The translations under genes were made by a program, and so were the position numbers. The notes beneath the pieces are model-generated. The model was not told the DNA's origin, made no database searches, and saw only the letters and a list, made by a program, of their open reading frames with translations. This document shows, in pieces, positions 1-64,000 of a DNA stretch of 64,000 nucleotides; the first letter of the stretch is position 1; the number at the start of each line of letters is the position of its first letter. This stretch comes from Petrotoga mexicana DSM 14811 (GTDB taxonomy: Bacteria > Thermotogota > Thermotogae > Petrotogales > Petrotogaceae), in contig NZ_AZRN01000014.1 of NCBI RefSeq assembly GCF_002895565.1, forward strand, positions 1-64,000. Direction: 5' to 3'.

Positions 1-123
1 CCCTACCTTTTTCGAATATCTCACTTCAAAATAAATCTCTCCATCTTTTCTCAAATCTTTTCTCTCTTTTAACTTAAAACCTTTGTCAATACCCAGTATT
101 TGTGCTATAATTTTGTTGCTCAT
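1..123 (-). CDS. Transposase N-terminus, partial (ISL3-like?)
   Basis: Only the first 41 codons are inside the window; the gene continues past the left edge. The start ATG (123-121) follows a good Shine-Dalgarno sequence, GAGGAG, seven bases upstream. The visible peptide begins MSNKIIAQILGIDKGFKLKE and continues with a short beta-rich segment. This resembles the N-terminus of ISL3-family transposases, where a zinc-binding region would follow, but too little is visible to be certain. The start region lies in a 13-bp inverted repeat (see next entry), which is typical of IS transposase genes protected from read-through expression. The family is inferred; that this is a translated gene start is better supported. 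Confidence 0.55.
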   Translation of the reverse strand, partial: MSNKIIAQILGIDKGFKLKERKDLRKDGEIYFEVRYSKKVG

Positions 124-203
124 GATATCACTCCTCTCTCTCTTTTTATTTTTTTGTTTTTTGTTCTATGAGGAGTGATATCTTTTTTTATCCCTTTTGT
201 CAA
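124..203 (-). promoter_or_regulatory. Transposase promoter and RBS-masking hairpin
   Basis: A perfect 13-bp inverted repeat (124-136 and 170-182, 33-base loop) places the ribosome binding site of the transposase gene in one arm. On the minus strand TTGACA (203-198) and TATCAC (180-175) are 17 bp apart, so a transcript from this promoter would begin near 168, inside the loop, and would lack the 5' arm. A transcript entering from outside would contain both arms and hide the ribosome binding site. This is the logic known from IS10 and IS50. The sequence is seen; the function is inferred. Confidence 0.5.
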
Positions 204-242
204 GTATCTCATCAACCATTTTTATTATACAGCCAGAAAAAA

Positions 243-271
243 TTGAAAAAAGAATATCGAAATGATATAAT
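243..271 (+). promoter_or_regulatory. Promoter of the cobalamin-riboswitch operon
   Basis: TTGAAA (243-248) and TATAAT (266-271) are separated by exactly 17 bp and lie just upstream of the cobalamin riboswitch. Transcription would start near 278, so the whole aptamer is in the leader. Confidence 0.7.
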
Positions 272-284
272 TAAAAAGAAACAG

Positions 285-495
285 CCTCACGGCAAGTAAT
301 GAAGTCAATATTTGCTGCATTATTTTAAGGGAAAACGGTGAAAATCCGTTACGGTCGCGCCACCGTAATCGGGGACGAAACTTACAAAAGCCACTGGAAA
401 GATCCGGGAAGGCGTAAGGAGTAGAGTGATCCGAAAGTCGGGAGACCTAAATAATGCAGGTTTTTCTATCTCTTCGCGCCAAAGAGATAGAAAAA
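285..495 (+). ncRNA. Cobalamin riboswitch
   Basis: The conserved cobalamin aptamer core is readable: a GGTGAAAATCC block (337-347), the GCCACTG box near 390 and the closing GGGAGACC near 440. An 11-bp stem closes the aptamer (315-325 with 449-459). Hairpin P5 (351-355 with 362-366) has loop CGCGCC. A second hairpin with a 14-bp stem (461-474 with 482-495) has loop CGCGCCA and is the expected P13. Both loops contain self-complementary CGCG, so they can form the L5-L13 kissing contact used for ligand sensing. P13 is not followed by a T-run, so control is probably translational: a further small hairpin (502-508 with 527-533) flanks the ribosome binding site at 521-527. Downstream genes are a vitamin B12-type importer. 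Confidence 0.93.
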
Positions 496-536
496 ATGTT
501 TAAATGGCGCTAATTTATATAAGGAGGCCATTTGGT

Positions 537-1415
537 ATGAGGAAGGTGTTATTTACATTTTTTACGATTTTGTTGTCGGTTGTTTTGACCGCAGAGTATT
601 TGATGGTGGATGATCTTGGAAGATTAGTCTCTTTTGAGGGAGAGGTTAACAGGGTTATTTCCGCCGCACCCGCTGTATCTGATTATATCAAATATTTAGG
701 CTTAGAGGAAAAAGTAGTAGGCGTAACAGATTGGGATACCCATATAGATGCTGAAAAAATTGGTAATTTAGTGCCTTTAAATCTCGAAAAAATAGTTTCT
801 TTGAATCCGGATGTTGTTTTTTTAACTGGAGGGTTTCAAGAACCTGAGATTAGTAGATTGGAAAGATACAATATCAAATCCTTTGTGATTAATCCAGTTA
901 ATTTTAATGATATCTATAGGGATATTGTATTAATTGGCAGTATCTTAGGCGAGAGAGAAAAAGCTCAAACTCTTTCAAATAAACTAAGACAAAATGTTTT
1001 AAATATAGCCAAAAGTTCTTTCACTTGGAAAAATAAACCAACGGTTTTATATTTAATGGTTCAAAATAATGTAGCTGAAATTTGGACGGCAGGAACAGGC
1101 TCATTTGTAAATGAATCAATTGCTTACGCTGGTGGATTAAACTTAGCCGCTTCTTATACGGGCAATAATGGGTTTTTACTGGTTGGCCCTGAATTCGTTG
1201 TTGCTCAAAATCCCGATATCATAATCGTTGCTTCCTACTACGAAGGCGACGAGAGTGCAAAAAATACTATCTTGAATGCCGAACAGTTTAAAAACGTAAA
1301 AGCTGTTAAAGAAGGGAAAATAGTTATGGTCGATGGTAACAAGATTTCTCAAGCTTCTCCATCACTGATCGATGTCCTTGAACAATTATATGAGTATTTT
1401 GGTGAAAACAGATGA
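537..1415 (+). CDS. btuF: ABC transporter substrate-binding protein, cobalamin type (BtuF-like)
   Basis: This 292-residue exported protein belongs to the FecB/BtuF class of periplasmic binding proteins, which catch corrinoids or ferric siderophores and deliver them to a membrane permease. The start is ATG 537, nine bases after AAGGAGG (521-527); an earlier in-frame ATG at 504 has no ribosome binding site. The N-terminus is a signal peptide ending near residue 20, with no lipobox cysteine, so it is probably soluble. The body shows the class features: RVISAAPAVSDYIKYLG followed by VVGVTDW, a helical linker in the middle, and a second lobe ending VMVDGNKISQASPSLIDVLEQL. It is the first gene after the cobalamin riboswitch and overlaps the permease gene by 4 bp, so cobalamin or a related corrinoid is the likely ligand. 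Confidence 0.85.
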   Translation: MRKVLFTFFTILLSVVLTAEYLMVDDLGRLVSFEGEVNRVISAAPAVSDYIKYLGLEEKVVGVTDWDTHIDAEKIGNLVPLNLEKIVSLNPDVVFLTGGFQEPEISRLERYNIKSFVINPVNFNDIYRDIVLIGSILGEREKAQTLSNKLRQNVLNIAKSSFTWKNKPTVLYLMVQNNVAEIWTAGTGSFVNESIAYAGGLNLAASYTGNNGFLLVGPEFVVAQNPDIIIVASYYEGDESAKNTILNAEQFKNVKAVKEGKIVMVDGNKISQASPSLIDVLEQLYEYFGENR

Positions 1416-2422
1416 GAATCATCAAAAAACAAGGGGAGCTCCCCCTTGTTTTATTTCTCATAACCTCCAGTTTTATTTTAATTTTACTTTTCACATCTTT
1501 TGGAAGTGTGAAAGTTCCCGTTAAGGATATCTTCGCCTCTTTAATAGGTAAAAATAGTCACGATATTTACAACAATTTAATTTTAAACATAAGACTTCCA
1601 AGAGTGGTTGGAAGTTTTCTTGTGGGCAGCATATTGGCAGTTTCTGGGAATGTTTTACAATTGGTAGTACAAAATCCCCTAGCAGATCCATACGTTTTAG
1701 GAATCTCGTCAGGAGCAAGCTTTGGTGCAGTATTATACACAGCGTTGAGCAGCATTTATGGTCTTTCTCTTTTTCTTGGATTAGAAACTTTTTCTTTTCT
1801 TTTTGGCATATTTGCAACATTTATTGTTTTAATATTGGCACGACAGGGTAAAAAACTTCCCGTTTTATCTCTAATACTAAGCGGGGTGATAATTAGCTTT
1901 TTGTTTAATTCATTTACTACACTTTTTACCGTGATGTACTGGGGAAACTTAATTCACGTCAACACATGGTTGATGGGAAGTACAGCAGATTTAATTTGGA
2001 GTGACAATTTTAAATTTATTTTTACACTTATCATTCAATTTATTTTAGTTTTATTATTTTCTAAACAACTGAACGTCCTTTCGATGGGGGATGACATGGC
2101 TGTATTCTCAGGGATAAATCCTGATCGATTGAAGCTTTTTTTGATTGTAATAAACGTTTTTGCAGTATCTTTTACTGTGTCACAGGTAGGAATAATAGGT
2201 TTTGTGGGGCTTATAATCCCTCATATAGTTCGAATGATTAAAGGGCCGTACTCGTTTGTTTCAAATTTGTACTCATTCTTCATTGGAGGAATGTTTTTAA
2301 TGTCTGCGGATTTTGTTTCCAGAACACTATTTGCTCCTACAGAACTTCCTATCGGTGTGGTAACCTCAATAGTAGGTGCCCCAATATTCATTTTTGTAAT
2401 GAGGAGAAAAGAGAAAATATGA
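1412..2422 (+). CDS. btuC: ABC transporter permease, cobalamin type (BtuC/FecCD family)
   Basis: A 336-residue polytopic inner-membrane protein of the FecCD family, the homodimeric channel of type II importers for B12 and siderophores. About ten hydrophobic segments are visible from residue 13 onward. Family signatures are RLPRVVGSFLVGSILAVSG near residue 60, NPLADPYVLGISSGASFGA near 88 and VGIIGFVGLIIPHIVRM near 260, the last being the region that contacts the ATPase. It starts inside the btuF stop codon (4-bp overlap) and ends with a 4-bp overlap with the ATPase gene, consistent with translational coupling in a riboswitch-controlled operon. Confidence 0.9.
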   Translation: MRIIKKQGELPLVLFLITSSFILILLFTSFGSVKVPVKDIFASLIGKNSHDIYNNLILNIRLPRVVGSFLVGSILAVSGNVLQLVVQNPLADPYVLGISSGASFGAVLYTALSSIYGLSLFLGLETFSFLFGIFATFIVLILARQGKKLPVLSLILSGVIISFLFNSFTTLFTVMYWGNLIHVNTWLMGSTADLIWSDNFKFIFTLIIQFILVLLFSKQLNVLSMGDDMAVFSGINPDRLKLFLIVINVFAVSFTVSQVGIIGFVGLIIPHIVRMIKGPYSFVSNLYSFFIGGMFLMSADFVSRTLFAPTELPIGVVTSIVGAPIFIFVMRRKEKI

Positions 2423-3189
2423 TAACATTTAATAACGTCCGTTTCACCTATGGGAATGGCTTTTTTTTGAAAATCGACGATTTAAAAATAATAAAAGGAG
2501 ATATTATTTCTATAATTGGCCCAAATGGAGCAGGTAAAAGTACTCTTATCAAGATTCTTTCAGGAATTCTAAGAAATTACAAAGGAGAAATAATACTAAA
2601 CCATAGTGAATTAAAGAATTATTCTTACAAAGAGCTATCAAAAAAGGTAGCAGTTGTACCGCAAGAATTCAACACTTCTTTCGATTACGATTTGGAAAGT
2701 ATCGTTTCAACGTCAAGAATACCTTTCTCAAAGAGAATAAGCTTTTTTGAATCCGAACAGGACAAAAGGATTATCGATAAAGCCCTTCAAGCTGTTGGAC
2801 TAACAAATTATAAGAACAAGCCCTTTTCATCTATGTCGGGAGGAGAAAAGCAAAAAGTTATGATAGCTCGAGCAATTGCCCAACAAACTCCCATATTACT
2901 TTTAGATGAATTCTCCTCGCATTTAGATCCCGGTTACACTCAAAGTCTCTTAAAAATTGTTAAGGAAATGGTCACCAAAGAAAGGAAAACAGTTCTAGCA
3001 GTATTTCATGATGTGAACAACGCGGCATTATTCTCGGATAAAATAATAGTTATGAAGAATGGATCTGTTAAATATTCGGGTACACCAGCAGAGGTATTAA
3101 ATGAATCTGTCATGAATGAAATCTTTGAAATGGATGCTTATATTATAAAACATCCAATAAAAAAAGTCCCTCAAATTTTATTCAAATAA
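2419..3189 (+). CDS. btuD: ABC transporter ATP-binding protein, cobalamin type (BtuD-like)
   Basis: A 256-residue ABC ATPase that would drive the BtuC-type permease. All nucleotide-binding motifs are present: Walker A GPNGAGKST (about residues 34-42), a Q-loop in VAVVPQEF, signature MSGGEKQKVMIARA (about 138-151), Walker B ILLLDEFSSHLD and the switch histidine in VFHDVNNAA. This set is typical of FecE/BtuD proteins. The gene overlaps the permease gene by 4 bp and is followed within 10 bp by a PfkB-type kinase gene. Function as a corrinoid importer is inferred from the riboswitch and partners rather than from the ATPase itself. Confidence 0.9.
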   Translation: MITFNNVRFTYGNGFFLKIDDLKIIKGDIISIIGPNGAGKSTLIKILSGILRNYKGEIILNHSELKNYSYKELSKKVAVVPQEFNTSFDYDLESIVSTSRIPFSKRISFFESEQDKRIIDKALQAVGLTNYKNKPFSSMSGGEKQKVMIARAIAQQTPILLLDEFSSHLDPGYTQSLLKIVKEMVTKERKTVLAVFHDVNNAALFSDKIIVMKNGSVKYSGTPAEVLNESVMNEIFEMDAYIIKHPIKKVPQILFK

Positions 3190-3198
3190 GGTGTGAAA

Positions 3199-3951
3199 AT
3201 GGCTAATATCGATGTAATCGGTGGAATCTTTTTAGACATTTATATAGTTAAAAATGATGGTTATCACAATTCTGAAATTTTACAACTTCCGGGAGGATCG
3301 GCACTAAATGTGGCTATCGGACTTTCTCAATTAGGCCATAATGTGAGGATGTTTGGTAATGTAGGAAAAGATTTTGTTGGAAATTTTTTATTGGAGCGCC
3401 TATCTTTTCATGCTGTTAATGTTGAATGGATAAAGAAGGTCGATCAAAACACCGCTACTTTTATTACAATGAATGAAAAGCCAATCGCAATAGATAGAAG
3501 AATAAATGATTTAGACTTGATTATACCAAAGAAAAAATCAGAGTATCTCTTCATCACTACCGAAATTAATGAACGCATAATAAACAGCGATATTTTTCAG
3601 AATTACAAAAAAACCTTTTTTGATATAGGTCCTAGGCCAAAGTTAATAAATAAAAGGTGTGAAAATGTGTTTTTTATTGGTAACGAAAAAGAGTGTGAAA
3701 ATTTTCTGTTTAATTGCGATGTTGTAAAGCTAGGGGAAAAAGGAGCCAAATGGGGTGAAAAAATAGTAGCATTATCTGGCAAAAAAACGCCATATGGAAT
3801 CGGTATGGGTGACGTGTTTGATACAGTCTTAATAGACGGAATTTTGAATAATTTAGAAAAAGAACAAATCCTACATAATGCTGTGAACGCTACTCAAAGA
3901 ATTTCGCAATACTTAGGTGCTTACAACAAAATTATCAATATGAAGTATTAA
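3199..3951 (+). CDS. PfkB/ribokinase-family kinase
   Basis: A 250-residue sugar or nucleoside kinase of the PfkB family, which phosphorylates a hydroxymethyl group using ATP. The N-terminal substrate motif is LPGGSALNVAIGLSQLG with MFGNVGKDFVG after it, and the C-terminal ATP/anion-hole motif appears as GIGMGDVFDT (about residues 213-222), where the catalytic aspartate is kept although the usual GAGD is GMGD here. The protein is shorter than the common 300 residues. ATG 3199 is preferred over GTG 3193, because AAGGTG at 3188-3193 is then correctly spaced. Its position as fourth gene of the riboswitch operon suggests a substrate linked to cobalamin salvage, but the substrate cannot be read from sequence. 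Confidence 0.8.
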   Translation: MANIDVIGGIFLDIYIVKNDGYHNSEILQLPGGSALNVAIGLSQLGHNVRMFGNVGKDFVGNFLLERLSFHAVNVEWIKKVDQNTATFITMNEKPIAIDRRINDLDLIIPKKKSEYLFITTEINERIINSDIFQNYKKTFFDIGPRPKLINKRCENVFFIGNEKECENFLFNCDVVKLGEKGAKWGEKIVALSGKKTPYGIGMGDVFDTVLIDGILNNLEKEQILHNAVNATQRISQYLGAYNKIINMKY

Positions 3952-3959
3952 TAATTGTT

Positions 3960-4412
3960 CTATTGACTTTTAGCCGCTAAAGCTTCCTTCTTTTTACCAT
4001 ATTCTATCACGTCTTTTAAAGTAATGTTAGATAACTCGTTAAATATTGCATCTTGTACCCTTCTCCAGACAAACTCTACGGGACAATTATTTTGATTTTC
4101 ACATTCACCTTCGGAAATACAATCGTAAGAGCTCAATGGTACTTCTAAGACTTCTACAATTTCTGAAAGATTGATTTCTTCAGGTGCTTTTGTAAAATAA
4201 AATCCTCCAAATTTGCCTTTTTCTGAAGCAACTATTTTAGTTTTTTTTAATTCGGCAAATATTTTTGCCAAAAATTCTTGTGAAATACCAGAACTTTCCG
4301 CGATCTTCGAGATTGAGATTTTGCTGTTTTTCTCTTCTTTGTTTCTATTCTGAAGCTTATACATTTCATACAAACCACGTATAGCATAACAGCTCTTTAT
4401 TGTTAACGACAT
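3960..4412 (-). CDS. Rrf2-family transcriptional regulator (Fe-S type)
   Basis: A 150-residue winged-helix regulator of the Rrf2 family. The helix-turn-helix lies at about residues 32-62 (ISKIAESSGISQEFLAKIF). Three cysteines, C98, C104 and C110, are spaced C-x5-C-x5-C, the arrangement that binds a 2Fe-2S cluster in IscR, so this protein probably senses iron-sulfur status or redox. The start ATG follows GGGGAG. It is transcribed towards the PfkB gene, with 8 bp between their stop codons. No Fe-S assembly genes lie beside it, so its targets are not evident here; autoregulation is possible. Confidence 0.85.
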   Translation of the reverse strand: MSLTIKSCYAIRGLYEMYKLQNRNKEEKNSKISISKIAESSGISQEFLAKIFAELKKTKIVASEKGKFGGFYFTKAPEEINLSEIVEVLEVPLSSYDCISEGECENQNNCPVEFVWRRVQDAIFNELSNITLKDVIEYGKKKEALAAKSQ

Positions 4413-4482
4413 AAAACTCCCCGCCTTTATTCTTGTTTTATAAACAATCCCCTTTCCCTTAAACTCCTATATTCAATCTTTT

Positions 4483-5550
4483 TTAAGCAACTGTGATTTC
4501 ATTGCAGAGATAAACATCTTGTATGGCATTCAATATTTCTATTCCTTCTTTCATTGGTTTTTGAAACGCCTTTCGTCCACTTATAAGTCCCATGCCTCCA
4601 GCTCTTTTATTGATAACAGCGGTTTTTACAGCGTTAGCTAAATCATTTTCTCCTGAAGGTCCTCCGGAATTAATCAATCCAATTCTTCCCATATAATTGT
4701 TAACAACTTGGTATCGGGCCAAATCAATTGGATGATCTGAGACTAAGTCTGTATACATTTTTTTGCTGAATTTTCCGTATTTTTCTTCTTCGTTTAATGC
4801 TGTATAACCTCCGTTTATTTGAGGCAATTTTTGTTTAACTATATCGGCTTCTATCGTAACCCCTAAGTGATTTGCCTGACCTGTTAAATCAGCACTTACG
4901 TGATAATCTTTCCCGTTTCTTACAAACGCATTGTTTCTCAAATATGCCCATAATACTGTCGCCATACCTAATTCATGTGCCTCATGAAAAGCTTTACTGA
5001 TTTCAACTATCTGCCTATTACTTTCCTTGGAACCAAAGTATATAGTTGCTCCGATAGCCGTAGCCCCCAATTCAAATGCTTGCTTCACGTTGGCAAAGAG
5101 TATTTGATCATAAGTATTAGGATAAGTTAAAAGTTCATTGTGGTTAATTTTTACGATAAACGGTATCTTATGAGCATACTTTCTAGCCACACTTCCTAAA
5201 ACCCCTAGAGTAGAAGCAACCGCATTACAGCCCCCTTCAATAGCTAATTTTACGATATTTTCAGGATCAAAATAGATGGGATTGGGAGCAAAGGAGGCAC
5301 CCGCCGAATGTTCTATTCCTTGATCAACAGGAAGAATTGACAAGTAACCCGTATTAGCCAATCTGCCGTGATCAAATAAAAGTTGTAAACTTTTTAAAAC
5401 TTGAGGTGATCTATCTGAGTTTACAAAAATTCTATCTACCCAATCTGGACCAGGGAGATACAATTGATCTTTTGAAATCTTTGGTGAATTAAAGTTCAGT
5501 AATTCATCTGCCTCCTCAGCAAGAAGATTTCGAATAACGTCGATATCCAT
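4483..5550 (-). CDS. Fructose-bisphosphate aldolase, class I (DhnA type)
   Basis: A 355-residue (beta/alpha)8 barrel of the archaeal-type class I aldolase family, which cleaves fructose 1,6-bisphosphate in glycolysis through a Schiff-base lysine. Family features include [20 protein letters not shown] near residue 75, the strand [12 protein letters not shown], and the phosphate-binding glycine-rich loops [11 protein letters not shown] and [15 protein letters not shown] near the end; the lysine expected to form the Schiff base would lie in the NKRAGG/GRKAF region or on a neighbouring strand. The start is ATG 5550 after AAAAGGAGG; an upstream in-frame extension would run into the G-rich repeat and is rejected. 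A G-rich leader repeat (5577-5691) precedes the gene on the same strand. Confidence 0.85.
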
Positions 5551-5576
5551 AAGTATTTTCCTCCTTTTAAGTTTTT

Positions 5577-5691
5577 TAAGCGCCCTTTGCCCCCCAGCCG
5601 ACCCATAAGGAACAAAGAGTTGGTTCTGCTTTGCACAGCCGACCCATAAAATCATAGGAGTCTTTAACTTTTCACCCTGCCACCCGCTCTA
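5577..5691 (-). repeat. G-rich leader repeat, copy A
   Basis: Read on the minus strand this region has two CTTATGGGTCGGCTG-like units and ends in GGGCGCT (5585-5579) about 30 bases before the aldolase start. A third degenerate unit (5691-5669) forms the last codons of the upstream ECF-type gene. The proximal unit has G-runs GGG, GG, GGGGGG and GGG. It is co-oriented with the downstream aldolase gene. Confidence 0.75.
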
Positions 5692-6209
5692 ACAGAAAAC
5701 GGCATTCTTTTCACAATCATCGGTATAAATAACAGTTGAAGAATTATACCTGGAATTCCAAACACATAACTCATTAAAATTGAAGTTAAAGGACTAAGAT
5801 TTATGTTAAGTATTATTCCTATGGTGTAGTAAGCTATCATATATACACCTCTACCTATCAACATAGATACTATTAAATCAAAATATATGTTTTTCTTATT
5901 TAAAAGTCCTGATATAAATCCATAGGTTGCAACTTCTATGGTCATAAATATGAAAACAGGGAATGGTGGCATACCGAAAAGTAAAAAATTTAAAACAGGC
6001 ATTAAAGCCCCTACAAGTAATCCAATCGTTGCCCCTTCCATGATACCAGCCATTAAAGCAACAAAATGCAACGGTAAGATTATAGTTCCCAGCATTGGAT
6101 TACCGATGCTATGAACCAAAAAGGAAAAAACAACAACTCCCAACGCTATATACACAGGTGATCTTGCAACTCTTCTTAGGGTTGTCTGGTGAGCGGTAGC
6201 ATTCTCCAT
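5664..6209 (-). CDS. ECF-transporter-like membrane S component
   Basis: A 181-residue membrane protein with about five to six hydrophobic segments and a short soluble N-terminus. Size, the central [21 protein letters not shown] segment and the [16 protein letters not shown] segment fit substrate-specificity (S) components of energy-coupling factor vitamin or metal transporters. The substrate is not evident. ATG 6209 follows GGAGGTG by six bases; longer forms lack a ribosome binding site. The last ten codons ([10 protein letters not shown]) are encoded by sequence that resembles the G-rich repeat next to it, so the native C-terminus may have been replaced. It follows the ComB-like gene by 29 bp, probably in one operon. 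Confidence 0.7.
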
Positions 6210-6238
6210 GTAAATCACCTCCATTTTGATATATGGAT

Positions 6239-6940
6239 CTAAACTGTAATTAAATTTTTGAATGTATAACTGTTTTGTTTTGAATATGGTACTACTTGAA
6301 ACAAATCTATGTTGAAACAAAATTCCAGATCATCTTTGAGCCCAAGATTTTTAAGCCTTTTGGAATGATCGGAATTCATGACATAACTTCTCTTGCTTTT
6401 AGTTAAATTTAAAGATATTTTCGCACCATCATTTAAGTTGTAAGTATGTTTTTCCATGATTTTTTGAACAAACAATCCAGCCAGATATGAATCTTCTAAA
6501 GAAACGACCCCATTGGTGCCAGAGCAAACTATGCCAATATTTTGAAAATCTTTTTGTACTATGAAATCCACTACAGAAGAGAAATTCAGCAATGAAAGCG
6601 CAATTGTATCTCCCAGTTCGTTTATTTTTTTCATTGCTTTAGATCCGTTGGAAGTAGTTAGTACAATTGATTTTTTCCTTATTTTATCAGAATTATTTAA
6701 AAATTCCAAAGGAGAATTGCCAAAATCAAAACCTTCTAACTTAATGGCTCCTCTTTCGCCTGAGAGTAAATATCCCATATTTTTCAATTCTTTTGCCACA
6801 TCGATGTCGTCCGTTACAAAAATTTCTTCTGCACCACAATGGACTAACGCAGATATACTAGAAGTAGCCCTTAAAAGATCGATAAGGATATAGATCTGAT
6901 GATTTTTTATATTCTCATTAGGTAGAAAATAGACATTCAT
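6239..6940 (-). CDS. ComB-like 2-phosphosulfolactate phosphatase family protein
   Basis: A 233-residue protein with the fold motifs of the ComB family: IYILIDLLRATSSISALVHCGA near residue 15, LSGERGAIKLEGFDFGNSPLEF near 60, LTTSNGSKAM near 95 and VCSGTNGVVSLEDSYLAG near 145. ComB of methanogens dephosphorylates 2-phosphosulfolactate in coenzyme M synthesis, but the family is widespread in bacteria that lack coenzyme M, and there the substrate is unknown. No other sulfolactate genes lie here. The start ATG at 6940 has only a weak ribosome binding site. It lies between a histidine phosphatase and an ECF-type membrane protein in a minus-strand cluster. Confidence 0.8.
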   Translation of the reverse strand: MNVYFLPNENIKNHQIYILIDLLRATSSISALVHCGAEEIFVTDDIDVAKELKNMGYLLSGERGAIKLEGFDFGNSPLEFLNNSDKIRKKSIVLTTSNGSKAMKKINELGDTIALSLLNFSSVVDFIVQKDFQNIGIVCSGTNGVVSLEDSYLAGLFVQKIMEKHTYNLNDGAKISLNLTKSKRSYVMNSDHSKRLKNLGLKDDLEFCFNIDLFQVVPYSKQNSYTFKNLITV

Positions 6941-6971
6941 TTCTCGCTCAAAAAGACTTTCTTCTGTTATC

Positions 6972-7625
6972 TTAATCGATCTCCTTTTCTTCTGGAGTGA
7001 GATAGGTTTCTAGCCCATAATATTCGAGATGCCACGTTTCGTTTAAAGAAGCTAAAATGTATCTATAATCTCCTTCATATATAACGTGTGAAACAGATGT
7101 ATTGTCAACTCTAAAAGAGGTATGTTGATTAAGTGGAATATTAAGAATCCAGGAAATAATAGTCCTAATAGCTAAACCATGTGCAACCACGACTATTTTA
7201 TCCTCTAAGTTATGCTCTTTAACAATTCTTTTTATAGCCCTTACAGCCCTTCTTTGAACATCACCTAAAGCCTCAACACCATCCACCACTGCCCAGATAT
7301 CCTTATGCCAATACTCTAATTGCTCTTTGTAATTAAGAAGTATCTCTTCTAACTTTTTCCCATCCCAATTTCCTATATCGCATTCACTCAAATCAGGATC
7401 CTTTTTTATTTGCAAATTATGGTACTGATTTATGATTTCTGCCGTTTTAATAGCCCTTTGTAGAACGGATGTATACATTCCATCTATTTTCATATTTTTG
7501 AATCTTTCTGCGGTTGCCTTAGCCTGACTAATTCCTTCTTCATCAAGTTCTACGTCTCTTTGACCTTGCCAAATTCCCATTTTGTTCCAAAGGGTAGCTC
7601 CATGTCTTACTAAATAAATATCCAA
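6972..7625 (-). CDS. Histidine phosphatase family protein (phosphoglycerate mutase-like)
   Basis: A 217-residue branch-1 histidine phosphatase. The catalytic RHG motif is at the N-terminus (IYLVRHGATLWN), followed by LSECDIGNWDGK and the second catalytic histidine in VVVAHGLAIRTII. Such enzymes include cofactor-dependent phosphoglycerate mutases, alpha-ribazole phosphatase (CobC) and general phosphatases; sequence alone does not separate them. With a cobalamin uptake operon in the same window CobC is an attractive but unproven option. The preferred start is TTG 7625, seven bases after GGAGGTG; an ATG at 7652 would overlap guaA by ten bases with no ribosome binding site. Confidence 0.85.
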   Translation of the reverse strand: MDIYLVRHGATLWNKMGIWQGQRDVELDEEGISQAKATAERFKNMKIDGMYTSVLQRAIKTAEIINQYHNLQIKKDPDLSECDIGNWDGKKLEEILLNYKEQLEYWHKDIWAVVDGVEALGDVQRRAVRAIKRIVKEHNLEDKIVVVAHGLAIRTIISWILNIPLNQHTSFRVDNTSVSHVIYEGDYRYILASLNETWHLEYYGLETYLTPEEKEID

Positions 7626-7642
7626 AACTCGTACACCTCCAA

Positions 7643-9166
7643 TTATTCCCATTCAATTGTAGCAGGGGGTTTTGATGAAATATCGTAAACCACTCTGGTA
7701 ATTGCTTCAACTTCGTTGGTTATTCTGCTGGAAACCAAGTCCAAAATTTCAAATGGAATTTTAGACCAATCTGCAGTCATACCTTCCACACTATCAACAG
7801 ACCTTAAAGCTGCTACATAACCATAACTCCTTTTATCACCAGTTATACCTACCGTTTTTACCGGTATTAAAACAGCGAAAGCTTGCCATACCTTATCGTA
7901 CCAACCTGTTTCTTTAAGAGTTTTTATAAAAATACTATCTACCTTTTTTAAAATTGTTAATTTTTCTTCGTTTATTTCTCCAATGATTCGAATCGCCAAT
8001 CCAGGACCTGGAAATGGATGCCTGTACAATATCTCTCTTGGGAGACCTAAGATTTCTCCAACGCTTCTGACTTCGTCTTTGAATAGCTCTTTAAGTGGTT
8101 CGACTATTTTTAAATCTATATCCTCTGGAAGTCCTCCCACGTTGTGATGACTCTTTATTTTGAATGTCTTTTTCCCGGATTTTGCACTTTCTATGACATC
8201 TGAATATATTGTTCCCTGTATTAAATACTCACAGTCTTTTTCTTTTTTGGCCTCTTGCTCAAAAACCCTTATAAACTCTTCACCTATAATCTTACGTTTT
8301 TGTTCAGGATCTGTAACCCTTTTTAATTTGCTTAAAAATCGCTCCTGGGCATCTACAGTTGTCAAATTCAAACCCATATAATCTCTGAACGTACTTTCAA
8401 CTTCTTCAACCTCGTTCATTCTCAAAAGGCCATGGTTTACAAAGATGGCTTTCAGGTTATTGCCTATAGCCCTATGGGTTAGTACAGCCGCAACTGATGA
8501 ATCTACTCCCCCTGATAAAGCTATAATTGCTTTTTTATCACCGATAATCTCTTTTATTTCTTTTATCTTATTTTCAACAAAATCCATCAAAGTCCATGAA
8601 CCTTTCAACCCACATATGCCGTGAATGAAATTTTTTAATATATCAGCTCCAAATTCAGTATGTCTAACTTCGGGGTGAAATTGGATGCAGTATATATTTT
8701 CTGATTCGTTTTCAAAAGAAGAGATGATATTGTTTGAGGTGAGAGAAGTAATTTTAAATTTCTCGGGAACTTGAGTCACCATATCTTTGTGACTCATCCA
8801 CACGTTAAATGTACTGGGAATCTTTTTAAATAAGAGGGATTGATTGGTTATGGTAATTTTCGTTTTTCCATACTCAGCCATACCTCTTTGTTCGACATTT
8901 CCACCAAGTTTTTTCGCCATAAGCTGCATCCCATAACAAATACCTAAAATAGGAAGTTTGGCATTTAAAATTTCATTTGATATATCGGGTGCATCGATAT
9001 CATAAACGCTGTCTGGTCCACCTGATAAGATTATGCCTTTCACATTGTTAAGGGATATATTATCGTCATATTGAATTACTTCTGAAAACACCCCCAAATC
9101 TCTAATCCTTTTTGCTAAAAGCTGAGTGTACTGAGAACCATAATCTACGACAAGAATCTTTTCCAT
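7643..9166 (-). CDS. guaA: GMP synthase (glutamine-hydrolysing)
   Basis: A 507-residue enzyme that converts XMP to GMP using glutamine and ATP, the last step of guanine nucleotide synthesis. The N-terminal class I glutamine amidotransferase domain (about 1-190) has the nucleophile cysteine in LGICYGMQ near residue 77 and the catalytic HPE in IQFHPEVRHTE. The ATP pyrophosphatase domain carries the P-loop ALSGGVDSSVAA near residue 220, and the dimerisation domain ends VVYDISSKPPATIEWE, the canonical C-terminus. Length is typical. The start ATG follows GGAGG by seven bases. The histidine phosphatase gene begins 18 bases after its stop. Confidence 0.97.
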   Translation of the reverse strand: MEKILVVDYGSQYTQLLAKRIRDLGVFSEVIQYDDNISLNNVKGIILSGGPDSVYDIDAPDISNEILNAKLPILGICYGMQLMAKKLGGNVEQRGMAEYGKTKITITNQSLLFKKIPSTFNVWMSHKDMVTQVPEKFKITSLTSNNIISSFENESENIYCIQFHPEVRHTEFGADILKNFIHGICGLKGSWTLMDFVENKIKEIKEIIGDKKAIIALSGGVDSSVAAVLTHRAIGNNLKAIFVNHGLLRMNEVEEVESTFRDYMGLNLTTVDAQERFLSKLKRVTDPEQKRKIIGEEFIRVFEQEAKKEKDCEYLIQGTIYSDVIESAKSGKKTFKIKSHHNVGGLPEDIDLKIVEPLKELFKDEVRSVGEILGLPREILYRHPFPGPGLAIRIIGEINEEKLTILKKVDSIFIKTLKETGWYDKVWQAFAVLIPVKTVGITGDKRSYGYVAALRSVDSVEGMTADWSKIPFEILDLVSSRITNEVEAITRVVYDISSKPPATIEWE

Positions 9167-9212
9167 CTAGGAACCTCCGAAATTGATATATTTTAATTAT
9201 AAACCAACACAA

Positions 9213-10505
9213 TCATGAAATTATAACCTTTTGCTTTTTATCAGGTTCGTATGAAGATAAATCCCTGTTTTTGTATAATAAAGTGTAGATATTACTTGCT
9301 AAAAAATCGTATTCAATCTGATTTAAATAAATTTCAGGAATACTTTGATACCTTTTTTTGCTTGATAATAACTTGTCGTTTAATCTATTATATGTTTTTC
9401 TGTATGTCGATGGGGTAGTAATAATTGGATAAGCAGAAAGATTTTTCATTTTACCCAGCAACTCTTGACCCTTCTTTGTGAAGGCTAAAACCCTTAAATA
9501 TTGTGGTCCATGACTGTTGTATAATTTTACATCTTTCTCTTTTAAATCAAAAAAAATCTTTAAAAGAGTCCTTTTCACCCTTGTCAACGTAAACCTTTTC
9601 GTCTTGACGTTTTTTACTAATTCTGTGAGGTTGGAACTTATTTTGGAAAATTTTGAGTATCTAGTCTCTAATCCTTCTTTTACACCGTCTATTTGCATTA
9701 ACTCTTCTTTTTTCATCATTCGCAGCTTGGCTAAAATCATATCTCTCATATTTTCAAACATGATTGGAGCTTTACCTTTTTCAATCTCCCTAAGTAGAAC
9801 TTCATATGAAAGGGATGGAACTCCCTGTTTAACTTTGCTCATCTCGTTTTTTTCTATAAGATTTCGTATTGCAGTGGCACTGGAAATTTCACCTGTGAAT
9901 TCTTTTTGATTGTATCCCGCCTTTATTCTTTGAATAGTATGTGGAACTATCTTTGAATCATATAATTTTAAAGCATTTAAATACTCTACACCTAAGATAT
10001 CGTTTGATTGTTCTAATATATCTATTACATTGTGTTCGTAATTTGAAGATTCTAAATATTCAACTAAAGCAAATTTGCGAGCGTTTGGAAATGATAAACC
10101 TTTTTTTAAATTCTTGTTGAGTAACTTTTTAAAAGTTTTGGGTTGCTCGTATAAAATGGTCGATATTTTATCCAAAACTTCTAAATTACTCGATTCACTA
10201 CCAAAAACAATATCTGTAACAACGTTAGTTCTCTCTAATATTCCTATGGTCCCTGTAGCAAAGCCGCTTGCATCTTGTATACAATAGACAAAAGGCAATT
10301 CGAAGACGATGTCTACTCCCATATTTATTGCAACTTCAGCTCGAGAAAACTTATCCAAGATTGCAGGTTCTCCTCTTTGGACAAAATTCCCGCTCATTAC
10401 AGCGATTGTATAATCAGGGTTAATTAAAGTTTTAGCTTCTCTCAAATGATAAAGGTGCCCGTTGTGAAAAGGATTGTATTCAACTACTACACCTAAAACT
10501 CTCAA
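9213..10505 (-). CDS. tmcAL: tRNA(Met) cytidine acetate ligase (TmcAL)
   Basis: A 430-residue nucleotidyltransferase-like protein of the YlbM/TmcAL family, which uses acetate and ATP to acetylate the wobble cytidine of elongator tRNA-Met. The N-terminus MRVLGVVVEYNPFHNGHLYH carries the ATP-binding HxGH motif (HNGH), followed by VMSGNFVQRGEPAILDKFSRA. The central helical region and C-terminal NYNRL-type segment fit the family, and length is usual. The start is TTG 10505 after AAAAGGAG. A G-rich repeat (copy B) and a minus-strand TATAAT at 10548-10543 lie upstream. Confidence 0.88.
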   Translation of the reverse strand: MRVLGVVVEYNPFHNGHLYHLREAKTLINPDYTIAVMSGNFVQRGEPAILDKFSRAEVAINMGVDIVFELPFVYCIQDASGFATGTIGILERTNVVTDIVFGSESSNLEVLDKISTILYEQPKTFKKLLNKNLKKGLSFPNARKFALVEYLESSNYEHNVIDILEQSNDILGVEYLNALKLYDSKIVPHTIQRIKAGYNQKEFTGEISSATAIRNLIEKNEMSKVKQGVPSLSYEVLLREIEKGKAPIMFENMRDMILAKLRMMKKEELMQIDGVKEGLETRYSKFSKISSNLTELVKNVKTKRFTLTRVKRTLLKIFFDLKEKDVKLYNSHGPQYLRVLAFTKKGQELLGKMKNLSAYPIITTPSTYRKTYNRLNDKLLSSKKRYQSIPEIYLNQIEYDFLASNIYTLLYKNRDLSSYEPDKKQKVIIS

Positions 10506-10874
10506 AGTTGATCTCCTTTTTAAAAAAATAGCCTTTTATATTTATTATACCAGTTTTGTATGCATCATTTGCTACACAAATGAAAATTATGGATATAGCT
10601 TTTAAAACATTAGGAATAAGACTTTTTGCAAAAAGCAGCAAAAACTACACAAATGAGAATAGTGTCTTTAAAAAGTATTTTAGCGCCCCTTCGCCCCGCA
10701 GCCCGCCCCACAGTTAGCCCACATGAGATTTGAAAACCATTTCTAAGGCATTATGAAAAAACGTTTTGCACAGGTCAGCAAAATTAATTAAGTATTTAAT
10801 AAATTATAAAGTAAATATGTTAAAATTATAAAAAATAATTCAACCGATAAAATTAAAAAGGAGCAGTAGAATTC
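10506..10874. other. Divergent intergenic region tmcAL/surE
   Basis: This 369-bp gap holds G-rich repeat copy B (10682-10731, minus orientation), a 16-bp direct repeat CTACACAAATGARAAT at 10572-10587 and 10645-10660 (one mismatch), a minus-strand TATAAT near 10548-10543 for tmcAL, and AT-rich sequence with a TAAAAT near 10820 that may serve surE. No small gene was seen. Confidence 0.55.
10682..10731 (-). repeat. G-rich leader repeat, copy B
   Basis: On the minus strand four G-runs (GGGG, GGG, GGGG, GGGG) are separated by C, CTGC and CGAA and followed by CGCTA, then by the conserved AT-rich tail with TTTTTAAAGACA. This fits a G-quadruplex pattern. It points towards tmcAL. A likely -10 element for tmcAL lies between this repeat and the gene, so this copy may be upstream of, rather than inside, the main transcript. 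Confidence 0.8.
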
Positions 10875-11633
10875 GTGAATATTTTACTTTCAAACGATGA
10901 TGGAATAATGTCTCCAGGTATTATTACTTTAAAAATGTATCTTCAAGAAAAAAACAATGTTTACGTTGTCGCACCCGACATAGAAAGAAGTGCAACAGGA
11001 CATGGAATTACAGTGAGAAACCCTCTTTGGGCTAAAAAAGTTAAGTTTGGAGACACTTTCTTTGGTCACGCAGTGAATGGAACTCCTGCCGATTGTGTTA
11101 AAATAGGGTTAGACGCGATATATAAAGATATACATTTTGATGTTGTAATCTCCGGTATAAATAGGGGTGCCAATCTTGGAACGGATGTGCTTTATTCTGG
11201 CACCGTTTCTGCTGCATTGGAAGGTGCTGTAGGCGGTTATCCTTCTATCGCTGTTTCCTGTGTTGACTTTTCCAATCCTAACTTTGAAGATGGGGCAAAG
11301 GTTGTTTTGAATATCTTGGAAAAATTAGATTTGAACAATTGGCCAGAATTCACTACATTAAATGTCAATATCCCAAAAATCCCCTACGATGAAATGAAAG
11401 GTATAAAAATTACCAAACAAAGTAGAAGAAGGTACCAAGACTACTTTGAAGAAAGAAAGGATCCTTTTGGAAATTCTTATTATTGGATGTTGGGAAATAT
11501 CATAGAAGATGATAACGATGATAATTCAGATTATAATGTAATAAATCAAGGTTATGTTTCCGTAACACCGTTAAGTGTTTTCATGACAAAATATGATTTT
11601 ATAGATGAATTAAAATCACGGTTGGAGGTTTAA
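10875..11633 (+). CDS. surE: 5'-nucleotidase / exopolyphosphatase SurE
   Basis: A 252-residue SurE-family phosphatase that releases phosphate from nucleoside monophosphates with a divalent metal. Metal ligands sit in the N-terminal LLSNDDGIMSPGI (the DD pair) and in VISGINRGANLGTDVLYSGTVSAA; the ERSATGHGIT loop is also present. Length is typical. The start is GTG 10875 after AAGGAG. It is followed four bases later by def, and then fmt, in what looks like one operon. Confidence 0.93.
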   Translation: MNILLSNDDGIMSPGIITLKMYLQEKNNVYVVAPDIERSATGHGITVRNPLWAKKVKFGDTFFGHAVNGTPADCVKIGLDAIYKDIHFDVVISGINRGANLGTDVLYSGTVSAALEGAVGGYPSIAVSCVDFSNPNFEDGAKVVLNILEKLDLNNWPEFTTLNVNIPKIPYDEMKGIKITKQSRRRYQDYFEERKDPFGNSYYWMLGNIIEDDNDDNSDYNVINQGYVSVTPLSVFMTKYDFIDELKSRLEV

Positions 11634-11637
11634 AGAG

Positions 11638-12174
11638 ATGGAAATTCGACTCATTGGAGACCCTGTTTTAAGAAAAAGGGCGAAAAAAGTGGAAAAAATC
11701 GATGAAAACTTAAAAAATGTCATTGATGAGATGTTTTCCACAATGTATCTATATGACGGAGTAGGTTTAGCCGCACCTCAAGTGGGAATCTCGTTGAGGC
11801 TCTTCATTATGGATTCTAGAGAAGAAAATGAAAAGGGCAAAAAAGTTGTTATTAACCCCGAAATAATAGAGTTCTTGGGAGAAGAGGTTAGCTTTGAAGA
11901 AGGATGCCTAAGCATCCCTGATATATTTGAAGATGTGGTAAGACCTGAGGGCGTGAAGGTGCGTTATCAGGATTTAAGCGGAAACAACATAGAGGAAGAA
12001 CTTCATGGATATCAGGCAAGAATATTCCAACATGAAACAGATCATCTTGATGGAATTTTATTCACTGACAAATTGCCCATTGTAAAGAAGGCCCTGTTAA
12101 AAAAGGAACTAAACAAACTAATAGAAAAAGGTAAAAAACGTGCATTAGAGTTAGGTGATACAGTTAAATTATGA
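11638..12174 (+). CDS. def: Peptide deformylase
   Basis: A 178-residue metalloenzyme that removes the N-formyl group from new proteins. The three family motifs are visible: GVGLAAPQVG (about residues 41-50), EGCLSIPDI (about 87-95) with the metal-binding cysteine, and QHETDHLDGILF (about 131-142) with the HExxH histidines. It overlaps fmt by 4 bp; formylation and deformylation enzymes are classic operon partners. Confidence 0.96.
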   Translation: MEIRLIGDPVLRKRAKKVEKIDENLKNVIDEMFSTMYLYDGVGLAAPQVGISLRLFIMDSREENEKGKKVVINPEIIEFLGEEVSFEEGCLSIPDIFEDVVRPEGVKVRYQDLSGNNIEEELHGYQARIFQHETDHLDGILFTDKLPIVKKALLKKELNKLIEKGKKRALELGDTVKL

Positions 12175-13130
12175 TAAATACCAGGGAGTTTAAAATTGTT
12201 TTCATGGGTACGCCTGATTTCGGTGCCGAAGTTTTAGAAGAATTAATAAATAACAATTTTAATGTTGTTGGAGTATTTTCCCAACCTGACAGACCTAAAG
12301 GGCGTGGAAAAAAGCTTCAACCAACACCAGTTAAGGAAGTTGCCTTAAAATATAATGTCCCCGTATTTCAACCAAAAAGTGTTAATAAGGGAGAGGGGTT
12401 TGACTTTTTGAAAGAGCTGAACCCTGATATTATTATTACCACTGCTTTTGGAAAAATATTGCGGAAAAATGTTTTAAAACTTCCACCAAAAGGGTGTTGG
12501 AATGTACATGCTTCTCTATTGCCCAAATATCGGGGAGCAGCTCCAATTCAACGAGCTATAGAAAATGGAGAAAATGAAACAGGAATCACTATTTTCAAGA
12601 TGGTAGAAGCTCTAGATGCGGGAGATATCGCCATTCAAAAAAGGATTTCTATTGAAATAAACGACAATTATGGCATAGTTTATGAAAAATTATTATTACT
12701 TGCCAAAGAGACTGTTTTAGAGTTTTTAAACTCATTCGATCAGTTAACTTTGAAACCACAAAATGAAGAAGAAGCCTCATATGCAGAAAAAATTACAAAA
12801 GGAGATCTCATAGTAGATTTTAATAATGATACTATAAAGGTTCATAACAAGATTAGAGCTTACGATCCATACCCTGGAGTAAGAAGCGTATACGAAAAAG
12901 AAGAGGTAAAGATATTTGGTTCGGAATTTTCTCCTGATTTGTTGTCAACAGAAAATAAAGAAGAACCAGGAACAATAATTGATATTGAAAAAGACGGAAT
13001 ACTTGTAAAGTGTAGAGACGGGGCTGTAAAGATAAAAGAGATACAATTCCCTGGCAGAAAAAAGATAACCACAATAGATGCTATCAATGGGAAAAAGCTA
13101 AAAGTATCGACACATTTTAGCCTCTATTAA
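12171..13130 (+). CDS. fmt: Methionyl-tRNA formyltransferase
   Basis: A 319-residue enzyme that formylates initiator Met-tRNA using 10-formyl-tetrahydrofolate. The N-terminal Rossmann domain has IVFMGTPDFGAEVLEELI and the folate-site loop GCWNVHASLLPKYRGAAPIQ with catalytic N, H and downstream D (LDAGDIA). The C-terminal OB-like domain (from about 205) ends KIKEIQFPGRKKI. ATG 12171 overlaps the def stop. Its last 14 bases overlap the end of the convergent tatD gene. Confidence 0.96.
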   Translation: MINTREFKIVFMGTPDFGAEVLEELINNNFNVVGVFSQPDRPKGRGKKLQPTPVKEVALKYNVPVFQPKSVNKGEGFDFLKELNPDIIITTAFGKILRKNVLKLPPKGCWNVHASLLPKYRGAAPIQRAIENGENETGITIFKMVEALDAGDIAIQKRISIEINDNYGIVYEKLLLLAKETVLEFLNSFDQLTLKPQNEEEASYAEKITKGDLIVDFNNDTIKVHNKIRAYDPYPGVRSVYEKEEVKIFGSEFSPDLLSTENKEEPGTIIDIEKDGILVKCRDGAVKIKEIQFPGRKKITTIDAINGKKLKVSTHFSLY

Positions 13131-13884
13131 AGAAAAGTTTTTCAACGTTGCTTTTTGTTATCTCTTTTAAAGTTTCAACATCTATCCCTTTTATTTCTGA
13201 TATTTTTTCATAAACATACTTTACGTACGTCGGGTTGTTCCTTTTTCCTCTATAAGGTACAGGTGGTAAAAATGGCGAATCTGTTTCAGGTAAAATTCTA
13301 TCAACAGGTGTTTTTTCAACCACTTCCCTCAATTTATTATTTTTTGGATAAGTAATCGGACCATCAAAACCTAAATATAATCCTAAATTCAAGAATTTCT
13401 GTGCTGTTTCCCAATCACTTGAAAAGCAATGAACGACACCTTTAATTTCTTGCAACCCTTTTTTCTGCAAAAAATTATATGCTTCATCATATGCATCTCT
13501 AATATGAAAAACTACCGGTAAACCCATCTCTTTGGCAATATCTAATTGAGCATCCAAACTTTTATACTGGTCTTGCTTATTCGTTTCCCAATGAAAATCC
13601 AATCCGATTTCTCCAACTGCAACTATCTTGGGCCTTCCTGCAAGTTCTTTTATTTCATCTAAATCCGTTTCCTTTAAATCCTGGCTTTCAGTGGGATGTA
13701 TTCCAACAGCTCCAAATATTTTTTCCTCATCTTTTATAAAATCAACAACCCTTTTTGATGACTCTACATTTATACCAATTTCTATCAACAGATCTAGCTC
13801 TTCATTTGCTTTTTTCAACATCTCTTTTCTATCTTCATCAAACTGTTTGAGTAATAAGTGGCAATGAGTATCAATAAAATTCAA
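13117..13884 (-). CDS. tatD: TatD-family metal-dependent DNase
   Basis: A 255-residue TIM-barrel hydrolase of the TatD family, 3'-5' exonucleases used in DNA repair and quality control. Metal ligands are in FIDTHCHL (HxH), VAVGEIGLDFHWE (Glu), PVVFHIRDA (His), GVVHCFSSDW (His) and LPETDSPFLPP (Asp). TTG 13884 follows AAAGGAG by eight bases and gives the usual MNFIDTHCH start; longer forms would run into the neighbouring PPC-domain gene. The 3' end overlaps fmt by 14 bp on the opposite strand. Confidence 0.92.
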   Translation of the reverse strand: MNFIDTHCHLLLKQFDEDRKEMLKKANEELDLLIEIGINVESSKRVVDFIKDEEKIFGAVGIHPTESQDLKETDLDEIKELAGRPKIVAVGEIGLDFHWETNKQDQYKSLDAQLDIAKEMGLPVVFHIRDAYDEAYNFLQKKGLQEIKGVVHCFSSDWETAQKFLNLGLYLGFDGPITYPKNNKLREVVEKTPVDRILPETDSPFLPPVPYRGKRNNPTYVKYVYEKISEIKGIDVETLKEITKSNVEKLFFNRG

Positions 13885-13915
13885 TTTGTTTACTCCTTTC
13901 TTACAATAGACTGCA

Positions 13916-14341
13916 TTATCCCTTGAAATCATACAGATTGAGACCAACTTCTGAATCAAATTTTCTATCTACTGTGCCCTCTATACTTTCAACTATTATT
14001 TCTGCAGTTCCACTAACTATTGCAGAATTTAAATGTCCCCCATAAGAACGAAGATCGGAATCTGAAATACTTACATGTAAATGCAAATACGTATCTCCAT
14101 TCATAGTAGATATGTTACCTGTAAGATTCAATATTTCAAAATCTCCTTTAAACTCTTTTGAATAGTATTTCTTCTCATGCGTATTGAACAAACCAATTGT
14201 TATAGCATTCGTTGAACCTAAGCCATATACGGTGCCTAATTTTATTGAATTTTTTGAACAAAAGTCTTTCAACATTGAAACTATTTCTTCTCCCTTATCT
14301 AATCTAACTATGTATTTACTACCAAATTTAGCACAATCCAT
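13916..14341 (-). CDS. PPC-domain (DUF296) DNA-binding-like protein
   Basis: A 141-residue protein of the PPC/DUF296 family, small trimeric proteins often annotated as DNA-binding, in bacteria of unknown function. Visible family features are YIVRLDKGEEIVSMLKDF at the start, VYGLGSTNAITIGLF, LTGNISTMNGDTYLHLHVSI with the two putative metal histidines, and GGHLNSAIVSGTAEIIVE near residue 110. ATG 14341 follows GGGGGAG. It lies 31 bases upstream of tatD on the same strand. Role not inferable from context. Confidence 0.8.
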   Translation of the reverse strand: MDCAKFGSKYIVRLDKGEEIVSMLKDFCSKNSIKLGTVYGLGSTNAITIGLFNTHEKKYYSKEFKGDFEILNLTGNISTMNGDTYLHLHVSISDSDLRSYGGHLNSAIVSGTAEIIVESIEGTVDRKFDSEVGLNLYDFKG

Positions 14342-14687
14342 TCGATACTCCCCCTTCAATTAGATTATAAAAATCATACCACACATTTGTTATGATGGCT
14401 TTAAGCGAAAGAAAAACATTATAAGTGGGCTTTATTAATTTATAATTAATGATTTATATGGTAAAATAATAAAAGACGGTTTAAGATTATCTCAGGCTAC
14501 CGAGCGAAGGGCTAACTGCGGACGGGGAGCGGGACGAAGTGGTAACAGAATCTTTTCCTTAATGGGCGGGGAGCGGGTTGAAAGGGTGACAGAAACCCTT
14601 CCTTAATGGGTGGGGAGCGGGGCGAAGGGGCGCTAATAAAAGAAAGATTTTGCTTTTAAAAAAGTCGCAGGTCGAAAGGAGAAGAAG
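14342..14687. other. Intergenic region carrying tandem G-rich units
   Basis: The 346-bp gap between the divergent PPC gene and the HAD phosphatase gene holds the three-unit repeat copy C and a TAAAAT near 14462-14467 upstream of it. The rest is AT-rich without a gene. Confidence 0.6.
14522..14675 (+). repeat. G-rich leader repeat, copy C (three tandem units)
   Basis: GGGGAGC recurs at 14524, 14568 and 14612, an exact 44-bp period. Units are joined by CTTCCTTAATGGGTG-type sequence. The last unit has G-runs GGG, GGGG, GGGG, GGGG separated by T, AGC and CGAA, then CGCT (14631-14634) and an AT-rich tail. It points towards the HAD phosphatase gene that starts 54 bases after CGCT. Confidence 0.9.
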
Positions 14688-15521
14688 ATGAAAAAAACCT
14701 TTGTTTTTGATTTGGATGGAACTCTTTTAAATTCCGATGTAAGAATTTCGCCAAAAACATACCAAACTTTGAAAAGATTAAAAGAAGAGGGCCATCTTAT
14801 AATAATAGCAAGCGGAAGAATGTATGCCTCAACTATGTACGTTGTTGAAAACTTTCTCCCTTTTTTAAAAGGCAATGTGATTATTTCCTCATACAACGGA
14901 GGATATATAGTCGACCACAATGGAAAAGTAGTTTTTGAAAAAGGTGTTTCAAAGGAAAGTGCTGTTAAGTGTATAAGATTTCTTAGAAGCCTTAATATCC
15001 ACAGGCACATCTATATAAACGATAAACTTATTTCGGAAATAGACGATAAAGAGATTAGAGATTATTCTAAACATTCATTTGTTGATTATGTGCTGGTGGA
15101 TGATTTAATAGCTGAAATACAAAATTCGGCTCACCCAACATTAAAAATATTAGCAATTGGAGAGCCAGAGAAAATAGACCTCGTTAAAAAATTAGCGGAG
15201 AAAGAATTTCAAGGTGAGTTTAACCTCATGAAATCTTGGGATACTTACTTGGACTTTATTCCTGACGGTGCCTCCAAAGGGAATAGTTTGAAGATAATTT
15301 CAAAAATGTACAACTTAGATCCCAATACTTTATACGTTTTTGGTGATTCCGAAAACGATATAGACATGCTTGAATTAACAAAAAATAGTTTTGCCATGGG
15401 AAACGCCACAGAAGACGTAAAAAAAGTAGCAAATTACCTGATACCAAGTAACGATGAGGATGGTGTGGCATATGCCATTGAAAAAATATTGTCTGACGAT
15501 CTTGACAATGTTAATACTTAG
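14688..15521 (+). CDS. Cof-type HAD-superfamily phosphatase
   Basis: A 277-residue haloacid-dehalogenase-fold phosphatase of the Cof (IIB) subfamily, which acts on sugar phosphates or similar small metabolites. Motif I is FVFDLDGTLLNSD (nucleophile Asp near residue 8), motif II is IIIASGRMYAS, and motifs III-IV are YLDFIPDGASKGNSLKII and VFGDSENDIDML near residue 222. The C2-type cap lies between residues 85 and 190. The ribosome binding site AAAGGAG precedes ATG 14688. Substrate unknown. The next gene overlaps its 3' end by about 50 bp. Confidence 0.9.
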   Translation: MKKTFVFDLDGTLLNSDVRISPKTYQTLKRLKEEGHLIIIASGRMYASTMYVVENFLPFLKGNVIISSYNGGYIVDHNGKVVFEKGVSKESAVKCIRFLRSLNIHRHIYINDKLISEIDDKEIRDYSKHSFVDYVLVDDLIAEIQNSAHPTLKILAIGEPEKIDLVKKLAEKEFQGEFNLMKSWDTYLDFIPDGASKGNSLKIISKMYNLDPNTLYVFGDSENDIDMLELTKNSFAMGNATEDVKKVANYLIPSNDEDGVAYAIEKILSDDLDNVNT

Positions 15522-16284
15522 CTTTACTTTTGGAAGTATATACGATATAATAAAAGAGGATGATCAGATAGTCGGAAAATTTTTTCATACTTTAACAGAT
15601 ATTGAAAACACCGAATTAGACCCAAATTACATGGTAGGATATTTGTTGAATTTAAATGAAATAGATCCTGAATTTTGTTATTTGGCGTTAGGAGCAGTTA
15701 GAAACTTTTCTTTAATTCAGGATTTTTCAAGAGAATTAGGTTATTACCTTAAAAATTTGGGAATTGATTTTGTTGTGTTTGGTAATTTAATGGTTTTAGA
15801 AGAAGATTCTGATGATCCTTTAAAGTACATTGGGAATTCACCTTATTTGATATCTGAAGTCCTTTACAGGATGATAAGAGGGTTAGAAACAAGTGGTATT
15901 ACCCCCGTAATCATTATAACATCTAAAGACGATAGAAACGCTACGCAATCTTTACTTCAAAAAAGCGGATCATTTTACACTTATTCAGATCAGATAAAAA
16001 ATGTAGATCTCTTTTTTGATGGTAGTAAACTTTACCTTCAGAAAAACAATCTATTTTTACTGCCATGGAATTACGGGAAAGGTTCTCTTGAAGAAACAAT
16101 TCAGGAAGTTTTTAACAATAGCATTATACTAACGGGATGGCGTGATGAAGGAGAAAACTTGTTATATAGAAAAATAAACACTACAGATTTAAAATCAGTA
16201 ACGTATTTTTCTAAATCTGTTGAAGAAAGTGCAAGGAAGGTTTTTTCTGGTGAATTACAACCTACCGGAAATAAAAATTGGTGA
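15472..16284 (+). CDS. Exported GH3-like protein without a recognisable catalytic loop
   Basis: A 270-residue protein with a signal-like N-terminus (MPLKKYCLTILTMLILSFTF). I do not assign a function. The middle, LGYYLKNLGIDFVVFGNLMV with DPLKYIGNSPYLISEVLYRMI and GLETSGITPV after it, resembles the region of family 3 glycosidases (NagZ-type beta-N-acetylhexosaminidases) that carries the R-x-F-G and KHFPG loops, but those catalytic elements are not visible. It may be a degenerate or non-catalytic relative. The start is uncertain: ATG 15454, 15472 and 15508 are all in frame; 15472 gives the best signal peptide. It overlaps the HAD phosphatase gene and is followed by murA, so a cell-wall link is plausible. 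Confidence 0.6.
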   Translation: MPLKKYCLTILTMLILSFTFGSIYDIIKEDDQIVGKFFHTLTDIENTELDPNYMVGYLLNLNEIDPEFCYLALGAVRNFSLIQDFSRELGYYLKNLGIDFVVFGNLMVLEEDSDDPLKYIGNSPYLISEVLYRMIRGLETSGITPVIIITSKDDRNATQSLLQKSGSFYTYSDQIKNVDLFFDGSKLYLQKNNLFLLPWNYGKGSLEETIQEVFNNSIILTGWRDEGENLLYRKINTTDLKSVTYFSKSVEESARKVFSGELQPTGNKNW

Positions 16285-16317
16285 ACGTTCTTTCATTATT
16301 TCTTAGGGGGGCTAAAA

Positions 16318-17610
16318 TTGAAAAGTATTGGTTTAGATACATCTGGAAAAATGATTGTAAAAGGACCTCAAAAGGCAAAAGGTACTTTAACCGTTTCTGG
16401 ATCAAAAAACGCCGTGCTACCAATTATGGGAGCATCTTTACTCACTGACGATGATATTGAGTTAAGGAATGTCCCAGATTTAGCCGACGTTAGAACCATG
16501 ATTGAAATACTAGAAAGCGCAGGAAAAGTAATAGAACGTTTCGATGATCAATTGATAATTAGGAGTTCGGGTAATATCAATTCTGAGATTCCATATGAAC
16601 CCGTAAGGAAAATGAGGGCTTCTTTCAACGTGTATGGTCCATTAACCCTTAGAAATGGTTATGCGAAAGTTGCACTTCCAGGTGGATGTTCGATCGGTGC
16701 AAGACCTGTAGATTTTCATTTAGAGGGTCTAAAAAAGTTAGGAATTGAAAGTACGATTGAACACGGTTTCGTAACCAGTAAATTGAACAATCCTAACAGT
16801 CTAATAAATATATCCTTACCTTTTCCAAGTGTAGGAGCCACAGAACATGTTTTGACTACCGCTTGCTTGCTGGAAGGCGTAAATACAACTATTACTAATT
16901 GCGCTATAGAGCCCGAAGTGACCGATCTAGTAAACTTTTTAAACAAAATGGGAGCTAAGATAACAGGTGGGGGAACCTCAATATTGAAAATTGAAGGAGT
17001 AAAAAAATTATCGGGTATAAAATACACTATAATCCCTGACAGAATTGAAGCTGGTACCTATATTATACTAGGTAAACTCATTGGCCAAGAACTAACAATA
17101 AAAAACGTATCTGCTGAGCATCTCAATAGTTTATTCTCAGTATTTGAAAACATAGGAAGCCCTGTAGATTACGATGAGAAAAAAAGAGAAGTAAGAGTGA
17201 CAGAAACACTTCTCAACACATTGAACAGTATCAGCATGGAAACAGCTCCTTTTCCAGGATTTCCAACAGATTTACAGCCTCAGATCACAACCTTTTTATC
17301 TTTGGTCCCAGGGAGATCTACAATAACCGAAACTGTTTTTAAAAGCAGATTTTACCATATAGATGAGTTGAACAGAATGGGAGCAAAGATCAGAGTAGAA
17401 GACAATACGGCAATTATAGAAGGGGTAAGCAAACTATCGGGAGCACCTGTAGAAGCTACAGATCTAAGAGCTGCTGCAGCGTTACTTATAGCAGGACTCG
17501 TTGCAGAAGGAGAAACAATTATCTCAAATGTGGATCATATCTTTAGAGGTTACGAAAACATACACGATAAATTAGAACAAGTGGGTATAGACTTAATTTA
17601 CGAAAAATAA
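16318..17610 (+). CDS. murA: UDP-N-acetylglucosamine 1-carboxyvinyltransferase
   Basis: A 430-residue EPSP-synthase-fold enzyme that transfers enolpyruvate from PEP to UDP-GlcNAc, the first committed step of peptidoglycan synthesis. The N-terminal GSKNAVLPIMGA carries the conserved Lys-Asn pair, and the active-site cysteine is kept in LPGGCSIGARPVDFH near residue 125, so the enzyme should be sensitive to fosfomycin-type chemistry. TDLQPQ and the RFYHIDELNRMGAKI motif are also typical. The start is TTG 16318 after GGGGGG. A bidirectional terminator follows. Confidence 0.96.
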   Translation: MKSIGLDTSGKMIVKGPQKAKGTLTVSGSKNAVLPIMGASLLTDDDIELRNVPDLADVRTMIEILESAGKVIERFDDQLIIRSSGNINSEIPYEPVRKMRASFNVYGPLTLRNGYAKVALPGGCSIGARPVDFHLEGLKKLGIESTIEHGFVTSKLNNPNSLINISLPFPSVGATEHVLTTACLLEGVNTTITNCAIEPEVTDLVNFLNKMGAKITGGGTSILKIEGVKKLSGIKYTIIPDRIEAGTYIILGKLIGQELTIKNVSAEHLNSLFSVFENIGSPVDYDEKKREVRVTETLLNTLNSISMETAPFPGFPTDLQPQITTFLSLVPGRSTITETVFKSRFYHIDELNRMGAKIRVEDNTAIIEGVSKLSGAPVEATDLRAAAALLIAGLVAEGETIISNVDHIFRGYENIHDKLEQVGIDLIYEK

Positions 17611-17640
17611 AATTTTCTTTTCTAAAACTTTTAAAACTAA

Positions 17641-17669
17641 AAAAGCTGGCTTATCAAAGCCAGCTTTTT
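17641..17669. terminator. Bidirectional terminator, murA / outer-sheath gene
   Basis: A 12-bp stem (17641-17652 with 17657-17668, loop ATCA) has A-rich and T-rich flanks, so it can end transcription of murA on the plus strand and of the convergent outer-sheath gene on the minus strand. Confidence 0.88.
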
Positions 17670-17684
17670 GATTTATCAATCATC

Positions 17685-19049
17685 TTAGAATTCAAATTCA
17701 GCTTTTAGGTATAGATACCAATGTAAGTCTGCTAATTCATTTGCTCCAATAACTTCTTCTTCATCGTCATCCCAAACTTCATTACCAAGGTGAGCTCCAG
17801 CAGAAACATTCTCACTAAAATTATAAGTAACTTCACCCATATAAGCTAATTTGTTATCCTCAGATTCGTCTTTATTATCGTAGAAATAATATACATCACC
17901 AGCTAACGTAACTTTTGTGTCTGGTACAGCATATTCAACATAACCATGTGGTTCAACAGTTATAGTTCCTTCGTTAGTTAAATCTAAGAAAGAAACAGGA
18001 ACTTCTACTCCTGCTGAACTTTTATCGGAAATAGCGTATTCAACAGATGGAGTAAGATCTAAGAGATAAACAGGGTCTTCTTCTAACATGTCAATTGTGA
18101 ATGTATCAGTTAACTCTACTGTTATTGGTGTTGCAAGATAGCTTAAATCTACTCCTGCAGTGACTTCTTGTGTGTCAGCCCAACTTACATCACCGTCTTC
18201 ATCATTTGCAACTTCTTCTTCGTAAACAAGCTCCAAATTATCTTGCCATGTTAATCCAACGTGAGGTGTGACTGTTATTGGTTCCATTTCATATGGGTAT
18301 TCATAAGCTAAATCTACTCTGTAAGCGCTTGTAGAATCATCAGTTGTATCATCTCCATAATTCAAGAAACCAAACACTAAATCGGCACTTAACTTACCCC
18401 AGGCCTCTGGCACTTCTGTAACTTCTCCTTCAATGGTAACTCTGTTGTTGGTTGCATCTTCAAATTTATAAGCTCCAGCTACAAGTCCTTTAACACCACT
18501 TACATCTAGATCGTAACTAGCACCAAAAATCCATCCTTCAGCTAGAGCGATATCTTCTGTAGCATGCTCGGTTACTTCTCCGGCTACTCTATCTGCCAAA
18601 ACCAAGTTGACCCCGTAATCGGTTAAGCCAAGTTTTAATGCACCTTCAGCATCAGTGAAATCTCCATTAATTGTGTAAGTACTCAATCCAATAACATTGG
18701 GTTCGAATCTTAACAACCATGCTTCTTCTTCATATTGAACAAAGTCCAAACTTAATCCAGGTTCAACACTTGTTATGACATCTGTAGTGGCTCCCTCGGT
18801 GTCATAAACTGGAGTTGATTCAGTAGTTACAGGTGAAAATGTAAAACCTGCTGTTAAAGTTGCCGGAAGTGTTGTAGTAAAACTAACATCGATACTGAGA
18901 TCTGGGTCCAACACCTGTTCAATATCCAACGCACTTTCATCTATCTTGAATTCAAAACCTGCAGTTCCACTAACATCAAACACTGGCTCCACAGCAAAAA
19001 GCGCCAATGAAGCAAAAACTACCAACAAAGACAATAAAACTTTCTTCAT
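17685..19049 (-). CDS. Outer-sheath beta-barrel-like protein
   Basis: A 454-residue exported protein with a clear signal peptide (MKKVLLSLLVVFASLALFAV). The mature chain is rich in alternating hydrophobic and polar residues and in Asp, Glu and Thr, and ends in WYLYLKAEFEF, an aromatic beta-strand with C-terminal phenylalanine as in outer-membrane barrels. It is very acidic and almost free of cysteine. Its neighbour is an SLH-domain protein, so it is probably a porin-like component of the Thermotogota outer sheath. It has a perfect TTGACA-17-TATAAT promoter, which suggests high abundance. No specific family name is claimed. Confidence 0.75.
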   Translation of the reverse strand: MKKVLLSLLVVFASLALFAVEPVFDVSGTAGFEFKIDESALDIEQVLDPDLSIDVSFTTTLPATLTAGFTFSPVTTESTPVYDTEGATTDVITSVEPGLSLDFVQYEEEAWLLRFEPNVIGLSTYTINGDFTDAEGALKLGLTDYGVNLVLADRVAGEVTEHATEDIALAEGWIFGASYDLDVSGVKGLVAGAYKFEDATNNRVTIEGEVTEVPEAWGKLSADLVFGFLNYGDDTTDDSTSAYRVDLAYEYPYEMEPITVTPHVGLTWQDNLELVYEEEVANDEDGDVSWADTQEVTAGVDLSYLATPITVELTDTFTIDMLEEDPVYLLDLTPSVEYAISDKSSAGVEVPVSFLDLTNEGTITVEPHGYVEYAVPDTKVTLAGDVYYFYDNKDESEDNKLAYMGEVTYNFSENVSAGAHLGNEVWDDDEEEVIGANELADLHWYLYLKAEFEF

Positions 19050-19098
19050 ACAAAAACCCCCTTCTACTTTTGATTTAATTTTTTAAAAAATCCTTACT

Positions 19099-19127
19099 AT
19101 TATAGCAAAGATTCACACTACTGTCAA
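19099..19127 (-). promoter_or_regulatory. Consensus promoter of the outer-sheath gene
   Basis: On the minus strand TTGACA (19127-19122) and TATAAT (19104-19099) are exactly 17 bp apart, matching the sigma-70 consensus at all twelve positions, about 50 bases before the start codon. It is the strongest promoter-like sequence seen in the window. Confidence 0.88.
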
Positions 19128-19151
19128 GACTCATAAAGCATTTCATAGTAT

Positions 19152-20090
19152 TTATTGAGGCATGAAGATTCCCACAGCACCTAAAATAACTCCCAAACCA
19201 GCTACTAACCATAACATTGTTTTATCTTGCGCTTTTGCTATTTCTGCGTTTTGAGCTTCAACTTGTTGACTTAACTCAGTTATTTTTGCTTCGTTAGCAG
19301 ATACACTATTTGTTAATCCGTCAATCTTGTCGTAAGTATCGTATTTAAGATTCAAATGTTGCTTAGCCATAGTTGTTTGAAATTCCTCAAGAGAAACTAT
19401 CCTTTCCTCATAGGTGGATAACTTATTTGTTAATTCATCAATCTTGTCGAAAGTCTCGTATTTGAGATCCAAATGTTGCTTAGTCATTACTGCTTGAGAC
19501 TCTTCGAGTGAAGCAATCTTTTTTTCGTTTGCAGCCACTTTTTGTGAAAGTGAAGGTAATGCTTTGACAAACATTTGATTTTGTTCCGCTAAACTCTTTG
19601 TTTCTTCTACAGTTGCCTTTAAGCCGGATACATCTTGACTAATTGCCAACAGGTCAGTCTCTAAAGCGTCTCCCATGTTTTTTGCTCTGTAGGCTGTCTT
19701 TTTAACATCTTGATATGTAGCCTGCAAATCGGATAAAAGATCATTCGCTTGCAACTGCTCATTCAATGAATTAAACTGACTTTCAACGTTATTCACTTTC
19801 TTTGAGAGGTCTCCTACTTTTGCTTCCAAATACGATAAATCGCTTGTTTTTGCGATTTCAGGAGAGTTCTCCAGATAAGTTATCAACCTAGACATCCAAA
19901 CTGCAGCATCAGACCTTGTTAAAGGTTCATAACCTCTAAATGTTGGTTCGTCTACAGGAATTACACCTTTTTCAACCAGCTTCATAACGTAGTCATACGC
20001 CCAATGATCCTCGCCTACATCAGTGAAGCCAAGTGAAAAAGCAGAAACCACAAATACCGTTACTACAAAAAAAGCAAGCGTTTTCTTCAT
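19152..20090 (-). CDS. SLH-domain coiled-coil outer-sheath protein (Omp-alpha-like)
   Basis: A 312-residue protein with signal peptide (residues 1-20), one SLH domain (about 21-72, FTDVGEDHWAYDYVMKLVEKG to LTRSDAAVWMSRLI), a long alpha-helical coiled coil (about 75-285) and a C-terminal membrane segment (WLVAGLGVILGAVGIFMPQ). This layout matches Omp-alpha of Thermotoga, a rod that spans the periplasm: SLH binds the cell wall and the C-terminal helix anchors in the toga. The rod is shorter than usual. Two consecutive blocks of 39 residues starting KIASLEE and RIVSLEE are near-duplicates. The promoter is TTGCAA-17-TATAAT. Confidence 0.87.
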   Translation of the reverse strand: MKKTLAFFVVTVFVVSAFSLGFTDVGEDHWAYDYVMKLVEKGVIPVDEPTFRGYEPLTRSDAAVWMSRLITYLENSPEIAKTSDLSYLEAKVGDLSKKVNNVESQFNSLNEQLQANDLLSDLQATYQDVKKTAYRAKNMGDALETDLLAISQDVSGLKATVEETKSLAEQNQMFVKALPSLSQKVAANEKKIASLEESQAVMTKQHLDLKYETFDKIDELTNKLSTYEERIVSLEEFQTTMAKQHLNLKYDTYDKIDGLTNSVSANEAKITELSQQVEAQNAEIAKAQDKTMLWLVAGLGVILGAVGIFMPQ

Positions 20091-20157
20091 TCTTCCTTAC
20101 CCCCTTTTATGATTTTGATTTGGTAAAAAACTACTTCTTTTAAAAACCCGCCACTTT

Positions 20158-20186
20158 ATTATACTATATTTAAAGAAATTTTGCAA
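20158..20186 (-). promoter_or_regulatory. Promoter of the SLH-protein gene
   Basis: On the minus strand TTGCAA (20186-20181) and TATAAT (20163-20158) are 17 bp apart, about 70 bases before the start codon of the SLH-domain gene. Confidence 0.72.
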
Positions 20187-20189
20187 AAT

Positions 20190-21383
20190 CTATTTAATCT
20201 TTTTTATTTTAAAATAACTCTTTTTCCCAACTCTTAATATAGCCCCGTCTTCACAATCAATAATATCTTTGAAATCCTTTATTTTTTTGTCGTTGATTCT
20301 AATAGCCCCTTGCATTATAGCCCTCTTTATTTCACTGTTGCTATTGTAAACTCTGGTCTTTGAAACTATGTCTAAAATCGTTTCTCCGGTTTTAACTTGA
20401 ATCTCTGGTAAATCTTCTGGCATTTCTCTCTTTTGGAAAATTGAAACAAAGTTTTGTTTGGCTTTTTCTGCTTCTTCTCTATTATATAATAGAGTAACAA
20501 TTTCTTCTGCTAAAACCATTTTAATATCTCTTGGGTTCACTTCTCCACTCTTCATTTGATTTTCAATATCTTTTATTTTGTCTTTTGGAATATCTGTTAA
20601 ATATTTCATATACTTGATAATAAGATGATCTGGAATAGACATAACTTTACCAAAAACATCTTGTGGAGAATCGTTAAAAGCTATGTAGTTGTCATAACTT
20701 TTACTCATCTTTAAATTTCCATCTGTTCCTTCAATCAACGGCATTGTAAGCACTACTTGTGGTGATTGGCCAAACTCTTCTTGGAGCTTTCTTCCAACTA
20801 AAAGGTTGAAAAGTTGATCCGTACCTCCAAGTTCCACATCAGCTTCAATAACAATAGAATCATACGCCTGGGCTAAAGGATACAAGAATTCAGATATACT
20901 TATAGGCTGATTTTCTTTTAACCTTTTATTGAAATCATCTCTTTCAAGCATCCTGGCAACTGTGTATCTTGATGACAAGTTAATTATATCAGCAAAAGAT
21001 AATTTGGAAAGCCATTCACTGTTAAATTTTACCACAGTTTTATCGGGATGGAGTATTCGAAAAGCTTGTTCAACGTATGTCTTCGAATTTTCTTGGACTT
21101 CATCTTCAGAAAGCAAAGGTCTAGTTTTTGATCTTCCCGAAGGGTCGCCTATTCTTGCCGTGAAATCCCCAATTATTAAGTAAACTATATGACCCAACTC
21201 TTGAAATTGTCTTAACTTTCTTAAAACAACGGCATGTCCTAAATGAAGATCTGGCCTTGAAGGATCTACCCCCAATTTAACTTTTAATTGGCCTTTTTCT
21301 CTTATTTTGCTCAAAAAATCTTCTGGTGTAATAAGATCGACGGAATCTTCTTGTATAATTCTAAGTTGGTCTTCAGGGTTCAA
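20190..21383 (-). CDS. tyrS: Tyrosyl-tRNA synthetase
   Basis: A 397-residue class I aminoacyl-tRNA synthetase. The HIGH motif is HLGHAVV (about residue 47) and the KMSKS motif LKMSKSYDNYI (about 230); the tyrosine pocket includes YPLAQAYDSIV and LGGTDQLFNLLVGR. The C-terminal S4 RNA-binding domain covers about 335-397 (IKRAIMQGAIRINDKKI). This is the TyrZ-like bacterial form with a KMSKS class signature. The start is TTG 21383, ten bases after AAAGGAGG. It lies 15 bases after the secG stop, so the two are co-transcribed. Confidence 0.95.
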   Translation of the reverse strand: MNPEDQLRIIQEDSVDLITPEDFLSKIREKGQLKVKLGVDPSRPDLHLGHAVVLRKLRQFQELGHIVYLIIGDFTARIGDPSGRSKTRPLLSEDEVQENSKTYVEQAFRILHPDKTVVKFNSEWLSKLSFADIINLSSRYTVARMLERDDFNKRLKENQPISISEFLYPLAQAYDSIVIEADVELGGTDQLFNLLVGRKLQEEFGQSPQVVLTMPLIEGTDGNLKMSKSYDNYIAFNDSPQDVFGKVMSIPDHLIIKYMKYLTDIPKDKIKDIENQMKSGEVNPRDIKMVLAEEIVTLLYNREEAEKAKQNFVSIFQKREMPEDLPEIQVKTGETILDIVSKTRVYNSNSEIKRAIMQGAIRINDKKIKDFKDIIDCEDGAILRVGKKSYFKIKKIK

Positions 21384-21398
21384 ATATTGGTTCCTCCT

Positions 21399-21635
21399 TT
21401 AAGCTATTATCCAAGTTACCAAAAAACAGTTGATCATAAAAAGTATACCAAAAGTTAGAGCAATTTTGGAGGTTTTATCTAGCCCTTTTTCTCGTCCAAA
21501 ATTGGCGGCCGAACCTCCTGCACCAAATGCCCCACCTATTTCACTGTTTTTTTGCATTCTTTGCAGTGCAAAGTAGATTACTCCTAAAGCTAAAATGATA
21601 TGAATAATTATAAGCAAGACACCTAGAAAACCCAT
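21399..21635 (-). CDS. secG: Preprotein translocase subunit SecG
   Basis: A 78-residue protein with two membrane helices (about 3-24 and 56-77) and a glycine-rich cytoplasmic loop (GGAFGAGGSAANFGREKG), the standard SecG pattern. SecG assists SecYEG in protein export. ATG 21635 follows GAGGAGG. The two-gene order secG-tyrS has its own promoter upstream. Confidence 0.9.
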   Translation of the reverse strand: MGFLGVLLIIIHIILALGVIYFALQRMQKNSEIGGAFGAGGSAANFGREKGLDKTSKIALTFGILFMINCFLVTWIIA

Positions 21636-21652
21636 AAATTTCCTCCTCTTTA

Positions 21653-21828
21653 TTGAATTGATTATCAATAAAAATATATAATTCCTTTTTTATTATATCA
21701 TACCAACTAACGTTATGCAAACCTTTTTCAAATTTCTTAAAATAGAGAAAAACGAAGTTTTTCTAGCTTAATCGATAATAATTGTCTATAATCTCTTCTA
21801 ATCAAGAATAATTTGATTAGCTTTTTTT
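21653..21828 (+). other. Candidate small transcription unit with terminator
   Basis: A plus-strand promoter-like pair, TTGAAT (21653-21658) and TATAAT (21677-21682) with 18-bp spacing, is followed by a hairpin (21746-21753 with 21757-21764) and a terminator-like hairpin (21798-21805 with 21813-21820) plus seven Ts. No coding sequence lies between. It could encode a small RNA of about 140 bases, or the hairpins may belong to lacI regulation. The promoter overlaps the opposite secG promoter, so support is weak. Confidence 0.3.
21692..21720 (-). promoter_or_regulatory. Promoter of secG-tyrS
   Basis: On the minus strand TTGCAT (21720-21715) and TATAAT (21697-21692) are 17 bp apart, about 60 bases upstream of the secG start. 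Confidence 0.72.
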
Positions 21829-21860
21829 AAATCAAAAAGGTAAAATAAGATTGAGTGAAA

Positions 21861-21878
21861 AAAGGAAACGGTTCCTTT
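21861..21878. promoter_or_regulatory. LacI-family operator-like palindrome
   Basis: AAAGGAAACGGTTCCTTT is an 18-bp palindrome with central CG and 8 of 9 matching half-site positions, the form bound by LacI/CcpA-type repressors. A LacI-family gene lies downstream at 23730, now separated from this site by an IS3-family element. Confidence 0.55.
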
Positions 21879-22017
21879 GTTTGTTAATAAGTATTATAAG
21901 GGTTTTATAATTATTAATGTTTTTGAATTTCTGTTGAGAATTTCTTTAATGAACTAGTTGCTATTTTATTATGGTATAATAAAAAATAAAAATTACCAGA
22001 TGCAGATCCCTACGTTA

Positions 22018-22125
22018 AAAGGATGGGGAGCGGGGCAAAGGGGCAAAAACTCTTTTATCCTTATGGGTGGGGAGCGGGGCGAAGGGGTAAGAACTCCTTT
22101 ATCCTTATGGGTGCGGACGGAGCCC
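22018..22125 (+). repeat. G-rich leader repeat, copy D (left part of a split array)
   Basis: GGGGAGC occurs at 22025 and 22069, exactly 44 bp apart, and a degenerate third unit (GCGGACGGAGCCCC) starts 44 bp later at 22113. The second unit has G-runs of 3, 4, 4 and 4. TATAAT lies at 21975-21980 upstream. The array has no closing CGCT; this is found in copy E, on the other side of the IS3-family element, which suggests D and E were one array. Confidence 0.85.
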
Positions 22126-22159
22126 CAAATATTAGAGATTAGAGAGGCGTAACTCGATT

Positions 22160-23176
22160 TTACTCAAAAATGGTAAGTTTTTCTTTGATTTCCTTAATTT
22201 CAATTCTATTTTCTTTGTATAAAACATGGAACTCATTTGGTGTCAAGTAGTTCAAAGAGCCATGAGGTCTAATATTAAGGTAAAAATCCAAATACACTTT
22301 GTATTTCGTAGTGAAATCGCTAATATTAGTAAAGGTATTCAAAGGCACAAACTCTCTTTGGACACTTGAATGAAAAGATTCGATAAAGGCTTGACAATCT
22401 GGATTATGTGGATAACCAAACTCATGGAGTATACCAACATTTCTCATAAAATTTTCTGTTAACAAAGAAGTGAATTGAGTACCGTTATCTGATCTAATAA
22501 TCAAGTTTTTTCCTGATATTCCTCTGTACCTAAGAGCTTCAAAGATAGTTTTAATTATATCCTTTGATTTACATGATGGACCGATGTAAGAACCAACAAT
22601 CTGTCTATCAAAAGTATCAATTATGCTGAACACCTGTACATAACCATCTTTAGTTTTAAAGTATTTGATATCCATTTCCCAAAATTGGTTAGGAGCTGTT
22701 GCAACATGTTTTTGAGGACCTCTTCTTGGATGTGGTGAATGGTTTGTATATTTTCCAACCAAACCGATTTCGTGTTTCAAACGTCTCATCTTTTTATGAT
22801 TGATAATTATACCATACTCTTTCTTGAAATACGCACACAGCTTAGTAGAACCAAGAGTTTTCAAATAATGCTTTGAGACATACATATTGAGATGTTCCTT
22901 AATTTTTATCAGTTCAGCGATTACAAACTCATCAGGAACCTTATCGCCATTCACAGTATAGCAAAAACCTCGAGTTTTAGAATTAGAATGCTTTTTCTTT
23001 GACAAAGAACTGGTATCCAAGAAGAGCCTCGTCTTGTAATAATAAGTTCTAGGGTTCACGTTGAACTCTTCAAAAAGATAAGAAAGAGAAACGCCGTACT
23101 CTCGATGTAACCTATTGACATATTGAATATCCAAAATGGGTGTAGATTTAAAATCAACATGTCTATTTTCCATCAT
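22160..23176 (-). CDS. IS3-family transposase, catalytic subunit (OrfB)
   Basis: A 338-residue DDE integrase-core protein. An HTH_21-like region (IIINHKKMRRLKHEIGL) precedes the catalytic core, where D is in WEMDIKYFKTKDGYV, D in IIRSDNGTQFTSLL and E in PHNPDCQAFIESFHSSVQRE; the spacing fits D-D-35-E. The C-terminus NIRPHGSLNYLTPNEF is typical. Its frame is -1 relative to orfA and stays open upstream across a run of about nine A residues at the end of orfA, so a -1 frameshift could produce the usual OrfAB fusion; OrfB could also start on its own at the ATGATG that overlaps the orfA stop. Confidence 0.93.
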   Translation of the reverse strand: MMENRHVDFKSTPILDIQYVNRLHREYGVSLSYLFEEFNVNPRTYYYKTRLFLDTSSLSKKKHSNSKTRGFCYTVNGDKVPDEFVIAELIKIKEHLNMYVSKHYLKTLGSTKLCAYFKKEYGIIINHKKMRRLKHEIGLVGKYTNHSPHPRRGPQKHVATAPNQFWEMDIKYFKTKDGYVQVFSIIDTFDRQIVGSYIGPSCKSKDIIKTIFEALRYRGISGKNLIIRSDNGTQFTSLLTENFMRNVGILHEFGYPHNPDCQAFIESFHSSVQREFVPLNTFTNISDFTTKYKVYLDFYLNIRPHGSLNYLTPNEFHVLYKENRIEIKEIKEKLTIFE

Positions 23177-23580
23177 TTTCTCTGATTCAAATTTTTTTTT
23201 ACAAACTCAACTTGTTCTCTAAGAACTCTGATCTCAATATCCTTTTCGATCACCAAATCCTTCAAAGCTTGAAGAGTCTGAGCGAGATCGGGGTATTCCA
23301 TACAAAGTCGAGAAATCTCATCCAAATCGATACCGGAATTCTCGTAAACCACAGGAGGAATCTTAGAGCCACGAGAAACGATGGAATTTTTGTTAAAAGG
23401 GCCGTTGAAAAAGCAAGAATAATTCTCACCAGAATCTCTAAACTTCTTCACCCACTTTTGGATATTTCTGGTAGGGATGTTGTAAGTTTTACTAAGTTGA
23501 GAACAAGAAACACCTTTATCGACATGCTCTTTAACAACGTTAGCTTTTAACTCTGAGGGGTAAGACTTCACAAAAATCAC
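23173..23580 (-). CDS. IS3-family transposase, DNA-binding subunit (OrfA)
   Basis: A 135-residue protein with an N-terminal helix-turn-helix (YPSELKANVVKEHVDKGVSC to NIPTRNIQKWVKKF) of the HTH_8/HTH_29 type and a C-terminal leucine-zipper-like coiled coil (ALKDLVIEKDIEIRVLREQV). Such OrfA proteins bind the terminal repeats. The last codons include a long A-run (VKKNLN), a possible slippery site, and the stop overlaps the orfB start by 4 bp. Confidence 0.88.
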   Translation of the reverse strand: MIFVKSYPSELKANVVKEHVDKGVSCSQLSKTYNIPTRNIQKWVKKFRDSGENYSCFFNGPFNKNSIVSRGSKIPPVVYENSGIDLDEISRLCMEYPDLAQTLQALKDLVIEKDIEIRVLREQVEFVKKNLNQRK

Positions 23581-23639
23581 CTCTTTTAAGAATATATAAT
23601 TATTATACTACCACGCCCCTCAAATAAGAAAATGTGCTG

Positions 23640-23710
23640 TGGGCTAACTGTGGGGTGGGGAGCGGGGCGAAGGGGCGCTGTATATAAGTTTTAGAACTTC
23701 TAAAGATAAT
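23640..23710 (+). repeat. G-rich leader repeat, copy E (right part of a split array)
   Basis: Four runs of four G are separated by T, AGC and CGAA, then CGCT (23676-23679) and the AT-rich tail AGTTTTAGAACTTCTAAAGA. This is the most regular G-quadruplex pattern in the window. The lacI start lies 50 bases downstream. The tail is closely similar to that of copy F. Confidence 0.9.
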
Positions 23711-23729
23711 AGACTTTGAGGTGAATATT

Positions 23730-24734
23730 GTGAAAGAAAAAAAGAGAAATCCAAATCCCACTATTAAAGATGTTGCACGACTCGCCAACGTTGGAATAGC
23801 AACAGTCTCAAGGGTGTTAAATAATTCAGAAAAAGTAAGCGAAAAGACCAAAGAAAAGGTTCTAGAAATTATAGAAGAGTTGGGTTATTCTCCCAACATT
23901 AATGCTAGAACATTATCTTCAAAAAATATAAATTCTCTTTCTTTTGTGACACCCGACATGGGAAATGAATTTTATGGGATCATGTATTCTCTACTTGAAA
24001 AGAAAATTTCTCGTAATAATTATAGGTTGATTGTTTTTCCTCTTATAGATCAGATATCTCTAGAAAAGATTAAGCAAAATACCGATTTAATTTATCAAAC
24101 CGATGGGGTGTTCTTCTCTTCTCTTTCCGTCTCAAGTATTTTTCAGAATAGAATTCCCCCTAAAAAAATAATATTAATCGATTCATATGATGAAAGATTT
24201 GATTCTGTCTATGTTGATAATTATCAAGTGGGGAAAACCGCTGCTGAGTACCTTATAAGTAATTCGCCGTCAAATAGCACTTTTTATTTGGTTACTTTTA
24301 AGGAACTCAACAATGAATTTACCTCTTTCGTTTTCAAAAAAAGAGACGAAGGTTTTTTACAAGTTATGGAAGAGAATAATAAAAAGGTAAAGGTTATATA
24401 TAGCGATTTATTGTGGGACGGAGGGTATAAAGCGATTGGAAGCATTATAAAAAGACGTCCTAGAAAATATTCATCCATATTCGCAACATGTGACATGATT
24501 GGAGTAGGTGTCAAAAAATACTTGGAAGAAATGAATATGTATCCAAAAAAGGATTATTCATTGATAGCTGTTGATAATCTTCCTATTAGCAGACTATTTC
24601 AATTAACAACAATTAGACAACCGATTATAGAAATGGTCGAAATTGCATATGAGATGTTCATCTCTTCTATGGGAGGAAGAGAAAAAGTTGAACATTACAA
24701 ATTAGAAGGAAAAATAGTAGAAAGAGAAACATAG
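23730..24734 (+). CDS. LacI-family transcriptional regulator
   Basis: A 334-residue sugar-responsive repressor. The N-terminal HTH is canonical (TIKDVARLANVGIATVSRVL, about 13-32) with the hinge helix NINARTLSSK, followed by a periplasmic-binding-protein-like effector domain (about 60-330). GTG 23730 follows GAGGTG by six bases. Next to a pullulanase gene with an operator-like palindrome before its start codon, it most likely controls alpha-glucan use and responds to a malto-sugar. An IS3-family element now lies between this gene and the operator and promoter-like sequences at 21861-21980. Confidence 0.93.
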   Translation: MKEKKRNPNPTIKDVARLANVGIATVSRVLNNSEKVSEKTKEKVLEIIEELGYSPNINARTLSSKNINSLSFVTPDMGNEFYGIMYSLLEKKISRNNYRLIVFPLIDQISLEKIKQNTDLIYQTDGVFFSSLSVSSIFQNRIPPKKIILIDSYDERFDSVYVDNYQVGKTAAEYLISNSPSNSTFYLVTFKELNNEFTSFVFKKRDEGFLQVMEENNKKVKVIYSDLLWDGGYKAIGSIIKRRPRKYSSIFATCDMIGVGVKKYLEEMNMYPKKDYSLIAVDNLPISRLFQLTTIRQPIIEMVEIAYEMFISSMGGREKVEHYKLEGKIVERET

Positions 24735-24759
24735 GGAATATAATTATTTTTTTCTTTCT

Positions 24760-24777
24760 AGTGGAAACCTTTTCACT
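24760..24777. promoter_or_regulatory. LacI-family operator upstream of pullulanase
   Basis: AGTGGAAACCTTTTCACT is an 18-bp imperfect palindrome (7 of 9 half-site matches) 32 bases before the pullulanase start and 26 bases after the lacI stop. It shares GGAAAC with the palindrome at 21861-21878. It probably binds the LacI-type protein encoded just upstream. Confidence 0.6.
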
Positions 24778-24808
24778 ATATTACAACTTCAAAAGGAGGC
24801 AGGTGTTT

Positions 24809-27508
24809 ATGAGGAAAGTGGGTTACTTTTTGCTAGTATTCTTCTTAATTTCTTTGTTGTTAGGTTGTTCCGCACAAACAGATCAAGCCACTCAAACTCA
24901 AATGTTGCCTGAAGCGGTTGGAAGTTCAAATCTTAACAATTTTGTAAGCCTTTCCGAGGGAAAAACCGCAGAAGACTTTGCCGCACAGACCGTTTTTATC
25001 GTACACTATCATAGACCAGACGGTGATTATGAACCTTGGAATCTTTGGATTTGGCCAAGTAAACCAGTTTCCAAAGAAGGAGCTAGATACTTATTCGATG
25101 GTGAAGATAGCTTCGGCAAGTACGCGATTATCAAATTCCAGGAAAAACATGAGGAATTGGGTTTCATTGTAAGAACGGATAACTGGGAAAAAGATGTTTC
25201 AATGGATAGATTCGTCAGTATACCTGAAAGTGGAGTTGCTGAAATATGGGTCTTATCAGGAGTAGAGAATTATTATACCGATCCAAAAAACCTTGACTTA
25301 AGTCCTCGAATAAACGCAGCTATCATGGATTCTTTCGATGAAATAAAGGTAAGCTTAACTGTCCCCTTTGATACAAAAGAGTGGAAAGGAAAAGTTCATT
25401 TTTATGAGGTGGACGGTTCTGATCCTGTTGCTTTAAATGTATCTGATGTTTATAAAACTGATCCAACTGATATTTCTGTTACCTCAAATATAACCATAAA
25501 ACTAGCTAATCCCATATCTCCGCAGGATGTGGATAAATTGTACAAAGTAGATATAGAAGGATACGTTTCAGAAAATTACGTAATTATGAGAAATGTTTTA
25601 GATGAGGAAGTTTTTCATTACTACGGAAACGATTTAGGAGCTGTTTATTCTCCAGCTAAAACAGATTTTAAAGTATGGTCCCCCGTTTCCTCAGAAGCAA
25701 AGGTACTACTTTTCAATGATTATTTGGATGAAGAGCCGTATAAAGAAGTTCCCATGTCAAAAAACGACAATGGCGTTTGGCATGCTACTGTGAATGGTGA
25801 TTTAAAAGGGAAATATTATCTATATGAGTTTGTTTCATATGGAGAAACAAGAAGAACTATAGATGTATATTCCATGGCTCTCGCTATAAATTCTACCAAG
25901 TCCGCTATTATTGATTTGAATGATACCGACCCTGCAGGTTGGAATAACGATAAAAGACCTTCTCTTAACAATCCTGAAGATGCAATAGTTTATGAAATTC
26001 ATGTAAAAGATTTTACAATAGATGAAAGCTCTGGAGTTCCAGAAGAATACAGGGGTAAATACCTTGGATTGACTATAGAAAACACACAATCCCCAAGCGG
26101 TGTAAAGACGGGGTTATCCCACCTAAAAGAACTCGGAGTTACTCACGTTCACATTATGCCTATTCAAGATGTTGGCTCTTTAGATGAAACTAAATTCGAT
26201 GAGCAATACGGTTGGGGCTACGATCCTCTAGTATACAATGTCCCCGAAGGTATTTACTCGACAAATCCATATGATCCATTAAAAAGAATTAATGAAGTGA
26301 AAAATGTAGTTAAAACTTTTCACGAAAATGGTATAAGGGTTGTGATGGATGTTGTGTACAACCACACATACCAAGTTGGAAAAAATTCACCTTTCGATCA
26401 AACCGTTCCTTACTTCTATTACCGTACTGATCAATCAGGGAAATATACAAATGGATCGGGATGTGGAAACGAAATAGCCACGGAAAGGTTTATGGTGAGA
26501 AAATACATAGTAGATAGTTTAAAGTATTGGGTCAATGAGTACCATGTTGATGGATTCAGATTCGATTTATTAGGATTATTTGACAAAGAAACGGTAAAAA
26601 CAATATCAGAAGAATTACATGCTATACTACCAGACGTACTTTTGTATGGAGAACCATGGACTGGTGGAGGTCCAATAACGTTTGGCAAAGGAGATCAAAA
26701 AGGTTTAGAGGTAGCTGTATTCAACGATGATGTTAGAGACGCCATTAGGGGAAGCGTATTCGATCCTGCAGTCAGAGGCTTTGGCTTAGGCGCTACTGGT
26801 CAACAAACTAAGATAAAAAGAGGTGTTGTTGGATCTATTGAATACGACAGTACAATAAGATCGTGGGCACAAGACCCACAAGAAACCATGAACTACGTTT
26901 CCAATCATGATAACTATACTTTATGGGACAAAAATGCTCTCGCTCTGAGTGTAAAGCCCTGGGAAGAAGAGATAGATCAACAAACTTTGGAAACATTAAA
27001 AGCCTCACAAAAATTCTCTAATGCGATGATATTAACCATGCAGGGTATACCCTTCTTACACGGAGGTGTTGATTTTGCAAGGACTAAGAACGGTAATCAT
27101 AACCCATACAACGTTTTAGAACCAAACGTATACGAGTGGAACAGAAAAAGCGAGTTTTACGATATCTTTAAGTATTACCAAGGTATGATACAATTGAGAA
27201 AAGCTCATCCTGCCTTTAGAATGACCAATAGTGAAGATATAATAGCTCACATGGAATTTTTCGAACTACCAAAAGAATATAGAAAAACCGTTGCTTTTAT
27301 TATAAAAGATAATGCAAACAACGATCCGTGGAAGAATATAGTAGTTGTTTACAACGCAGAACCAGAATTTTCAGTTCAAATCACTTTACCTGAAGGAGAA
27401 TGGAACTTAGTTGTAAATGAAAACACGGCAGGTAATGAAACACTGGATGTAGTGGAAGGAACAATCGTAGCATCACCTTTATCTGTCTACGTCTTATATC
27501 AAAACTAA
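24809..27508 (+). CDS. pulA: Pullulanase, type I, lipoprotein (GH13)
   Basis: An 899-residue cell-surface debranching enzyme that hydrolyses alpha-1,6 bonds in pullulan and related glucans. A lipoprotein signal peptide ends in LLLGC. Domains in order: CBM41 starch-binding (about 60-150, HYHRPDGDYEPWNLWIW), a middle beta-domain, CBM48-like (about 285-370, AKTDFKVWSPVSSEAKVLL), GH13 barrel (about 390-790) and a C-terminal beta-domain. The family motif is YGWGYDPLVYNVPEG. Catalytic residues: Asp in VDGFRFDLLG (near 583), Glu in LYGEPWTGG (near 613), Asp in SNHDNYT (near 698). ATG 24809 follows AAAAGGAGG; earlier in-frame starts lack a signal peptide. A terminator follows. Confidence 0.95.
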   Translation: MRKVGYFLLVFFLISLLLGCSAQTDQATQTQMLPEAVGSSNLNNFVSLSEGKTAEDFAAQTVFIVHYHRPDGDYEPWNLWIWPSKPVSKEGARYLFDGEDSFGKYAIIKFQEKHEELGFIVRTDNWEKDVSMDRFVSIPESGVAEIWVLSGVENYYTDPKNLDLSPRINAAIMDSFDEIKVSLTVPFDTKEWKGKVHFYEVDGSDPVALNVSDVYKTDPTDISVTSNITIKLANPISPQDVDKLYKVDIEGYVSENYVIMRNVLDEEVFHYYGNDLGAVYSPAKTDFKVWSPVSSEAKVLLFNDYLDEEPYKEVPMSKNDNGVWHATVNGDLKGKYYLYEFVSYGETRRTIDVYSMALAINSTKSAIIDLNDTDPAGWNNDKRPSLNNPEDAIVYEIHVKDFTIDESSGVPEEYRGKYLGLTIENTQSPSGVKTGLSHLKELGVTHVHIMPIQDVGSLDETKFDEQYGWGYDPLVYNVPEGIYSTNPYDPLKRINEVKNVVKTFHENGIRVVMDVVYNHTYQVGKNSPFDQTVPYFYYRTDQSGKYTNGSGCGNEIATERFMVRKYIVDSLKYWVNEYHVDGFRFDLLGLFDKETVKTISEELHAILPDVLLYGEPWTGGGPITFGKGDQKGLEVAVFNDDVRDAIRGSVFDPAVRGFGLGATGQQTKIKRGVVGSIEYDSTIRSWAQDPQETMNYVSNHDNYTLWDKNALALSVKPWEEEIDQQTLETLKASQKFSNAMILTMQGIPFLHGGVDFARTKNGNHNPYNVLEPNVYEWNRKSEFYDIFKYYQGMIQLRKAHPAFRMTNSEDIIAHMEFFELPKEYRKTVAFIIKDNANNDPWKNIVVVYNAEPEFSVQITLPEGEWNLVVNENTAGNETLDVVEGTIVASPLSVYVLYQN

Positions 27509-27525
27509 TAAACTTTAGAAAGATT

Positions 27526-27555
27526 AAAAGGGCGAATTTTTTCGCCCTTTTTTAA
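27526..27555 (+). terminator. Rho-independent terminator after pullulanase
   Basis: An 11-bp stem (27526-27536 with 27541-27551, loop TTTT) ends in a T-run, 18 bases after the pullulanase stop. It separates the pullulanase unit from the ion-pump operon. Confidence 0.92.
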
Positions 27556-27581
27556 TTTTTATAAACTGATAAAACAAATCG

Positions 27582-27610
27582 TTGATATCTGAGGTTACAT
27601 ATGTTAAAAT
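27582..27610 (+). promoter_or_regulatory. Promoter of the Rnf/Nqr operon
   Basis: TTGATA (27582-27587) and TAAAAT (27605-27610) are 17 bp apart, 45 bases before the first gene of the ion-pump operon and after the pullulanase terminator. Confidence 0.65.
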
Positions 27611-27654
27611 ATCAATAGGTTTATTAAATTAGATTTAATTAAGGGGGTGTTCGT

Positions 27655-28563
27655 GTGACATCAGGCTTTTTCCAAAAACAGGTTATGATGAGAAGGGTAC
27701 TGTACTCACTGATACCTATCTACGCTTTTGCTTTTTACATGTACGGATGGAGATTGATTTTTCTATCTATATTTGTTTATGGTTTTGGGATTTTGACAGA
27801 GTACATTATGGAAAGAAGACAAAAACGGCAAGTTAGCGAAGCTGTATTAGTCACCAGTACTTTATTCGTCTTATCCCTTCCACCTGCTACTCCTTGGTGG
27901 ATTGCCAGTATTGGGATTATTTTTGGTGTTTTATTTGCAAAAGAAGTTTATGGAGGCTTTGGAAGAAACATTTTTAATCCAGCTATTGCCGGTAGACTTT
28001 TTATTTACATAACCTTTCCAAATATCATGACCCAATCATGGCTTCAACCGGGAAATTTTGGGAGAGCGACATCTGATATCTTAACCTCAGCAACACCTCT
28101 ACAAGTTTTAGCAGATGGTCAAAGTTTCGGCTTGTTTGAATTATTTTTTGGACTCAGATCAGGTTCGATGGGAGAAGGTCCTATATTTCTAATGCTTATC
28201 GCTGCAATTTATCTCATCGCCACAAAAACAGCCAGTTGGAAAATTATGTTATCTACATTCTTGAGTGCTTCTTTATTAACAGGCTTTTTTTCTTTAATTG
28301 GCATACCGGAAGCCTCCTATCCTTTAGAATTCTTACTTTCTGGAAGCTTCATATTTGTCACGGTTTTTATGGCAACAGATCCTGTAACTGCACCAAAAAA
28401 TGAAACTTCTAAATGGTTTTATGGCACTATAATAGGAGTTACGGCTATACTTATCAGAACGTTTTCTCTTTTCCCAGAAGGTACAAGTTTTGGAGTGCTA
28501 ATGGGTAACACCTTTGCTGCTTTGTTGGACACAGCTTTTACTAGAAAGAAGGTGAAAGCATGA
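27655..28563 (+). CDS. rnfD: RnfD/NqrB-family membrane subunit of ion-translocating oxidoreductase
   Basis: A 302-residue polytopic membrane protein with about nine hydrophobic segments. It carries the covalent FMN site region TSATPLQ near residue 145 (family pattern SGAT) and the conserved GRNIFNPAIAGRLFIY segment near 105; MATDPVTAPKN is also typical. Length fits RnfD better than the longer NqrB. The start is GTG 27655 after AAGGGGGTG. It opens a five-gene operon whose order corresponds to nqrB-C-D-E-F. Flavinylation would need an ApbE enzyme encoded elsewhere. Electron transfer through this family drives sodium or proton export. Confidence 0.9.
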   Translation: MTSGFFQKQVMMRRVLYSLIPIYAFAFYMYGWRLIFLSIFVYGFGILTEYIMERRQKRQVSEAVLVTSTLFVLSLPPATPWWIASIGIIFGVLFAKEVYGGFGRNIFNPAIAGRLFIYITFPNIMTQSWLQPGNFGRATSDILTSATPLQVLADGQSFGLFELFFGLRSGSMGEGPIFLMLIAAIYLIATKTASWKIMLSTFLSASLLTGFFSLIGIPEASYPLEFLLSGSFIFVTVFMATDPVTAPKNETSKWFYGTIIGVTAILIRTFSLFPEGTSFGVLMGNTFAALLDTAFTRKKVKA

Positions 28564-29168
28564 AAAGGGAAGGAAAAGTTTATACGATTATATTTACATT
28601 TATTATTTCTTTTGTTTTTGTTTTCGTTTTAGCAGTAGCAAATGAACTAACAAAAGATACGGTAGAAAGAAATCAAGAATTATTCCAAATTAAGGCAATT
28701 TTATCCGCAATGGACATATCTTATCAAAGTGATGAAGAAGCTTTTCAAAAATACAACTCTATAGTTTCAACAGTAAATATTAATGGCTCTCAATTATATA
28801 CAGCCGAAGTAAACGGACAAAAGATCTATGCTACTATCTTCACAGGTAGTGGACTATGGGGCACCATCACGGGTGTCTTAGCTGTGAACGAAGATGTTTC
28901 AAGAATTGTTGGTATCGATTTTATATCTCAAAACGAAACACCTGGATTAGGAGGAAGGATAGAAGAAGATTGGTTCAAAAGACAGTTTTCGGGTCTAAAA
29001 ATTATAGATGGTGAAATAAGAGTAGTAACTGGGCAAGGTTCTGGGGACTACGATTACGAAAACGGGCAAGTCGATGCAATAACCGGTGCAACAAGAACTT
29101 CTGAGTCTATTGAAAGAATTGTAAACGAAACGATTGCAAATTTAAAAGATATTCTGGGGGGTGAATAG
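28560..29168 (+). CDS. rnfG: RnfG/NqrC-family FMN-binding subunit
   Basis: A 202-residue protein with one N-terminal membrane helix (about 7-27) and an extracytoplasmic FMN-binding domain. The flavinylation motif is intact: VDAITGATRTSES near residue 175, where the threonine of GAT would carry FMN through a phosphoester bond. NETPGLGGRIEEDWF is also characteristic. Length matches RnfG rather than NqrC (about 250). It overlaps the previous gene by 4 bp. Confidence 0.92.
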   Translation: MKREGKVYTIIFTFIISFVFVFVLAVANELTKDTVERNQELFQIKAILSAMDISYQSDEEAFQKYNSIVSTVNINGSQLYTAEVNGQKIYATIFTGSGLWGTITGVLAVNEDVSRIVGIDFISQNETPGLGGRIEEDWFKRQFSGLKIIDGEIRVVTGQGSGDYDYENGQVDAITGATRTSESIERIVNETIANLKDILGGE

Positions 29169-29171
29169 TTA

Positions 29172-29783
29172 ATGGCTCAGAAAAGTTGGATAGAAATAGC
29201 TAAAGATAATTTATGGTATAACAATCCTGTATTCATCCAAATACTCGGGATATGTTCCACATTAGCGGTAACTAACACTCTAATAAACACATCCATTATG
29301 ACTCTGGGAGTCGTTTTCGTGACAGGATTGTCGGCAATGACGGTTTCTTTGTTAAAATCTTTCATTCCTAGGAAAGTCAGAATGATAGCCCAAACGTTGA
29401 TAATATCTTTTTATGTTATAATTGTCGATATTGTCCTTAGAGCTTATGTGCCTGAAGTCAGTAGAGCTTTAGGACCATACGTAGGTTTGATCATAACTAA
29501 TTGTATAATAATGGGAAGAACAGAGGCTTTTGCTCAATCTAACCCTCCACTACTTTCTTTGTGGGATGGTTTAACCACCGGGATAGGCTATATGTATGTT
29601 CTTTTGATGGTTGCATTTGTGAGAGAGTTATTGGGCTTTGGAACAGTTTTTGGATTTCAAGTATTACCAGATAATTTTGTAAATTGGACTATAATGGTTA
29701 TGCCTCCAAGTGCCTTCTTTATGTTAGCCATTTTTATATGGATAATAAAAGGTTACATGTTTAGAAAGGAGGTTAAAAAATAA
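29172..29783 (+). CDS. rnfE: RnfE/NqrD-family membrane subunit
   Basis: A 203-residue protein with six hydrophobic segments, part of the membrane core that houses an iron-sulfur centre with its homologous partner. Recognisable segments are NPVFIQILGICSTLAVTNTL with the half-site cysteine, YVGLIITNCIIMGRTEAFA with the second cysteine, and DGLTTGIGYMYVLLMVAFVRELLG. ATG 29172 is three bases after the previous stop. Confidence 0.93.
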   Translation: MAQKSWIEIAKDNLWYNNPVFIQILGICSTLAVTNTLINTSIMTLGVVFVTGLSAMTVSLLKSFIPRKVRMIAQTLIISFYVIIVDIVLRAYVPEVSRALGPYVGLIITNCIIMGRTEAFAQSNPPLLSLWDGLTTGIGYMYVLLMVAFVRELLGFGTVFGFQVLPDNFVNWTIMVMPPSAFFMLAIFIWIIKGYMFRKEVKK

Positions 29784-30376
29784 TGTCCCCTGACGTAGGC
29801 TTGATATCTTTATTCTTTGCTTCTATTTTTACAAGTAACATACTTCTCTCAAATTTTTTAGGAACGTGTTCTTTTATATCGGTTTCAAAGGACTTCAATT
29901 CTTCAAATGGATTGGGTCTTGCAGTAACTTTTGTTATGACTATAACTACCGCAATTAATTGGCTTGTCTACCATTATTTGTTGATTCCTTTCGGTTTGGA
30001 ATATCTTAGATATATAGTGTTTATAATAGTCATTGCTGCAATAGTACAGATATCAGAAATGGTTATAGAGAGAATGTCTACTAATTTGTACATGAGCTTA
30101 GGTATTTTTCTTCCATTAATCACTGTCAATTGCGCTATATTGGGTGTAGCCCTTTTTATGCAGATCAGAAATTATAATTTTCTTCAATCAGTCATCTTTG
30201 GACTTGGTTCGGGGTTAGGTTGGTGGTTAGCAATCATATCACTAGCCGCAATAAGAAAAAAGGTTGATAAATCTCCTGTACCTGGACCGTTAAAAGGACC
30301 TGGAATTACTTTAATAACTATTGGACTGATGGCCATGGCTTTTATGGGATTTTCGGGTATGCTAAACGTACAGTGA
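29783..30376 (+). CDS. rnfA: RnfA/NqrE-family membrane subunit
   Basis: A 197-residue, six-helix membrane protein homologous to RnfE but in inverted topology. Conserved cysteines are in NILLSNFLGTCSFISVSKDF and LGIFLPLITVNCAILGVALF, which together with those of RnfE bind a 2Fe-2S centre in the membrane. Its start codon shares a base with the preceding stop. The next gene begins eleven bases downstream. Confidence 0.93.
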   Translation: MSPDVGLISLFFASIFTSNILLSNFLGTCSFISVSKDFNSSNGLGLAVTFVMTITTAINWLVYHYLLIPFGLEYLRYIVFIIVIAAIVQISEMVIERMSTNLYMSLGIFLPLITVNCAILGVALFMQIRNYNFLQSVIFGLGSGLGWWLAIISLAAIRKKVDKSPVPGPLKGPGITLITIGLMAMAFMGFSGMLNVQ

Positions 30377-30386
30377 GGTGATTGAC

Positions 30387-31505
30387 GTGAATGCAATATT
30401 AGCTGCTTCATTTATAATAGGTGGATTAAGTGCAGTTTTAGCCGCAATGATTGTGGTAGTTGATAGCATAGTCAACAATTATGGCGAAGTTAAGATTGAT
30501 ATCAACAATGGGAAAAAAGAGTTAAAGGTGAGTGGAGGCGCCTCTTTACTTACAACCCTTTCTGAGCAAGGCATCTTTATACCCTCGGCATGTGGTGGTA
30601 GAGGAAGTTGTGGGGCATGTAAGGTAAAAGTTTTATCAGATATTGGACCAATTTTACCCACTGAGGCACCCCTTTTAGACGCGGAAGAAATAAAACAAAA
30701 TATAAGATTATCTTGTCAAGTGAAAGTAAAATCTAACATAGCGATAGAAATACCAGAAGAGCTATTTTCTGCAAAAATTTTTAAGGGTGTAGTTGAAAAA
30801 ATAAAAGATTTGACTTATGATATAAAAGAAGTTAAAATTAAACTTGTCGAACCAAATGAAATTGAGTTTAAAGCTGGACAGTATATGCAATTGGTTATAC
30901 CTCCCTACGAGAAAATAAAAGAATTTACGCAAAGGGCGTACTCCATTGCTTCATCTCCAAGTCAAAAAGATTCCGTAGAATTTTTTATCAGACTTGTTCC
31001 AGGTGGAATTGCGACAACTTATGTTCACAAATATCTAAAAGAAAATGATCAAATGGAATTAGTCGGCCCTTTTGGCGAATTTTATATGAGAGATACGGAT
31101 GCAGATATGATATGTGTTGCAGGAGGTTCAGGGTTAGCTCCGATAAAATCTATCGTTGCAGATATGTTCGAAAGGGGGATAACCAATAGAAATGTATGGT
31201 TGTTTTTCGGGGCAAGAAGCTTAAAAGACCTTTATTATGTGGATTTCTTTCAAGACATGGAAAAGAAATGGAACAGATTCCATTTTGTTCCCGCTCTTTC
31301 AGAACCTCAACCTGAAGATAATTGGAAAGGCGAAACAGGACTTATAACAGATGTATTGGGAAAATATTTTAAAGAAAAAATGGACCAAAATACCCAAAAG
31401 GAAGGATATTTATGTGGAAGCCCCGGTATGATAAATGCCTGTATTAAAGTAATGACGGAGAACGGCATATCCGAAGATAAAATATATTATGACAAGTTCG
31501 CGTAA
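30387..31505 (+). CDS. nqrF: NqrF-type NADH dehydrogenase subunit
   Basis: A 372-residue protein in the order membrane helix (about 2-25), ferredoxin domain with 2Fe-2S ligands in ACGGRGSCGACKVKV (near 67-76) and a fourth in LSCQVKV (near 110), FAD-binding domain (RAYSIASSP near 185) and NADH-binding domain (AGGSGLAPIKS near 246; YLCGSPGM near 345). This is the NqrF layout, which feeds electrons from NADH into sodium-pumping NADH:quinone reductase. In Rnf operons this place is taken by RnfB and the NADH role by RnfC; neither is here. GTG 30387 follows GAGGTG by six bases and is preferred to GTG 30378. Confidence 0.93.
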   Translation: MNAILAASFIIGGLSAVLAAMIVVVDSIVNNYGEVKIDINNGKKELKVSGGASLLTTLSEQGIFIPSACGGRGSCGACKVKVLSDIGPILPTEAPLLDAEEIKQNIRLSCQVKVKSNIAIEIPEELFSAKIFKGVVEKIKDLTYDIKEVKIKLVEPNEIEFKAGQYMQLVIPPYEKIKEFTQRAYSIASSPSQKDSVEFFIRLVPGGIATTYVHKYLKENDQMELVGPFGEFYMRDTDADMICVAGGSGLAPIKSIVADMFERGITNRNVWLFFGARSLKDLYYVDFFQDMEKKWNRFHFVPALSEPQPEDNWKGETGLITDVLGKYFKEKMDQNTQKEGYLCGSPGMINACIKVMTENGISEDKIYYDKFA

Positions 31506-31528
31506 TTAAAAGGAGGTGCTTTTCCTCA

Positions 31529-31981
31529 ATGAAAATGACTGAAGATTTAAAGAAAGCCTATGAAAACATGAAGCCCGGCGTTATAACCGCTGATGGATTT
31601 TTAGGTGATGATGAAAGACTTTTGGTTGACATAATTGAAAGTGATGAAGAAAAAATTAGGGCTTTAAATATAAATTTACAAGATGACCTTAAAAAGATTA
31701 GATACCTTTTTGAAAAAGGGAAAGAAGCTTTTGAAGAACCTGTAACCGTTGACAATAAATGGCTTATAAAAGTGGATGAAGCTAGAGGACATTTACCTTG
31801 TCCCTTTGAAGACGGTATTTTTAGGAAAGTTAATTTAAGAATTAAAAATTTAGATAACAAAGAAGAACTTCTTATTACAGAATTATCGCTTCACTTGATA
31901 GAAAAACATCATTTTTTCCAAGGTAAGGGGTCAGCATTCAGGGTAGAACCTGAAAAACTTAAAAAAGTGCTAGAAGAATAA
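31529..31981 (+). CDS. Conserved-looking protein of unknown function
   Basis: A 150-residue soluble, acidic protein that I do not recognise. It contains [20 protein letters not shown] near residue 75 and a histidine-rich stretch [16 protein letters not shown] near 122; Cys and His here could bind a metal, but no known pattern fits. The ribosome binding site AGGAGGTG precedes ATG 31529, and a second in-frame ATG lies at 31535. It is 23 bases after nqrF and 20 bases before the carbamoyltransferase gene, so it probably shares a transcript with one of them. Confidence 0.7.
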
Positions 31982-32001
31982 AAAGGAGGAATTTAAAAAA
32001 C

Positions 32002-32991
32002 ATGCCTATCAATTTAAGAGGAAGAAGCCTTTTAACGTTGAAAGATTTCACACCAGAAGAAATAAAGTATCTTTTGGAGCTTTCAAAAGATCTCAAGTCC
32101 AAAAAGAGAATGGGTATTAAAGGCGATTTATTAAAAGGTAAGAACATAGTTTTGCTATTTGAAAAAACATCAACTAGAACAAGATGCGCCTTCGAAGTAG
32201 CTGCCTTCGATGAAGGGGCAAACGTTACATTTCTAACTAACAGTCAAATGGGTAAGAAAGAATCAATAGAAGATACGGCAAGAGTTTTAGGAAGATTTTA
32301 CGATGGCATAGAATTTAGAGGCTTCAAGCAAGAAACGGTAGAAATTTTAGCAAAATATTCAGGTGTTCCCGTGTGGAATGGTCTTACAGATGAAGATCAC
32401 CCTACCCAAGTTTTGGCAGATTTCCTAACTATTATGGAAAATTTCGAAAAACCTCTTAATAAGATCAAGTTTGTGTACATTGGAGATGGAAGAAACAATA
32501 TGGCAAACGCCCTCATGATTGGTGCCTCTAAAATGGGGATGGATTTTGTAATTATTTCTCCAAAGGAACTTTTTCCAAGTAAAGAACTGATAAATGAAAT
32601 GGAAAAGACAGCTAGCGAAAACGGTGGAAAAATCACCATCACAGACAAACTTGATGCTGTTGCTAACGCGGATGTGATCTATACTGATGTCTGGATTTCT
32701 ATGGGAGAAGAAAGTAAAGTTGAAGAGAGAATCAAATTACTTAAACCCTACCAAGTAAATATGGATTTGATAAAAAAGACAAACAATCCTGAGGTTATTT
32801 TTCTGCACTGTTTGCCCTCTTTTCATGACACGAAAACAGAGATGGGATACGATGTTTATCAGAAATACGGTATTAAAGAAATGGAAGTTACAGATGAAGT
32901 GTTCGAAAGTAAGTACTCAAAGGTTTTTGACCAAGCAGAAAATAGAATGCATACCATAAAAGCAGTTATGGTAGCAACGTTGGTAGGTTGA
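32002..32991 (+). CDS. argF: Ornithine carbamoyltransferase
   Basis: A 329-residue transferase interconverting ornithine plus carbamoyl phosphate with citrulline. Carbamoyl-phosphate motifs STRTR (near 56) and HPTQ (near 133) and the ornithine-site motif HCLPSFHD (near 271) are all intact. The protein is long-form OTC as used in both arginine synthesis and citrulline breakdown. Since carbamate kinase follows directly, the catabolic direction (ArcB) is likely: citrulline to ornithine plus carbamoyl phosphate. No arginine deiminase gene is in the window. Confidence 0.94.
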
Positions 32992-32996
32992 TACGA

Positions 32997-33938
32997 ATGA
33001 CTGAAAAACTTGCAATCGTAGCAATAGGAGGAAATGCCTTATCCCAACCAAAAGAGTCTCCAACCGCTGAAAATATGTTAAAAAACTTAGAGAACACGGC
33101 AAAATGCCTAGTTGAACTAGTAAAAAAAAATTATAAAATAGTTATAACACACGGGAATGGACCACAAGTAGGAAACATTCTCGTTCAACAAGATATAGCC
33201 AAAGAGGTTATTCCTCCTTTTCCACTGGATGTCAATGGGGCTATGACTCAAGGATATATAGGATACATGATTTCCCAAACGTTAAAAAATGTTTTAACAG
33301 CAGAACATATTGAAAAAGATGTTTCAAGTTTAGTTACCCAAGTACTTGTTGATAAAAATGATCCAGCTTTTTACAATCCTTCAAAACCTATTGGACCATT
33401 TTACTCCAAAGAAGAGGCGAATGCTCTCATCAAAGAAAAAGGATGGAGTATGGTAGAAGACGCTGGAAGAGGCTGGAGAAGGGTAGTACCTTCTCCAGAA
33501 CCATTAGAGATTATAGAGATAAAAGCTATTAAAAAATTGGTAAGGAACAACAATATAACCATAGCAGCGGGTGGTGGGGGTATCCCAGTAATAAAAGAAG
33601 GAGATAAATTAAAAGGTGTGGAAGGTGTCATAGACAAAGATAGAGCTTCTGCTTTGTTAGCTATAGAATTGGATGCCGATGAATTCATAATTCTAACCGC
33701 TGTAGAAAAAGTATTTATAAATTTTAATAAACCCAATCAACAAACTATATCTTCAATGACTGTGAACCAAGCAATACAATATATGAATGAAGGACACTTT
33801 TCAAAAGGAAGTATGTTGCCAAAGATAGAGGCATGCACAAATTTTGTTCTCAAGACTGGAAGACCTGCTTTAATTACAGATTTAACCAAATTGGTTGATG
33901 CATTGGAAGGAAAAACAGGAACTATCATAACGAAATAA
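32997..33938 (+). CDS. arcC: Carbamate kinase
   Basis: A 313-residue amino-acid-kinase-fold enzyme that makes ATP from carbamoyl phosphate and ADP. Motifs are VAIGGNALSQP at the start, VITHGNGPQVGN near residue 50, AAGGGGIPVI near 190 and VIDKDRASALLA near 213, plus the C-terminal GSMLPKIEA. ATG 32997 lies six bases after the OTC stop; an upstream TTG at 32988 overlaps it. With OTC it forms the energy-yielding half of the arginine deiminase pathway. A terminator begins at its stop codon. Confidence 0.95.
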   Translation: MTEKLAIVAIGGNALSQPKESPTAENMLKNLENTAKCLVELVKKNYKIVITHGNGPQVGNILVQQDIAKEVIPPFPLDVNGAMTQGYIGYMISQTLKNVLTAEHIEKDVSSLVTQVLVDKNDPAFYNPSKPIGPFYSKEEANALIKEKGWSMVEDAGRGWRRVVPSPEPLEIIEIKAIKKLVRNNNITIAAGGGGIPVIKEGDKLKGVEGVIDKDRASALLAIELDADEFIILTAVEKVFINFNKPNQQTISSMTVNQAIQYMNEGHFSKGSMLPKIEACTNFVLKTGRPALITDLTKLVDALEGKTGTIITK

Positions 33939-33960
33939 GGGGGTATTACCCCCTTTTTTT
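33937..33960 (+). terminator. Terminator after carbamate kinase
   Basis: GGGGGT and ACCCCC form a tight hairpin followed by seven Ts, beginning at the arcC stop codon. The convergent RpiR-family gene ends directly beyond it. Confidence 0.85.
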
Positions 33961-33961
33961 G

Positions 33962-34771
33962 TTAATTGAATCTTTTTGTCTTCATTGCTTGACTTATTCT
34001 ACTTTCTTTGTTTTTAAGGTACATTCTAGAAGCAACTGAGTTGTACAAAAATTCCACCATAAACATTTCTCCCATTCTGCTCACCGTGAATTCGCTTTCT
34101 TGTGGCATTTCAGCTGAAGTATATAAAACGAGATTGACTATTTTTGATAAAGGTGAATTAACCCCCGCAGTTATCCCTATGGTGAAGGCACCAGCATCTT
34201 TGGCTACTTGGGCGGATTTGTAAGTATCTCGGATAACCCCAGAATGACTGATAGCAATTACCACATCATCTTTTTCCAAATTTGAAGCAACGATAACTTG
34301 CATATGTGGATCAGAATATGCAGTGGAAGCAAATCCCAAGGCAGCAAACTTCAAAGAAGCATCCAAAGCAATAGGAAAAGACCTTCCTACCGCATAGAAT
34401 AGCAGTTTTTTACTGTTCAATATTATTTCGGACGCTCGAGTAATTTTATCCCTGTCTGCTTGCCTTAGAATATCAGTTAAGGAATTTACAGCTTTATTGT
34501 AAATCAAATCAAAAAGATCTTTCGACTCTTTTGATTCAAGTGTAGGAGCGCTCAATTCCCTTGCTAATTCTAACTTAAATTTTTGATATCCCGAGTAACC
34601 AACCTTTTTTAAAACTCTGTATATAGTAGTTTCACTAGTTCCTGCCCAATTGGATAATTCTGTGATGCTGTAGTGTATTACATCGGCAGGCCTTTCGATT
34701 ATATACTGAGCTGCCTGCTTTTCCTTGTCAGTTAAAGAATTGTATATTCCTTTAATCTTGGAAGTAACCAA
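33962..34771 (-). CDS. RpiR-family transcriptional regulator
   Basis: A 269-residue regulator with an N-terminal HTH_6 domain (about 1-75, with SITELSNWAGTSETTIYRVL) and a C-terminal SIS sugar-phosphate-binding domain (about 110-250, KLLFYAVGRSFPIALDASLK). Members respond to phosphorylated sugars. TTG 34771 after GAGGTGAGGAAG or GTG 34780 are both possible starts. It is the last gene of the minus-strand cluster with the glycosyltransferase and ABC importer and probably controls that cluster. Helically phased TGATTA repeats upstream of the cluster promoter could be its target, although this is only inferred. Confidence 0.88.
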   Translation of the reverse strand: MVTSKIKGIYNSLTDKEKQAAQYIIERPADVIHYSITELSNWAGTSETTIYRVLKKVGYSGYQKFKLELARELSAPTLESKESKDLFDLIYNKAVNSLTDILRQADRDKITRASEIILNSKKLLFYAVGRSFPIALDASLKFAALGFASTAYSDPHMQVIVASNLEKDDVVIAISHSGVIRDTYKSAQVAKDAGAFTIGITAGVNSPLSKIVNLVLYTSAEMPQESEFTVSRMGEMFMVEFLYNSVASRMYLKNKESRISQAMKTKRFN

Positions 34772-34790
34772 CTTCCTCACCTCTTATTGA

Positions 34791-35972
34791 CTATAACTTT
34801 TCTATCAATTCATCTTTTTTATTCTTAAATACATTTATTTGATCTTTAATAACTTTTTCAGCTTCTATTTCGTTCATATCCTTTGTCAATTCAGCAAAAT
34901 CAGCTACTCTCCCAAAATAGAGTGGTACTAAAGATTCCACTAACTTTTTGTCTTTGTTTTTCGAATACTCTATTAATGCATTAAATAATATATCAACCCA
35001 GATTTGAAGTGGTACCTTCTTCTTTTCCATTATTGTTTCCAATTGATCATTTATCAACCTTTTGGTTTCTTCATTTTTTAATCCTTCTAAAAGTTGCTTT
35101 TTCAAATTTTCTATGTTGATATTGATCGGTTCAACAGCGACTTGAGGTACTTCACCATATATTGGGGCTTCTTCAATAGAATCGATATCTTTCCATTTGG
35201 AGACGCTATCTACGATAATATCAAATAACGTTCCAACTACCTGCTTAAACATAGGAGATAGATCAGCTCCCGGATCTTTAGGATCATGAACTTTTGCACC
35301 TAAAGCAGCTTGATAAACCTTTTTATTGGAGTTAAGTATGGCATTTGTAGTCATCCAAATATCTATCCCGAACCTTGCTACATCTGTTTTGGCAACACTT
35401 GAAGCGGTTTTCAAATAAACATCGATCATATTTTTACCTACCCCAAAATCTCCCCCTATTGGTTGCCTAATAGCTTGCCCAAACAAAGAAGCCACCAAAG
35501 GATAGCATACTTGGTTTGTGATTGTACCGTCGTATTTATGCCTCACATAATAAGGAGCAACATAATCGGAAAGTCCATTCATTATGGGACCTGTTAATCT
35601 TTCTATCCACCATGGTCTGACACTCTTTAAATCAGAATCCAAAAATACAATCGCCTCGGCGTCTAAGTTTTTAGCAAGTTCTATCACAGAAAGCATTGCA
35701 CTTCCTTTACCTGGCAAACCAATATAATCGTAAGCGATTTTTGGTAAATTTTTTGTGTCTGTTTTCATAAAAACTTCTTTTGTCCCGTCTTTTGAACCCC
35801 CATCAGCGTTAACAATTAACCCATCTGACTCAAAATATTCAACTATCCCTTCTGCAGCTGTTTTAGAAACAAAAGAAATCGTTTCAGCATTATTATAGCT
35901 AGGAATACCCACAACTATTTTTACCCTTTTAGGTAGATTTTGTAAAATTTTATCATCGAAAAATAATGACAT
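34791..35972 (-). CDS. Glycosyltransferase, glucosylglycerate-synthase-like
   Basis: A 393-residue GT-A-fold nucleotide-sugar transferase. The N-terminus has [19 protein letters not shown], then [10 protein letters not shown] and the metal-binding DxD in VFLDSDLKS (near residue 115). [16 protein letters not shown] and [12 protein letters not shown] resemble bacterial glucosylglycerate or mannosylglycerate synthases, which make compatible solutes; Petrotoga species are known to accumulate mannosylglucosylglycerate. The region after residue 270 is a helical extension. It is 34 bases after the last permease gene, an unusual partner for an importer. The exact acceptor is inferred only. Confidence 0.65.
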
Positions 35973-36006
35973 TTTTAACTTCCTCCTTTTTGTAGTCCTT
36001 TTAAAT

Positions 36007-36981
36007 TTATTCTTTGACTCCCCCGGCTGTTAAACCTGCCGTAAGGTATTTTTCGACGGTCATAAACAATACGATGACGGGAACTGCTGTCAATACTGAG
36101 GCTGCCATCATTTTAGCCCATACGGCATGTTCAGAAAAGAAAATTTCCCTCAAACCTACGGGCAGCGTATAAGCTCCAGGATATGGTCTTATGAAGATAG
36201 AAGCAAACAAATACTCATTCCATCCTATCATGAAGGCATATATGAAGACAGTGATTATAGCCGGCATTGATAGAGGAATAATTATCCTCATAATAGTTCC
36301 AATTCTTGTACTACCATCAATTAAGGCTGCCTCTTCAATTGATTCAGGAATTGTTCTGAAATAATTACCAAGCATGTACATTGAAACAGGCAACGTTTGA
36401 ATTATATATATTATATACAAAGCAAACATTGAGGTTCCTCCTGAATTAGTTAATCCTATTCTTACGAACAAATCATACAAAGGAACAGATAATATCACTC
36501 CACCTACTAGGTATACCAGCAATACCCCTCTTTGAACAAGAGTTCTTCCTGGATACCAAACTCTACTGAAAGAATAGGCCCCAAATATACCAATTATTAA
36601 ACTTGTTAAAGCGCTTAACCCAGCCAATAACAAACTATTACCAAACCATCTTAAAAAAGGAAATGATTCACGCCTTCTTGATGATTGTATATTCTGAAGG
36701 ACTTGCTCTCTTTGTTCTTCTGGAAGAGATTCTAAAAGTTTCATGAGTTGTTCTTCTTCTTCACTCATCTGTTGCCTAATTGACTCCTGAAGGCCTAATA
36801 GTTGAGCATACTGTGTCAATGTTGGATTCTCAGGAATCAATCCCGGATCAAATGCATCGGAATCATACCTAAAGGAAACCGAAACCATATATGCAAAAGG
36901 GTAAGCAACAAATATTACAACTAGGGCTATAAAAAACCAAAATAAAAATGTTTTTATGAAAGATCTTTTTCTAACTACCAT
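36007..36981 (-). CDS. ABC sugar-type transporter permease (MalG-like)
   Basis: A 324-residue inner-membrane permease with about six helices and the EAA loop [20 protein letters not shown] near residue 217, which docks to the ATPase. It is longer than the usual 275-295 residues: a highly charged helical stretch of about 45 residues (about 63-107, rich in Glu and Gln, containing [20 protein letters not shown]) lies in the first extracytoplasmic loop. It overlaps the MalF-like gene by 7 bp. The C-terminus [11 protein letters not shown] is typical. No ATPase gene of this importer is in the window; these systems often share one encoded elsewhere. Confidence 0.9.
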
Positions 36982-37859
36982 TTTAACACCTTCCTCACAT
37001 AGATGGATATGAGTACCATCATAACTACAAAGAGGACCGTTGCAATCGCTGCTGCAACTCCAAGTTCTGGCAAACCTGTGAAGGCTTTTTCATAGAGGTA
37101 TATAGGTAGAGTTCGCGCCTCTTTAGACAACAGGTATACCTCTTCAAATTTGTAAAAATTCCATATTCCTCTCAAAAGAACTAAAGAGCCTATTACATAA
37201 TACAGTTCAGGTAAAGTTATATGATGGAATTTTTGCCAACCATTGGCGCCATCAATATCAGCTGCTTCATAATAATCTTGAGGTATTGATTGTAACCTTG
37301 ATAAAATCATCAAATAAATAAAAGGAAAATTCTTCCAAATACTATAAAATGAAACAACTATGAATGCGTTATTTGGATCGTTAACTAGGTCTTTTGTCAC
37401 ATCCATGATACCTAAATTACTTAAAAGTATTGTTAAAGGTCCATTTAAAGGCATTAAAACGTATTGCCATGCAAAAACGGTGGAAATAACCGGCGCCACG
37501 TATGGGAACAATATTAGGGCTCTTACTATACCTCTGCCGGGAAATTCTTTATTCATAAGCAAGGCAATCCCTAAACCAACTAAAATACTTCCAACGACTG
37601 TAATCAAAACATACAACATAGTTATACCAAAGGAATTCCAAAAGGTAGGATCGGTTAACAGTTCTTTGTAATTTTGAAGACCAACAAACTTATTCGGTAC
37701 TCCCGGTGTAAGGGATACTTCAAAAAAACTCAAGTAAATGTTGTATAAAACCGGATACAAAATAAAAAGCCCTATCAAAATAATGGCAGGCGATACTAAC
37801 TTCCATCCAAAAGTTGCTTCTTTCTTTTTTAAAGGAGATAACTCTCGAAATCGTTGCAT
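36975..37859 (-). CDS. ABC sugar-type transporter permease (MalF-like)
   Basis: A 294-residue permease with six hydrophobic segments and the EAA motif YEAADIDGANGWQKFHHITLP near residue 200. The N-terminal GWKLVSPAIILIGLFILYP and NKFVGLQNYKELL segments are characteristic of UgpA/MalF-like proteins of carbohydrate importers. The ATG follows GGAGAGAG-type sequence. A terminator-like hairpin (37885-37911) between the binding-protein gene and this gene would lower its expression relative to the binding protein. Confidence 0.9.
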   Translation of the reverse strand: MQRFRELSPLKKKEATFGWKLVSPAIILIGLFILYPVLYNIYLSFFEVSLTPGVPNKFVGLQNYKELLTDPTFWNSFGITMLYVLITVVGSILVGLGIALLMNKEFPGRGIVRALILFPYVAPVISTVFAWQYVLMPLNGPLTILLSNLGIMDVTKDLVNDPNNAFIVVSFYSIWKNFPFIYLMILSRLQSIPQDYYEAADIDGANGWQKFHHITLPELYYVIGSLVLLRGIWNFYKFEEVYLLSKEARTLPIYLYEKAFTGLPELGVAAAIATVLFVVMMVLISIYVRKVLKW

Positions 37860-37884
37860 TTCTCTCTCCTCCCGATTTTTAGTA

Positions 37885-37911
37885 AAAAAGGGGAATAAAG
37901 TATCCCCCTTT
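37885..37911 (-). terminator. Attenuating hairpin between binding protein and permease genes
   Basis: On the minus strand a GC-rich stem (GGGGGATACTTTATTCCCC) is followed by six Ts. It lies 17 bases after the binding-protein stop. Partial termination here is the usual way to make more binding protein than permease. Confidence 0.75.
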
Positions 37912-37928
37912 CAATAGCTAATATGCTT

Positions 37929-39218
37929 TTATTCACTTAATAATCTTTCAGCTTCTTCTTGTGCCCATTGAGCGGTTTGCTGTGGTGTCCAATCGTTAGC
38001 GAACATTCTATTTATTGCTCTACCAATTACAAAGTTACCAGACAGGATACTCATTTCTTCAATTATTTCTCCTTCCATGAACTCAAATCTTTCCACAGTA
38101 TCTAATGCAGAAATAATAGTAGTTATTTGATCTTTCCCATATCTTTCTAAAACAGGATTATCTAAAAATTCATCCATCTGTGCTATAGAACTTCTGGTTG
38201 GATTCATTCCGCCAGGTGCCATGTGCAACCAGTAAATGTAGTTGCTACCACTCATAAGAAATTTTACCCACTGTTCTGCAGCATCTTTATTCTCGGACGT
38301 TTTAAGTATACCCAAACCTACGACTTCTCCAAATGAAGAAGGCCTTGTGTTAATCATAAAATTTGCAAAACCTGTATTTTCAACAAGTTTAGGATCAAAC
38401 TGTTCCACTCGATTTTTTTGAACCTCTTCCACCGCAATATCATCCATTATGTAGGTCGAATAAAATACCATGGCGGCTTCGTTGTTCAAATAACCATTCA
38501 ATGCTTCTGGAACGGCAGTAAAACCAGGTCTGGAGTATTTGCCAAGTTCTTTATAGAATCTAAATGATTCGATCATCTCGGGAGTATTAAAAAGAATATT
38601 TCCATCTTTATCAATTGGTCTTGCCCCATTTGAAAGAGCAATTTGTGAAAAGACCTGTTCAGTATAAGCATCTGCTTTCTTAGGCAATATCATACCGTAG
38701 AAACCATTAGCAGGATCGTTTAATGCTTTTGCAGCTGTAAGTATATTGTACCAAGATGTTGGAGCCCCTAGATCTCTTTCTTCAAACAAATTTGCCTTAT
38801 ACCAAATCCCTTGAACCCAAGCATGGAAAGGTACACCATAATATCCTCCATCTGGTGCCTGCATCAATCTTGAAACACCTTCATAAACATCACCAAAATC
38901 CTCGATGATCTTTGCATTCAGTTCTGTATCCATAAAGCCTTGGCTCCCCAACAAAAGTATTGGAGAAATGCCACCTTCTATAACATCTGGTAAGGTTCCA
39001 GATTGAACTGCTCTTGGAATCTGTTCTAAAATCTCGTTTTCCTCAATAGGTACTAAATTAACGGTTATACCTGTTTGTGCCTCAAAAATCTGTGCTAAGG
39101 CTCTAATCCTTTGTTGCCTATCCGTTTCTACCTGAGTGTGCCAAAACGTAATCGTTTGAGTAAACACCATCGCACTAACAAGTACTGCTAAAATAACCAC
39201 TGTAAGTTTCTTCACCAT
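37929..39218 (-). CDS. ABC transporter substrate-binding protein (family 1, sugar type)
   Basis: A 429-residue exported binding protein. The signal peptide (MVKKLTVVILAVLVSAMVFT) has no lipobox. The mature start TITFWHTQVETDRQQRIRAL and the segments IEENEILEQIPRAVQSGTLPDV and NNEAAMVFYST are typical of carbohydrate-binding proteins of the UgpB/MalE group. ATG 39218 is five bases after GGGGAGG. The ligand is unknown; linkage to a glucosylglycerate-synthase-like gene suggests a compatible solute or its glycoside. Its promoter has unusual phased direct repeats upstream. Confidence 0.9.
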   Translation of the reverse strand: MVKKLTVVILAVLVSAMVFTQTITFWHTQVETDRQQRIRALAQIFEAQTGITVNLVPIEENEILEQIPRAVQSGTLPDVIEGGISPILLLGSQGFMDTELNAKIIEDFGDVYEGVSRLMQAPDGGYYGVPFHAWVQGIWYKANLFEERDLGAPTSWYNILTAAKALNDPANGFYGMILPKKADAYTEQVFSQIALSNGARPIDKDGNILFNTPEMIESFRFYKELGKYSRPGFTAVPEALNGYLNNEAAMVFYSTYIMDDIAVEEVQKNRVEQFDPKLVENTGFANFMINTRPSSFGEVVGLGILKTSENKDAAEQWVKFLMSGSNYIYWLHMAPGGMNPTRSSIAQMDEFLDNPVLERYGKDQITTIISALDTVERFEFMEGEIIEEMSILSGNFVIGRAINRMFANDWTPQQTAQWAQEEAERLLSE

Positions 39219-39300
39219 ACACACCTCCCCTAATTTTGGTATTAATTACTACTAAAAAATTTTTTCAAAAATACAAAATAAAAAGAAAATTTTCATTTTT

Positions 39301-39328
39301 ATTATACAGAAAAAAATATTATTTTCAA
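39301..39328 (-). promoter_or_regulatory. Promoter of the ABC importer cluster
   Basis: On the minus strand TTGAAA (39328-39323) and TATAAT (39306-39301) are 16 bp apart, about 80 bases upstream of the binding-protein start. Phased direct repeats begin five bases upstream of the -35 element. Confidence 0.7.
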
Positions 39329-39332
39329 AATC

Positions 39333-39378
39333 TGATTATTCGTGATTACGATTGATTATAGGCGGTTATTTGTGATTA
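39333..39378. promoter_or_regulatory. Five TGATTA direct repeats at exact 10-bp steps
   Basis: TGATTA occurs at 39333, 39343, 39353 and 39373, and the variant CGGTTA at 39363, so five copies are spaced at exactly one helical turn. The block sits directly upstream of the -35 element of the importer promoter. The pattern suggests cooperative binding of an activator to one DNA face, or an upstream element for RNA polymerase. Confidence 0.7.
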
Positions 39379-39399
39379 TTATCAAAAATCTCTTATTTT

Positions 39400-39694
39400 C
39401 TCATTATTGGATTTTAATTTGGGGTAGTCTACTAACTTTTGATATAATAAAAGAAACATTAACTATAATGGTTGAAAAGACTCTTTAATCCTTATGGGTG
39501 GGGAGCGTTTGCTGCAGTATGCAAACTATGTTTTTTGCAGTCTTGTGCAAAAAGCTTTTTAATGATAAACTTTGCTTCTAAACTTGGGGATCTTAAGGGG
39601 TTTACCCCTTAACGTATGGGTGAAGAGGCGCTAACACAAGTTTTAGAGTTACTAAAGACAATACAAATTTAATCTTTTTAGGAGGCGTTAATGC
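39400..39694. other. Intergenic region before the macrodomain gene
   Basis: Beyond the importer promoter this stretch holds TATAAT (39443-39448) on the plus strand and G-rich repeat copy F. Between the repeat's start and end lies a pyrimidine- and purine-mixed insert with two GCAAA/TTTGC-type hairpin arms. A palindromic AAGGGG-TTTA-CCCCTT hairpin is at 39595-39610. No small gene was seen. Confidence 0.55.
39489..39662 (+). repeat. G-rich leader repeat, copy F (interrupted)
   Basis: The copy begins with CTTATGGGTGGGGAGCG (39491-39507), is interrupted by about 110 bp of unrelated sequence, and resumes with TATGGGTGAAGAGGCGCT and the tail AAGTTTTAGAGTTACTAAAGA, closely similar to copy E. The G-quadruplex pattern is broken here. 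It precedes the macrodomain gene on the same strand. Confidence 0.75.
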
Positions 39695-40243
39695 ATGAAC
39701 AAAATTATAAAAGAAATAAAAGTCAACAACGTTGAAATTAAATTAGTATCCGGTGATATAACTATTGAAGAAACAGATGCTATTGTAAATGCTGCTAATT
39801 CACATTTGCAACATGGTGGTGGAGTAGCTGGAGCAATAGCAAGAAAAGGAGGACCAGATATTCAAAAAGAATCGAACGAATATATCAAAAAATACGGTGA
39901 AGTCGAAACTGGAAATGTCGCAGTAACAACTGGAGGAAAGTTAAAATGCAAGTACATAATCCACGCTGTTGGACCTATTTGGAATGGAGGCGGCCAAAAA
40001 GAAGAAAAGTTATTGTATGATGCCGTTTTCAATTCTTTGAAAAAAGCAGAAGAATTAAAATTGAATTCACTGGCCTTACCCGCTATAAGTGCAGGCATAT
40101 ACGGTTATCCCATAGAAAAAGCGGTTCCAGTTTACAAAAAAGCAGTCTATGATTTTATAAATACCAATCCACAATTTTTAAAGGAAATCAGATTTGTAAT
40201 ATATGGCGAAGACCACTTGGATTATTTTTTGAAAGAATTTTGA
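39695..40243 (+). CDS. Macrodomain protein (ADP-ribose hydrolase type)
   Basis: A 182-residue single macrodomain of the YmdB/MacroD type, which binds ADP-ribose and removes O-acetyl or mono-ADP-ribose groups. Motifs: GDITIEETDAIVNAANSHLQ (about 20-39), HGGGVAGAIARKGG (about 41-54), HAVGPIWNGG and LPAISAGIYGYP (about 126-137), all parts of the ligand pocket. The catalytic-type Asn-Ala-Ala-Asn and glycine loop are intact. The RBS TAGGAGG precedes ATG 39695. Confidence 0.92.
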   Translation: MNKIIKEIKVNNVEIKLVSGDITIEETDAIVNAANSHLQHGGGVAGAIARKGGPDIQKESNEYIKKYGEVETGNVAVTTGGKLKCKYIIHAVGPIWNGGGQKEEKLLYDAVFNSLKKAEELKLNSLALPAISAGIYGYPIEKAVPVYKKAVYDFINTNPQFLKEIRFVIYGEDHLDYFLKEF

Positions 40244-40247
40244 GAAT

Positions 40248-41579
40248 ATGAGTTTTCTAAGAACAGTTTACTATTATTACTCTCTACGTAAAAATCTTAA
40301 TTGTTCAAGAAAAAAGATATTAGAATTAAGAGAAAAGAAATTTAGAAAGATATTAAAATACGCCTATAGAAAAATACCTTTTTATAAGGATTTTTATGGA
40401 TCTTACGGAATAAAAGAAAACATGCTGAAAGAGATTCCCATAAACGAATTACCAATGATCAATAAAAACCTTATAATTGATAATTTTAATAAGTTCTTTA
40501 AAGATAACCAAATCACTAAAAGCAAAGTGGAAGACTTTTTAAAAAATAATCCGAATCCAACTTCTTTACTTTTAAACAAGTACCATGTAATACACAGTTC
40601 TGGAACAACCGGAATGGTTGGATATTATTTGTATAGTGAAAGAGAATGGGATTTCATTAAAGCTATTTCAACAAGGATGTTTTCAAATTTTACTCTCAAA
40701 AGAAAGAAATATGCCTTTATAGGCGCAGTTGATGGACATTATGCTGCCATAAGTTTGTTCCTCTCTCCACTAAATCAACCTGAGAAGTTTTTCTATAAAG
40801 ATTATATGGTAATGGATATAAACAAACCTATCAAAACCTACTTAAAAGAGCTTAACGATTTTCAACCTGACAATCTCACAGGGTATCCCTTTGGTATAAG
40901 ATCCTTGGCACAGTTTCAAAATGAAGGTCTTTTGAATATCCACCCAGAAGTGATAGTTTGTGGTGGAGAACCTTTATTAAAAAATGTAAGACTGTTTTTA
41001 AAAGAGGCTTGGAAAGATGCTGAAATAGTGGATAGTTATGCAACTTCTGAGTCATTGGCGATGGGTGTTTACAGGGAAGATTTAAAAGGTATGTACATAT
41101 ACGATGATGCGGTTTACCTTGAAATTAAAGAAGATAGAACAATTTTGACAAACTTATATAATTACACCCAACCTATAATAAGATATGAATTAACAGATAT
41201 CCTAAAAAAATCTAAAGATAGCGAAGGGGTATGGCCCTTTACAAAGATCGAACAAGTTATTGGAAGAAATGAGTTAATTCCATTTTTTATAAATGAAAAC
41301 GGTGAAAAAGATTTCATTCATCCAATCGTTATAGCTGAATTTTTTGTCAAAGGAGTGACTAAGTTTCAATTCGTCCAAAAGAATCACTCATCTTTTGTCT
41401 TTAAAATAGTCGTTTCACAAAAAGAGCGTTCAGATAAAATTTTAGAAGAAGTTAGAAACAAACTTACCAATATCCTAGAGAAGAAAAAAATGCAAAACGT
41501 CCATTTTGATGTAAAAATCGTGGAAGATATCAAGCCAGATGAAAAGACCGGAAAATATAAATTAATTTTAATTGAGTGA
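40248..41579 (+). CDS. AMP-binding ligase, phenylacetate-CoA-ligase/CapK-like
   Basis: A 443-residue adenylate-forming enzyme of the PaaK/CapK group. The P-loop-like motif is IHSSGTTGMVGYY near residue 115; FQPDNLTGYPFGIRSLAQF, VCGGEPLLKNVR and DSYATSESLAMG follow, and the C-terminal lysine-containing segment EKTGKYKLI closes the chain. Members activate aromatic or other carboxylates, and CapK relatives occur in polysaccharide loci; the substrate here is unknown. It starts four bases after the macrodomain stop. Confidence 0.82.
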   Translation: MSFLRTVYYYYSLRKNLNCSRKKILELREKKFRKILKYAYRKIPFYKDFYGSYGIKENMLKEIPINELPMINKNLIIDNFNKFFKDNQITKSKVEDFLKNNPNPTSLLLNKYHVIHSSGTTGMVGYYLYSEREWDFIKAISTRMFSNFTLKRKKYAFIGAVDGHYAAISLFLSPLNQPEKFFYKDYMVMDINKPIKTYLKELNDFQPDNLTGYPFGIRSLAQFQNEGLLNIHPEVIVCGGEPLLKNVRLFLKEAWKDAEIVDSYATSESLAMGVYREDLKGMYIYDDAVYLEIKEDRTILTNLYNYTQPIIRYELTDILKKSKDSEGVWPFTKIEQVIGRNELIPFFINENGEKDFIHPIVIAEFFVKGVTKFQFVQKNHSSFVFKIVVSQKERSDKILEEVRNKLTNILEKKKMQNVHFDVKIVEDIKPDEKTGKYKLILIE

Positions 41580-41607
41580 AAAATCAAAAGAAAAGAAGGT
41601 GTTTCAC

Positions 41608-44298
41608 ATGGCAAATTTATACTTAATAGACGGCTCAGGAATAGCATATAGAGCCTTTTTTGCGTTGGGAGACTGGATGAACACTTCTGATGGTTTGCCA
41701 ACAAACGCCATCTACGGAGTAGCTCGAATGCTTTTAAAGTTACTCAAAGAATACGTTAAAAAAGGCGAAGATTCAATAATATTTGTTATGGACAAAAAAA
41801 CCACTACTTATAGAAACGAATTATTAAAAACCTATAAGGCCCAAAGACCAGAAACACCTGAAAAATATATACAACAGATCCCATACATATACGAACTGGT
41901 GGAAAAATTGGGCGTAAAATTAGTTGCTATGGATAATTATGAAGCCGACGATGTCATAGCCACAATAGTTTCAAAAAAGAAAAGAAACTACGATAATGTT
42001 TATATAATCACATCGGATAAAGATATGATGCAACTTGTTAAGGATAACGTATATATCTTAAGACCAGAACAAGGAATAACAGAAATGGTAAAATACGATG
42101 CACACGAAGTGGAAAAAAAGATGGGGGTTCCTCCAGAAAAAATCGCTGATTTGCTAGCTTTAATGGGGGATAGTTCCGACAACATTCCTGGAGTAAAAGG
42201 CATTGGAATAAAAACGGCTCAAAAATTATTGCAGGATTACAAGGATTTAGATGATCTGTATCAACATTTGGATGAGATAAAAGGTTCTACAAAAAACAAA
42301 CTAAAAAACGAAAAAGAAACCGCATATCTGAGTAAAAAATTAGTCCAATTGATGGTAGACGCACCAATAGAAGAAATATTTGAAGATAAAGAAATTATAT
42401 ATCAAGGATTCAGAGACGATTTACGAGATTTTCTCAAAAAATTGGAGTTTAATTCAATATTGAAAGAGTTAGATGTACCTGATAAATCAAGTAACTCAGC
42501 TAAAGCGGCAACAAAAACAAAAGCAGAAAAAAAAGACTACTCAGCAAAAGGCAAGTATTACGAATATAACGCACAAAATTACAAAGAACTATTAAAAACC
42601 TTAGAGAAATATGAAATAATATCTTTTGACCTTGAAACTTCTTCCCTTGATCCATATCAAGCAGATATAGTGGGAATCGCTTTAAGCTGCAACCCGTTTG
42701 AAGGATATTTTTTGTATCTATACAAAGAAAAAGATAGATGGGAAATAGCTAAGGAGATAGTCAATCTTTTAAACAATAAAAAGGTCATTGGCCAAAATTT
42801 AAAGTACGATATGACGGTTTTGAAAGTAAACGGAATTGAATTAAGTAAAGTATATTTTGACAGTATGATAGCTGCTTATTTGTTAAACCCGGATAGCAGA
42901 AGGTTCAATATGGATGATCTTGCCAAAGAATATTTGGATTATAAAACAACTAAATACAAAGAAGTTATGGGAAAAGACATCAAACTGTTAACCCTTGGAG
43001 ACATCGATAAGAAAAAGGTTGTTGAGTACGCTGCAGAAGACGCAGATATTGCTTATCGATTATTTGAAGTATTAAAGCCCAAACTAGAAGAATTTGAACT
43101 AATTGAATTGTTTGAAAAAATCGAAATGTCAACTATAAATGTGTTATCAGAAATGGAAATGAATGGTGTGTATTTTGATTTAAAAGAGCTTAAAAAATTA
43201 GAAGAAGAATATAACAAAAAGCTAAGCTCGTTAATGTATGAAATGAAAAAAATCGTCGGTTATGAGTTCAATCCAAATTCACCAAAACAAGTTCGAGAAC
43301 TACTCTTTGAAAACTTAGGATTGAAGGGGAAAAGAAAAACTAAGAGTGGATCATATTCAACAGATGCAGATTCTTTAGAAGCTCTAAGAGATGAGCATCC
43401 CATAATAGAAAAACTCTTAGAATATAGGAAATACCAAAAGCTTCTTTCTACATACATAATTGCTATACCAAAATTAGTTAACAAAAAAACTGGTAGGGTT
43501 CATACATCTTTCAACCAAACGGGAACAGCCACCGGTAGATTAAGTAGTAGCGAACCGAATCTTCAAAATCTCCCCATACGAGAAGAAGATGGAGAAAGAA
43601 TTAGAAACACCGTCAAGGCACAAAAAGACGATTATGTTTTACTCAGTGCCGATTATTCACAAATTGAATTGCGAGTTTTAGCTCATCTATCTAACGATGA
43701 AACTTTAATACATGCTTTTAATAACGATGAAGATATACATGCTTTAACAGCAGCTGCAATATTCGGTGTAAACATCGACAATGTAGACTACAACATGAGA
43801 AGAGTGGGAAAAGTAGTTAATTTTTCCCTGGTGTATGGATCATCTCCGTATGGACTAGCCGAGAATTTAAAAATATCCGTAGAAGATGCCAAAGATTTTA
43901 TGGAAAAATACTTTAAAACTTACCAAAAAGTCAAAGAATATCAAGAATCAAGCTTAAAGGCTGCAATGCAAAAAGGTTATGTTGAAACTATATTTGGAAG
44001 GAAAAGATTTTTGAAAAACATAAAAACAGGCAAATCTGAGTTGAAACGAATAGCCATAAACACCCCTATCCAAGGTACTGCAGCCGATATTATGAAATTG
44101 GCTATGATCAATTTATACAAAAAACTTCCAAAAGAAGCAAAATTGATACTTCAGGTACACGACGAAGTTGTAATAGAATTACCTAAAGAAATCGTAGAAG
44201 AAACCAAAAAAACGGTTCAAGATTGTATGGAAAATGCTGTTAAATTAAAAATACCTTTAAAAGTTGATATCAGTGTCGGTAAAAATTGGCAAAAATGA
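41608..44298 (+). CDS. polA: DNA polymerase I
   Basis: An 896-residue family A polymerase for repair and Okazaki-fragment processing. The 5' nuclease domain (about 1-290) has YLIDGSGIAYRAFFALGD and YEADDVIATI. The 3'-5' exonuclease domain (about 320-490) keeps its catalytic set: FDLETSSLDP, GQNLKYDM and EYAAEDADIAYRL, so it should proofread. Polymerase motifs are LSADYSQIELRVLAHLS (A, near 682), RRVGKVVNFSLVYGSSPYG (B) and LQVHDEVVIELP (C). ATG 41608 after AAGAAGGTG is preferred; it begins 28 bases after the ligase stop. Confidence 0.97.
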   Translation: MANLYLIDGSGIAYRAFFALGDWMNTSDGLPTNAIYGVARMLLKLLKEYVKKGEDSIIFVMDKKTTTYRNELLKTYKAQRPETPEKYIQQIPYIYELVEKLGVKLVAMDNYEADDVIATIVSKKKRNYDNVYIITSDKDMMQLVKDNVYILRPEQGITEMVKYDAHEVEKKMGVPPEKIADLLALMGDSSDNIPGVKGIGIKTAQKLLQDYKDLDDLYQHLDEIKGSTKNKLKNEKETAYLSKKLVQLMVDAPIEEIFEDKEIIYQGFRDDLRDFLKKLEFNSILKELDVPDKSSNSAKAATKTKAEKKDYSAKGKYYEYNAQNYKELLKTLEKYEIISFDLETSSLDPYQADIVGIALSCNPFEGYFLYLYKEKDRWEIAKEIVNLLNNKKVIGQNLKYDMTVLKVNGIELSKVYFDSMIAAYLLNPDSRRFNMDDLAKEYLDYKTTKYKEVMGKDIKLLTLGDIDKKKVVEYAAEDADIAYRLFEVLKPKLEEFELIELFEKIEMSTINVLSEMEMNGVYFDLKELKKLEEEYNKKLSSLMYEMKKIVGYEFNPNSPKQVRELLFENLGLKGKRKTKSGSYSTDADSLEALRDEHPIIEKLLEYRKYQKLLSTYIIAIPKLVNKKTGRVHTSFNQTGTATGRLSSSEPNLQNLPIREEDGERIRNTVKAQKDDYVLLSADYSQIELRVLAHLSNDETLIHAFNNDEDIHALTAAAIFGVNIDNVDYNMRRVGKVVNFSLVYGSSPYGLAENLKISVEDAKDFMEKYFKTYQKVKEYQESSLKAAMQKGYVETIFGRKRFLKNIKTGKSELKRIAINTPIQGTAADIMKLAMINLYKKLPKEAKLILQVHDEVVIELPKEIVEETKKTVQDCMENAVKLKIPLKVDISVGKNWQK

Positions 44299-44476
44299 TA
44301 ATGATAATTATAATTATGTATATCTAAATTATTAAAATTTTTTCATTTTTTAAAGAAAATCTGATATAATCTAAATAACTAATTAGACGTTTATAGATAT
44401 AAAGAAGGTGGGAGCGGGGCGAAGGAGCGCTGTATAATTAGATTTTAAAGGTAGTATATAATAAAATCATCGGAGG
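44299..44476. other. Leader region upstream of the IscB element and rimO
   Basis: AT-rich sequence with TATAAT at 44365-44370, repeat copy G, a second TATAAT-containing stretch near 44455-44462 and a GGAGG at 44472-44476. The GGAGG looks like the ribosome binding site that rimO had before the IscB element entered. Confidence 0.5.
44405..44452 (+). repeat. G-rich leader repeat, copy G (degenerate)
   Basis: A single unit with G-runs GG, GGG, GGGG and GG separated by T, AGC and CGAA, then AGCGCT (44426-44431) and a TTTTAAAGG tail. It points towards rimO, from which it is now separated by the IscB element. Confidence 0.78.
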
Positions 44477-44479
44477 AAT

Positions 44480-44745
44480 CGAGTCAACTACCCACCGTCT
44501 AAAGACGGGGACTTGTGATGAACAAGCCTTAGTTGACTACCCTCAGCCATGATAAACGGGCTTCCGCCTCTTAAGGAAGATCATTGGGCTACGTTATATA
44601 GGTCATAACACCTTCGGATGTTTCTCCTGGTCCGTCGCTCTGTTGTTTAGTTTTAAACAATCCTGAGGGGTAGGGATAGTGAGCTAAACGTAAAAAGCCT
44701 ATATAACATTGGGGAAGGAGAAGAACTCCATTAAGGAGGCACACT
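44480..44745 (+). ncRNA. HEARO / omega-RNA of IscB
   Basis: The 265-bp stretch upstream of iscB folds into the architecture of HEARO RNA, the guide RNA of IscB. Pairings visible: 44483-44489 with 44531-44537 (7 bp) enclosing two small hairpins; 44537-44546 with 44663-44673 (CTACCCTCAG with CTGAGGGGTAG); 44593-44602 with 44698-44707 (10 bp perfect); a hairpin at 44642-44659; and a hairpin with the shared GGGCTTCCGCCTC tip. In this family the guide is the 5' extension, taken from DNA just outside the left end, here about 44460-44480. The structure is read directly; the guide role is established for the family and inferred here. Confidence 0.85.
44557..44578 (+). repeat. 22-bp hairpin-tip repeat, left copy
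   Basis: The sequence beginning CGGGCTTCCGCCTC and ending TTAAGGAA is identical to 46005-46026. It caps a stem AGCCATGAT/ATCATTGGGCT inside the omega-RNA. A shared terminal hairpin is what a TnpA-type transposase would recognise. Confidence 0.75.
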
Positions 44746-44747
44746 TT

Positions 44748-46022
44748 ATGTTAGTGTACGTTTTAAACAAACATGGGAAACCTCTTATGCCTTGTAAACC
44801 TTCAAAGGCAAGAAAATTACTTAAAGAGGAAAAAGCCAAGGTTATTAGAAAAGAACCTTTTACCATTCAGCTCCTCTATGGTAGTAGCGGTTATAAACAA
44901 CCTATTACTTTAGGAGTAGATGCGGGAAGTAAAACTGTAGGCTTGTCTGCTACTACTGAAAATAAGGAACTTTTTGCAGCAGAGGTTGAACTAAGGGACG
45001 ATATACCTAAACTTATATCTCAAAAACGACAGTATCGTAGAGATAGACGTTTCAGAAAAACAAGGTATAGGAAACCACGCTTTTTAAATCGTGTCCACAG
45101 TAAGAACAAAGGATGGCTTGCACCGTCGGTAGAACATAAAATAAAATCGCACATTAAACTGATTGATCTAGTTCACAGTTTGCTTCCTGTTACAAAAATT
45201 GTAGTAGAAGTTGCAAGTTTCGATATACAAAAGATTAAGAATCCTAATATTGAAGGCAAACAATACCAACAAGGGGAACAATTAGATTTTTGGAATGTAA
45301 GGGAATATGTTCTATGGAGAGATAACTACACCTGTCAACACTGCAAAGGCAAAACCAAAGATAAAAGACTCAATATTCACCACATCGAAAGTAGACAAAT
45401 AGGTGGAGATGCACCCAATAATTTAATTACATTGTGCGAAACATGCCATAAGGATTACCACGATGGAAAGATTAAATTGAATTTTAAAAGAGGACAAAAG
45501 TTTAAAGATGCTACATTTATGGGTATTATGAGATGGACTTTATACAATAGATTAAAAACACTATACCCTAACATTCATCTAACTTATGGATATATCACTA
45601 AAAATACAAGAATACAAAATGGTTTACCTAAAACACATAGAATAGACGCTTTATGTATTAGTGGTCATCCTCAAGCAAAACAATTAGAGCATTATTATCA
45701 CATTAAAGAAGTTAGACGACACAATAGACAAATACACAAAGCTAACATTCTAAAGGGAGGAATAAGAAAACTTAACCAAGCACCTTATCTAGTACATGGT
45801 TTTAGATTGTTTGATAAAGTAAAATACAATGGTATTAAATGTTTCATATATGGAAGACGTTCAACTGGATACTTTGATATAAGAAAAGTTGATGGCACAG
45901 TAATTCATAGAAGTGCAAAAAGCAAAGATTTAATCTTAGTAAGCAAAACTAAAACTCTATTATGGGAAAGGAGAGAAAATTCTGCATTCCTCTCACCACT
46001 GAACCGGGCTTCCGCCTCTTAA
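44748..46022 (+). CDS. iscB: IscB RNA-guided nuclease
   Basis: A 424-residue protein, the compact relative of Cas9. Domains in order: PLMP domain (residues 1-50, GKPLMPCKPSKARKLLKEEK), RuvC-I with Asp in GVDAGSKTVG (near 57), arginine-rich bridge helix (near 95-115), RuvC-II with Glu in VVEVASFD (near 151), HNH domain with zinc pair CQHC (near 196), catalytic IHHIES (near 210) and LCETC, RuvC-III with HRIDALCIS (near 298), and a C-terminal target-adjacent-motif domain (FDKVKYNGIKCFIYGRRSTG). All catalytic residues of both nucleases look intact. ATG 44748 follows AAGGAGG. The preceding omega-RNA would supply the guide. Confidence 0.94.
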   Translation: MLVYVLNKHGKPLMPCKPSKARKLLKEEKAKVIRKEPFTIQLLYGSSGYKQPITLGVDAGSKTVGLSATTENKELFAAEVELRDDIPKLISQKRQYRRDRRFRKTRYRKPRFLNRVHSKNKGWLAPSVEHKIKSHIKLIDLVHSLLPVTKIVVEVASFDIQKIKNPNIEGKQYQQGEQLDFWNVREYVLWRDNYTCQHCKGKTKDKRLNIHHIESRQIGGDAPNNLITLCETCHKDYHDGKIKLNFKRGQKFKDATFMGIMRWTLYNRLKTLYPNIHLTYGYITKNTRIQNGLPKTHRIDALCISGHPQAKQLEHYYHIKEVRRHNRQIHKANILKGGIRKLNQAPYLVHGFRLFDKVKYNGIKCFIYGRRSTGYFDIRKVDGTVIHRSAKSKDLILVSKTKTLLWERRENSAFLSPLNRASAS

Positions 46023-46026
46023 GGAA
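46005..46026 (+). repeat. 22-bp hairpin-tip repeat, right copy
   Basis: Identical to 44557-44578. It lies across the iscB stop codon and caps a stem CTCACCA/TGGTGAG (about 45992-46034), giving the right-end hairpin of the element. Confidence 0.75.
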
Positions 46027-46053
46027 ATGGTGAGTCTCCTGCAGATATTTTTC

Positions 46054-47391
46054 ATGAAAAAGTTTCACATAGTAAAATTAGGTTGTCCAAAAAACGATGC
46101 AGATATGGAAATATTCAAAGGGTTGCTCCAAAGCAAAGGACACAAATACGAAAGTAACCCTCAATTTGCTGATTACATATTCATAGATACATGTGGTTTC
46201 ATCGAAGAAGCTAAAAAAGAAAGCATCGAAGCTATATTTGAATATGCCTCCTTAAAAGATAATAACAAAAATCTAAAAGTTATACCAATAGGTTGCTTAG
46301 CTCAACGGTATTTTGATGATATTCTTAAAGATATCCCTGAAATTGATGGATTATTTGGTGTGTTGTCTCCAAAAACCATAGTTGAAAAAGTTGAAAATGG
46401 TCAATATTTTTTTAAAAATGATATTCCTGAAACTCTGTACGATTGTAAAATTAGAGCGATTCCAGACTCACACTACGCATACGTAAAAATTGGGGATGGG
46501 TGTAGTAGAAATTGTGCCTTTTGTTCTATACCCACGTTCAAAGGAAAACCAAAAAGCAGAAGTATCGAAGAAATAAACGAAGAAGTAGAATTTTTGGTAT
46601 CCAAAGGTGTAAAAGAAATCATTCTCGTATCCCAAGATAATACATTGTACGGCATAGATAATTACCAAAAGCAGGCACTACCAGATTTACTAGACAAACT
46701 TAACAATATAAAAGGAAGATTTTGGATCAGGGTTATGTACTTACATCCGGATTTCTTAAGTGAAGACATCATAGAAAGCATACATAGAAATGAAAAAGTA
46801 TTAAATTATTTCGATGTACCAATTCAACATATCTCTGATAAAATTTTGCAAAGTATGGGCAGACATAAGAAAAGAAATGAGTTAATGAAACTATTTGAGA
46901 AAATCAGAAAAGAACCATCTGCTATAAGAACCACGTTAATGGTAGGGTTCCCCGGAGAAAAAGCTGAAGATTTTGAAGAGTTACTCGATTTCGTGAAAGA
47001 AATAAAATTTGAACGAATGGGGAGCTTTAAATTCTCAAAAGAAGAAAATACCAAGTCATTCACATTGCCAGAACAAATTGATGAACAAATTAAGAAACAA
47101 AGGCAAAATGAACTAATGACTGTTCAAAGTGAAATTTCTAAAAACATCATGGAAAAATATATAGGTAAAACTTTAGAAGTTCTTTTGGAAGAGAAAGAAG
47201 ATAACGTTTATATCGGAAGAAGCTATTTAGACGCTCCAGAAATTGATGGAAATATATATATAAAAAATTACGGTGACAAAGAACTATCTTTAGGGAATTT
47301 CGTCAAAGCAAGAATTACTGGCTCATACGAATATGATCTGGAAGGAGAAATCGTTGAATATGAACATACCAAATTTGTTGAGCTTTTCTAG
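46054..47391 (+). CDS. rimO: Ribosomal protein S12 methylthiotransferase RimO
   Basis: A 445-residue radical-SAM enzyme that adds a methylthio group to Asp of ribosomal protein S12. The N-terminal UPF0004 domain has KLGCPKNDADME and two more cluster cysteines (TCGF and GCLAQRY), the radical-SAM motif is DGCSRNCAFCSIP near residue 148, and the C-terminal TRAM domain binds RNA. LGCPKN distinguishes RimO from MiaB. ATG 46054 gives the standard start but has no good ribosome binding site; the IscB element ends just upstream. It heads a run rimO-pgsA-thpR-recA-recX-rny. Confidence 0.93.
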   Translation: MKKFHIVKLGCPKNDADMEIFKGLLQSKGHKYESNPQFADYIFIDTCGFIEEAKKESIEAIFEYASLKDNNKNLKVIPIGCLAQRYFDDILKDIPEIDGLFGVLSPKTIVEKVENGQYFFKNDIPETLYDCKIRAIPDSHYAYVKIGDGCSRNCAFCSIPTFKGKPKSRSIEEINEEVEFLVSKGVKEIILVSQDNTLYGIDNYQKQALPDLLDKLNNIKGRFWIRVMYLHPDFLSEDIIESIHRNEKVLNYFDVPIQHISDKILQSMGRHKKRNELMKLFEKIRKEPSAIRTTLMVGFPGEKAEDFEELLDFVKEIKFERMGSFKFSKEENTKSFTLPEQIDEQIKKQRQNELMTVQSEISKNIMEKYIGKTLEVLLEEKEDNVYIGRSYLDAPEIDGNIYIKNYGDKELSLGNFVKARITGSYEYDLEGEIVEYEHTKFVELF

Positions 47392-47869
47392 GATAATACT
47401 AGCCATTCCAATATTTATTTTAACTATTTTTGGAGAACCGTTTTATATCGTAGCCTTGGTTTTATTTATTATAGCTTCTTTAACTGATTGGTTAGACGGT
47501 TATGTTGCCAGAAGAACAGGGCAGGTTACCGATATCGGCAAATTTTTTGACCAAATATCTGACAAAATACTTATAAATTCCGTTTTTATTGCAATGTTAG
47601 GTGTTGGGATTTTGCCTGCATGGTTTGTAGCAATAATTGTATCAAGAGACACCTTTGTGAGTGGTTTAAGGATGGCAGCTGCAAACAAAAACATCGTTGT
47701 TCCTGCTGATAAGTTTGGTAAACTAAAAACCGTCTTAGAAATTGCTTTAATCATTGTAATATACTTGATGCTTTGGAATTTTTTAGTTAATGCTTTGATC
47801 TATTTGACTGTTATAATTAGTCTATTATCAGGGGTAAATTATACTATAAAAACCGCTAAGCAATTTTAA
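47360..47869 (+). CDS. pgsA: CDP-diacylglycerol-glycerol-3-phosphate 3-phosphatidyltransferase
   Basis: A 169-residue membrane enzyme of phosphatidylglycerol synthesis with about four to five helices. The CDP-alcohol phosphotransferase signature D-G-x2-A-R-x8-G-x3-D-x3-D is intact at about residues 46-72 (DGYVARRTGQVTDIGKF continuing FDQISD). MNIPNLLSFSRIILA is the usual N-terminus. ATG 47360 overlaps the rimO end by 32 bp; the ribosome binding site GGAG lies within rimO. Confidence 0.93.
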   Translation: MNIPNLLSFSRIILAIPIFILTIFGEPFYIVALVLFIIASLTDWLDGYVARRTGQVTDIGKFFDQISDKILINSVFIAMLGVGILPAWFVAIIVSRDTFVSGLRMAAANKNIVVPADKFGKLKTVLEIALIIVIYLMLWNFLVNALIYLTVIISLLSGVNYTIKTAKQF

Positions 47870-47890
47870 TAAAGAAAGGAGTCCTAGTAT

Positions 47891-48499
47891 ATGACACAGC
47901 TAAAAAATACAAATAGCTACAACACCGATAAATTAAGGTCCTTCATCGCTATCGAAACTAATGAAAAATTAGAAGGGTTAGTAAATGATTTAATCGAAAG
48001 GTTTCAAAGGATGGGATTTAAAGCCAATTGGACAAAAGCAAAAAATGTCCATTTAACATTGTTTTTCCTTGGGGATCAAAAAATGGAAAAGATAGCTCAG
48101 TTGGCTTATAAAATCGGTGAAAGAATATCCGGATTCCCCACGTTTCATTTTAATATCCATAAAATGGGATTCTTTGAAAACGATTCTGAACCAAAGGTGT
48201 TATGGCTGGGAATACAAGAAGATAATACCTTAATTGGTTTGTATGAAGAAATAAAAAAGGTACTAAAGATTTCAGAATTAGAGGTTAAAGATACCAACTT
48301 TTTACCTCATATTACAGTCGGAAGGGTTAAATCGTTCCCTAACCATTGGAAAGAACTAATTAATTCTGTAACTTTTGATCAAATCCAAGTATACGTAAAT
48401 TCTATCGGTATATACTCTTCTGAACTAACAAGGAAAGGCCCAATATATAAAAAACTTTACACGGTTGACTTTGAAGGAGGCGTCATCATTAATGGCTAA
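47891..48499 (+). CDS. thpR: RNA 2',3'-cyclic phosphodiesterase
   Basis: A 202-residue 2H-family phosphoesterase that opens 2',3'-cyclic RNA ends; formerly called 2'-5' RNA ligase LigT. The two HxTx motifs are HLTLFFLG (near residue 57) and HITVGRVK (near 142). The N-terminus [17 protein letters not shown] is typical. The RBS AAAGGAG precedes ATG 47891. Its last 8 bp overlap the recA start, so the two are co-translated. Confidence 0.92.
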
Positions 48500-49598
48500 A
48501 AATGATTCTAAAGATACAAATAAAGAAGAATTGTTAGAGAAACTTGTTAAAGAGTTAGAAAAAAATCATGGAACAGGATCGGTCATGATAATGGGCAAGG
48601 GATTGGATAACAGCAATATATCCGTTGTACCAAGTGGATGTTTATCGCTAGACATAGCTTTGGGTGTTGGCGGGTATCCAAGGGGAAGAATTGTAGAAAT
48701 ATTTGGAAACGAATCATCGGGTAAAACTACACTAGCTCTTCATTCCTTAGCGGAAGTCCAAAAATTGAACGGTATAGCTGCATTTGTTGATGCCGAACAT
48801 GCTTTAGATGTTGAATATGCTAAAAAGCTAGGCGTAGATGTCGACAAATTGATAGTTTCACAACCAGATTATGGTGAACAAGCCCTTGAAATTGTAGATT
48901 CTTTGATCAGATCTAACATAGTAGACTTAATAGTGGTAGACTCTGTAGCCGCTCTGGTACCGAAAGCAGAAATAGAAGGAGCTATGGGAGACTCTCACAT
49001 GGGACTCCAAGCAAGGCTAATGTCTCAAGCTCTAAGAAAACTAGCTGGGAGTATAAGTAAATCCAAATCTATAGTAATATTTATAAACCAGGTAAGGATG
49101 AAAATTGGTGTAGTGTACGGTAACCCAGAAACTACTACAGGAGGAATTGCACTAAAATTTTATTCTACGATCAGGGTAGAGGTAAGAAAAGGTAGTGCAA
49201 TAAGAGAAGGAAAAGATCAGATAGGAAATGAAACAACCTTAAAAATCGTAAAAAATAAGGTTGCCCCACCCTTCAAACAAGCAAATGTGGACATGATCTT
49301 TGGACGAGGCATCGCAAAAGAAAACGATATCTTTAACCTAGCTGTAGAGGAAGATTTAATTCAAAGAAAAGGAGCTTGGTTCTCTTATATCAACGAAAAT
49401 GGTGAAGAAGTCAGTTTAGGACAGGGTAAAACCAATTCAATTAGTTATCTCATGGAAAACCCTGAAATACTTGATTATTTAGAATATACTATTCGCAAGA
49501 AGCACAATTTAATTATTCCCGATTATCTGATTGAAAAGTTCGAATCTAACTCGTCAAAGAGCAAAAAAGAGAAAAATGAAGAAACACAAAAAAATTAA
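48492..49598 (+). CDS. recA: Recombinase RecA
   Basis: A 368-residue strand-exchange ATPase central to recombination repair and the SOS response. Walker A is GNESSGKTT (near residue 74), Walker [11 protein letters not shown] (near 149), and the DNA-binding loops lie in [20 protein letters not shown] and [23 protein letters not shown] 48492 follows GAAGGAGG; it overlaps thpR. The C-terminal tail is lysine- and glutamate-rich ([16 protein letters not shown]). No LexA-type box was recognised upstream. Confidence 0.97.
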
Positions 49599-50046
49599 TC
49601 CAAAAGATGAAAAAGCAGCTGAAAAATCTGCATTGAATTTAATAAAGTATCGTGCCAGATCAGAAAAAGAACTCTCGGACCGTCTAAAAGAAAAAGGCTT
49701 TGACGAAGAAGTTATTGATAAAGTTATAGAAAAATGCAAGAAGAGTGGTTTGATAGATGACAAACTTTTTGCGTATTTATATACATATGACAAGTTAACT
49801 CTAGACAAAAAAGGCCCCATGTTTATACAACATGAATTAAAACGTTTGGGAGTAGATGAAAGATTGATTTTTGAGGCCCTTGAGAAAGTCAAAAACGAAG
49901 TAGATATAAATGTAATTGCCTTAGAATTGGCAAAAAATTATTATGAAAGAAAACAGGACGTTCTCAAAACTAAAGCTTACTTGTATAGAAGAGGTTTTGA
50001 GCCAGACATTATAAACTCTGTTATTGAAAACTTAAGAGGTGATTAA
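49576..50046 (+). CDS. recX: Regulatory protein RecX
   Basis: A 156-residue all-helical protein that modulates RecA filaments. It has the three-helix repeats of Rec[35 protein letters not shown], and [24 protein letters not shown] followed by [16 protein letters not shown]. The start ATG 49576 lies within the recA 3' end (23-bp overlap), so expression depends on recA translation. An earlier in-frame start at 49531 is less likely. Typical length. Confidence 0.9.
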
Positions 50047-50048
50047 AA

Positions 50049-51602
50049 TTGGAAATTTTGGTATATATAATTATAGGAGCAGCAATATTTATCTTATCTC
50101 TGCTTGTTGGAATTAATATTGGAAACAAAAGGGTTATTTCTACATTAAAAACAAAAAAAGAAGAATTGGAAGTTGAAATAAAAAACAAACAAAAAGAAAT
50201 AGATAAGATATTAAAAAAAGCAGAAGAAGAAGCTAAGGCATTAAAACAAAAAGAATTACTAGAGGCAAAAGAAGAGATACATAAACTTAGACAACAATTT
50301 GATTTAGAAGCAAAGCAACAAAGAGAAGAACTTAAAACCAACGAAGAAAGATTAATAAGAAAGGAAGAAAGTTTATCAAAAAAAGAAGAAAACTTAGAAA
50401 AACTGAAAGAAAAATTGGAAGCTCAACACGAAAATGTCCAAAAATTAGAGAAAGAATTAGAGACGAAATTAAATGAAATTGCAAAAATGACTGAAGAAGA
50501 AGCACGCCAAATAGTAATAAACGAAGCAAGAGATAAGTATGAAAGAGAAATTGCCCAAAAGTTCAAAGAAATAAAAGATTATTACGAAGAAGAGTCAAAA
50601 AAATATGCCAGATGGGTTATCACTACCGCTATTCAAAGATATGCATCAGATGTTACCAGCGAAATAACAACCTCAACTGTATCCTTGCCTACAGATGACA
50701 TGAAAGGAAGGATAATTGGTAGAGAGGGAAGAAACATCAGAACCTTTGAAAAACTCACAGGAGCCGATTTAATAATCGATGATACACCAGAAATAGTTGT
50801 TGTATCCTCGTTCAACCCATTAAGACGAGAGATAGCAAAAAGAACACTTGAAATGCTTGTAGCTGATGGAAGAATACATCCTGCTAGAATAGAAGAGCTC
50901 TATGAGAAATCAAAAAACGAAATCCAAGAATACATAAAAGAAGTAGGAAAAGAAGCGGTAATGAGAGTAGGTATAAAACAGCCACACCTTGAAATAATTA
51001 AACTTCTAGGTAGATTAAAATTTAGAACCAGTTATGGACAAGATGTATTGGAACATTCAATAGAGGTAGCGCAATTTGCTGGAATGATGGCAAGCGAATT
51101 AGGATTGAACGTTGAACTAGCTAAAAGAGCGGCTTTATTCCATGATTTAGGAAAAGCTGTTGATCATGAAGTTGAAGGATCACACGCTATTGTTGGAGGG
51201 CAAATTGCTAAGAGATACGGAGAAAAATTAGAAGTAGTTAATGCGATACAGTATCACCATAACGAAGTTGACCCGATGACACCCGAAGCTGTTTTAGTTG
51301 CTGCAAGTGATGCGTTATCGGCATCCAGACCTGGTGCACGTAAAGAAACATTGGAAAATTACATTCGAAGAATCGAGCAACTTGAGGAAATCGCAAAATC
51401 ATTCAGATACGTAGATAAAGCTTATGCAATACAAGCAGGAAGAGAATTGAGAATAATAGTTCAACCAGATAAAGTTGAAGATGAAATCGCAGAAAAATTG
51501 GCGCACGATATATCTGTTCAAATAGAGGAAAAGGTTCAATATCCTGGAGTAATCAAAGTAACCGTAATTAGAGAAAAAAGAAGCGTAGCTTATGCAAGTT
51601 AG
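50049..51602 (+). CDS. rny: Ribonuclease Y
   Basis: A 517-residue membrane-anchored endoribonuclease that starts mRNA decay. One N-terminal helix (about 4-22) is followed by a long Glu/Lys-rich coiled coil (about 28-190), a KH RNA-binding domain (about 207-270, MKGRIIGREGRNIRTFEKLT) and an HD metal domain (about 330-425, DVLEHSIEVAQFAG and AALFHDLGKAVDHE). The start is TTG 50049 after GAGGTG, two bases after the recX stop. A strong terminator follows. Confidence 0.95.
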   Translation: MEILVYIIIGAAIFILSLLVGINIGNKRVISTLKTKKEELEVEIKNKQKEIDKILKKAEEEAKALKQKELLEAKEEIHKLRQQFDLEAKQQREELKTNEERLIRKEESLSKKEENLEKLKEKLEAQHENVQKLEKELETKLNEIAKMTEEEARQIVINEARDKYEREIAQKFKEIKDYYEEESKKYARWVITTAIQRYASDVTSEITTSTVSLPTDDMKGRIIGREGRNIRTFEKLTGADLIIDDTPEIVVVSSFNPLRREIAKRTLEMLVADGRIHPARIEELYEKSKNEIQEYIKEVGKEAVMRVGIKQPHLEIIKLLGRLKFRTSYGQDVLEHSIEVAQFAGMMASELGLNVELAKRAALFHDLGKAVDHEVEGSHAIVGGQIAKRYGEKLEVVNAIQYHHNEVDPMTPEAVLVAASDALSASRPGARKETLENYIRRIEQLEEIAKSFRYVDKAYAIQAGRELRIIVQPDKVEDEIAEKLAHDISVQIEEKVQYPGVIKVTVIREKRSVAYAS

Positions 51603-51611
51603 AAATCAGTT

Positions 51612-51650
51612 AATATCTTAGGGGTTTATCCCCCTAAGATATTATTTTTA
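51612..51650 (+). terminator. Terminator after rny
   Basis: A 12-13 bp stem (AATATCTTAGGGG with CCCCTAAGATATT) is followed by ATTTTTA, ending the rimO-to-rny transcription unit. Confidence 0.87.
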
Positions 51651-51830
51651 TAATAAAATCAGGTGTTGATTATGACAGATTTTGAACCATCTGGGTACTT
51701 AATGAAAAAACGCTTTTTTCATTTATTCAAGCCTGTTTTAGAATTCTTATGCTTTTGTAACTGTCAAATTCAGGACAAAATATTAGATATAAGTTATTTC
51801 TAATTCTTAATTAATCTATTTTTGATAACT
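51651..51830. other. Gene-free stretch before the CRISPR remnant
   Basis: About 180 bp of AT-rich sequence between the rny terminator and the first CRISPR-like repeat. It could be a leader of the mini-array. No gene of convincing quality was seen in it. Confidence 0.4.
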
Positions 51831-51925
51831 GTTTTAATCAACCAAAGAGGAATTTAAGTGAGATGGCAAAGAGGTCAGACACTACTCCAAACACAGTTTT
51901 AATCAACCAAAGAGGAATTTAAATG
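51831..51925 (+). CRISPR. Two-repeat CRISPR remnant, no cas genes nearby
   Basis: Two copies of a repeat of 27-30 bp start at 51831 and 51896; 27 consecutive bases from GTTTTAATCAACC to GGAATTTAA are identical and the next three differ at one base. The 65-bp period leaves one 35-bp spacer (about 51861-51895). Both lengths and the GTTTTAATC start are typical of type I-B or III arrays in thermophilic anaerobes. No cas gene is in the window. It may be an orphan or decayed array served by a system elsewhere. Confidence 0.7.
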
Positions 51926-51961
51926 GAAAAGCTGGCAGCTAATTTAAAAGAAGGAGAACCT
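51923..51961 (+). pseudogene. Possible sbcC zinc-hook remnant
   Basis: Read on the plus strand from ATG 51923 the peptide is MEKLAANLKEGEPCL. The intact SbcC on the other strand has ASNLKEGEPCPVC at its zinc hook, and 16 consecutive bases (TAAAAGAAGGAGAACC) are identical. The fragment directly follows the second CRISPR repeat, so it could be a gene remnant or a second spacer-length segment matching sbcC. The 3' end of sbcC itself runs across it on the opposite strand. Confidence 0.35.
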
Positions 51962-54900
51962 TGTCTGTATGTAGCTGCCATTTTTTCCTGGTATTACCTC
52001 GATTTTTGAATTAATTCTTTCTTTCAATTCACTTACATGAGATATTATACCCACCATTCTTCCTGAGCTATTTAACTCTGTTAATACTTCGATTGCACTA
52101 TCAAGAGAGTTTGTGTCAAGGCTGCCGAATCCTTCGTCTATAAAAATCGTATCTAAAGATATTCCACCAGATTGAGTCTGCACCACATCGGCTAATCCTA
52201 AAGCAAGGGCTAGTGCAGCTTTAAAACTTTCTCCTCCTGAAAGTGTTTTTATTTCTCTTTCTTTTCCAGTGTAAATATCAAAAACCATGATTTCTAAGCC
52301 TTCACTCTTTCTTGCATCAAGTACCTTAGAAGATCTATGCAGCTGATATCTTCCATCTGTTAATTTATTTAATCTTAGATTCGCTTGAGATAATATTTCT
52401 TCAAAATAATAGGCTAGTACGTATTTACTAAGACTGATCCTTGTGTTGTTATCTCCTTTGCTGACATCTCTTAAGTTCTTTATATTTGAGTATTCTTTTT
52501 CTTGTTTTTCTATTTCTTTTATTATGGTTTCCAAATTAGTTTTTGTGGCTTTAAGCTGTTTTATTTCATATTCTAAATTCGTTTCATTTTTGATTAATTC
52601 TTCAATTTCCTTTTGTAATTGCACTATTTCATTATTTAAAGGTGTTTCATCAATTATTTTTAGATTTTTAGTGGATTCTTCTAAATCAATGAGAAGAGTC
52701 TGCTTATTCTTTAATTCTTCTTTATACTTTTGAACTTCATCCTCTAAACTTTCTATTAAGTTAATTTGTTCTTTTATTCTTTGATATTCTTGTTGGTTCT
52801 CAAATCCCATTTTTTCTATCATTTGATCGAATTTTTGTTCAGCATTTTTTACTTGGTCCTCTAATTTAATTATATCTTCGGTTAAAGTTTTTATTGTTCC
52901 TTTTGAAGAATTTATTATTTCTGCGATTCTGTTAGCTTCTTCTCTTTTTTGTTCGTAAGTGTTTTTGATACCTTGGATAAATTTTCTTTTTTCTTGTATT
53001 TCGCTTATTATCCCATTTTCGGTTTTGTCTTCTAATTGTTCTTTAAGATTTGTAATTTTAGTTGCTACTTCTATAATTTCTGATTTCGATTCATCTATTA
53101 TTTTTCTCAACTTTTCTCTTTGTTCTTCTAACTCTCTAATTTCTTCTTTGATCTTTTTATTATCGTTTTTCAATGATTTGACTTTGTTGTATATTTTTAT
53201 TTTTTCTTCGTATTCTTGTTTTTGCTGGTCTAATCTATCTTTAAGCATTTTTATTAAATTTTGTATATGAGTGTGTATATTCTGACTTTTTTGGGGAATT
53301 TGGAGTTCTTCACAAATTCTTTTGTATTCCGATTTAAATAAAGATACCTCTTGTGAATATTTGGTTGATACGTCTTCATAATTTTTTAGTATCGTTACCT
53401 TTTTTTTCTCTTTTTCATTTAATTTTTGATTGATTTCCTCTAGGTCTTTTTCTGTTATTAATTTTCCACTACTTTTGGCAGGAGAAGGGTGAAAGATAGA
53501 TCCACAAACGGGACATGGTTCTCCTTCTTTTAGATTGGACGCGAGATGGTATGCCTGTGATTTTATAAAATCGGTAGTCTTTTTGCTTTGTTCTTCTCTT
53601 AAGTATTGTATTTCAATCTCCATTTCTTCTTTTTCTTTTTTTACTTTCTGATAATCCTTGTGTAAGACTACCAATTCTGAGTATTTTTTAGATAATTCGT
53701 TGGCTGCATATAATAATTTTTCATTTGTGCTAATTTCGTTTTTAAGTATTTCTACGTTTATATCTTCGTTTTCCGATATATATTTTTCGTTTTGTTCCAA
53801 TTTTTTTTGAGCTTTTGAAAGCTTCTCATCTTTTTCTTGGGTTTCTCTAACCTTTTCATCATAAAGTTTCTTTTTTGTATTGAATTCTTTAATTAAATTT
53901 TTGTACTCAACGTATTTGTCTAATTTTTGATTGAGATCTTCAATTTCTTTTTCAACAGCGGATATCTTTTGATATTGCTTTTCAATTTCTGGTAATTTTT
54001 CGTCTATTCGTTGCTTTTCTTCCATACTTTTATCTAATATACTTTGTTGATTTTTGAGTTGGTTCTTTTTTTCGTTTAATTCTTTCAAATATTCTATGTA
54101 TCTTTCTTCGTATGGAAGGATTTCTTTTGCCTTTTTTAACCTATTAAGAAGCTCTTCTTTTTCTTGAATATACTCAGAATTTTGTTGGAGTTCTTCGATC
54201 TCTTTTTTAAGGGTTTCTTTCTTTTCAATTAGTTCATTTGCCTTTTTTATATTTTCAAGATCCGTATTTAGTTTTTGTAGTTTGTCTTGTTTTTGAGATT
54301 TTTGTTTTTCGGTTTCTTCCTTATAAATCTCTCTTTTTCTAATTTCCTTTGTTAATTGATCAATTAGATTTTCAGGGTCAATATTTTCTTCTTTCAACAA
54401 TTGATTGTATTCTTCTGATTCAAGGTTTATTGTTTCTAGTATGTTTTTGATTCTTTGTTGTTGGGCCTTTAATCCTTTTTCTATATTTTTAAAAATCTCG
54501 TCTATTTTTTGTTCGAAACGCTCATATATACTTATGTCAAATATCTTCTTAAAGATCTCTGCTCTCTCGTTTGAATTGGCTGTTATAAACTTTCTGAATT
54601 CTCCCTGGGGAATCATTACTATTTGTTTGAATTGTTCATAGTTCAAACCTAAATATTCTTCCACCTTACTATTTACTTTTTTAACCCCGGTTTCATGTAG
54701 TATCAGTTGACCATTTTGATATATCTTTATACTAGCTTGACTATTTTGCTTCGTGGTCCCTTCACCATCTTTTTTTGATCTTTCGTAAGAAGGGGTTCTT
54801 GAGATTTCAATTATTTTATCTTTGAATTGAAATTCAAATTCCACGTATGTGTCGGTCTTTTCATCTGCAAAATGAGACCTGGCTATCGCATCTCCTCTTT

Positions 54901-55078
54901 CGCCCATCGAACCATTCCCGTATAAAGCATAACAGATTGCATCGAAAATCGTAGTTTTTCCTGCACCTGTTGGGCCTGTAATTAAGAACAAAGTATCGTT
55001 TCTTAATTTGTTAAAATTTATTTCTTGCTCTTCTAAAAAAGGGCCAAAGGCCTGGAATTTTAATTTTATTGGTTTCAT
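51944..55078 (-). CDS. sbcC: DNA repair exonuclease ATPase subunit SbcC
   Basis: A 1044-residue SMC-like ATPase that with SbcD (Mre11-type) cuts hairpins and processes DNA ends. Walker A is GPTGAGKTT (about 35-43); two long coiled coils (about 175-515 and 545-880) flank the zinc hook CPVC near residue 520; the ABC signature LSGGESFKAAL is near 948 and Walker B TIFIDEGFGSLD near 976. It starts inside the sbcD stop (4-bp overlap). The last residues (SYIQTRFSFF) lie over the putative zinc-hook remnant, so the original end may differ. Confidence 0.95.
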   Translation of the reverse strand: MKPIKLKFQAFGPFLEEQEINFNKLRNDTLFLITGPTGAGKTTIFDAICYALYGNGSMGERGDAIARSHFADEKTDTYVEFEFQFKDKIIEISRTPSYERSKKDGEGTTKQNSQASIKIYQNGQLILHETGVKKVNSKVEEYLGLNYEQFKQIVMIPQGEFRKFITANSNERAEIFKKIFDISIYERFEQKIDEIFKNIEKGLKAQQQRIKNILETINLESEEYNQLLKEENIDPENLIDQLTKEIRKREIYKEETEKQKSQKQDKLQKLNTDLENIKKANELIEKKETLKKEIEELQQNSEYIQEKEELLNRLKKAKEILPYEERYIEYLKELNEKKNQLKNQQSILDKSMEEKQRIDEKLPEIEKQYQKISAVEKEIEDLNQKLDKYVEYKNLIKEFNTKKKLYDEKVRETQEKDEKLSKAQKKLEQNEKYISENEDINVEILKNEISTNEKLLYAANELSKKYSELVVLHKDYQKVKKEKEEMEIEIQYLREEQSKKTTDFIKSQAYHLASNLKEGEPCPVCGSIFHPSPAKSSGKLITEKDLEEINQKLNEKEKKKVTILKNYEDVSTKYSQEVSLFKSEYKRICEELQIPQKSQNIHTHIQNLIKMLKDRLDQQKQEYEEKIKIYNKVKSLKNDNKKIKEEIRELEEQREKLRKIIDESKSEIIEVATKITNLKEQLEDKTENGIISEIQEKRKFIQGIKNTYEQKREEANRIAEIINSSKGTIKTLTEDIIKLEDQVKNAEQKFDQMIEKMGFENQQEYQRIKEQINLIESLEDEVQKYKEELKNKQTLLIDLEESTKNLKIIDETPLNNEIVQLQKEIEELIKNETNLEYEIKQLKATKTNLETIIKEIEKQEKEYSNIKNLRDVSKGDNNTRISLSKYVLAYYFEEILSQANLRLNKLTDGRYQLHRSSKVLDARKSEGLEIMVFDIYTGKEREIKTLSGGESFKAALALALGLADVVQTQSGGISLDTIFIDEGFGSLDTNSLDSAIEVLTELNSSGRMVGIISHVSELKERINSKIEVIPGKNGSYIQTRFSFF

Positions 55079-56199
55079 TTTTCTTCACCACTTGCTTTTT
55101 GGAGATCGTTGAAAATACTTGTCACTATCTGTTTTTCCTCAAAAGAGAGTACTTGGTTTTTGACTTCTTTGTAAAACAATTCGAAAAGATCTACGGGGGA
55201 TATTTTCTTTATATTATAATCCCTTGTTTTTATTTCATCATTCGTTTTTAAATTAGGAAAATCAAGAGATAGAACATTTGGAAATTTTGCTCTCAGCTTG
55301 TTTATGGCATCATAAACAGGCTTGGTATTTTTTAATATTATTTGAAGATAATCATTCGAACTCTCTATTTTCATTATGTCATCAAAATATCCTCTTATTA
55401 TTTTCATATCTTTAGCCGTGTTGAAGCTCAATTTTTCAACTTTTATATTTCCTTTTTCTTTTATTTCTACTAAGTTCATTCCTTTTATATGGCCTGCTTC
55501 ACTGAAGGAGTACTTTAAAAGAGAACCAGAGTAATAACTATTTTTGATCTTTTGAGGTCTGTGGAGATGTCCGAGGGCAACGTAATCAAATTTTTCAAAG
55601 ATGTCTGGATCCACATATTCGCTTCCTCCAATGGATAGAGGCCTTTCAGATTCGCTATTCAATCCACCCATTATGTATTCGTGGGCTATCAATACGTTTC
55701 TTTCATCTTCATCCAAATCGATACTATTAATGTAATGCTTTAAAAGCTTGATTTTATTCTCAAAATTTATTTCAAGTATATCACTAGCTTTTTGAAGGTC
55801 AACATATGGAAGCATAAAAAAATTAACAGGACCATATTCGTCATTAAAAGTGATTTTTTTGACTTCTTTTTTTAAAGTACCTTCGATATGAAGATTCATG
55901 TTAGAAAGTATACCATTCAAGAACTCAAGTCTCTCATCGCTATCGTGATTTCCTGAAATTATGAGTGTGGGGATTTTTAATTCGAGTACAATTTTAGAAA
56001 GTACTTCGTTCAATAGATTAACTGCCTCTGAAGGAGGGATGCCTCTATCGTATAAATCCCCTGCTATCAATAATACATCCGGTGGAGTTTTTGATAAATA
56101 TGCCAAAAATTTGTCTAAAATAAATTTTTGATCTAAGGTCATATAGTTTGAATATATTATCTTTCCAAGATGCCAATCCGCAGTATGAATAAATTTCAT
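55075..56199 (-). CDS. sbcD: DNA repair exonuclease nuclease subunit SbcD
   Basis: A 374-residue Mre11-type metallophosphoesterase. Metal motifs in order: FIHTADWHLGK (near residue 4), IAGDLYDRGIP (near 46), ISGNHDSDERL (near 82), IAHEYIMGG and ALGHLHRPQ (near 210). The C-terminal capping region interacts with SbcC. ATG 56199 follows GGAGGTAAC. It is translationally coupled to sbcC and preceded by the ferritin-like gene. Confidence 0.95.
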   Translation of the reverse strand: MKFIHTADWHLGKIIYSNYMTLDQKFILDKFLAYLSKTPPDVLLIAGDLYDRGIPPSEAVNLLNEVLSKIVLELKIPTLIISGNHDSDERLEFLNGILSNMNLHIEGTLKKEVKKITFNDEYGPVNFFMLPYVDLQKASDILEINFENKIKLLKHYINSIDLDEDERNVLIAHEYIMGGLNSESERPLSIGGSEYVDPDIFEKFDYVALGHLHRPQKIKNSYYSGSLLKYSFSEAGHIKGMNLVEIKEKGNIKVEKLSFNTAKDMKIIRGYFDDIMKIESSNDYLQIILKNTKPVYDAINKLRAKFPNVLSLDFPNLKTNDEIKTRDYNIKKISPVDLFELFYKEVKNQVLSFEEKQIVTSIFNDLQKASGEEK

Positions 56200-56256
56200 A
56201 GTTACCTCCAAATTCTAAAAAAGGGATGCAAATTGCATCCCTAATCTTTCGATTTT

Positions 56257-56763
56257 TCAATACAATGGTTCGACATCCATGTGTTCCCAATAATCTTTGG
56301 ATAATTTTTGATAGAGTGTATAAATTCTATCTCTATGTTCTTTTTCCCATTCGGCTAGATGATTCAGTATCTTTTTTAACTCTTCGTCTTCAACGCTTTC
56401 GGCAGCTTTGCTATAGAAATTCATGAAATCTTCTTCGATAAGATACGCCATTCTTAATACAGGAATATCGGATTTTACAACAGTAAAATCACCTTGGTAA
56501 GCTATTTCTTGGGTAGCTCTTTTGGAAAAAGATTGGCCGATATCGGTAGGTTGTGAGAAATGTGCATAATCATGACTTTTTACATCTTTTATCAGACTAC
56601 TTATATAATCTGCGTGATCTTTCTCCATATTACTTAATTCTTTAAAGGTTTCCTTAACCTGTTGAATCTTAACCGTGTTTGCCTTTGATTCGTAAAATTG
56701 CATTCCTTCTAATTCCTTTGATAAAGCATATTCTAATATACCAAGAGCCTTTTTTTCATTCAA
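56257..56763 (-). CDS. Ferritin-like (rubrerythrin-type) diiron protein
   Basis: A 168-residue four-helix-bundle protein. Carboxylate and histidine ligands for a diiron centre are visible in KELEGMQFYESKA (helix 1), NMEKDHADYISSL (helix 2, ExxH), LIEEDFMNFYSKAAE (helix 3) and EWEKEHRDRIYTLY (helix 4, ExxH). There is no rubredoxin domain, so it is a short ferritin-like protein that may handle peroxide or iron. TTG 56763 has GGAGGTG six bases upstream; no ATG fits the frame. A terminator-free 57-bp gap separates it from sbcD. Confidence 0.82.
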   Translation of the reverse strand: MNEKKALGILEYALSKELEGMQFYESKANTVKIQQVKETFKELSNMEKDHADYISSLIKDVKSHDYAHFSQPTDIGQSFSKRATQEIAYQGDFTVVKSDIPVLRMAYLIEEDFMNFYSKAAESVEDEELKKILNHLAEWEKEHRDRIYTLYQKLSKDYWEHMDVEPLY

Positions 56764-56853
56764 AGAAAACACCTCCAAATATTTATTTTGATACTATCTT
56801 TAGTATCTTTAACATTTGATTTAAAACACCTTTGCCACACAGTCAACAAGCAA

Positions 56854-57441
56854 CTATTTTGAATACTCTACATAAATGTAAGGTAAAAGTATATACTCTA
56901 AAATAATTGATAAGTAAAGTCCAACAATAGGGATCATTCCCAAAAGAAAAATAACAAGTAAAAGTAGAAATATTTGTAAAAAGTTTTCTCCTTTAAAAAC
57001 GAAAGAATAACTCTTTTTCAGAGAATCGGTAACTGAAAGTTTGTCAATCACCAATGCACACGGAGAAAAAATTAAGAAAAGGGCTAATATTAATCCGGGG
57101 ATAACATAAGCTAAAGTTCCGAGAGATATTAGAAAACCTACCACAATAGAGAGCACGATTATCTCTAATAGAAGCTGATTAATTTGAGAGAAACTTTTTT
57201 TCAGATCAATTTCTTCCCCTTTTTTATATTGATCAAATAAAATAGTTATCCAAGCGATGAAAAACATCGTGGTTATACCTATGATGATTGATGATACCAA
57301 ATTAGCTAAAGGTCCCATAAATCTTACAACATCAAAAAGTAAAGTAAGTATAATCCCTATAAAGACTGGTATGAGCATGGCAGGATTTTTACCAACTATT
57401 TTAAATGGTTCGGTAAAAACATCACCTAGATTTATTCTCAC
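56854..57441 (-). CDS. Multipass membrane protein of unknown function
   Basis: A 195-residue hydrophobic protein with about five to six membrane segments. The pattern of two long hydrophobic blocks around VIDKLSVTDSLKKSYSFVFKG resembles the small membrane proteins annotated as DUF4013 or as the membrane domain of glycerophosphodiester phosphodiesterases, in which S-x-SLKxSYxFV is common. No catalytic site is visible. The start is GTG 57441 after GGAGGGGGG. Confidence 0.65.
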   Translation of the reverse strand: MRINLGDVFTEPFKIVGKNPAMLIPVFIGIILTLLFDVVRFMGPLANLVSSIIIGITTMFFIAWITILFDQYKKGEEIDLKKSFSQINQLLLEIIVLSIVVGFLISLGTLAYVIPGLILALFLIFSPCALVIDKLSVTDSLKKSYSFVFKGENFLQIFLLLLVIFLLGMIPIVGLYLSIILEYILLPYIYVEYSK

Positions 57442-57471
57442 GCATATTCCCCCCTCCAATTTTGAAGAGAC

Positions 57472-58374
57472 TCATGTAACTTTTTCTTCTTCCAAACATC
57501 TATTTTTTTCAAACTGCAAAGTGGTATGATTGATTTCAAATTCTTCTTTTAAAACTTTGTTTAATTCATCTATACAATCATCTAAATCATACTTATTTTG
57601 GTCCAAACTTTCTTGAAGTCTTATATGGGCTTCCATATATTTGTCTTTTCCATCGGTTGTCCAAATGTGGATATGGTGAACATCTTTTACGAAATCAAAT
57701 TTTTCCAACTTTGTTTTTATTTTTTCGATTTCGATATCAGTTGGAGTTCCTTGCAAGAGTATATTTATAGTATCCTTCATTAGTGGTATACTTTCCACAA
57801 ATATATACCCGCTTATCATTAGAGTAAAAATAGCATCAATGATATAAAGTTTTTGATAAATGATCAAAAATGCCCCAATAATTACAAATATAGATGAAAA
57901 GGTATCACTAAGGATATGAACAAAAGTAGCTCTGACATTTAGATTTGTTTTTGAACCAGAATGCAGTAAATATGCGGTTGCTAAATTTCCTGCTAACCCA
58001 ATAAAAGCAACTGTTAGCATTATGTTACCTTGTATGATTGATGGATTTGATAATTTATTTATACCTTCAATAAGTAAATAAACAGCGATAACCATTAATA
58101 TTTCTGTATTTACAAAAGCAGCAAGTGTTTCTACCCTTTTATAACCGTATGTCCTTTTTGAGTCTCGTTTCTTTTTTGATAAAACCCTTGCAATATAACT
58201 TATAAGGATTGCAGTAGTATCGTTAAGATTATGTATGGCATCGGATAATAAAGCTAAACTATTAGAAAAAATTCCACCCAATATCTCTGCTATAGTTATT
58301 CCAAAATTCAGTATAACAGAAAGAAGAAGTCTAAAATTCAGATTACTTTCTTTTTCTTCATGATTTAGATCCAT
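57472..58374 (-). CDS. Cation diffusion facilitator metal exporter
   Basis: A 300-residue CDF antiporter that expels Zn2+ or related divalent metals in exchange for protons. Six membrane helices (about 15-215) precede a cytoplasmic C-terminal domain. Metal-site pairs are LLSDAIHNLNDT (helix 2; D, H and D) and FVHILSDTFSSI (helix 5; H and D), the arrangement of zinc transporters. HHIHIWTTDGKDKYMEAHIRL and NHTTLQFE belong to the regulatory C-terminal domain. The start ATG follows GAGGATGG. Confidence 0.92.
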   Translation of the reverse strand: MDLNHEEKESNLNFRLLLSVILNFGITIAEILGGIFSNSLALLSDAIHNLNDTTAILISYIARVLSKKKRDSKRTYGYKRVETLAAFVNTEILMVIAVYLLIEGINKLSNPSIIQGNIMLTVAFIGLAGNLATAYLLHSGSKTNLNVRATFVHILSDTFSSIFVIIGAFLIIYQKLYIIDAIFTLMISGYIFVESIPLMKDTINILLQGTPTDIEIEKIKTKLEKFDFVKDVHHIHIWTTDGKDKYMEAHIRLQESLDQNKYDLDDCIDELNKVLKEEFEINHTTLQFEKNRCLEEEKVT

Positions 58375-58385
58375 AAAACCATCCT

Positions 58386-58910
58386 CTATTTTGTTGGCAA
58401 TTCGCTTGAATCATAAACATAGATACCGTTTTCATATTTTGAATATTTCCAGTTTGGGAACGTCCATTGATTTGAAATTACTTTTGATCCAGGCTTGAGT
58501 TCTTTTTTTAACTTATTTTCTAATTCATTCATCGCAAAATCCACTTGAAAAACCGTTATAATATCGAATTTAGACAAATCTGCTTTCCAAAAGTTTTTCC
58601 AATGAATAAATGCTTTTCCTTTTAATCCGGCTCTTCTAATATTTATCCTCGAAATCAAGACTAAAAAAGGATTTATCTCAAAACCATGAGCTTGTGCACC
58701 TTTTTCAGCAAAGGCTATAACAACACGGCCATCACCCGATCCTAAATCTACCGAGATTTCGTCTCCTTTTATTTCTGCCATATTAACCATTTTTTCGACA
58801 TCTCGTTTTCTACTGGGATCGAATATCGCGCCTTTTAATGAAAAAGGAATTACCCAGAAAAAAAGTAAATATAATATTAATAATGATAAAATTGTAAAAA
58901 AAATCCACAT
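58386..58910 (-). CDS. Membrane-anchored class I SAM methyltransferase
   Basis: A 174-residue protein with one N-terminal membrane helix (about 2-24) and a Rossmann methyltransferase domain. Motif I is VDLGSGDGRVVIAFA (about 57-71), followed by GFEINPFLVLISR. The lysine-methyltransferase-like pattern with FQVDFAMNELENKLKKELKPGS resembles small DOT1-like bacterial proteins. Substrate unknown. It lies 11 bases before the CDF exporter gene on the same strand. Confidence 0.78.
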   Translation of the reverse strand: MWIFFTILSLLILYLLFFWVIPFSLKGAIFDPSRKRDVEKMVNMAEIKGDEISVDLGSGDGRVVIAFAEKGAQAHGFEINPFLVLISRINIRRAGLKGKAFIHWKNFWKADLSKFDIITVFQVDFAMNELENKLKKELKPGSKVISNQWTFPNWKYSKYENGIYVYDSSELPTK

Positions 58911-58945
58911 GTTTTCCCCTTTATTTCATAAACTATATAGCGAAT

Positions 58946-59440
58946 TTACCACCTTTTGTACTTTGTTACTTCTCGCAAGAAGATTTTCCTTTTTTCTCTA
59001 TCAGCTTCTTTTTCTACACCTACTGGAGGATATCCGTCTATTACTCCTAATATACCCCTTCCCTGATCACTTTCAGCTACAATTATTTGTAAAGGATTTG
59101 CTGTAGCAGCAAAAATATTAAGTACTTCTTGGACATTCAATAGTTGATTTTTTATGTTTATAGGGAAACCATTTTTGATAATTAGCACAAAACAATGACC
59201 CGCTCCTATCTTTTGAGCGTTATCGATAGCTACTTTAATTAACTCTTCATCGTTACCATCGTATCTTACAAGACGTGGACCGGAGGCCTCATTGAAAGCT
59301 AATCCAAATTTTAAAGAGGGGTTTGTTGTAACTATACTTTCATAGATATCTTCAACAGTTTTTATGAAATGCGATTGCCCTACTATTATATTCGTATCTT
59401 CGGGAATATCTAACTGTACAACATCGAGTTTTAAGTCCAT
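58946..59440 (-). CDS. Adenosine-specific kinase
   Basis: A 164-residue protein of the adenosine-specific kinase family (formerly DUF355), found mainly in thermophilic archaea and bacteria and active on adenosine with ATP. The hallmark segments are [20 protein letters not shown] near residue 43, [17 protein letters not shown] near 78 and [20 protein letters not shown] near 107, followed by [14 protein letters not shown]. The RBS AGGAGG precedes the ATG. A G-rich leader repeat (copy H) lies upstream on the same strand. Confidence 0.88.
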
Positions 59441-59502
59441 CTTTCGCCTCCTGATTATTTTTTCGAAAATATTAGATTTAAAAATTTTAAAAATTTATTT
59501 AT

Positions 59503-59570
59503 AGCGCCCCTTCACACCGCTCCCCACCCATAAGGAAAACGGAGCTTTCATTCCTCTCCCCACTCACTAA
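59503..59570 (-). repeat. G-rich leader repeat, copy H
   Basis: On the minus strand two units (GTGGGGAGAGGAA and CTTATGGGTGGGGAGCGG) lie 36 bp apart and end in GGGGCGCTATAAAT. The last unit has G-runs GGG, GGGG, GG and GGGG, so the G-quadruplex pattern is weakened at one run. It begins two bases after the stop of the PEBP gene and points to the adenosine-specific kinase gene. Confidence 0.82.
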
Positions 59571-59572
59571 GA

Positions 59573-60043
59573 TTAATCTCTTTTATACAATCCTACAATT
59601 TCTGTTTCTTCGATTATATGACCTTCCATAGCTTTCAATAAATCTTCTTTTTTGGTGTTTTGAGGTAAATCCAATGTTGTATCTAATGCGTAAAGTTTAA
59701 AGTGATAATGATGAACCCCATGTCCAACAGGAGGACAAGGACCCATGTATCCAGTTTGATGAGCACTGTTTTTCCCTTGATTTAATGTAAGAGGATGAGT
59801 TATTGAGTATTCTTTTGGGATCCTTTCAGGAATCTCGTCAACTAATTCAATGTTCCATGCCACCCAATGCACAAAGGTCCCCTTTGGAGCATCTGGGTCA
59901 TCCATTATCAACGCCAAAGATTTTGCTTCATCGGGAATTCCCTCGATTAACAATGTGGGGTTAACATCCCTACCCTCGCAGGTATAGGTGCTTGGTATAT
60001 AATCGTTATTTTTAAAAACTGGTGAGGAAATTTTTAAAGCCAT
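59573..60043 (-). CDS. YbhB/YbcL-family PEBP protein
   Basis: A 156-residue phosphatidylethanolamine-binding-protein-like domain. Signatures: YTCEGRDVNPTLLIEGIP (near 20), LIMDDPDAPKGTFVHWVAWN (near 45), GYMGPCPPVGHGVHHYHFKLYAL (near 98, the ligand pocket with its histidines). The family is called Raf kinase inhibitor-like; in bacteria the role is unknown. The RBS GGAGGGA precedes the ATG at 60043. Length is normal. Confidence 0.92.
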   Translation of the reverse strand: MALKISSPVFKNNDYIPSTYTCEGRDVNPTLLIEGIPDEAKSLALIMDDPDAPKGTFVHWVAWNIELVDEIPERIPKEYSITHPLTLNQGKNSAHQTGYMGPCPPVGHGVHHYHFKLYALDTTLDLPQNTKKEDLLKAMEGHIIEETEIVGLYKRD

Positions 60044-60165
60044 ATCAATATCCCTCCTTCCAACGATAATTTAAAAGCAATTAACAACTTTAAAAGTTAC
60101 ACTATAATTATACCATAAAAATACTACACTTCTGATATCGCTATCCAAACCCCTACTTTTATAAG

Positions 60166-60756
60166 CTACTTCCCTTTTCTAGTGAATCTATTTCTAAATT
60201 CGAAATTAACGTTTTGTACTGGAAAAATCCCCTTGTTCACCCCACGAACCTCTTCGATTGAATAAAAAGCATTTGGATTGAATTCATTAACTATGTCTAT
60301 AATCTTTTTTAAATCTTTCCTCCTAACCACGCTGTATATAATTTTCACAGGACCTTTAGATCCTTTCGCATCTATACTAGTTACTCCAAAACCCTCTTTA
60401 TTCAAATAATCAACCAAAGGTTGAGCTTCTTTGTTGGTTATCACTCTTACTAAGTTTGTTCCAATAGCTATTTTCTCTTCCAAAACCGTTCCTAGATAAT
60501 TTCCAGTAGCAAATCCCAAGGCATAAGCTATCGCATAAATAGGGTTATCCAAATTATTCATAACTTGAGAAATAGCTATAAGCCATATAATTATTTCAAA
60601 AAATCCTAATACGGATGCCCAAAACTTGATACCTTTTGAGATAAAGATGATCCTTATCGTCATCAGACTTACATCGCAAAGCCTCATAGCAAAAATTATA
60701 ATGGGAAAAATTACTAGAGAAAAAAAGGTAGATTCCATAAAAGAAGAAACTTCCAC
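60166..60756 (-). CDS. UPF0316 membrane protein with DUF2179 domain
   Basis: A 196-residue protein with three membrane helices (about 10-95) and a C-terminal cytoplasmic DUF2179 domain (about 105-180, GVTSIDAKGSKGPVKIIYSV and RRKDLKKIIDIVNEFNPNAF). MRLCDVSLMTIRIIFISKG is the conserved loop after helix 1. DUF2179 domains also occur in YitT-type proteins; the function is unknown. The start is GTG 60756 with AAGGGGTG upstream. Confidence 0.85.
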   Translation of the reverse strand: MEVSSFMESTFFSLVIFPIIIFAMRLCDVSLMTIRIIFISKGIKFWASVLGFFEIIIWLIAISQVMNNLDNPIYAIAYALGFATGNYLGTVLEEKIAIGTNLVRVITNKEAQPLVDYLNKEGFGVTSIDAKGSKGPVKIIYSVVRRKDLKKIIDIVNEFNPNAFYSIEEVRGVNKGIFPVQNVNFEFRNRFTRKGK

Positions 60757-60868
60757 TACATCTTCACCCCTTTTAATATTGATTATTTTTTGTTAACTCA
60801 AAATATCTTATCATATTTAAATGATATAATATAGAAAAATAAATAAAATTTGGAAAGGAGATATACTT

Positions 60869-62380
60869 TTGCGAAAAATAATTCTACTTTTTATTTCTTT
60901 GACTATCTTTAACTTGCTGTTTTCTTTGAACGTTGATTCATTCTTGAAGTCTGTAGAATTAGTAGATAGCAAAGAAAAGGTTGTTTCATTTTATTTCACT
61001 AACGACTCAGAGAGTAAAATTAATATACACATTAGTTCGCTTTTAGAGAATTCCTCTTTTGAAGTATCGTATCCAAGTGAAATTAGTTTACTTCCCTATA
61101 AAACAAAAAAAGTTGATTTTTTAGTTAAAGGTTCCGAAATTTCACAAGGTACTCATGTTCTTGCTTTTTCTGTATTGGCTGATGATAATTTACCAATAGA
61201 TTCAGAGGTAGCTAAAATTAGTTTTCCAATTATTATAAAAATTGTGGATATAAATACTTCGAATATGCAAATTTCTTTAGATATGTATTGTGATACCCCA
61301 TTTTTTTCAAGCAAAGATAAACTAGGCACCTATTTCCCATTACAACTATCCAACAGTAGTAATTTGGAAGTTAATGTCTGGGGAACTTTTTCTTTGTATG
61401 AATTAAATGACGAGCAATTGATTTTTCAAAAATCCCTTTTTAAAGACCAGTCTATAAATCTCTTACCTTATACTAACAAAGAAGGTAATATTTTTATTGA
61501 AAAATATTTAGCTCCTGAAGAATACAAGATTAGAGCAGAGATATATTATGGTTATAAAGATTATTTTCAAGAAAAATACGTTTATGAAAAAGAATTTAAG
61601 ATATCAGAGAATGTATACAAAGAAAGGAATGTAGTTAACGTAAATTCAGATCCAAATCAAATTTATATAAAAATACCTAAAGAAATGAGCCCTAGGGAGT
61701 ATATCACGACTCCGGTAGAATTCTCTTTGGATGTAGTTAATAATGATTTTTTAGAGATCAACGTTTTTTTTGATTTTGAATTGGAAGCAGACGAACAAAG
61801 CCTTTATAATAGAAAAACAAACAATAAATATTTATCTATAACCCCTAAGGAATTATCAATACCTAAATACCAAAGAGTGGAAACAAAACTAATAGCAGAT
61901 TACCGAAGATCAAATTTGGTTGAATTAACCGGTGAATACTATACTAATTTGACTCTAATTGGAGAAAGTAGCGAAGGAACAACAACGATTCTAAGTAAAA
62001 TTAATATTCCAGTAACAGTAGATTTTGGAGATAATGTATATAACTCAGAATCAAAAGTATACATCAAGGAGAATAATATTTTAAACGATTTTTATAATAA
62101 TATAACAATCAATTTTGAAATAGAAAATACTGGAAACTCATCTGTTAATTATGATATCTACATGAAAAAATGGAATTCTACTACAAATAATCAGGTAGGG
62201 AACACAATTATATTAAAATCCAAACAATTACTATTACCTGAACAAACAAATGAATTCACAGAGAAATTAGTTACTGAATTAGGTGTAGATAAAATTCTAA
62301 TAGAGATTATTACAAGTAAAGGTACTAATCCCAATGAAATAATCAAAGTTGATAATTACTCACTAAAGATCCATAGATAA
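60869..62380 (+). CDS. Exported protein with Ig-like repeats, function unknown
   Basis: A 503-residue exported protein with signal peptide (MRKIILLFISLTIFNLLFSL). The mature chain is a series of beta-rich, Asn/Ser-rich segments of about 100-130 residues without cysteine clusters or catalytic motifs, suggestive of tandem immunoglobulin-like or NEW3-type modules; the phrase TGNSSVNYDIYM near 425 is typical of such modules. I do not recognise a family. The start is TTG 60869 after AAAGGAG, with TATAAT at about 60826-60831. It probably shares a transcript with the next envelope gene, 23 bases downstream. Confidence 0.7.
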   Translation: MRKIILLFISLTIFNLLFSLNVDSFLKSVELVDSKEKVVSFYFTNDSESKINIHISSLLENSSFEVSYPSEISLLPYKTKKVDFLVKGSEISQGTHVLAFSVLADDNLPIDSEVAKISFPIIIKIVDINTSNMQISLDMYCDTPFFSSKDKLGTYFPLQLSNSSNLEVNVWGTFSLYELNDEQLIFQKSLFKDQSINLLPYTNKEGNIFIEKYLAPEEYKIRAEIYYGYKDYFQEKYVYEKEFKISENVYKERNVVNVNSDPNQIYIKIPKEMSPREYITTPVEFSLDVVNNDFLEINVFFDFELEADEQSLYNRKTNNKYLSITPKELSIPKYQRVETKLIADYRRSNLVELTGEYYTNLTLIGESSEGTTTILSKINIPVTVDFGDNVYNSESKVYIKENNILNDFYNNITINFEIENTGNSSVNYDIYMKKWNSTTNNQVGNTIILKSKQLLLPEQTNEFTEKLVTELGVDKILIEIITSKGTNPNEIIKVDNYSLKIHR

Positions 62381-62403
62381 AATAAAAAGGGTGGTTCTAA
62401 AAG

Positions 62404-63750
62404 TTGAAAAAAGTTTTAATATTAATAATAGTCGTCTTTTCAGCCTCTTTTTACTTTTCAAATATTCATTTGAGTTTCAATGAAGCACCGCTTGAAGAAG
62501 TACTACAAAAACTTGAGGAAGTTAGTGGAAGCATTATCTTAACAAAAGTCAACACTTCAGGGAAAATTACCAAAGAAATAAATACTTTAGATTTGGAAAG
62601 TGCTTTAGATATTATCTTATATTCTACCGATTATGAATACAAAAAAGTAGGACATAATTTGTATTTGGTGGGAGATTTCGACTTAATAATTCAAGAATCA
62701 GTACAAAATGCTACAGAGATTAACTTCAAAAGTTTAGAAATAACAAAAATATCAAATATTCTGATGCTTTTAAACCAAAAAGTTAGAAAAGTCCCCAACT
62801 CGAATAGTATAATTTTGTTTGGCAAAGACGAATTGTCGTCTGAAATATTAGATTTTTTCAATTTTTTGGATGATAACGCAGGAAAAAATAAAGTGATCAC
62901 ATATTCATCTTCACACAAAATTTCAAAAAATCTCTATGATTATTTAATCTGTTTAGAAAAAAACTATGGCGACTCTTCACTTAAAAGCAAGGATGCCATA
63001 GGATTCTTAGAATCAAATTTTTCGCTCCTTACGGATCTAGAAAAAGTTGAATTTTATGAGATCTTTGATATAAATAAAGCAGATGTTAATTTTAAAGAAA
63101 ATATTAACAATTATTATTTGATAAAAAAAGATGAAGAATACCGTGTTTTAGTTACATCTACGTTTAATCTAGAAAACCTAACAGTCGAAGAAAAAACAAA
63201 AAATGTCTCAAATTTAAAAACCAACCTCGGAGTAAGTTATCAATTTGATTCTAACGAGATTATATCCAGTATTTCTTTGCAGTTCAACAAGTCTTACTTT
63301 AAAATCTCCTCCAACTTCAATAACAACTTTAAATTTACCTATAAAACAACCTTGAATGATCGTGTTAGAATTGGAGCTATACTGAAAAATAAAGAAGATC
63401 TGATAAATGTATCTTTTTTATTAGACGATTACGAAGATTTCAATAATTTTGGTTTATACGGTATACTTCAGGTAAACAGTCAGATAGAAGATCTAAATAG
63501 TATTTTAGTAGATATAAACGAATTAACCTACGATTTAGTGGCTGTAAAAACTTATACACTTGGTGAGAAACAAACCTCAGAATTATCTTTATATCCAGGA
63601 TTTGGTCTCTCAATAAGTAAAGAAAATCAACCATCTATATACTTTAATTTCGGAGCTCAGTACGCTTTTCCTTTTCAAAAAAGCAAGGTTTTGCTTTCTT
63701 ACTTATTTCATCAACACTTACACACTATAAGTTTATCATTCGAATTTTAA
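62404..63750 (+). CDS. Secretin-N-domain plus beta-barrel envelope protein
   Basis: A 448-residue exported protein with a signal peptide (1-19). Residues about 22-75 look like a secretin/TonB short N-terminal (STN) domain (LSFNEAPLEEVLQKLEEVSG), followed by an N1-like domain (about 85-150, EINFKSLEITKISNILMLL). After a helical linker, the C-terminal half (about 255-448) is beta-strand-rich and ends TISLSFEF, an outer-membrane barrel type end with terminal Phe. It lacks the conserved secretin core, so it is not a normal PilQ/GspD. The start is TTG 62404. Role in the Thermotogota outer sheath is inferred. Confidence 0.65.
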   Translation: MKKVLILIIVVFSASFYFSNIHLSFNEAPLEEVLQKLEEVSGSIILTKVNTSGKITKEINTLDLESALDIILYSTDYEYKKVGHNLYLVGDFDLIIQESVQNATEINFKSLEITKISNILMLLNQKVRKVPNSNSIILFGKDELSSEILDFFNFLDDNAGKNKVITYSSSHKISKNLYDYLICLEKNYGDSSLKSKDAIGFLESNFSLLTDLEKVEFYEIFDINKADVNFKENINNYYLIKKDEEYRVLVTSTFNLENLTVEEKTKNVSNLKTNLGVSYQFDSNEIISSISLQFNKSYFKISSNFNNNFKFTYKTTLNDRVRIGAILKNKEDLINVSFLLDDYEDFNNFGLYGILQVNSQIEDLNSILVDINELTYDLVAVKTYTLGEKQTSELSLYPGFGLSISKENQPSIYFNFGAQYAFPFQKSKVLLSYLFHQHLHTISLSFEF

Positions 63751-63752
63751 CC

Positions 63753-63848
63753 GTGTTGGGCAGAAGGGTGAAACCATTATTCAACCTTCCTTAGAGGGTG
63801 GGCTGCGGGGCGAAGGGGCGCTATTAAAGTTTTTAAAGACATTATTTT
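63753..63848 (+). repeat. G-rich leader repeat, copy I
   Basis: Two units 42 bp apart (GGGC at 63758 and 63800). The second has G-runs GGG, GGG, GGGG and GGGG separated by T, CTGC and CGAA, then CGCT and the tail AGTTTTTAAAGACATTAT. It begins three bases after the stop of the preceding gene and ends about 20 bases before the response-regulator start. Confidence 0.88.
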
Positions 63849-63869
63849 CAACTTTGGGGAGGATTACAA

Positions 63870-64000
63870 ATGTTTAGAATTTTAGTAGTAGAAGACGATA
63901 GATCCATTTCAAGGCTTTTAGAGTTGGAATTAACCCATGCAGGCTATAACGTAAAAATAGCAAAAGATGGAGATGAAGCATTAAAATTTTATGAAAATTT
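63870..64000 (+). CDS. Response regulator, N-terminal part
   Basis: The first 43 codons of a two-component response regulator; the gene leaves the window on the right. The receiver-domain start is clear: MFRILVVEDDRSISRLLELE with the acidic Asp pair at residues 9-10, followed by the alpha-1 helix and GYNVKIAKDGDEALKF. The phospho-acceptor Asp and any output domain lie beyond the edge; OmpR-type is the most common with this start. GGGGAGG precedes ATG 63870 by seven bases. G-rich repeat copy I lies directly upstream. Confidence 0.9.
   Translation, partial: MFRILVVEDDRSISRLLELELTHAGYNVKIAKDGDEALKFYEN

Follow-up and report, generated by a model that had tools for sequence, protein, structure and literature searches.

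IscB nucleases and their HEARO RNAs (OgeuIscB, PDB 7xht and 8csz; models NF040563 and RF02033) are the closest described systems to the element reported here. As in this element, the RuvC domain of these nucleases is split by an HNH domain and the protein has an N-terminal PLMP-type region, the HEARO RNA lies directly upstream of the nuclease gene, the 5′ guide is taken from the flanking DNA and the TAM is on the 3′ side, the last two being predicted features in the present case. The TAM is NTAAA for OrufIscB and NWRGNA for the editing variants of OgeuIscB (PMC13180657), and both differ from the ATGAA suggested by the insertion flanks here. IsrB (PDB 8dmb) has the RuvC scaffold in common with the present IscB and matches it in fold, but is without the HNH domain that the latter carries. 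TnpB of IS200/IS605 is likewise a transposon-encoded RNA-guided nuclease with a guide drawn from flanking DNA, but it is an unrelated and HNH-free protein whose RNA carries the guide at its 3′ end, unlike the present IscB; TnpB genes also occur in the genus Petrotoga. AwaIscB, from the 2021 work of Altae-Tran, reportedly has the TAM ATGA and would in this respect resemble the present element, although its host and its sequence differ. No paper joining Petrotoga with IscB was found in our literature search.

The window, the whole stretch of 64,000 nucleotides analysed from Petrotoga mexicana DSM 14811, holds what is apparently an ordinary and intact IscB, one more of a known family, with the following features:

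44463 to 44482, + strand: predicted guide, the last 20 bases of the left flank, of rimO leader type, adjoining the first base of HEARO.
44483 to 46053, + strand: whole IscB element of 1,571 bp, with joints from the uninterrupted polA-rimO alleles of four sister genomes.
44483 to 44726, + strand: HEARO / omega-RNA scaffold, RF02033, 148.2 bits, 211/211 model positions.
44748 to 46022, + strand: iscB, 424 aa, RuvC split by HNH, with a C-terminal domain, from the open reading frame, domain and family models, alignment and predicted structure.
45992 to 46034, + strand: right-end hairpin CTCACCA...TGGTGAG, read from the sequence, with a small palindromic repeat and the stop of iscB in its loop.
46054 to 46058, + strand: TAM ATGAA as predicted from the insertion flanks, which is also the rimO start codon and is host DNA outside the element.
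46054 to 47391, + strand: rimO, the host gene directly downstream, TIGR01125, 475.8 bits.

The iscB frame starts at ATG 44748, is preceded by AAGGAGG and runs unbroken to the TAA stop at 46020-46022. By every feature testable in the sequence, the protein is a member of the IscB family, as an earlier note made from the letters of this DNA had claimed. It scored 396.4 bits against the NCBIfam model guided_IscB NF040563 (cut-off 175), contained RRXRR and HNH domains in a domain search and matched IscB chains in the PDB by sequence, and its predicted structure (mean pLDDT 74.8, with low-confidence linkers) had IscB and IsrB as best structural matches (E 1.1e-27). The catalytic residues, whose loss had been set beforehand as a refutation test, are intact and consist of RuvC-I D58, RuvC-II E154 and RuvC-III H297/D300 together with the HNH residues H211/H212, N225 and H234/H238; the two zinc CxxC pairs are C196/C199 and C230/C233. 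When aligned with 10 relatives of the class and 22 others found by scanning the whole collection, D58 was nearly invariant and E154, H211/H212, N225, H234, H238, H297 and D300 were kept, and the zinc cysteines 196, 199, 230 and 233 were kept in the nearer relatives. Some relatives in the class are without these four HNH cysteines. RNA-guided double-strand cleavage is the predicted activity of this IscB, and since its host is probably moderately thermophilic, the enzyme may be thermostable. With 424 aa against 496 for OgeuIscB, a compact IscB with the TAM ATGAA could interest genome-editing groups.

The upstream RNA, claimed from the letters to be a complete HEARO/omega-RNA with a perfect 10-bp stem, held up on both counts. 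The match to RF02033 covers the entire model well above its gathering score of 83 (E 4.5e-31 over the whole window) and ends 21 bases before the iscB start, and GTTATATAGG at 44593-44602 pairs perfectly with CCTATATAAC at 44698-44707, a stem that is also paired in the HEARO model. Subterminal stems are found at both ends of the element, GTCAACT...AGTTGAC on the left and CTCACCA...TGGTGAG on the right, and the loop of the right-end hairpin is missing from the sister copies L032/L037. The small palindromic repeat (GGGCTTCCGCCTCTTAAGG and variants) occurs at 44558-44576 in a loop of the omega-RNA and at 46006-46024 in the right-end hairpin. A related palindrome is seemingly inserted in frame in another iscB, giving 14 extra residues in L020, and is also seen near TnpB genes in sister genomes (L035 is also listed for the repeat).

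In four sister species polA and rimO are found without an insert, and comparison with these empty alleles places the joints at 44482/44483 and 46053/46054, with no base duplicated or lost. The span of 44477-46045 originally given for the element differs slightly from that of 44483-46053 obtained from the empty sites. The element separates the ribosome-binding site of rimO from its start codon, the left joint being 5 bases past that site, GGAGGA (44472-44477, inside the predicted guide), and the right joint immediately 5′ of ATGAAAAAG, the rimO start. ATG 46054 was taken as the native rimO start because the RimO model (TIGR01125) begins at residue 3 from this codon. The rimO leader ending at 44482, the predicted guide, reads ..GGAGGAATCGA.

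Besides that of the window, seven close copies with 91-94% protein identity were found at five further distinct sites in the genus. ATGAA is on the right at all six distinct insertion sites and also in the empty alleles, and each of the six reconstructed empty sites was recovered without an insert in sister species. The 20 bases to the left of a copy showed 0 to 4 differences from the best-matching empty allele, and the window flank is 1/20 off the allele of G005, so that the match between 5′ flank and empty site expected in the earlier note was found in relatives. From ATGAA and uninterrupted sister alleles at 6/6 sites we infer that the guide is formed by the bases ending at 44482, and its proposed location near 44460-44480 was right to within two bases. 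The arrangement is as expected if the 5′ flank serves as guide and ATGAA as TAM, the latter being read from insertion flanks and not from cleavage. Six insertion sites with before-and-after sequences amount to a natural experiment from which the TAM can be read with no assay.

The DNA itself shows that RNA and protein are intact, where exactly the element begins and ends, that the guide adjoins the scaffold, that every site carries ATGAA and that sister species have empty alleles. The window copy is very probably an intact IscB (OMEGA) mobile element with the rimO leader as its predicted guide, which would cut the uninterrupted rimO allele and be restored there. If transcribed from the rimO promoter, the RNA would have the rimO leader at its 5′ end as the predicted guide and continue through the HEARO scaffold, its body, into iscB. 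Bound to this RNA, IscB would be expected to cleave double-stranded DNA in which a match to the guide is followed on the right by ATGAA. The predicted target is the rimO allele without the insert, which may arise by excision or be encountered through DNA exchange, and the element would be preserved or brought back when the break is repaired from the occupied copy. It is very improbable that the window copy is a relic, decayed or adopted by the host, or a regulator of rimO with a dead nuclease; a Y1 transposase was not found in the genus and the sister copy in G002 carries two stops, as a relic might have it, but the iscB frame of the window is unbroken with all catalytic residues there, and the rimO insertion site is not common to other species.

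HEARO integration beside ATGA/GTGA was reportedly noted in 2009. Of the six genus sites, four are gene-start-like, rimO and purH being called by model and two more by an open frame with a ribosome-binding site, and two fall on methionine codons inside open frames. The wider sample comprised 80 IscB loci of 58-71% identity that were picked by protein motif alone regardless of insertion site, several of them from the same genomes but at distinct sites; gene starts were taken from open frames and right ends were found by motif. An ATG was counted as start-like when followed by an open frame of at least 80 codons with fewer than 40 codons open before it. Start-like ATG was found at 25 of the 41 sites with both ends readable compared to 8% of 1,422 control ATGA within the flanks of these loci (odds ratio 18, p 8e-17), and when both sets were restricted to ATGAA at 19 of 31 sites compared to 9.4% of controls (p 2e-11). 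A cruder classification by gene calling placed 21 of 40 sites at starts, with an odds ratio of 49 over in-gene and 10 over intergenic ATGA, and in-gene sites were strongly under-represented among IscB insertions. With the looser right-flank motif [AG]TG[AG], 25 of 58 sites were start-like against 5.3%, some of these ends being wrong; the ATG-only analyses were preferred and relied on because this motif also caught GTGG within the end hairpin. In the left flanks G peaked near positions -10 to -12, as expected of a ribosome-binding site. The related HEARO family in G007 with the flank motif ATRATAAA, of which five copies serve as contrast only, is not at start codons. IscB elements among the relatives are in excess at start-like ATG, and the element family strongly prefers positions immediately before host gene start codons.

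Since the guide is the 5′ end of the RNA and lies outside the element, the promoter of an IscB guide would have to be host DNA. Our preferred reading of the start-codon placement, held tentatively, is that the guide RNA has to be transcribed from a promoter of the host and that elements at gene starts are retained because they are expressed. The TAM ATGAA would land the element in the sense direction between promoter and gene, and the anatomy of the element leaves no room for a promoter of its own 5′ of the guide. The excess over control ATGA, unrestricted as well as for ATGAA, and that of about tenfold odds over intergenic ATGA both argue for expression from host promoters. The same reading predicts a sense bias among in-gene sites, but no such bias was seen in the small looser-motif set (6 sense vs 6 antisense), and the gene starts on which it depends come from open frames rather than annotation. 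Somewhat less probable is survivorship, by which, with an ATG contained in the TAM, insertions within genes are lost and those at starts keep the frame whole and are tolerated. The scarcity of in-gene sites agrees with such losses, but the excess over intergenic ATGA is not obviously explained by them, and an insert between ribosome-binding site and start codon should itself harm.

Start sites would also be harmless if the right end re-creates initiation, by an in-frame leader or by coupling to the iscB stop, and this we consider unlikely. In the window ATG 46027 or GTG 46030 is in frame with rimO, and in most copies no more than about 30 bases separate the iscB stop from the host ATG, the two overlapping in 7. 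Over 67 right ends, however, the host frame was not open to a greater degree than the remaining two, and few starts in frame had a ribosome-binding site. The window copy by itself had made a convincing case for an in-frame leader or a fusion with the gene downstream, but the 67 right ends gave no support and this was rejected. With expression from host promoters as the preferred reading, it is possible, though we hold it with some doubt, that in this whole IscB clade targeting relies on the start codon of the host as its motif, by which promoters and leaders of the host are captured as guides; an element placed between promoter and gene would be expressed there, and its target, a ribosome-binding site plus AUG, would be hard to mutate. 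Placement at start codons throughout the clade suggests a reason why a mobile element can operate with a 5′ guide that lies beyond its own end.

The claim that this is an element of the IS200/605 type was only partly sustained. End structure and literature speak for it, and the subterminal hairpins, the fixed flank ATGAA (TTCAT on the other strand), the precise joints and the lack of target duplication are all IS200/IS605-like, but no Y1 transposase was found in the window genome or in five sister genomes. Y1 (PF01797) was absent at E 1e-3 from 6/6 genus genomes, including one in a single contig, in a search that did detect its positive controls, and none was found within the window element itself. 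A permissive search of the genus genomes with E up to 10 gave weak partial Y1 matches only, and the query with a REP-associated transposase found none in the genus or in G013. Self-sufficient IS200/IS605 status is not supported, the transposase being the missing part, and the present mobility of the element is doubtful given that no Y1 transposase was found in the genus. Few HEARO nucleases have been reported with a TnpA neighbour (PMC9755519). Among 103 genomes of the class, HEARO was found in 24 and Y1 in 33 with 9 in common, and the two therefore do not go together in the class. With no Y1 transposase found in the genus, the means by which IscB elements move become a more pressing question.

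About 13 internally deleted HEARO copies with 97-99.9% identity are found in the single contig of G007 (L112-L126, e.g. L112 at about 151-1041), each with a full omega-RNA and only the C-terminal about 210 residues of IscB. PF01797 had no match above cut-off in G007, and an initial conclusion that this genome has no Y1-type transposase at all was wrong, as it carries one divergent REP-associated tyrosine transposase of 185 aa (L266, 411-968, − strand), which scored 55 bits against NF047646 with its cut-off of 80 and is below the Pfam Y1 cut-off.

The genus also contains more distant IscB elements of 37-52% identity (L156-L160, in G001, G004 and G005), which have HEARO RNAs of their own. At 44400-44440 the window has a GC-rich interspersed repeat that ends in the conserved CTRTATAATTAGATTTTAAA and has many copies in the genus; it is conserved upstream of rimO and may carry the rimO promoter. 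A cobalamin riboswitch (RF00174, 92 bits) is located at 305-468 of the window.
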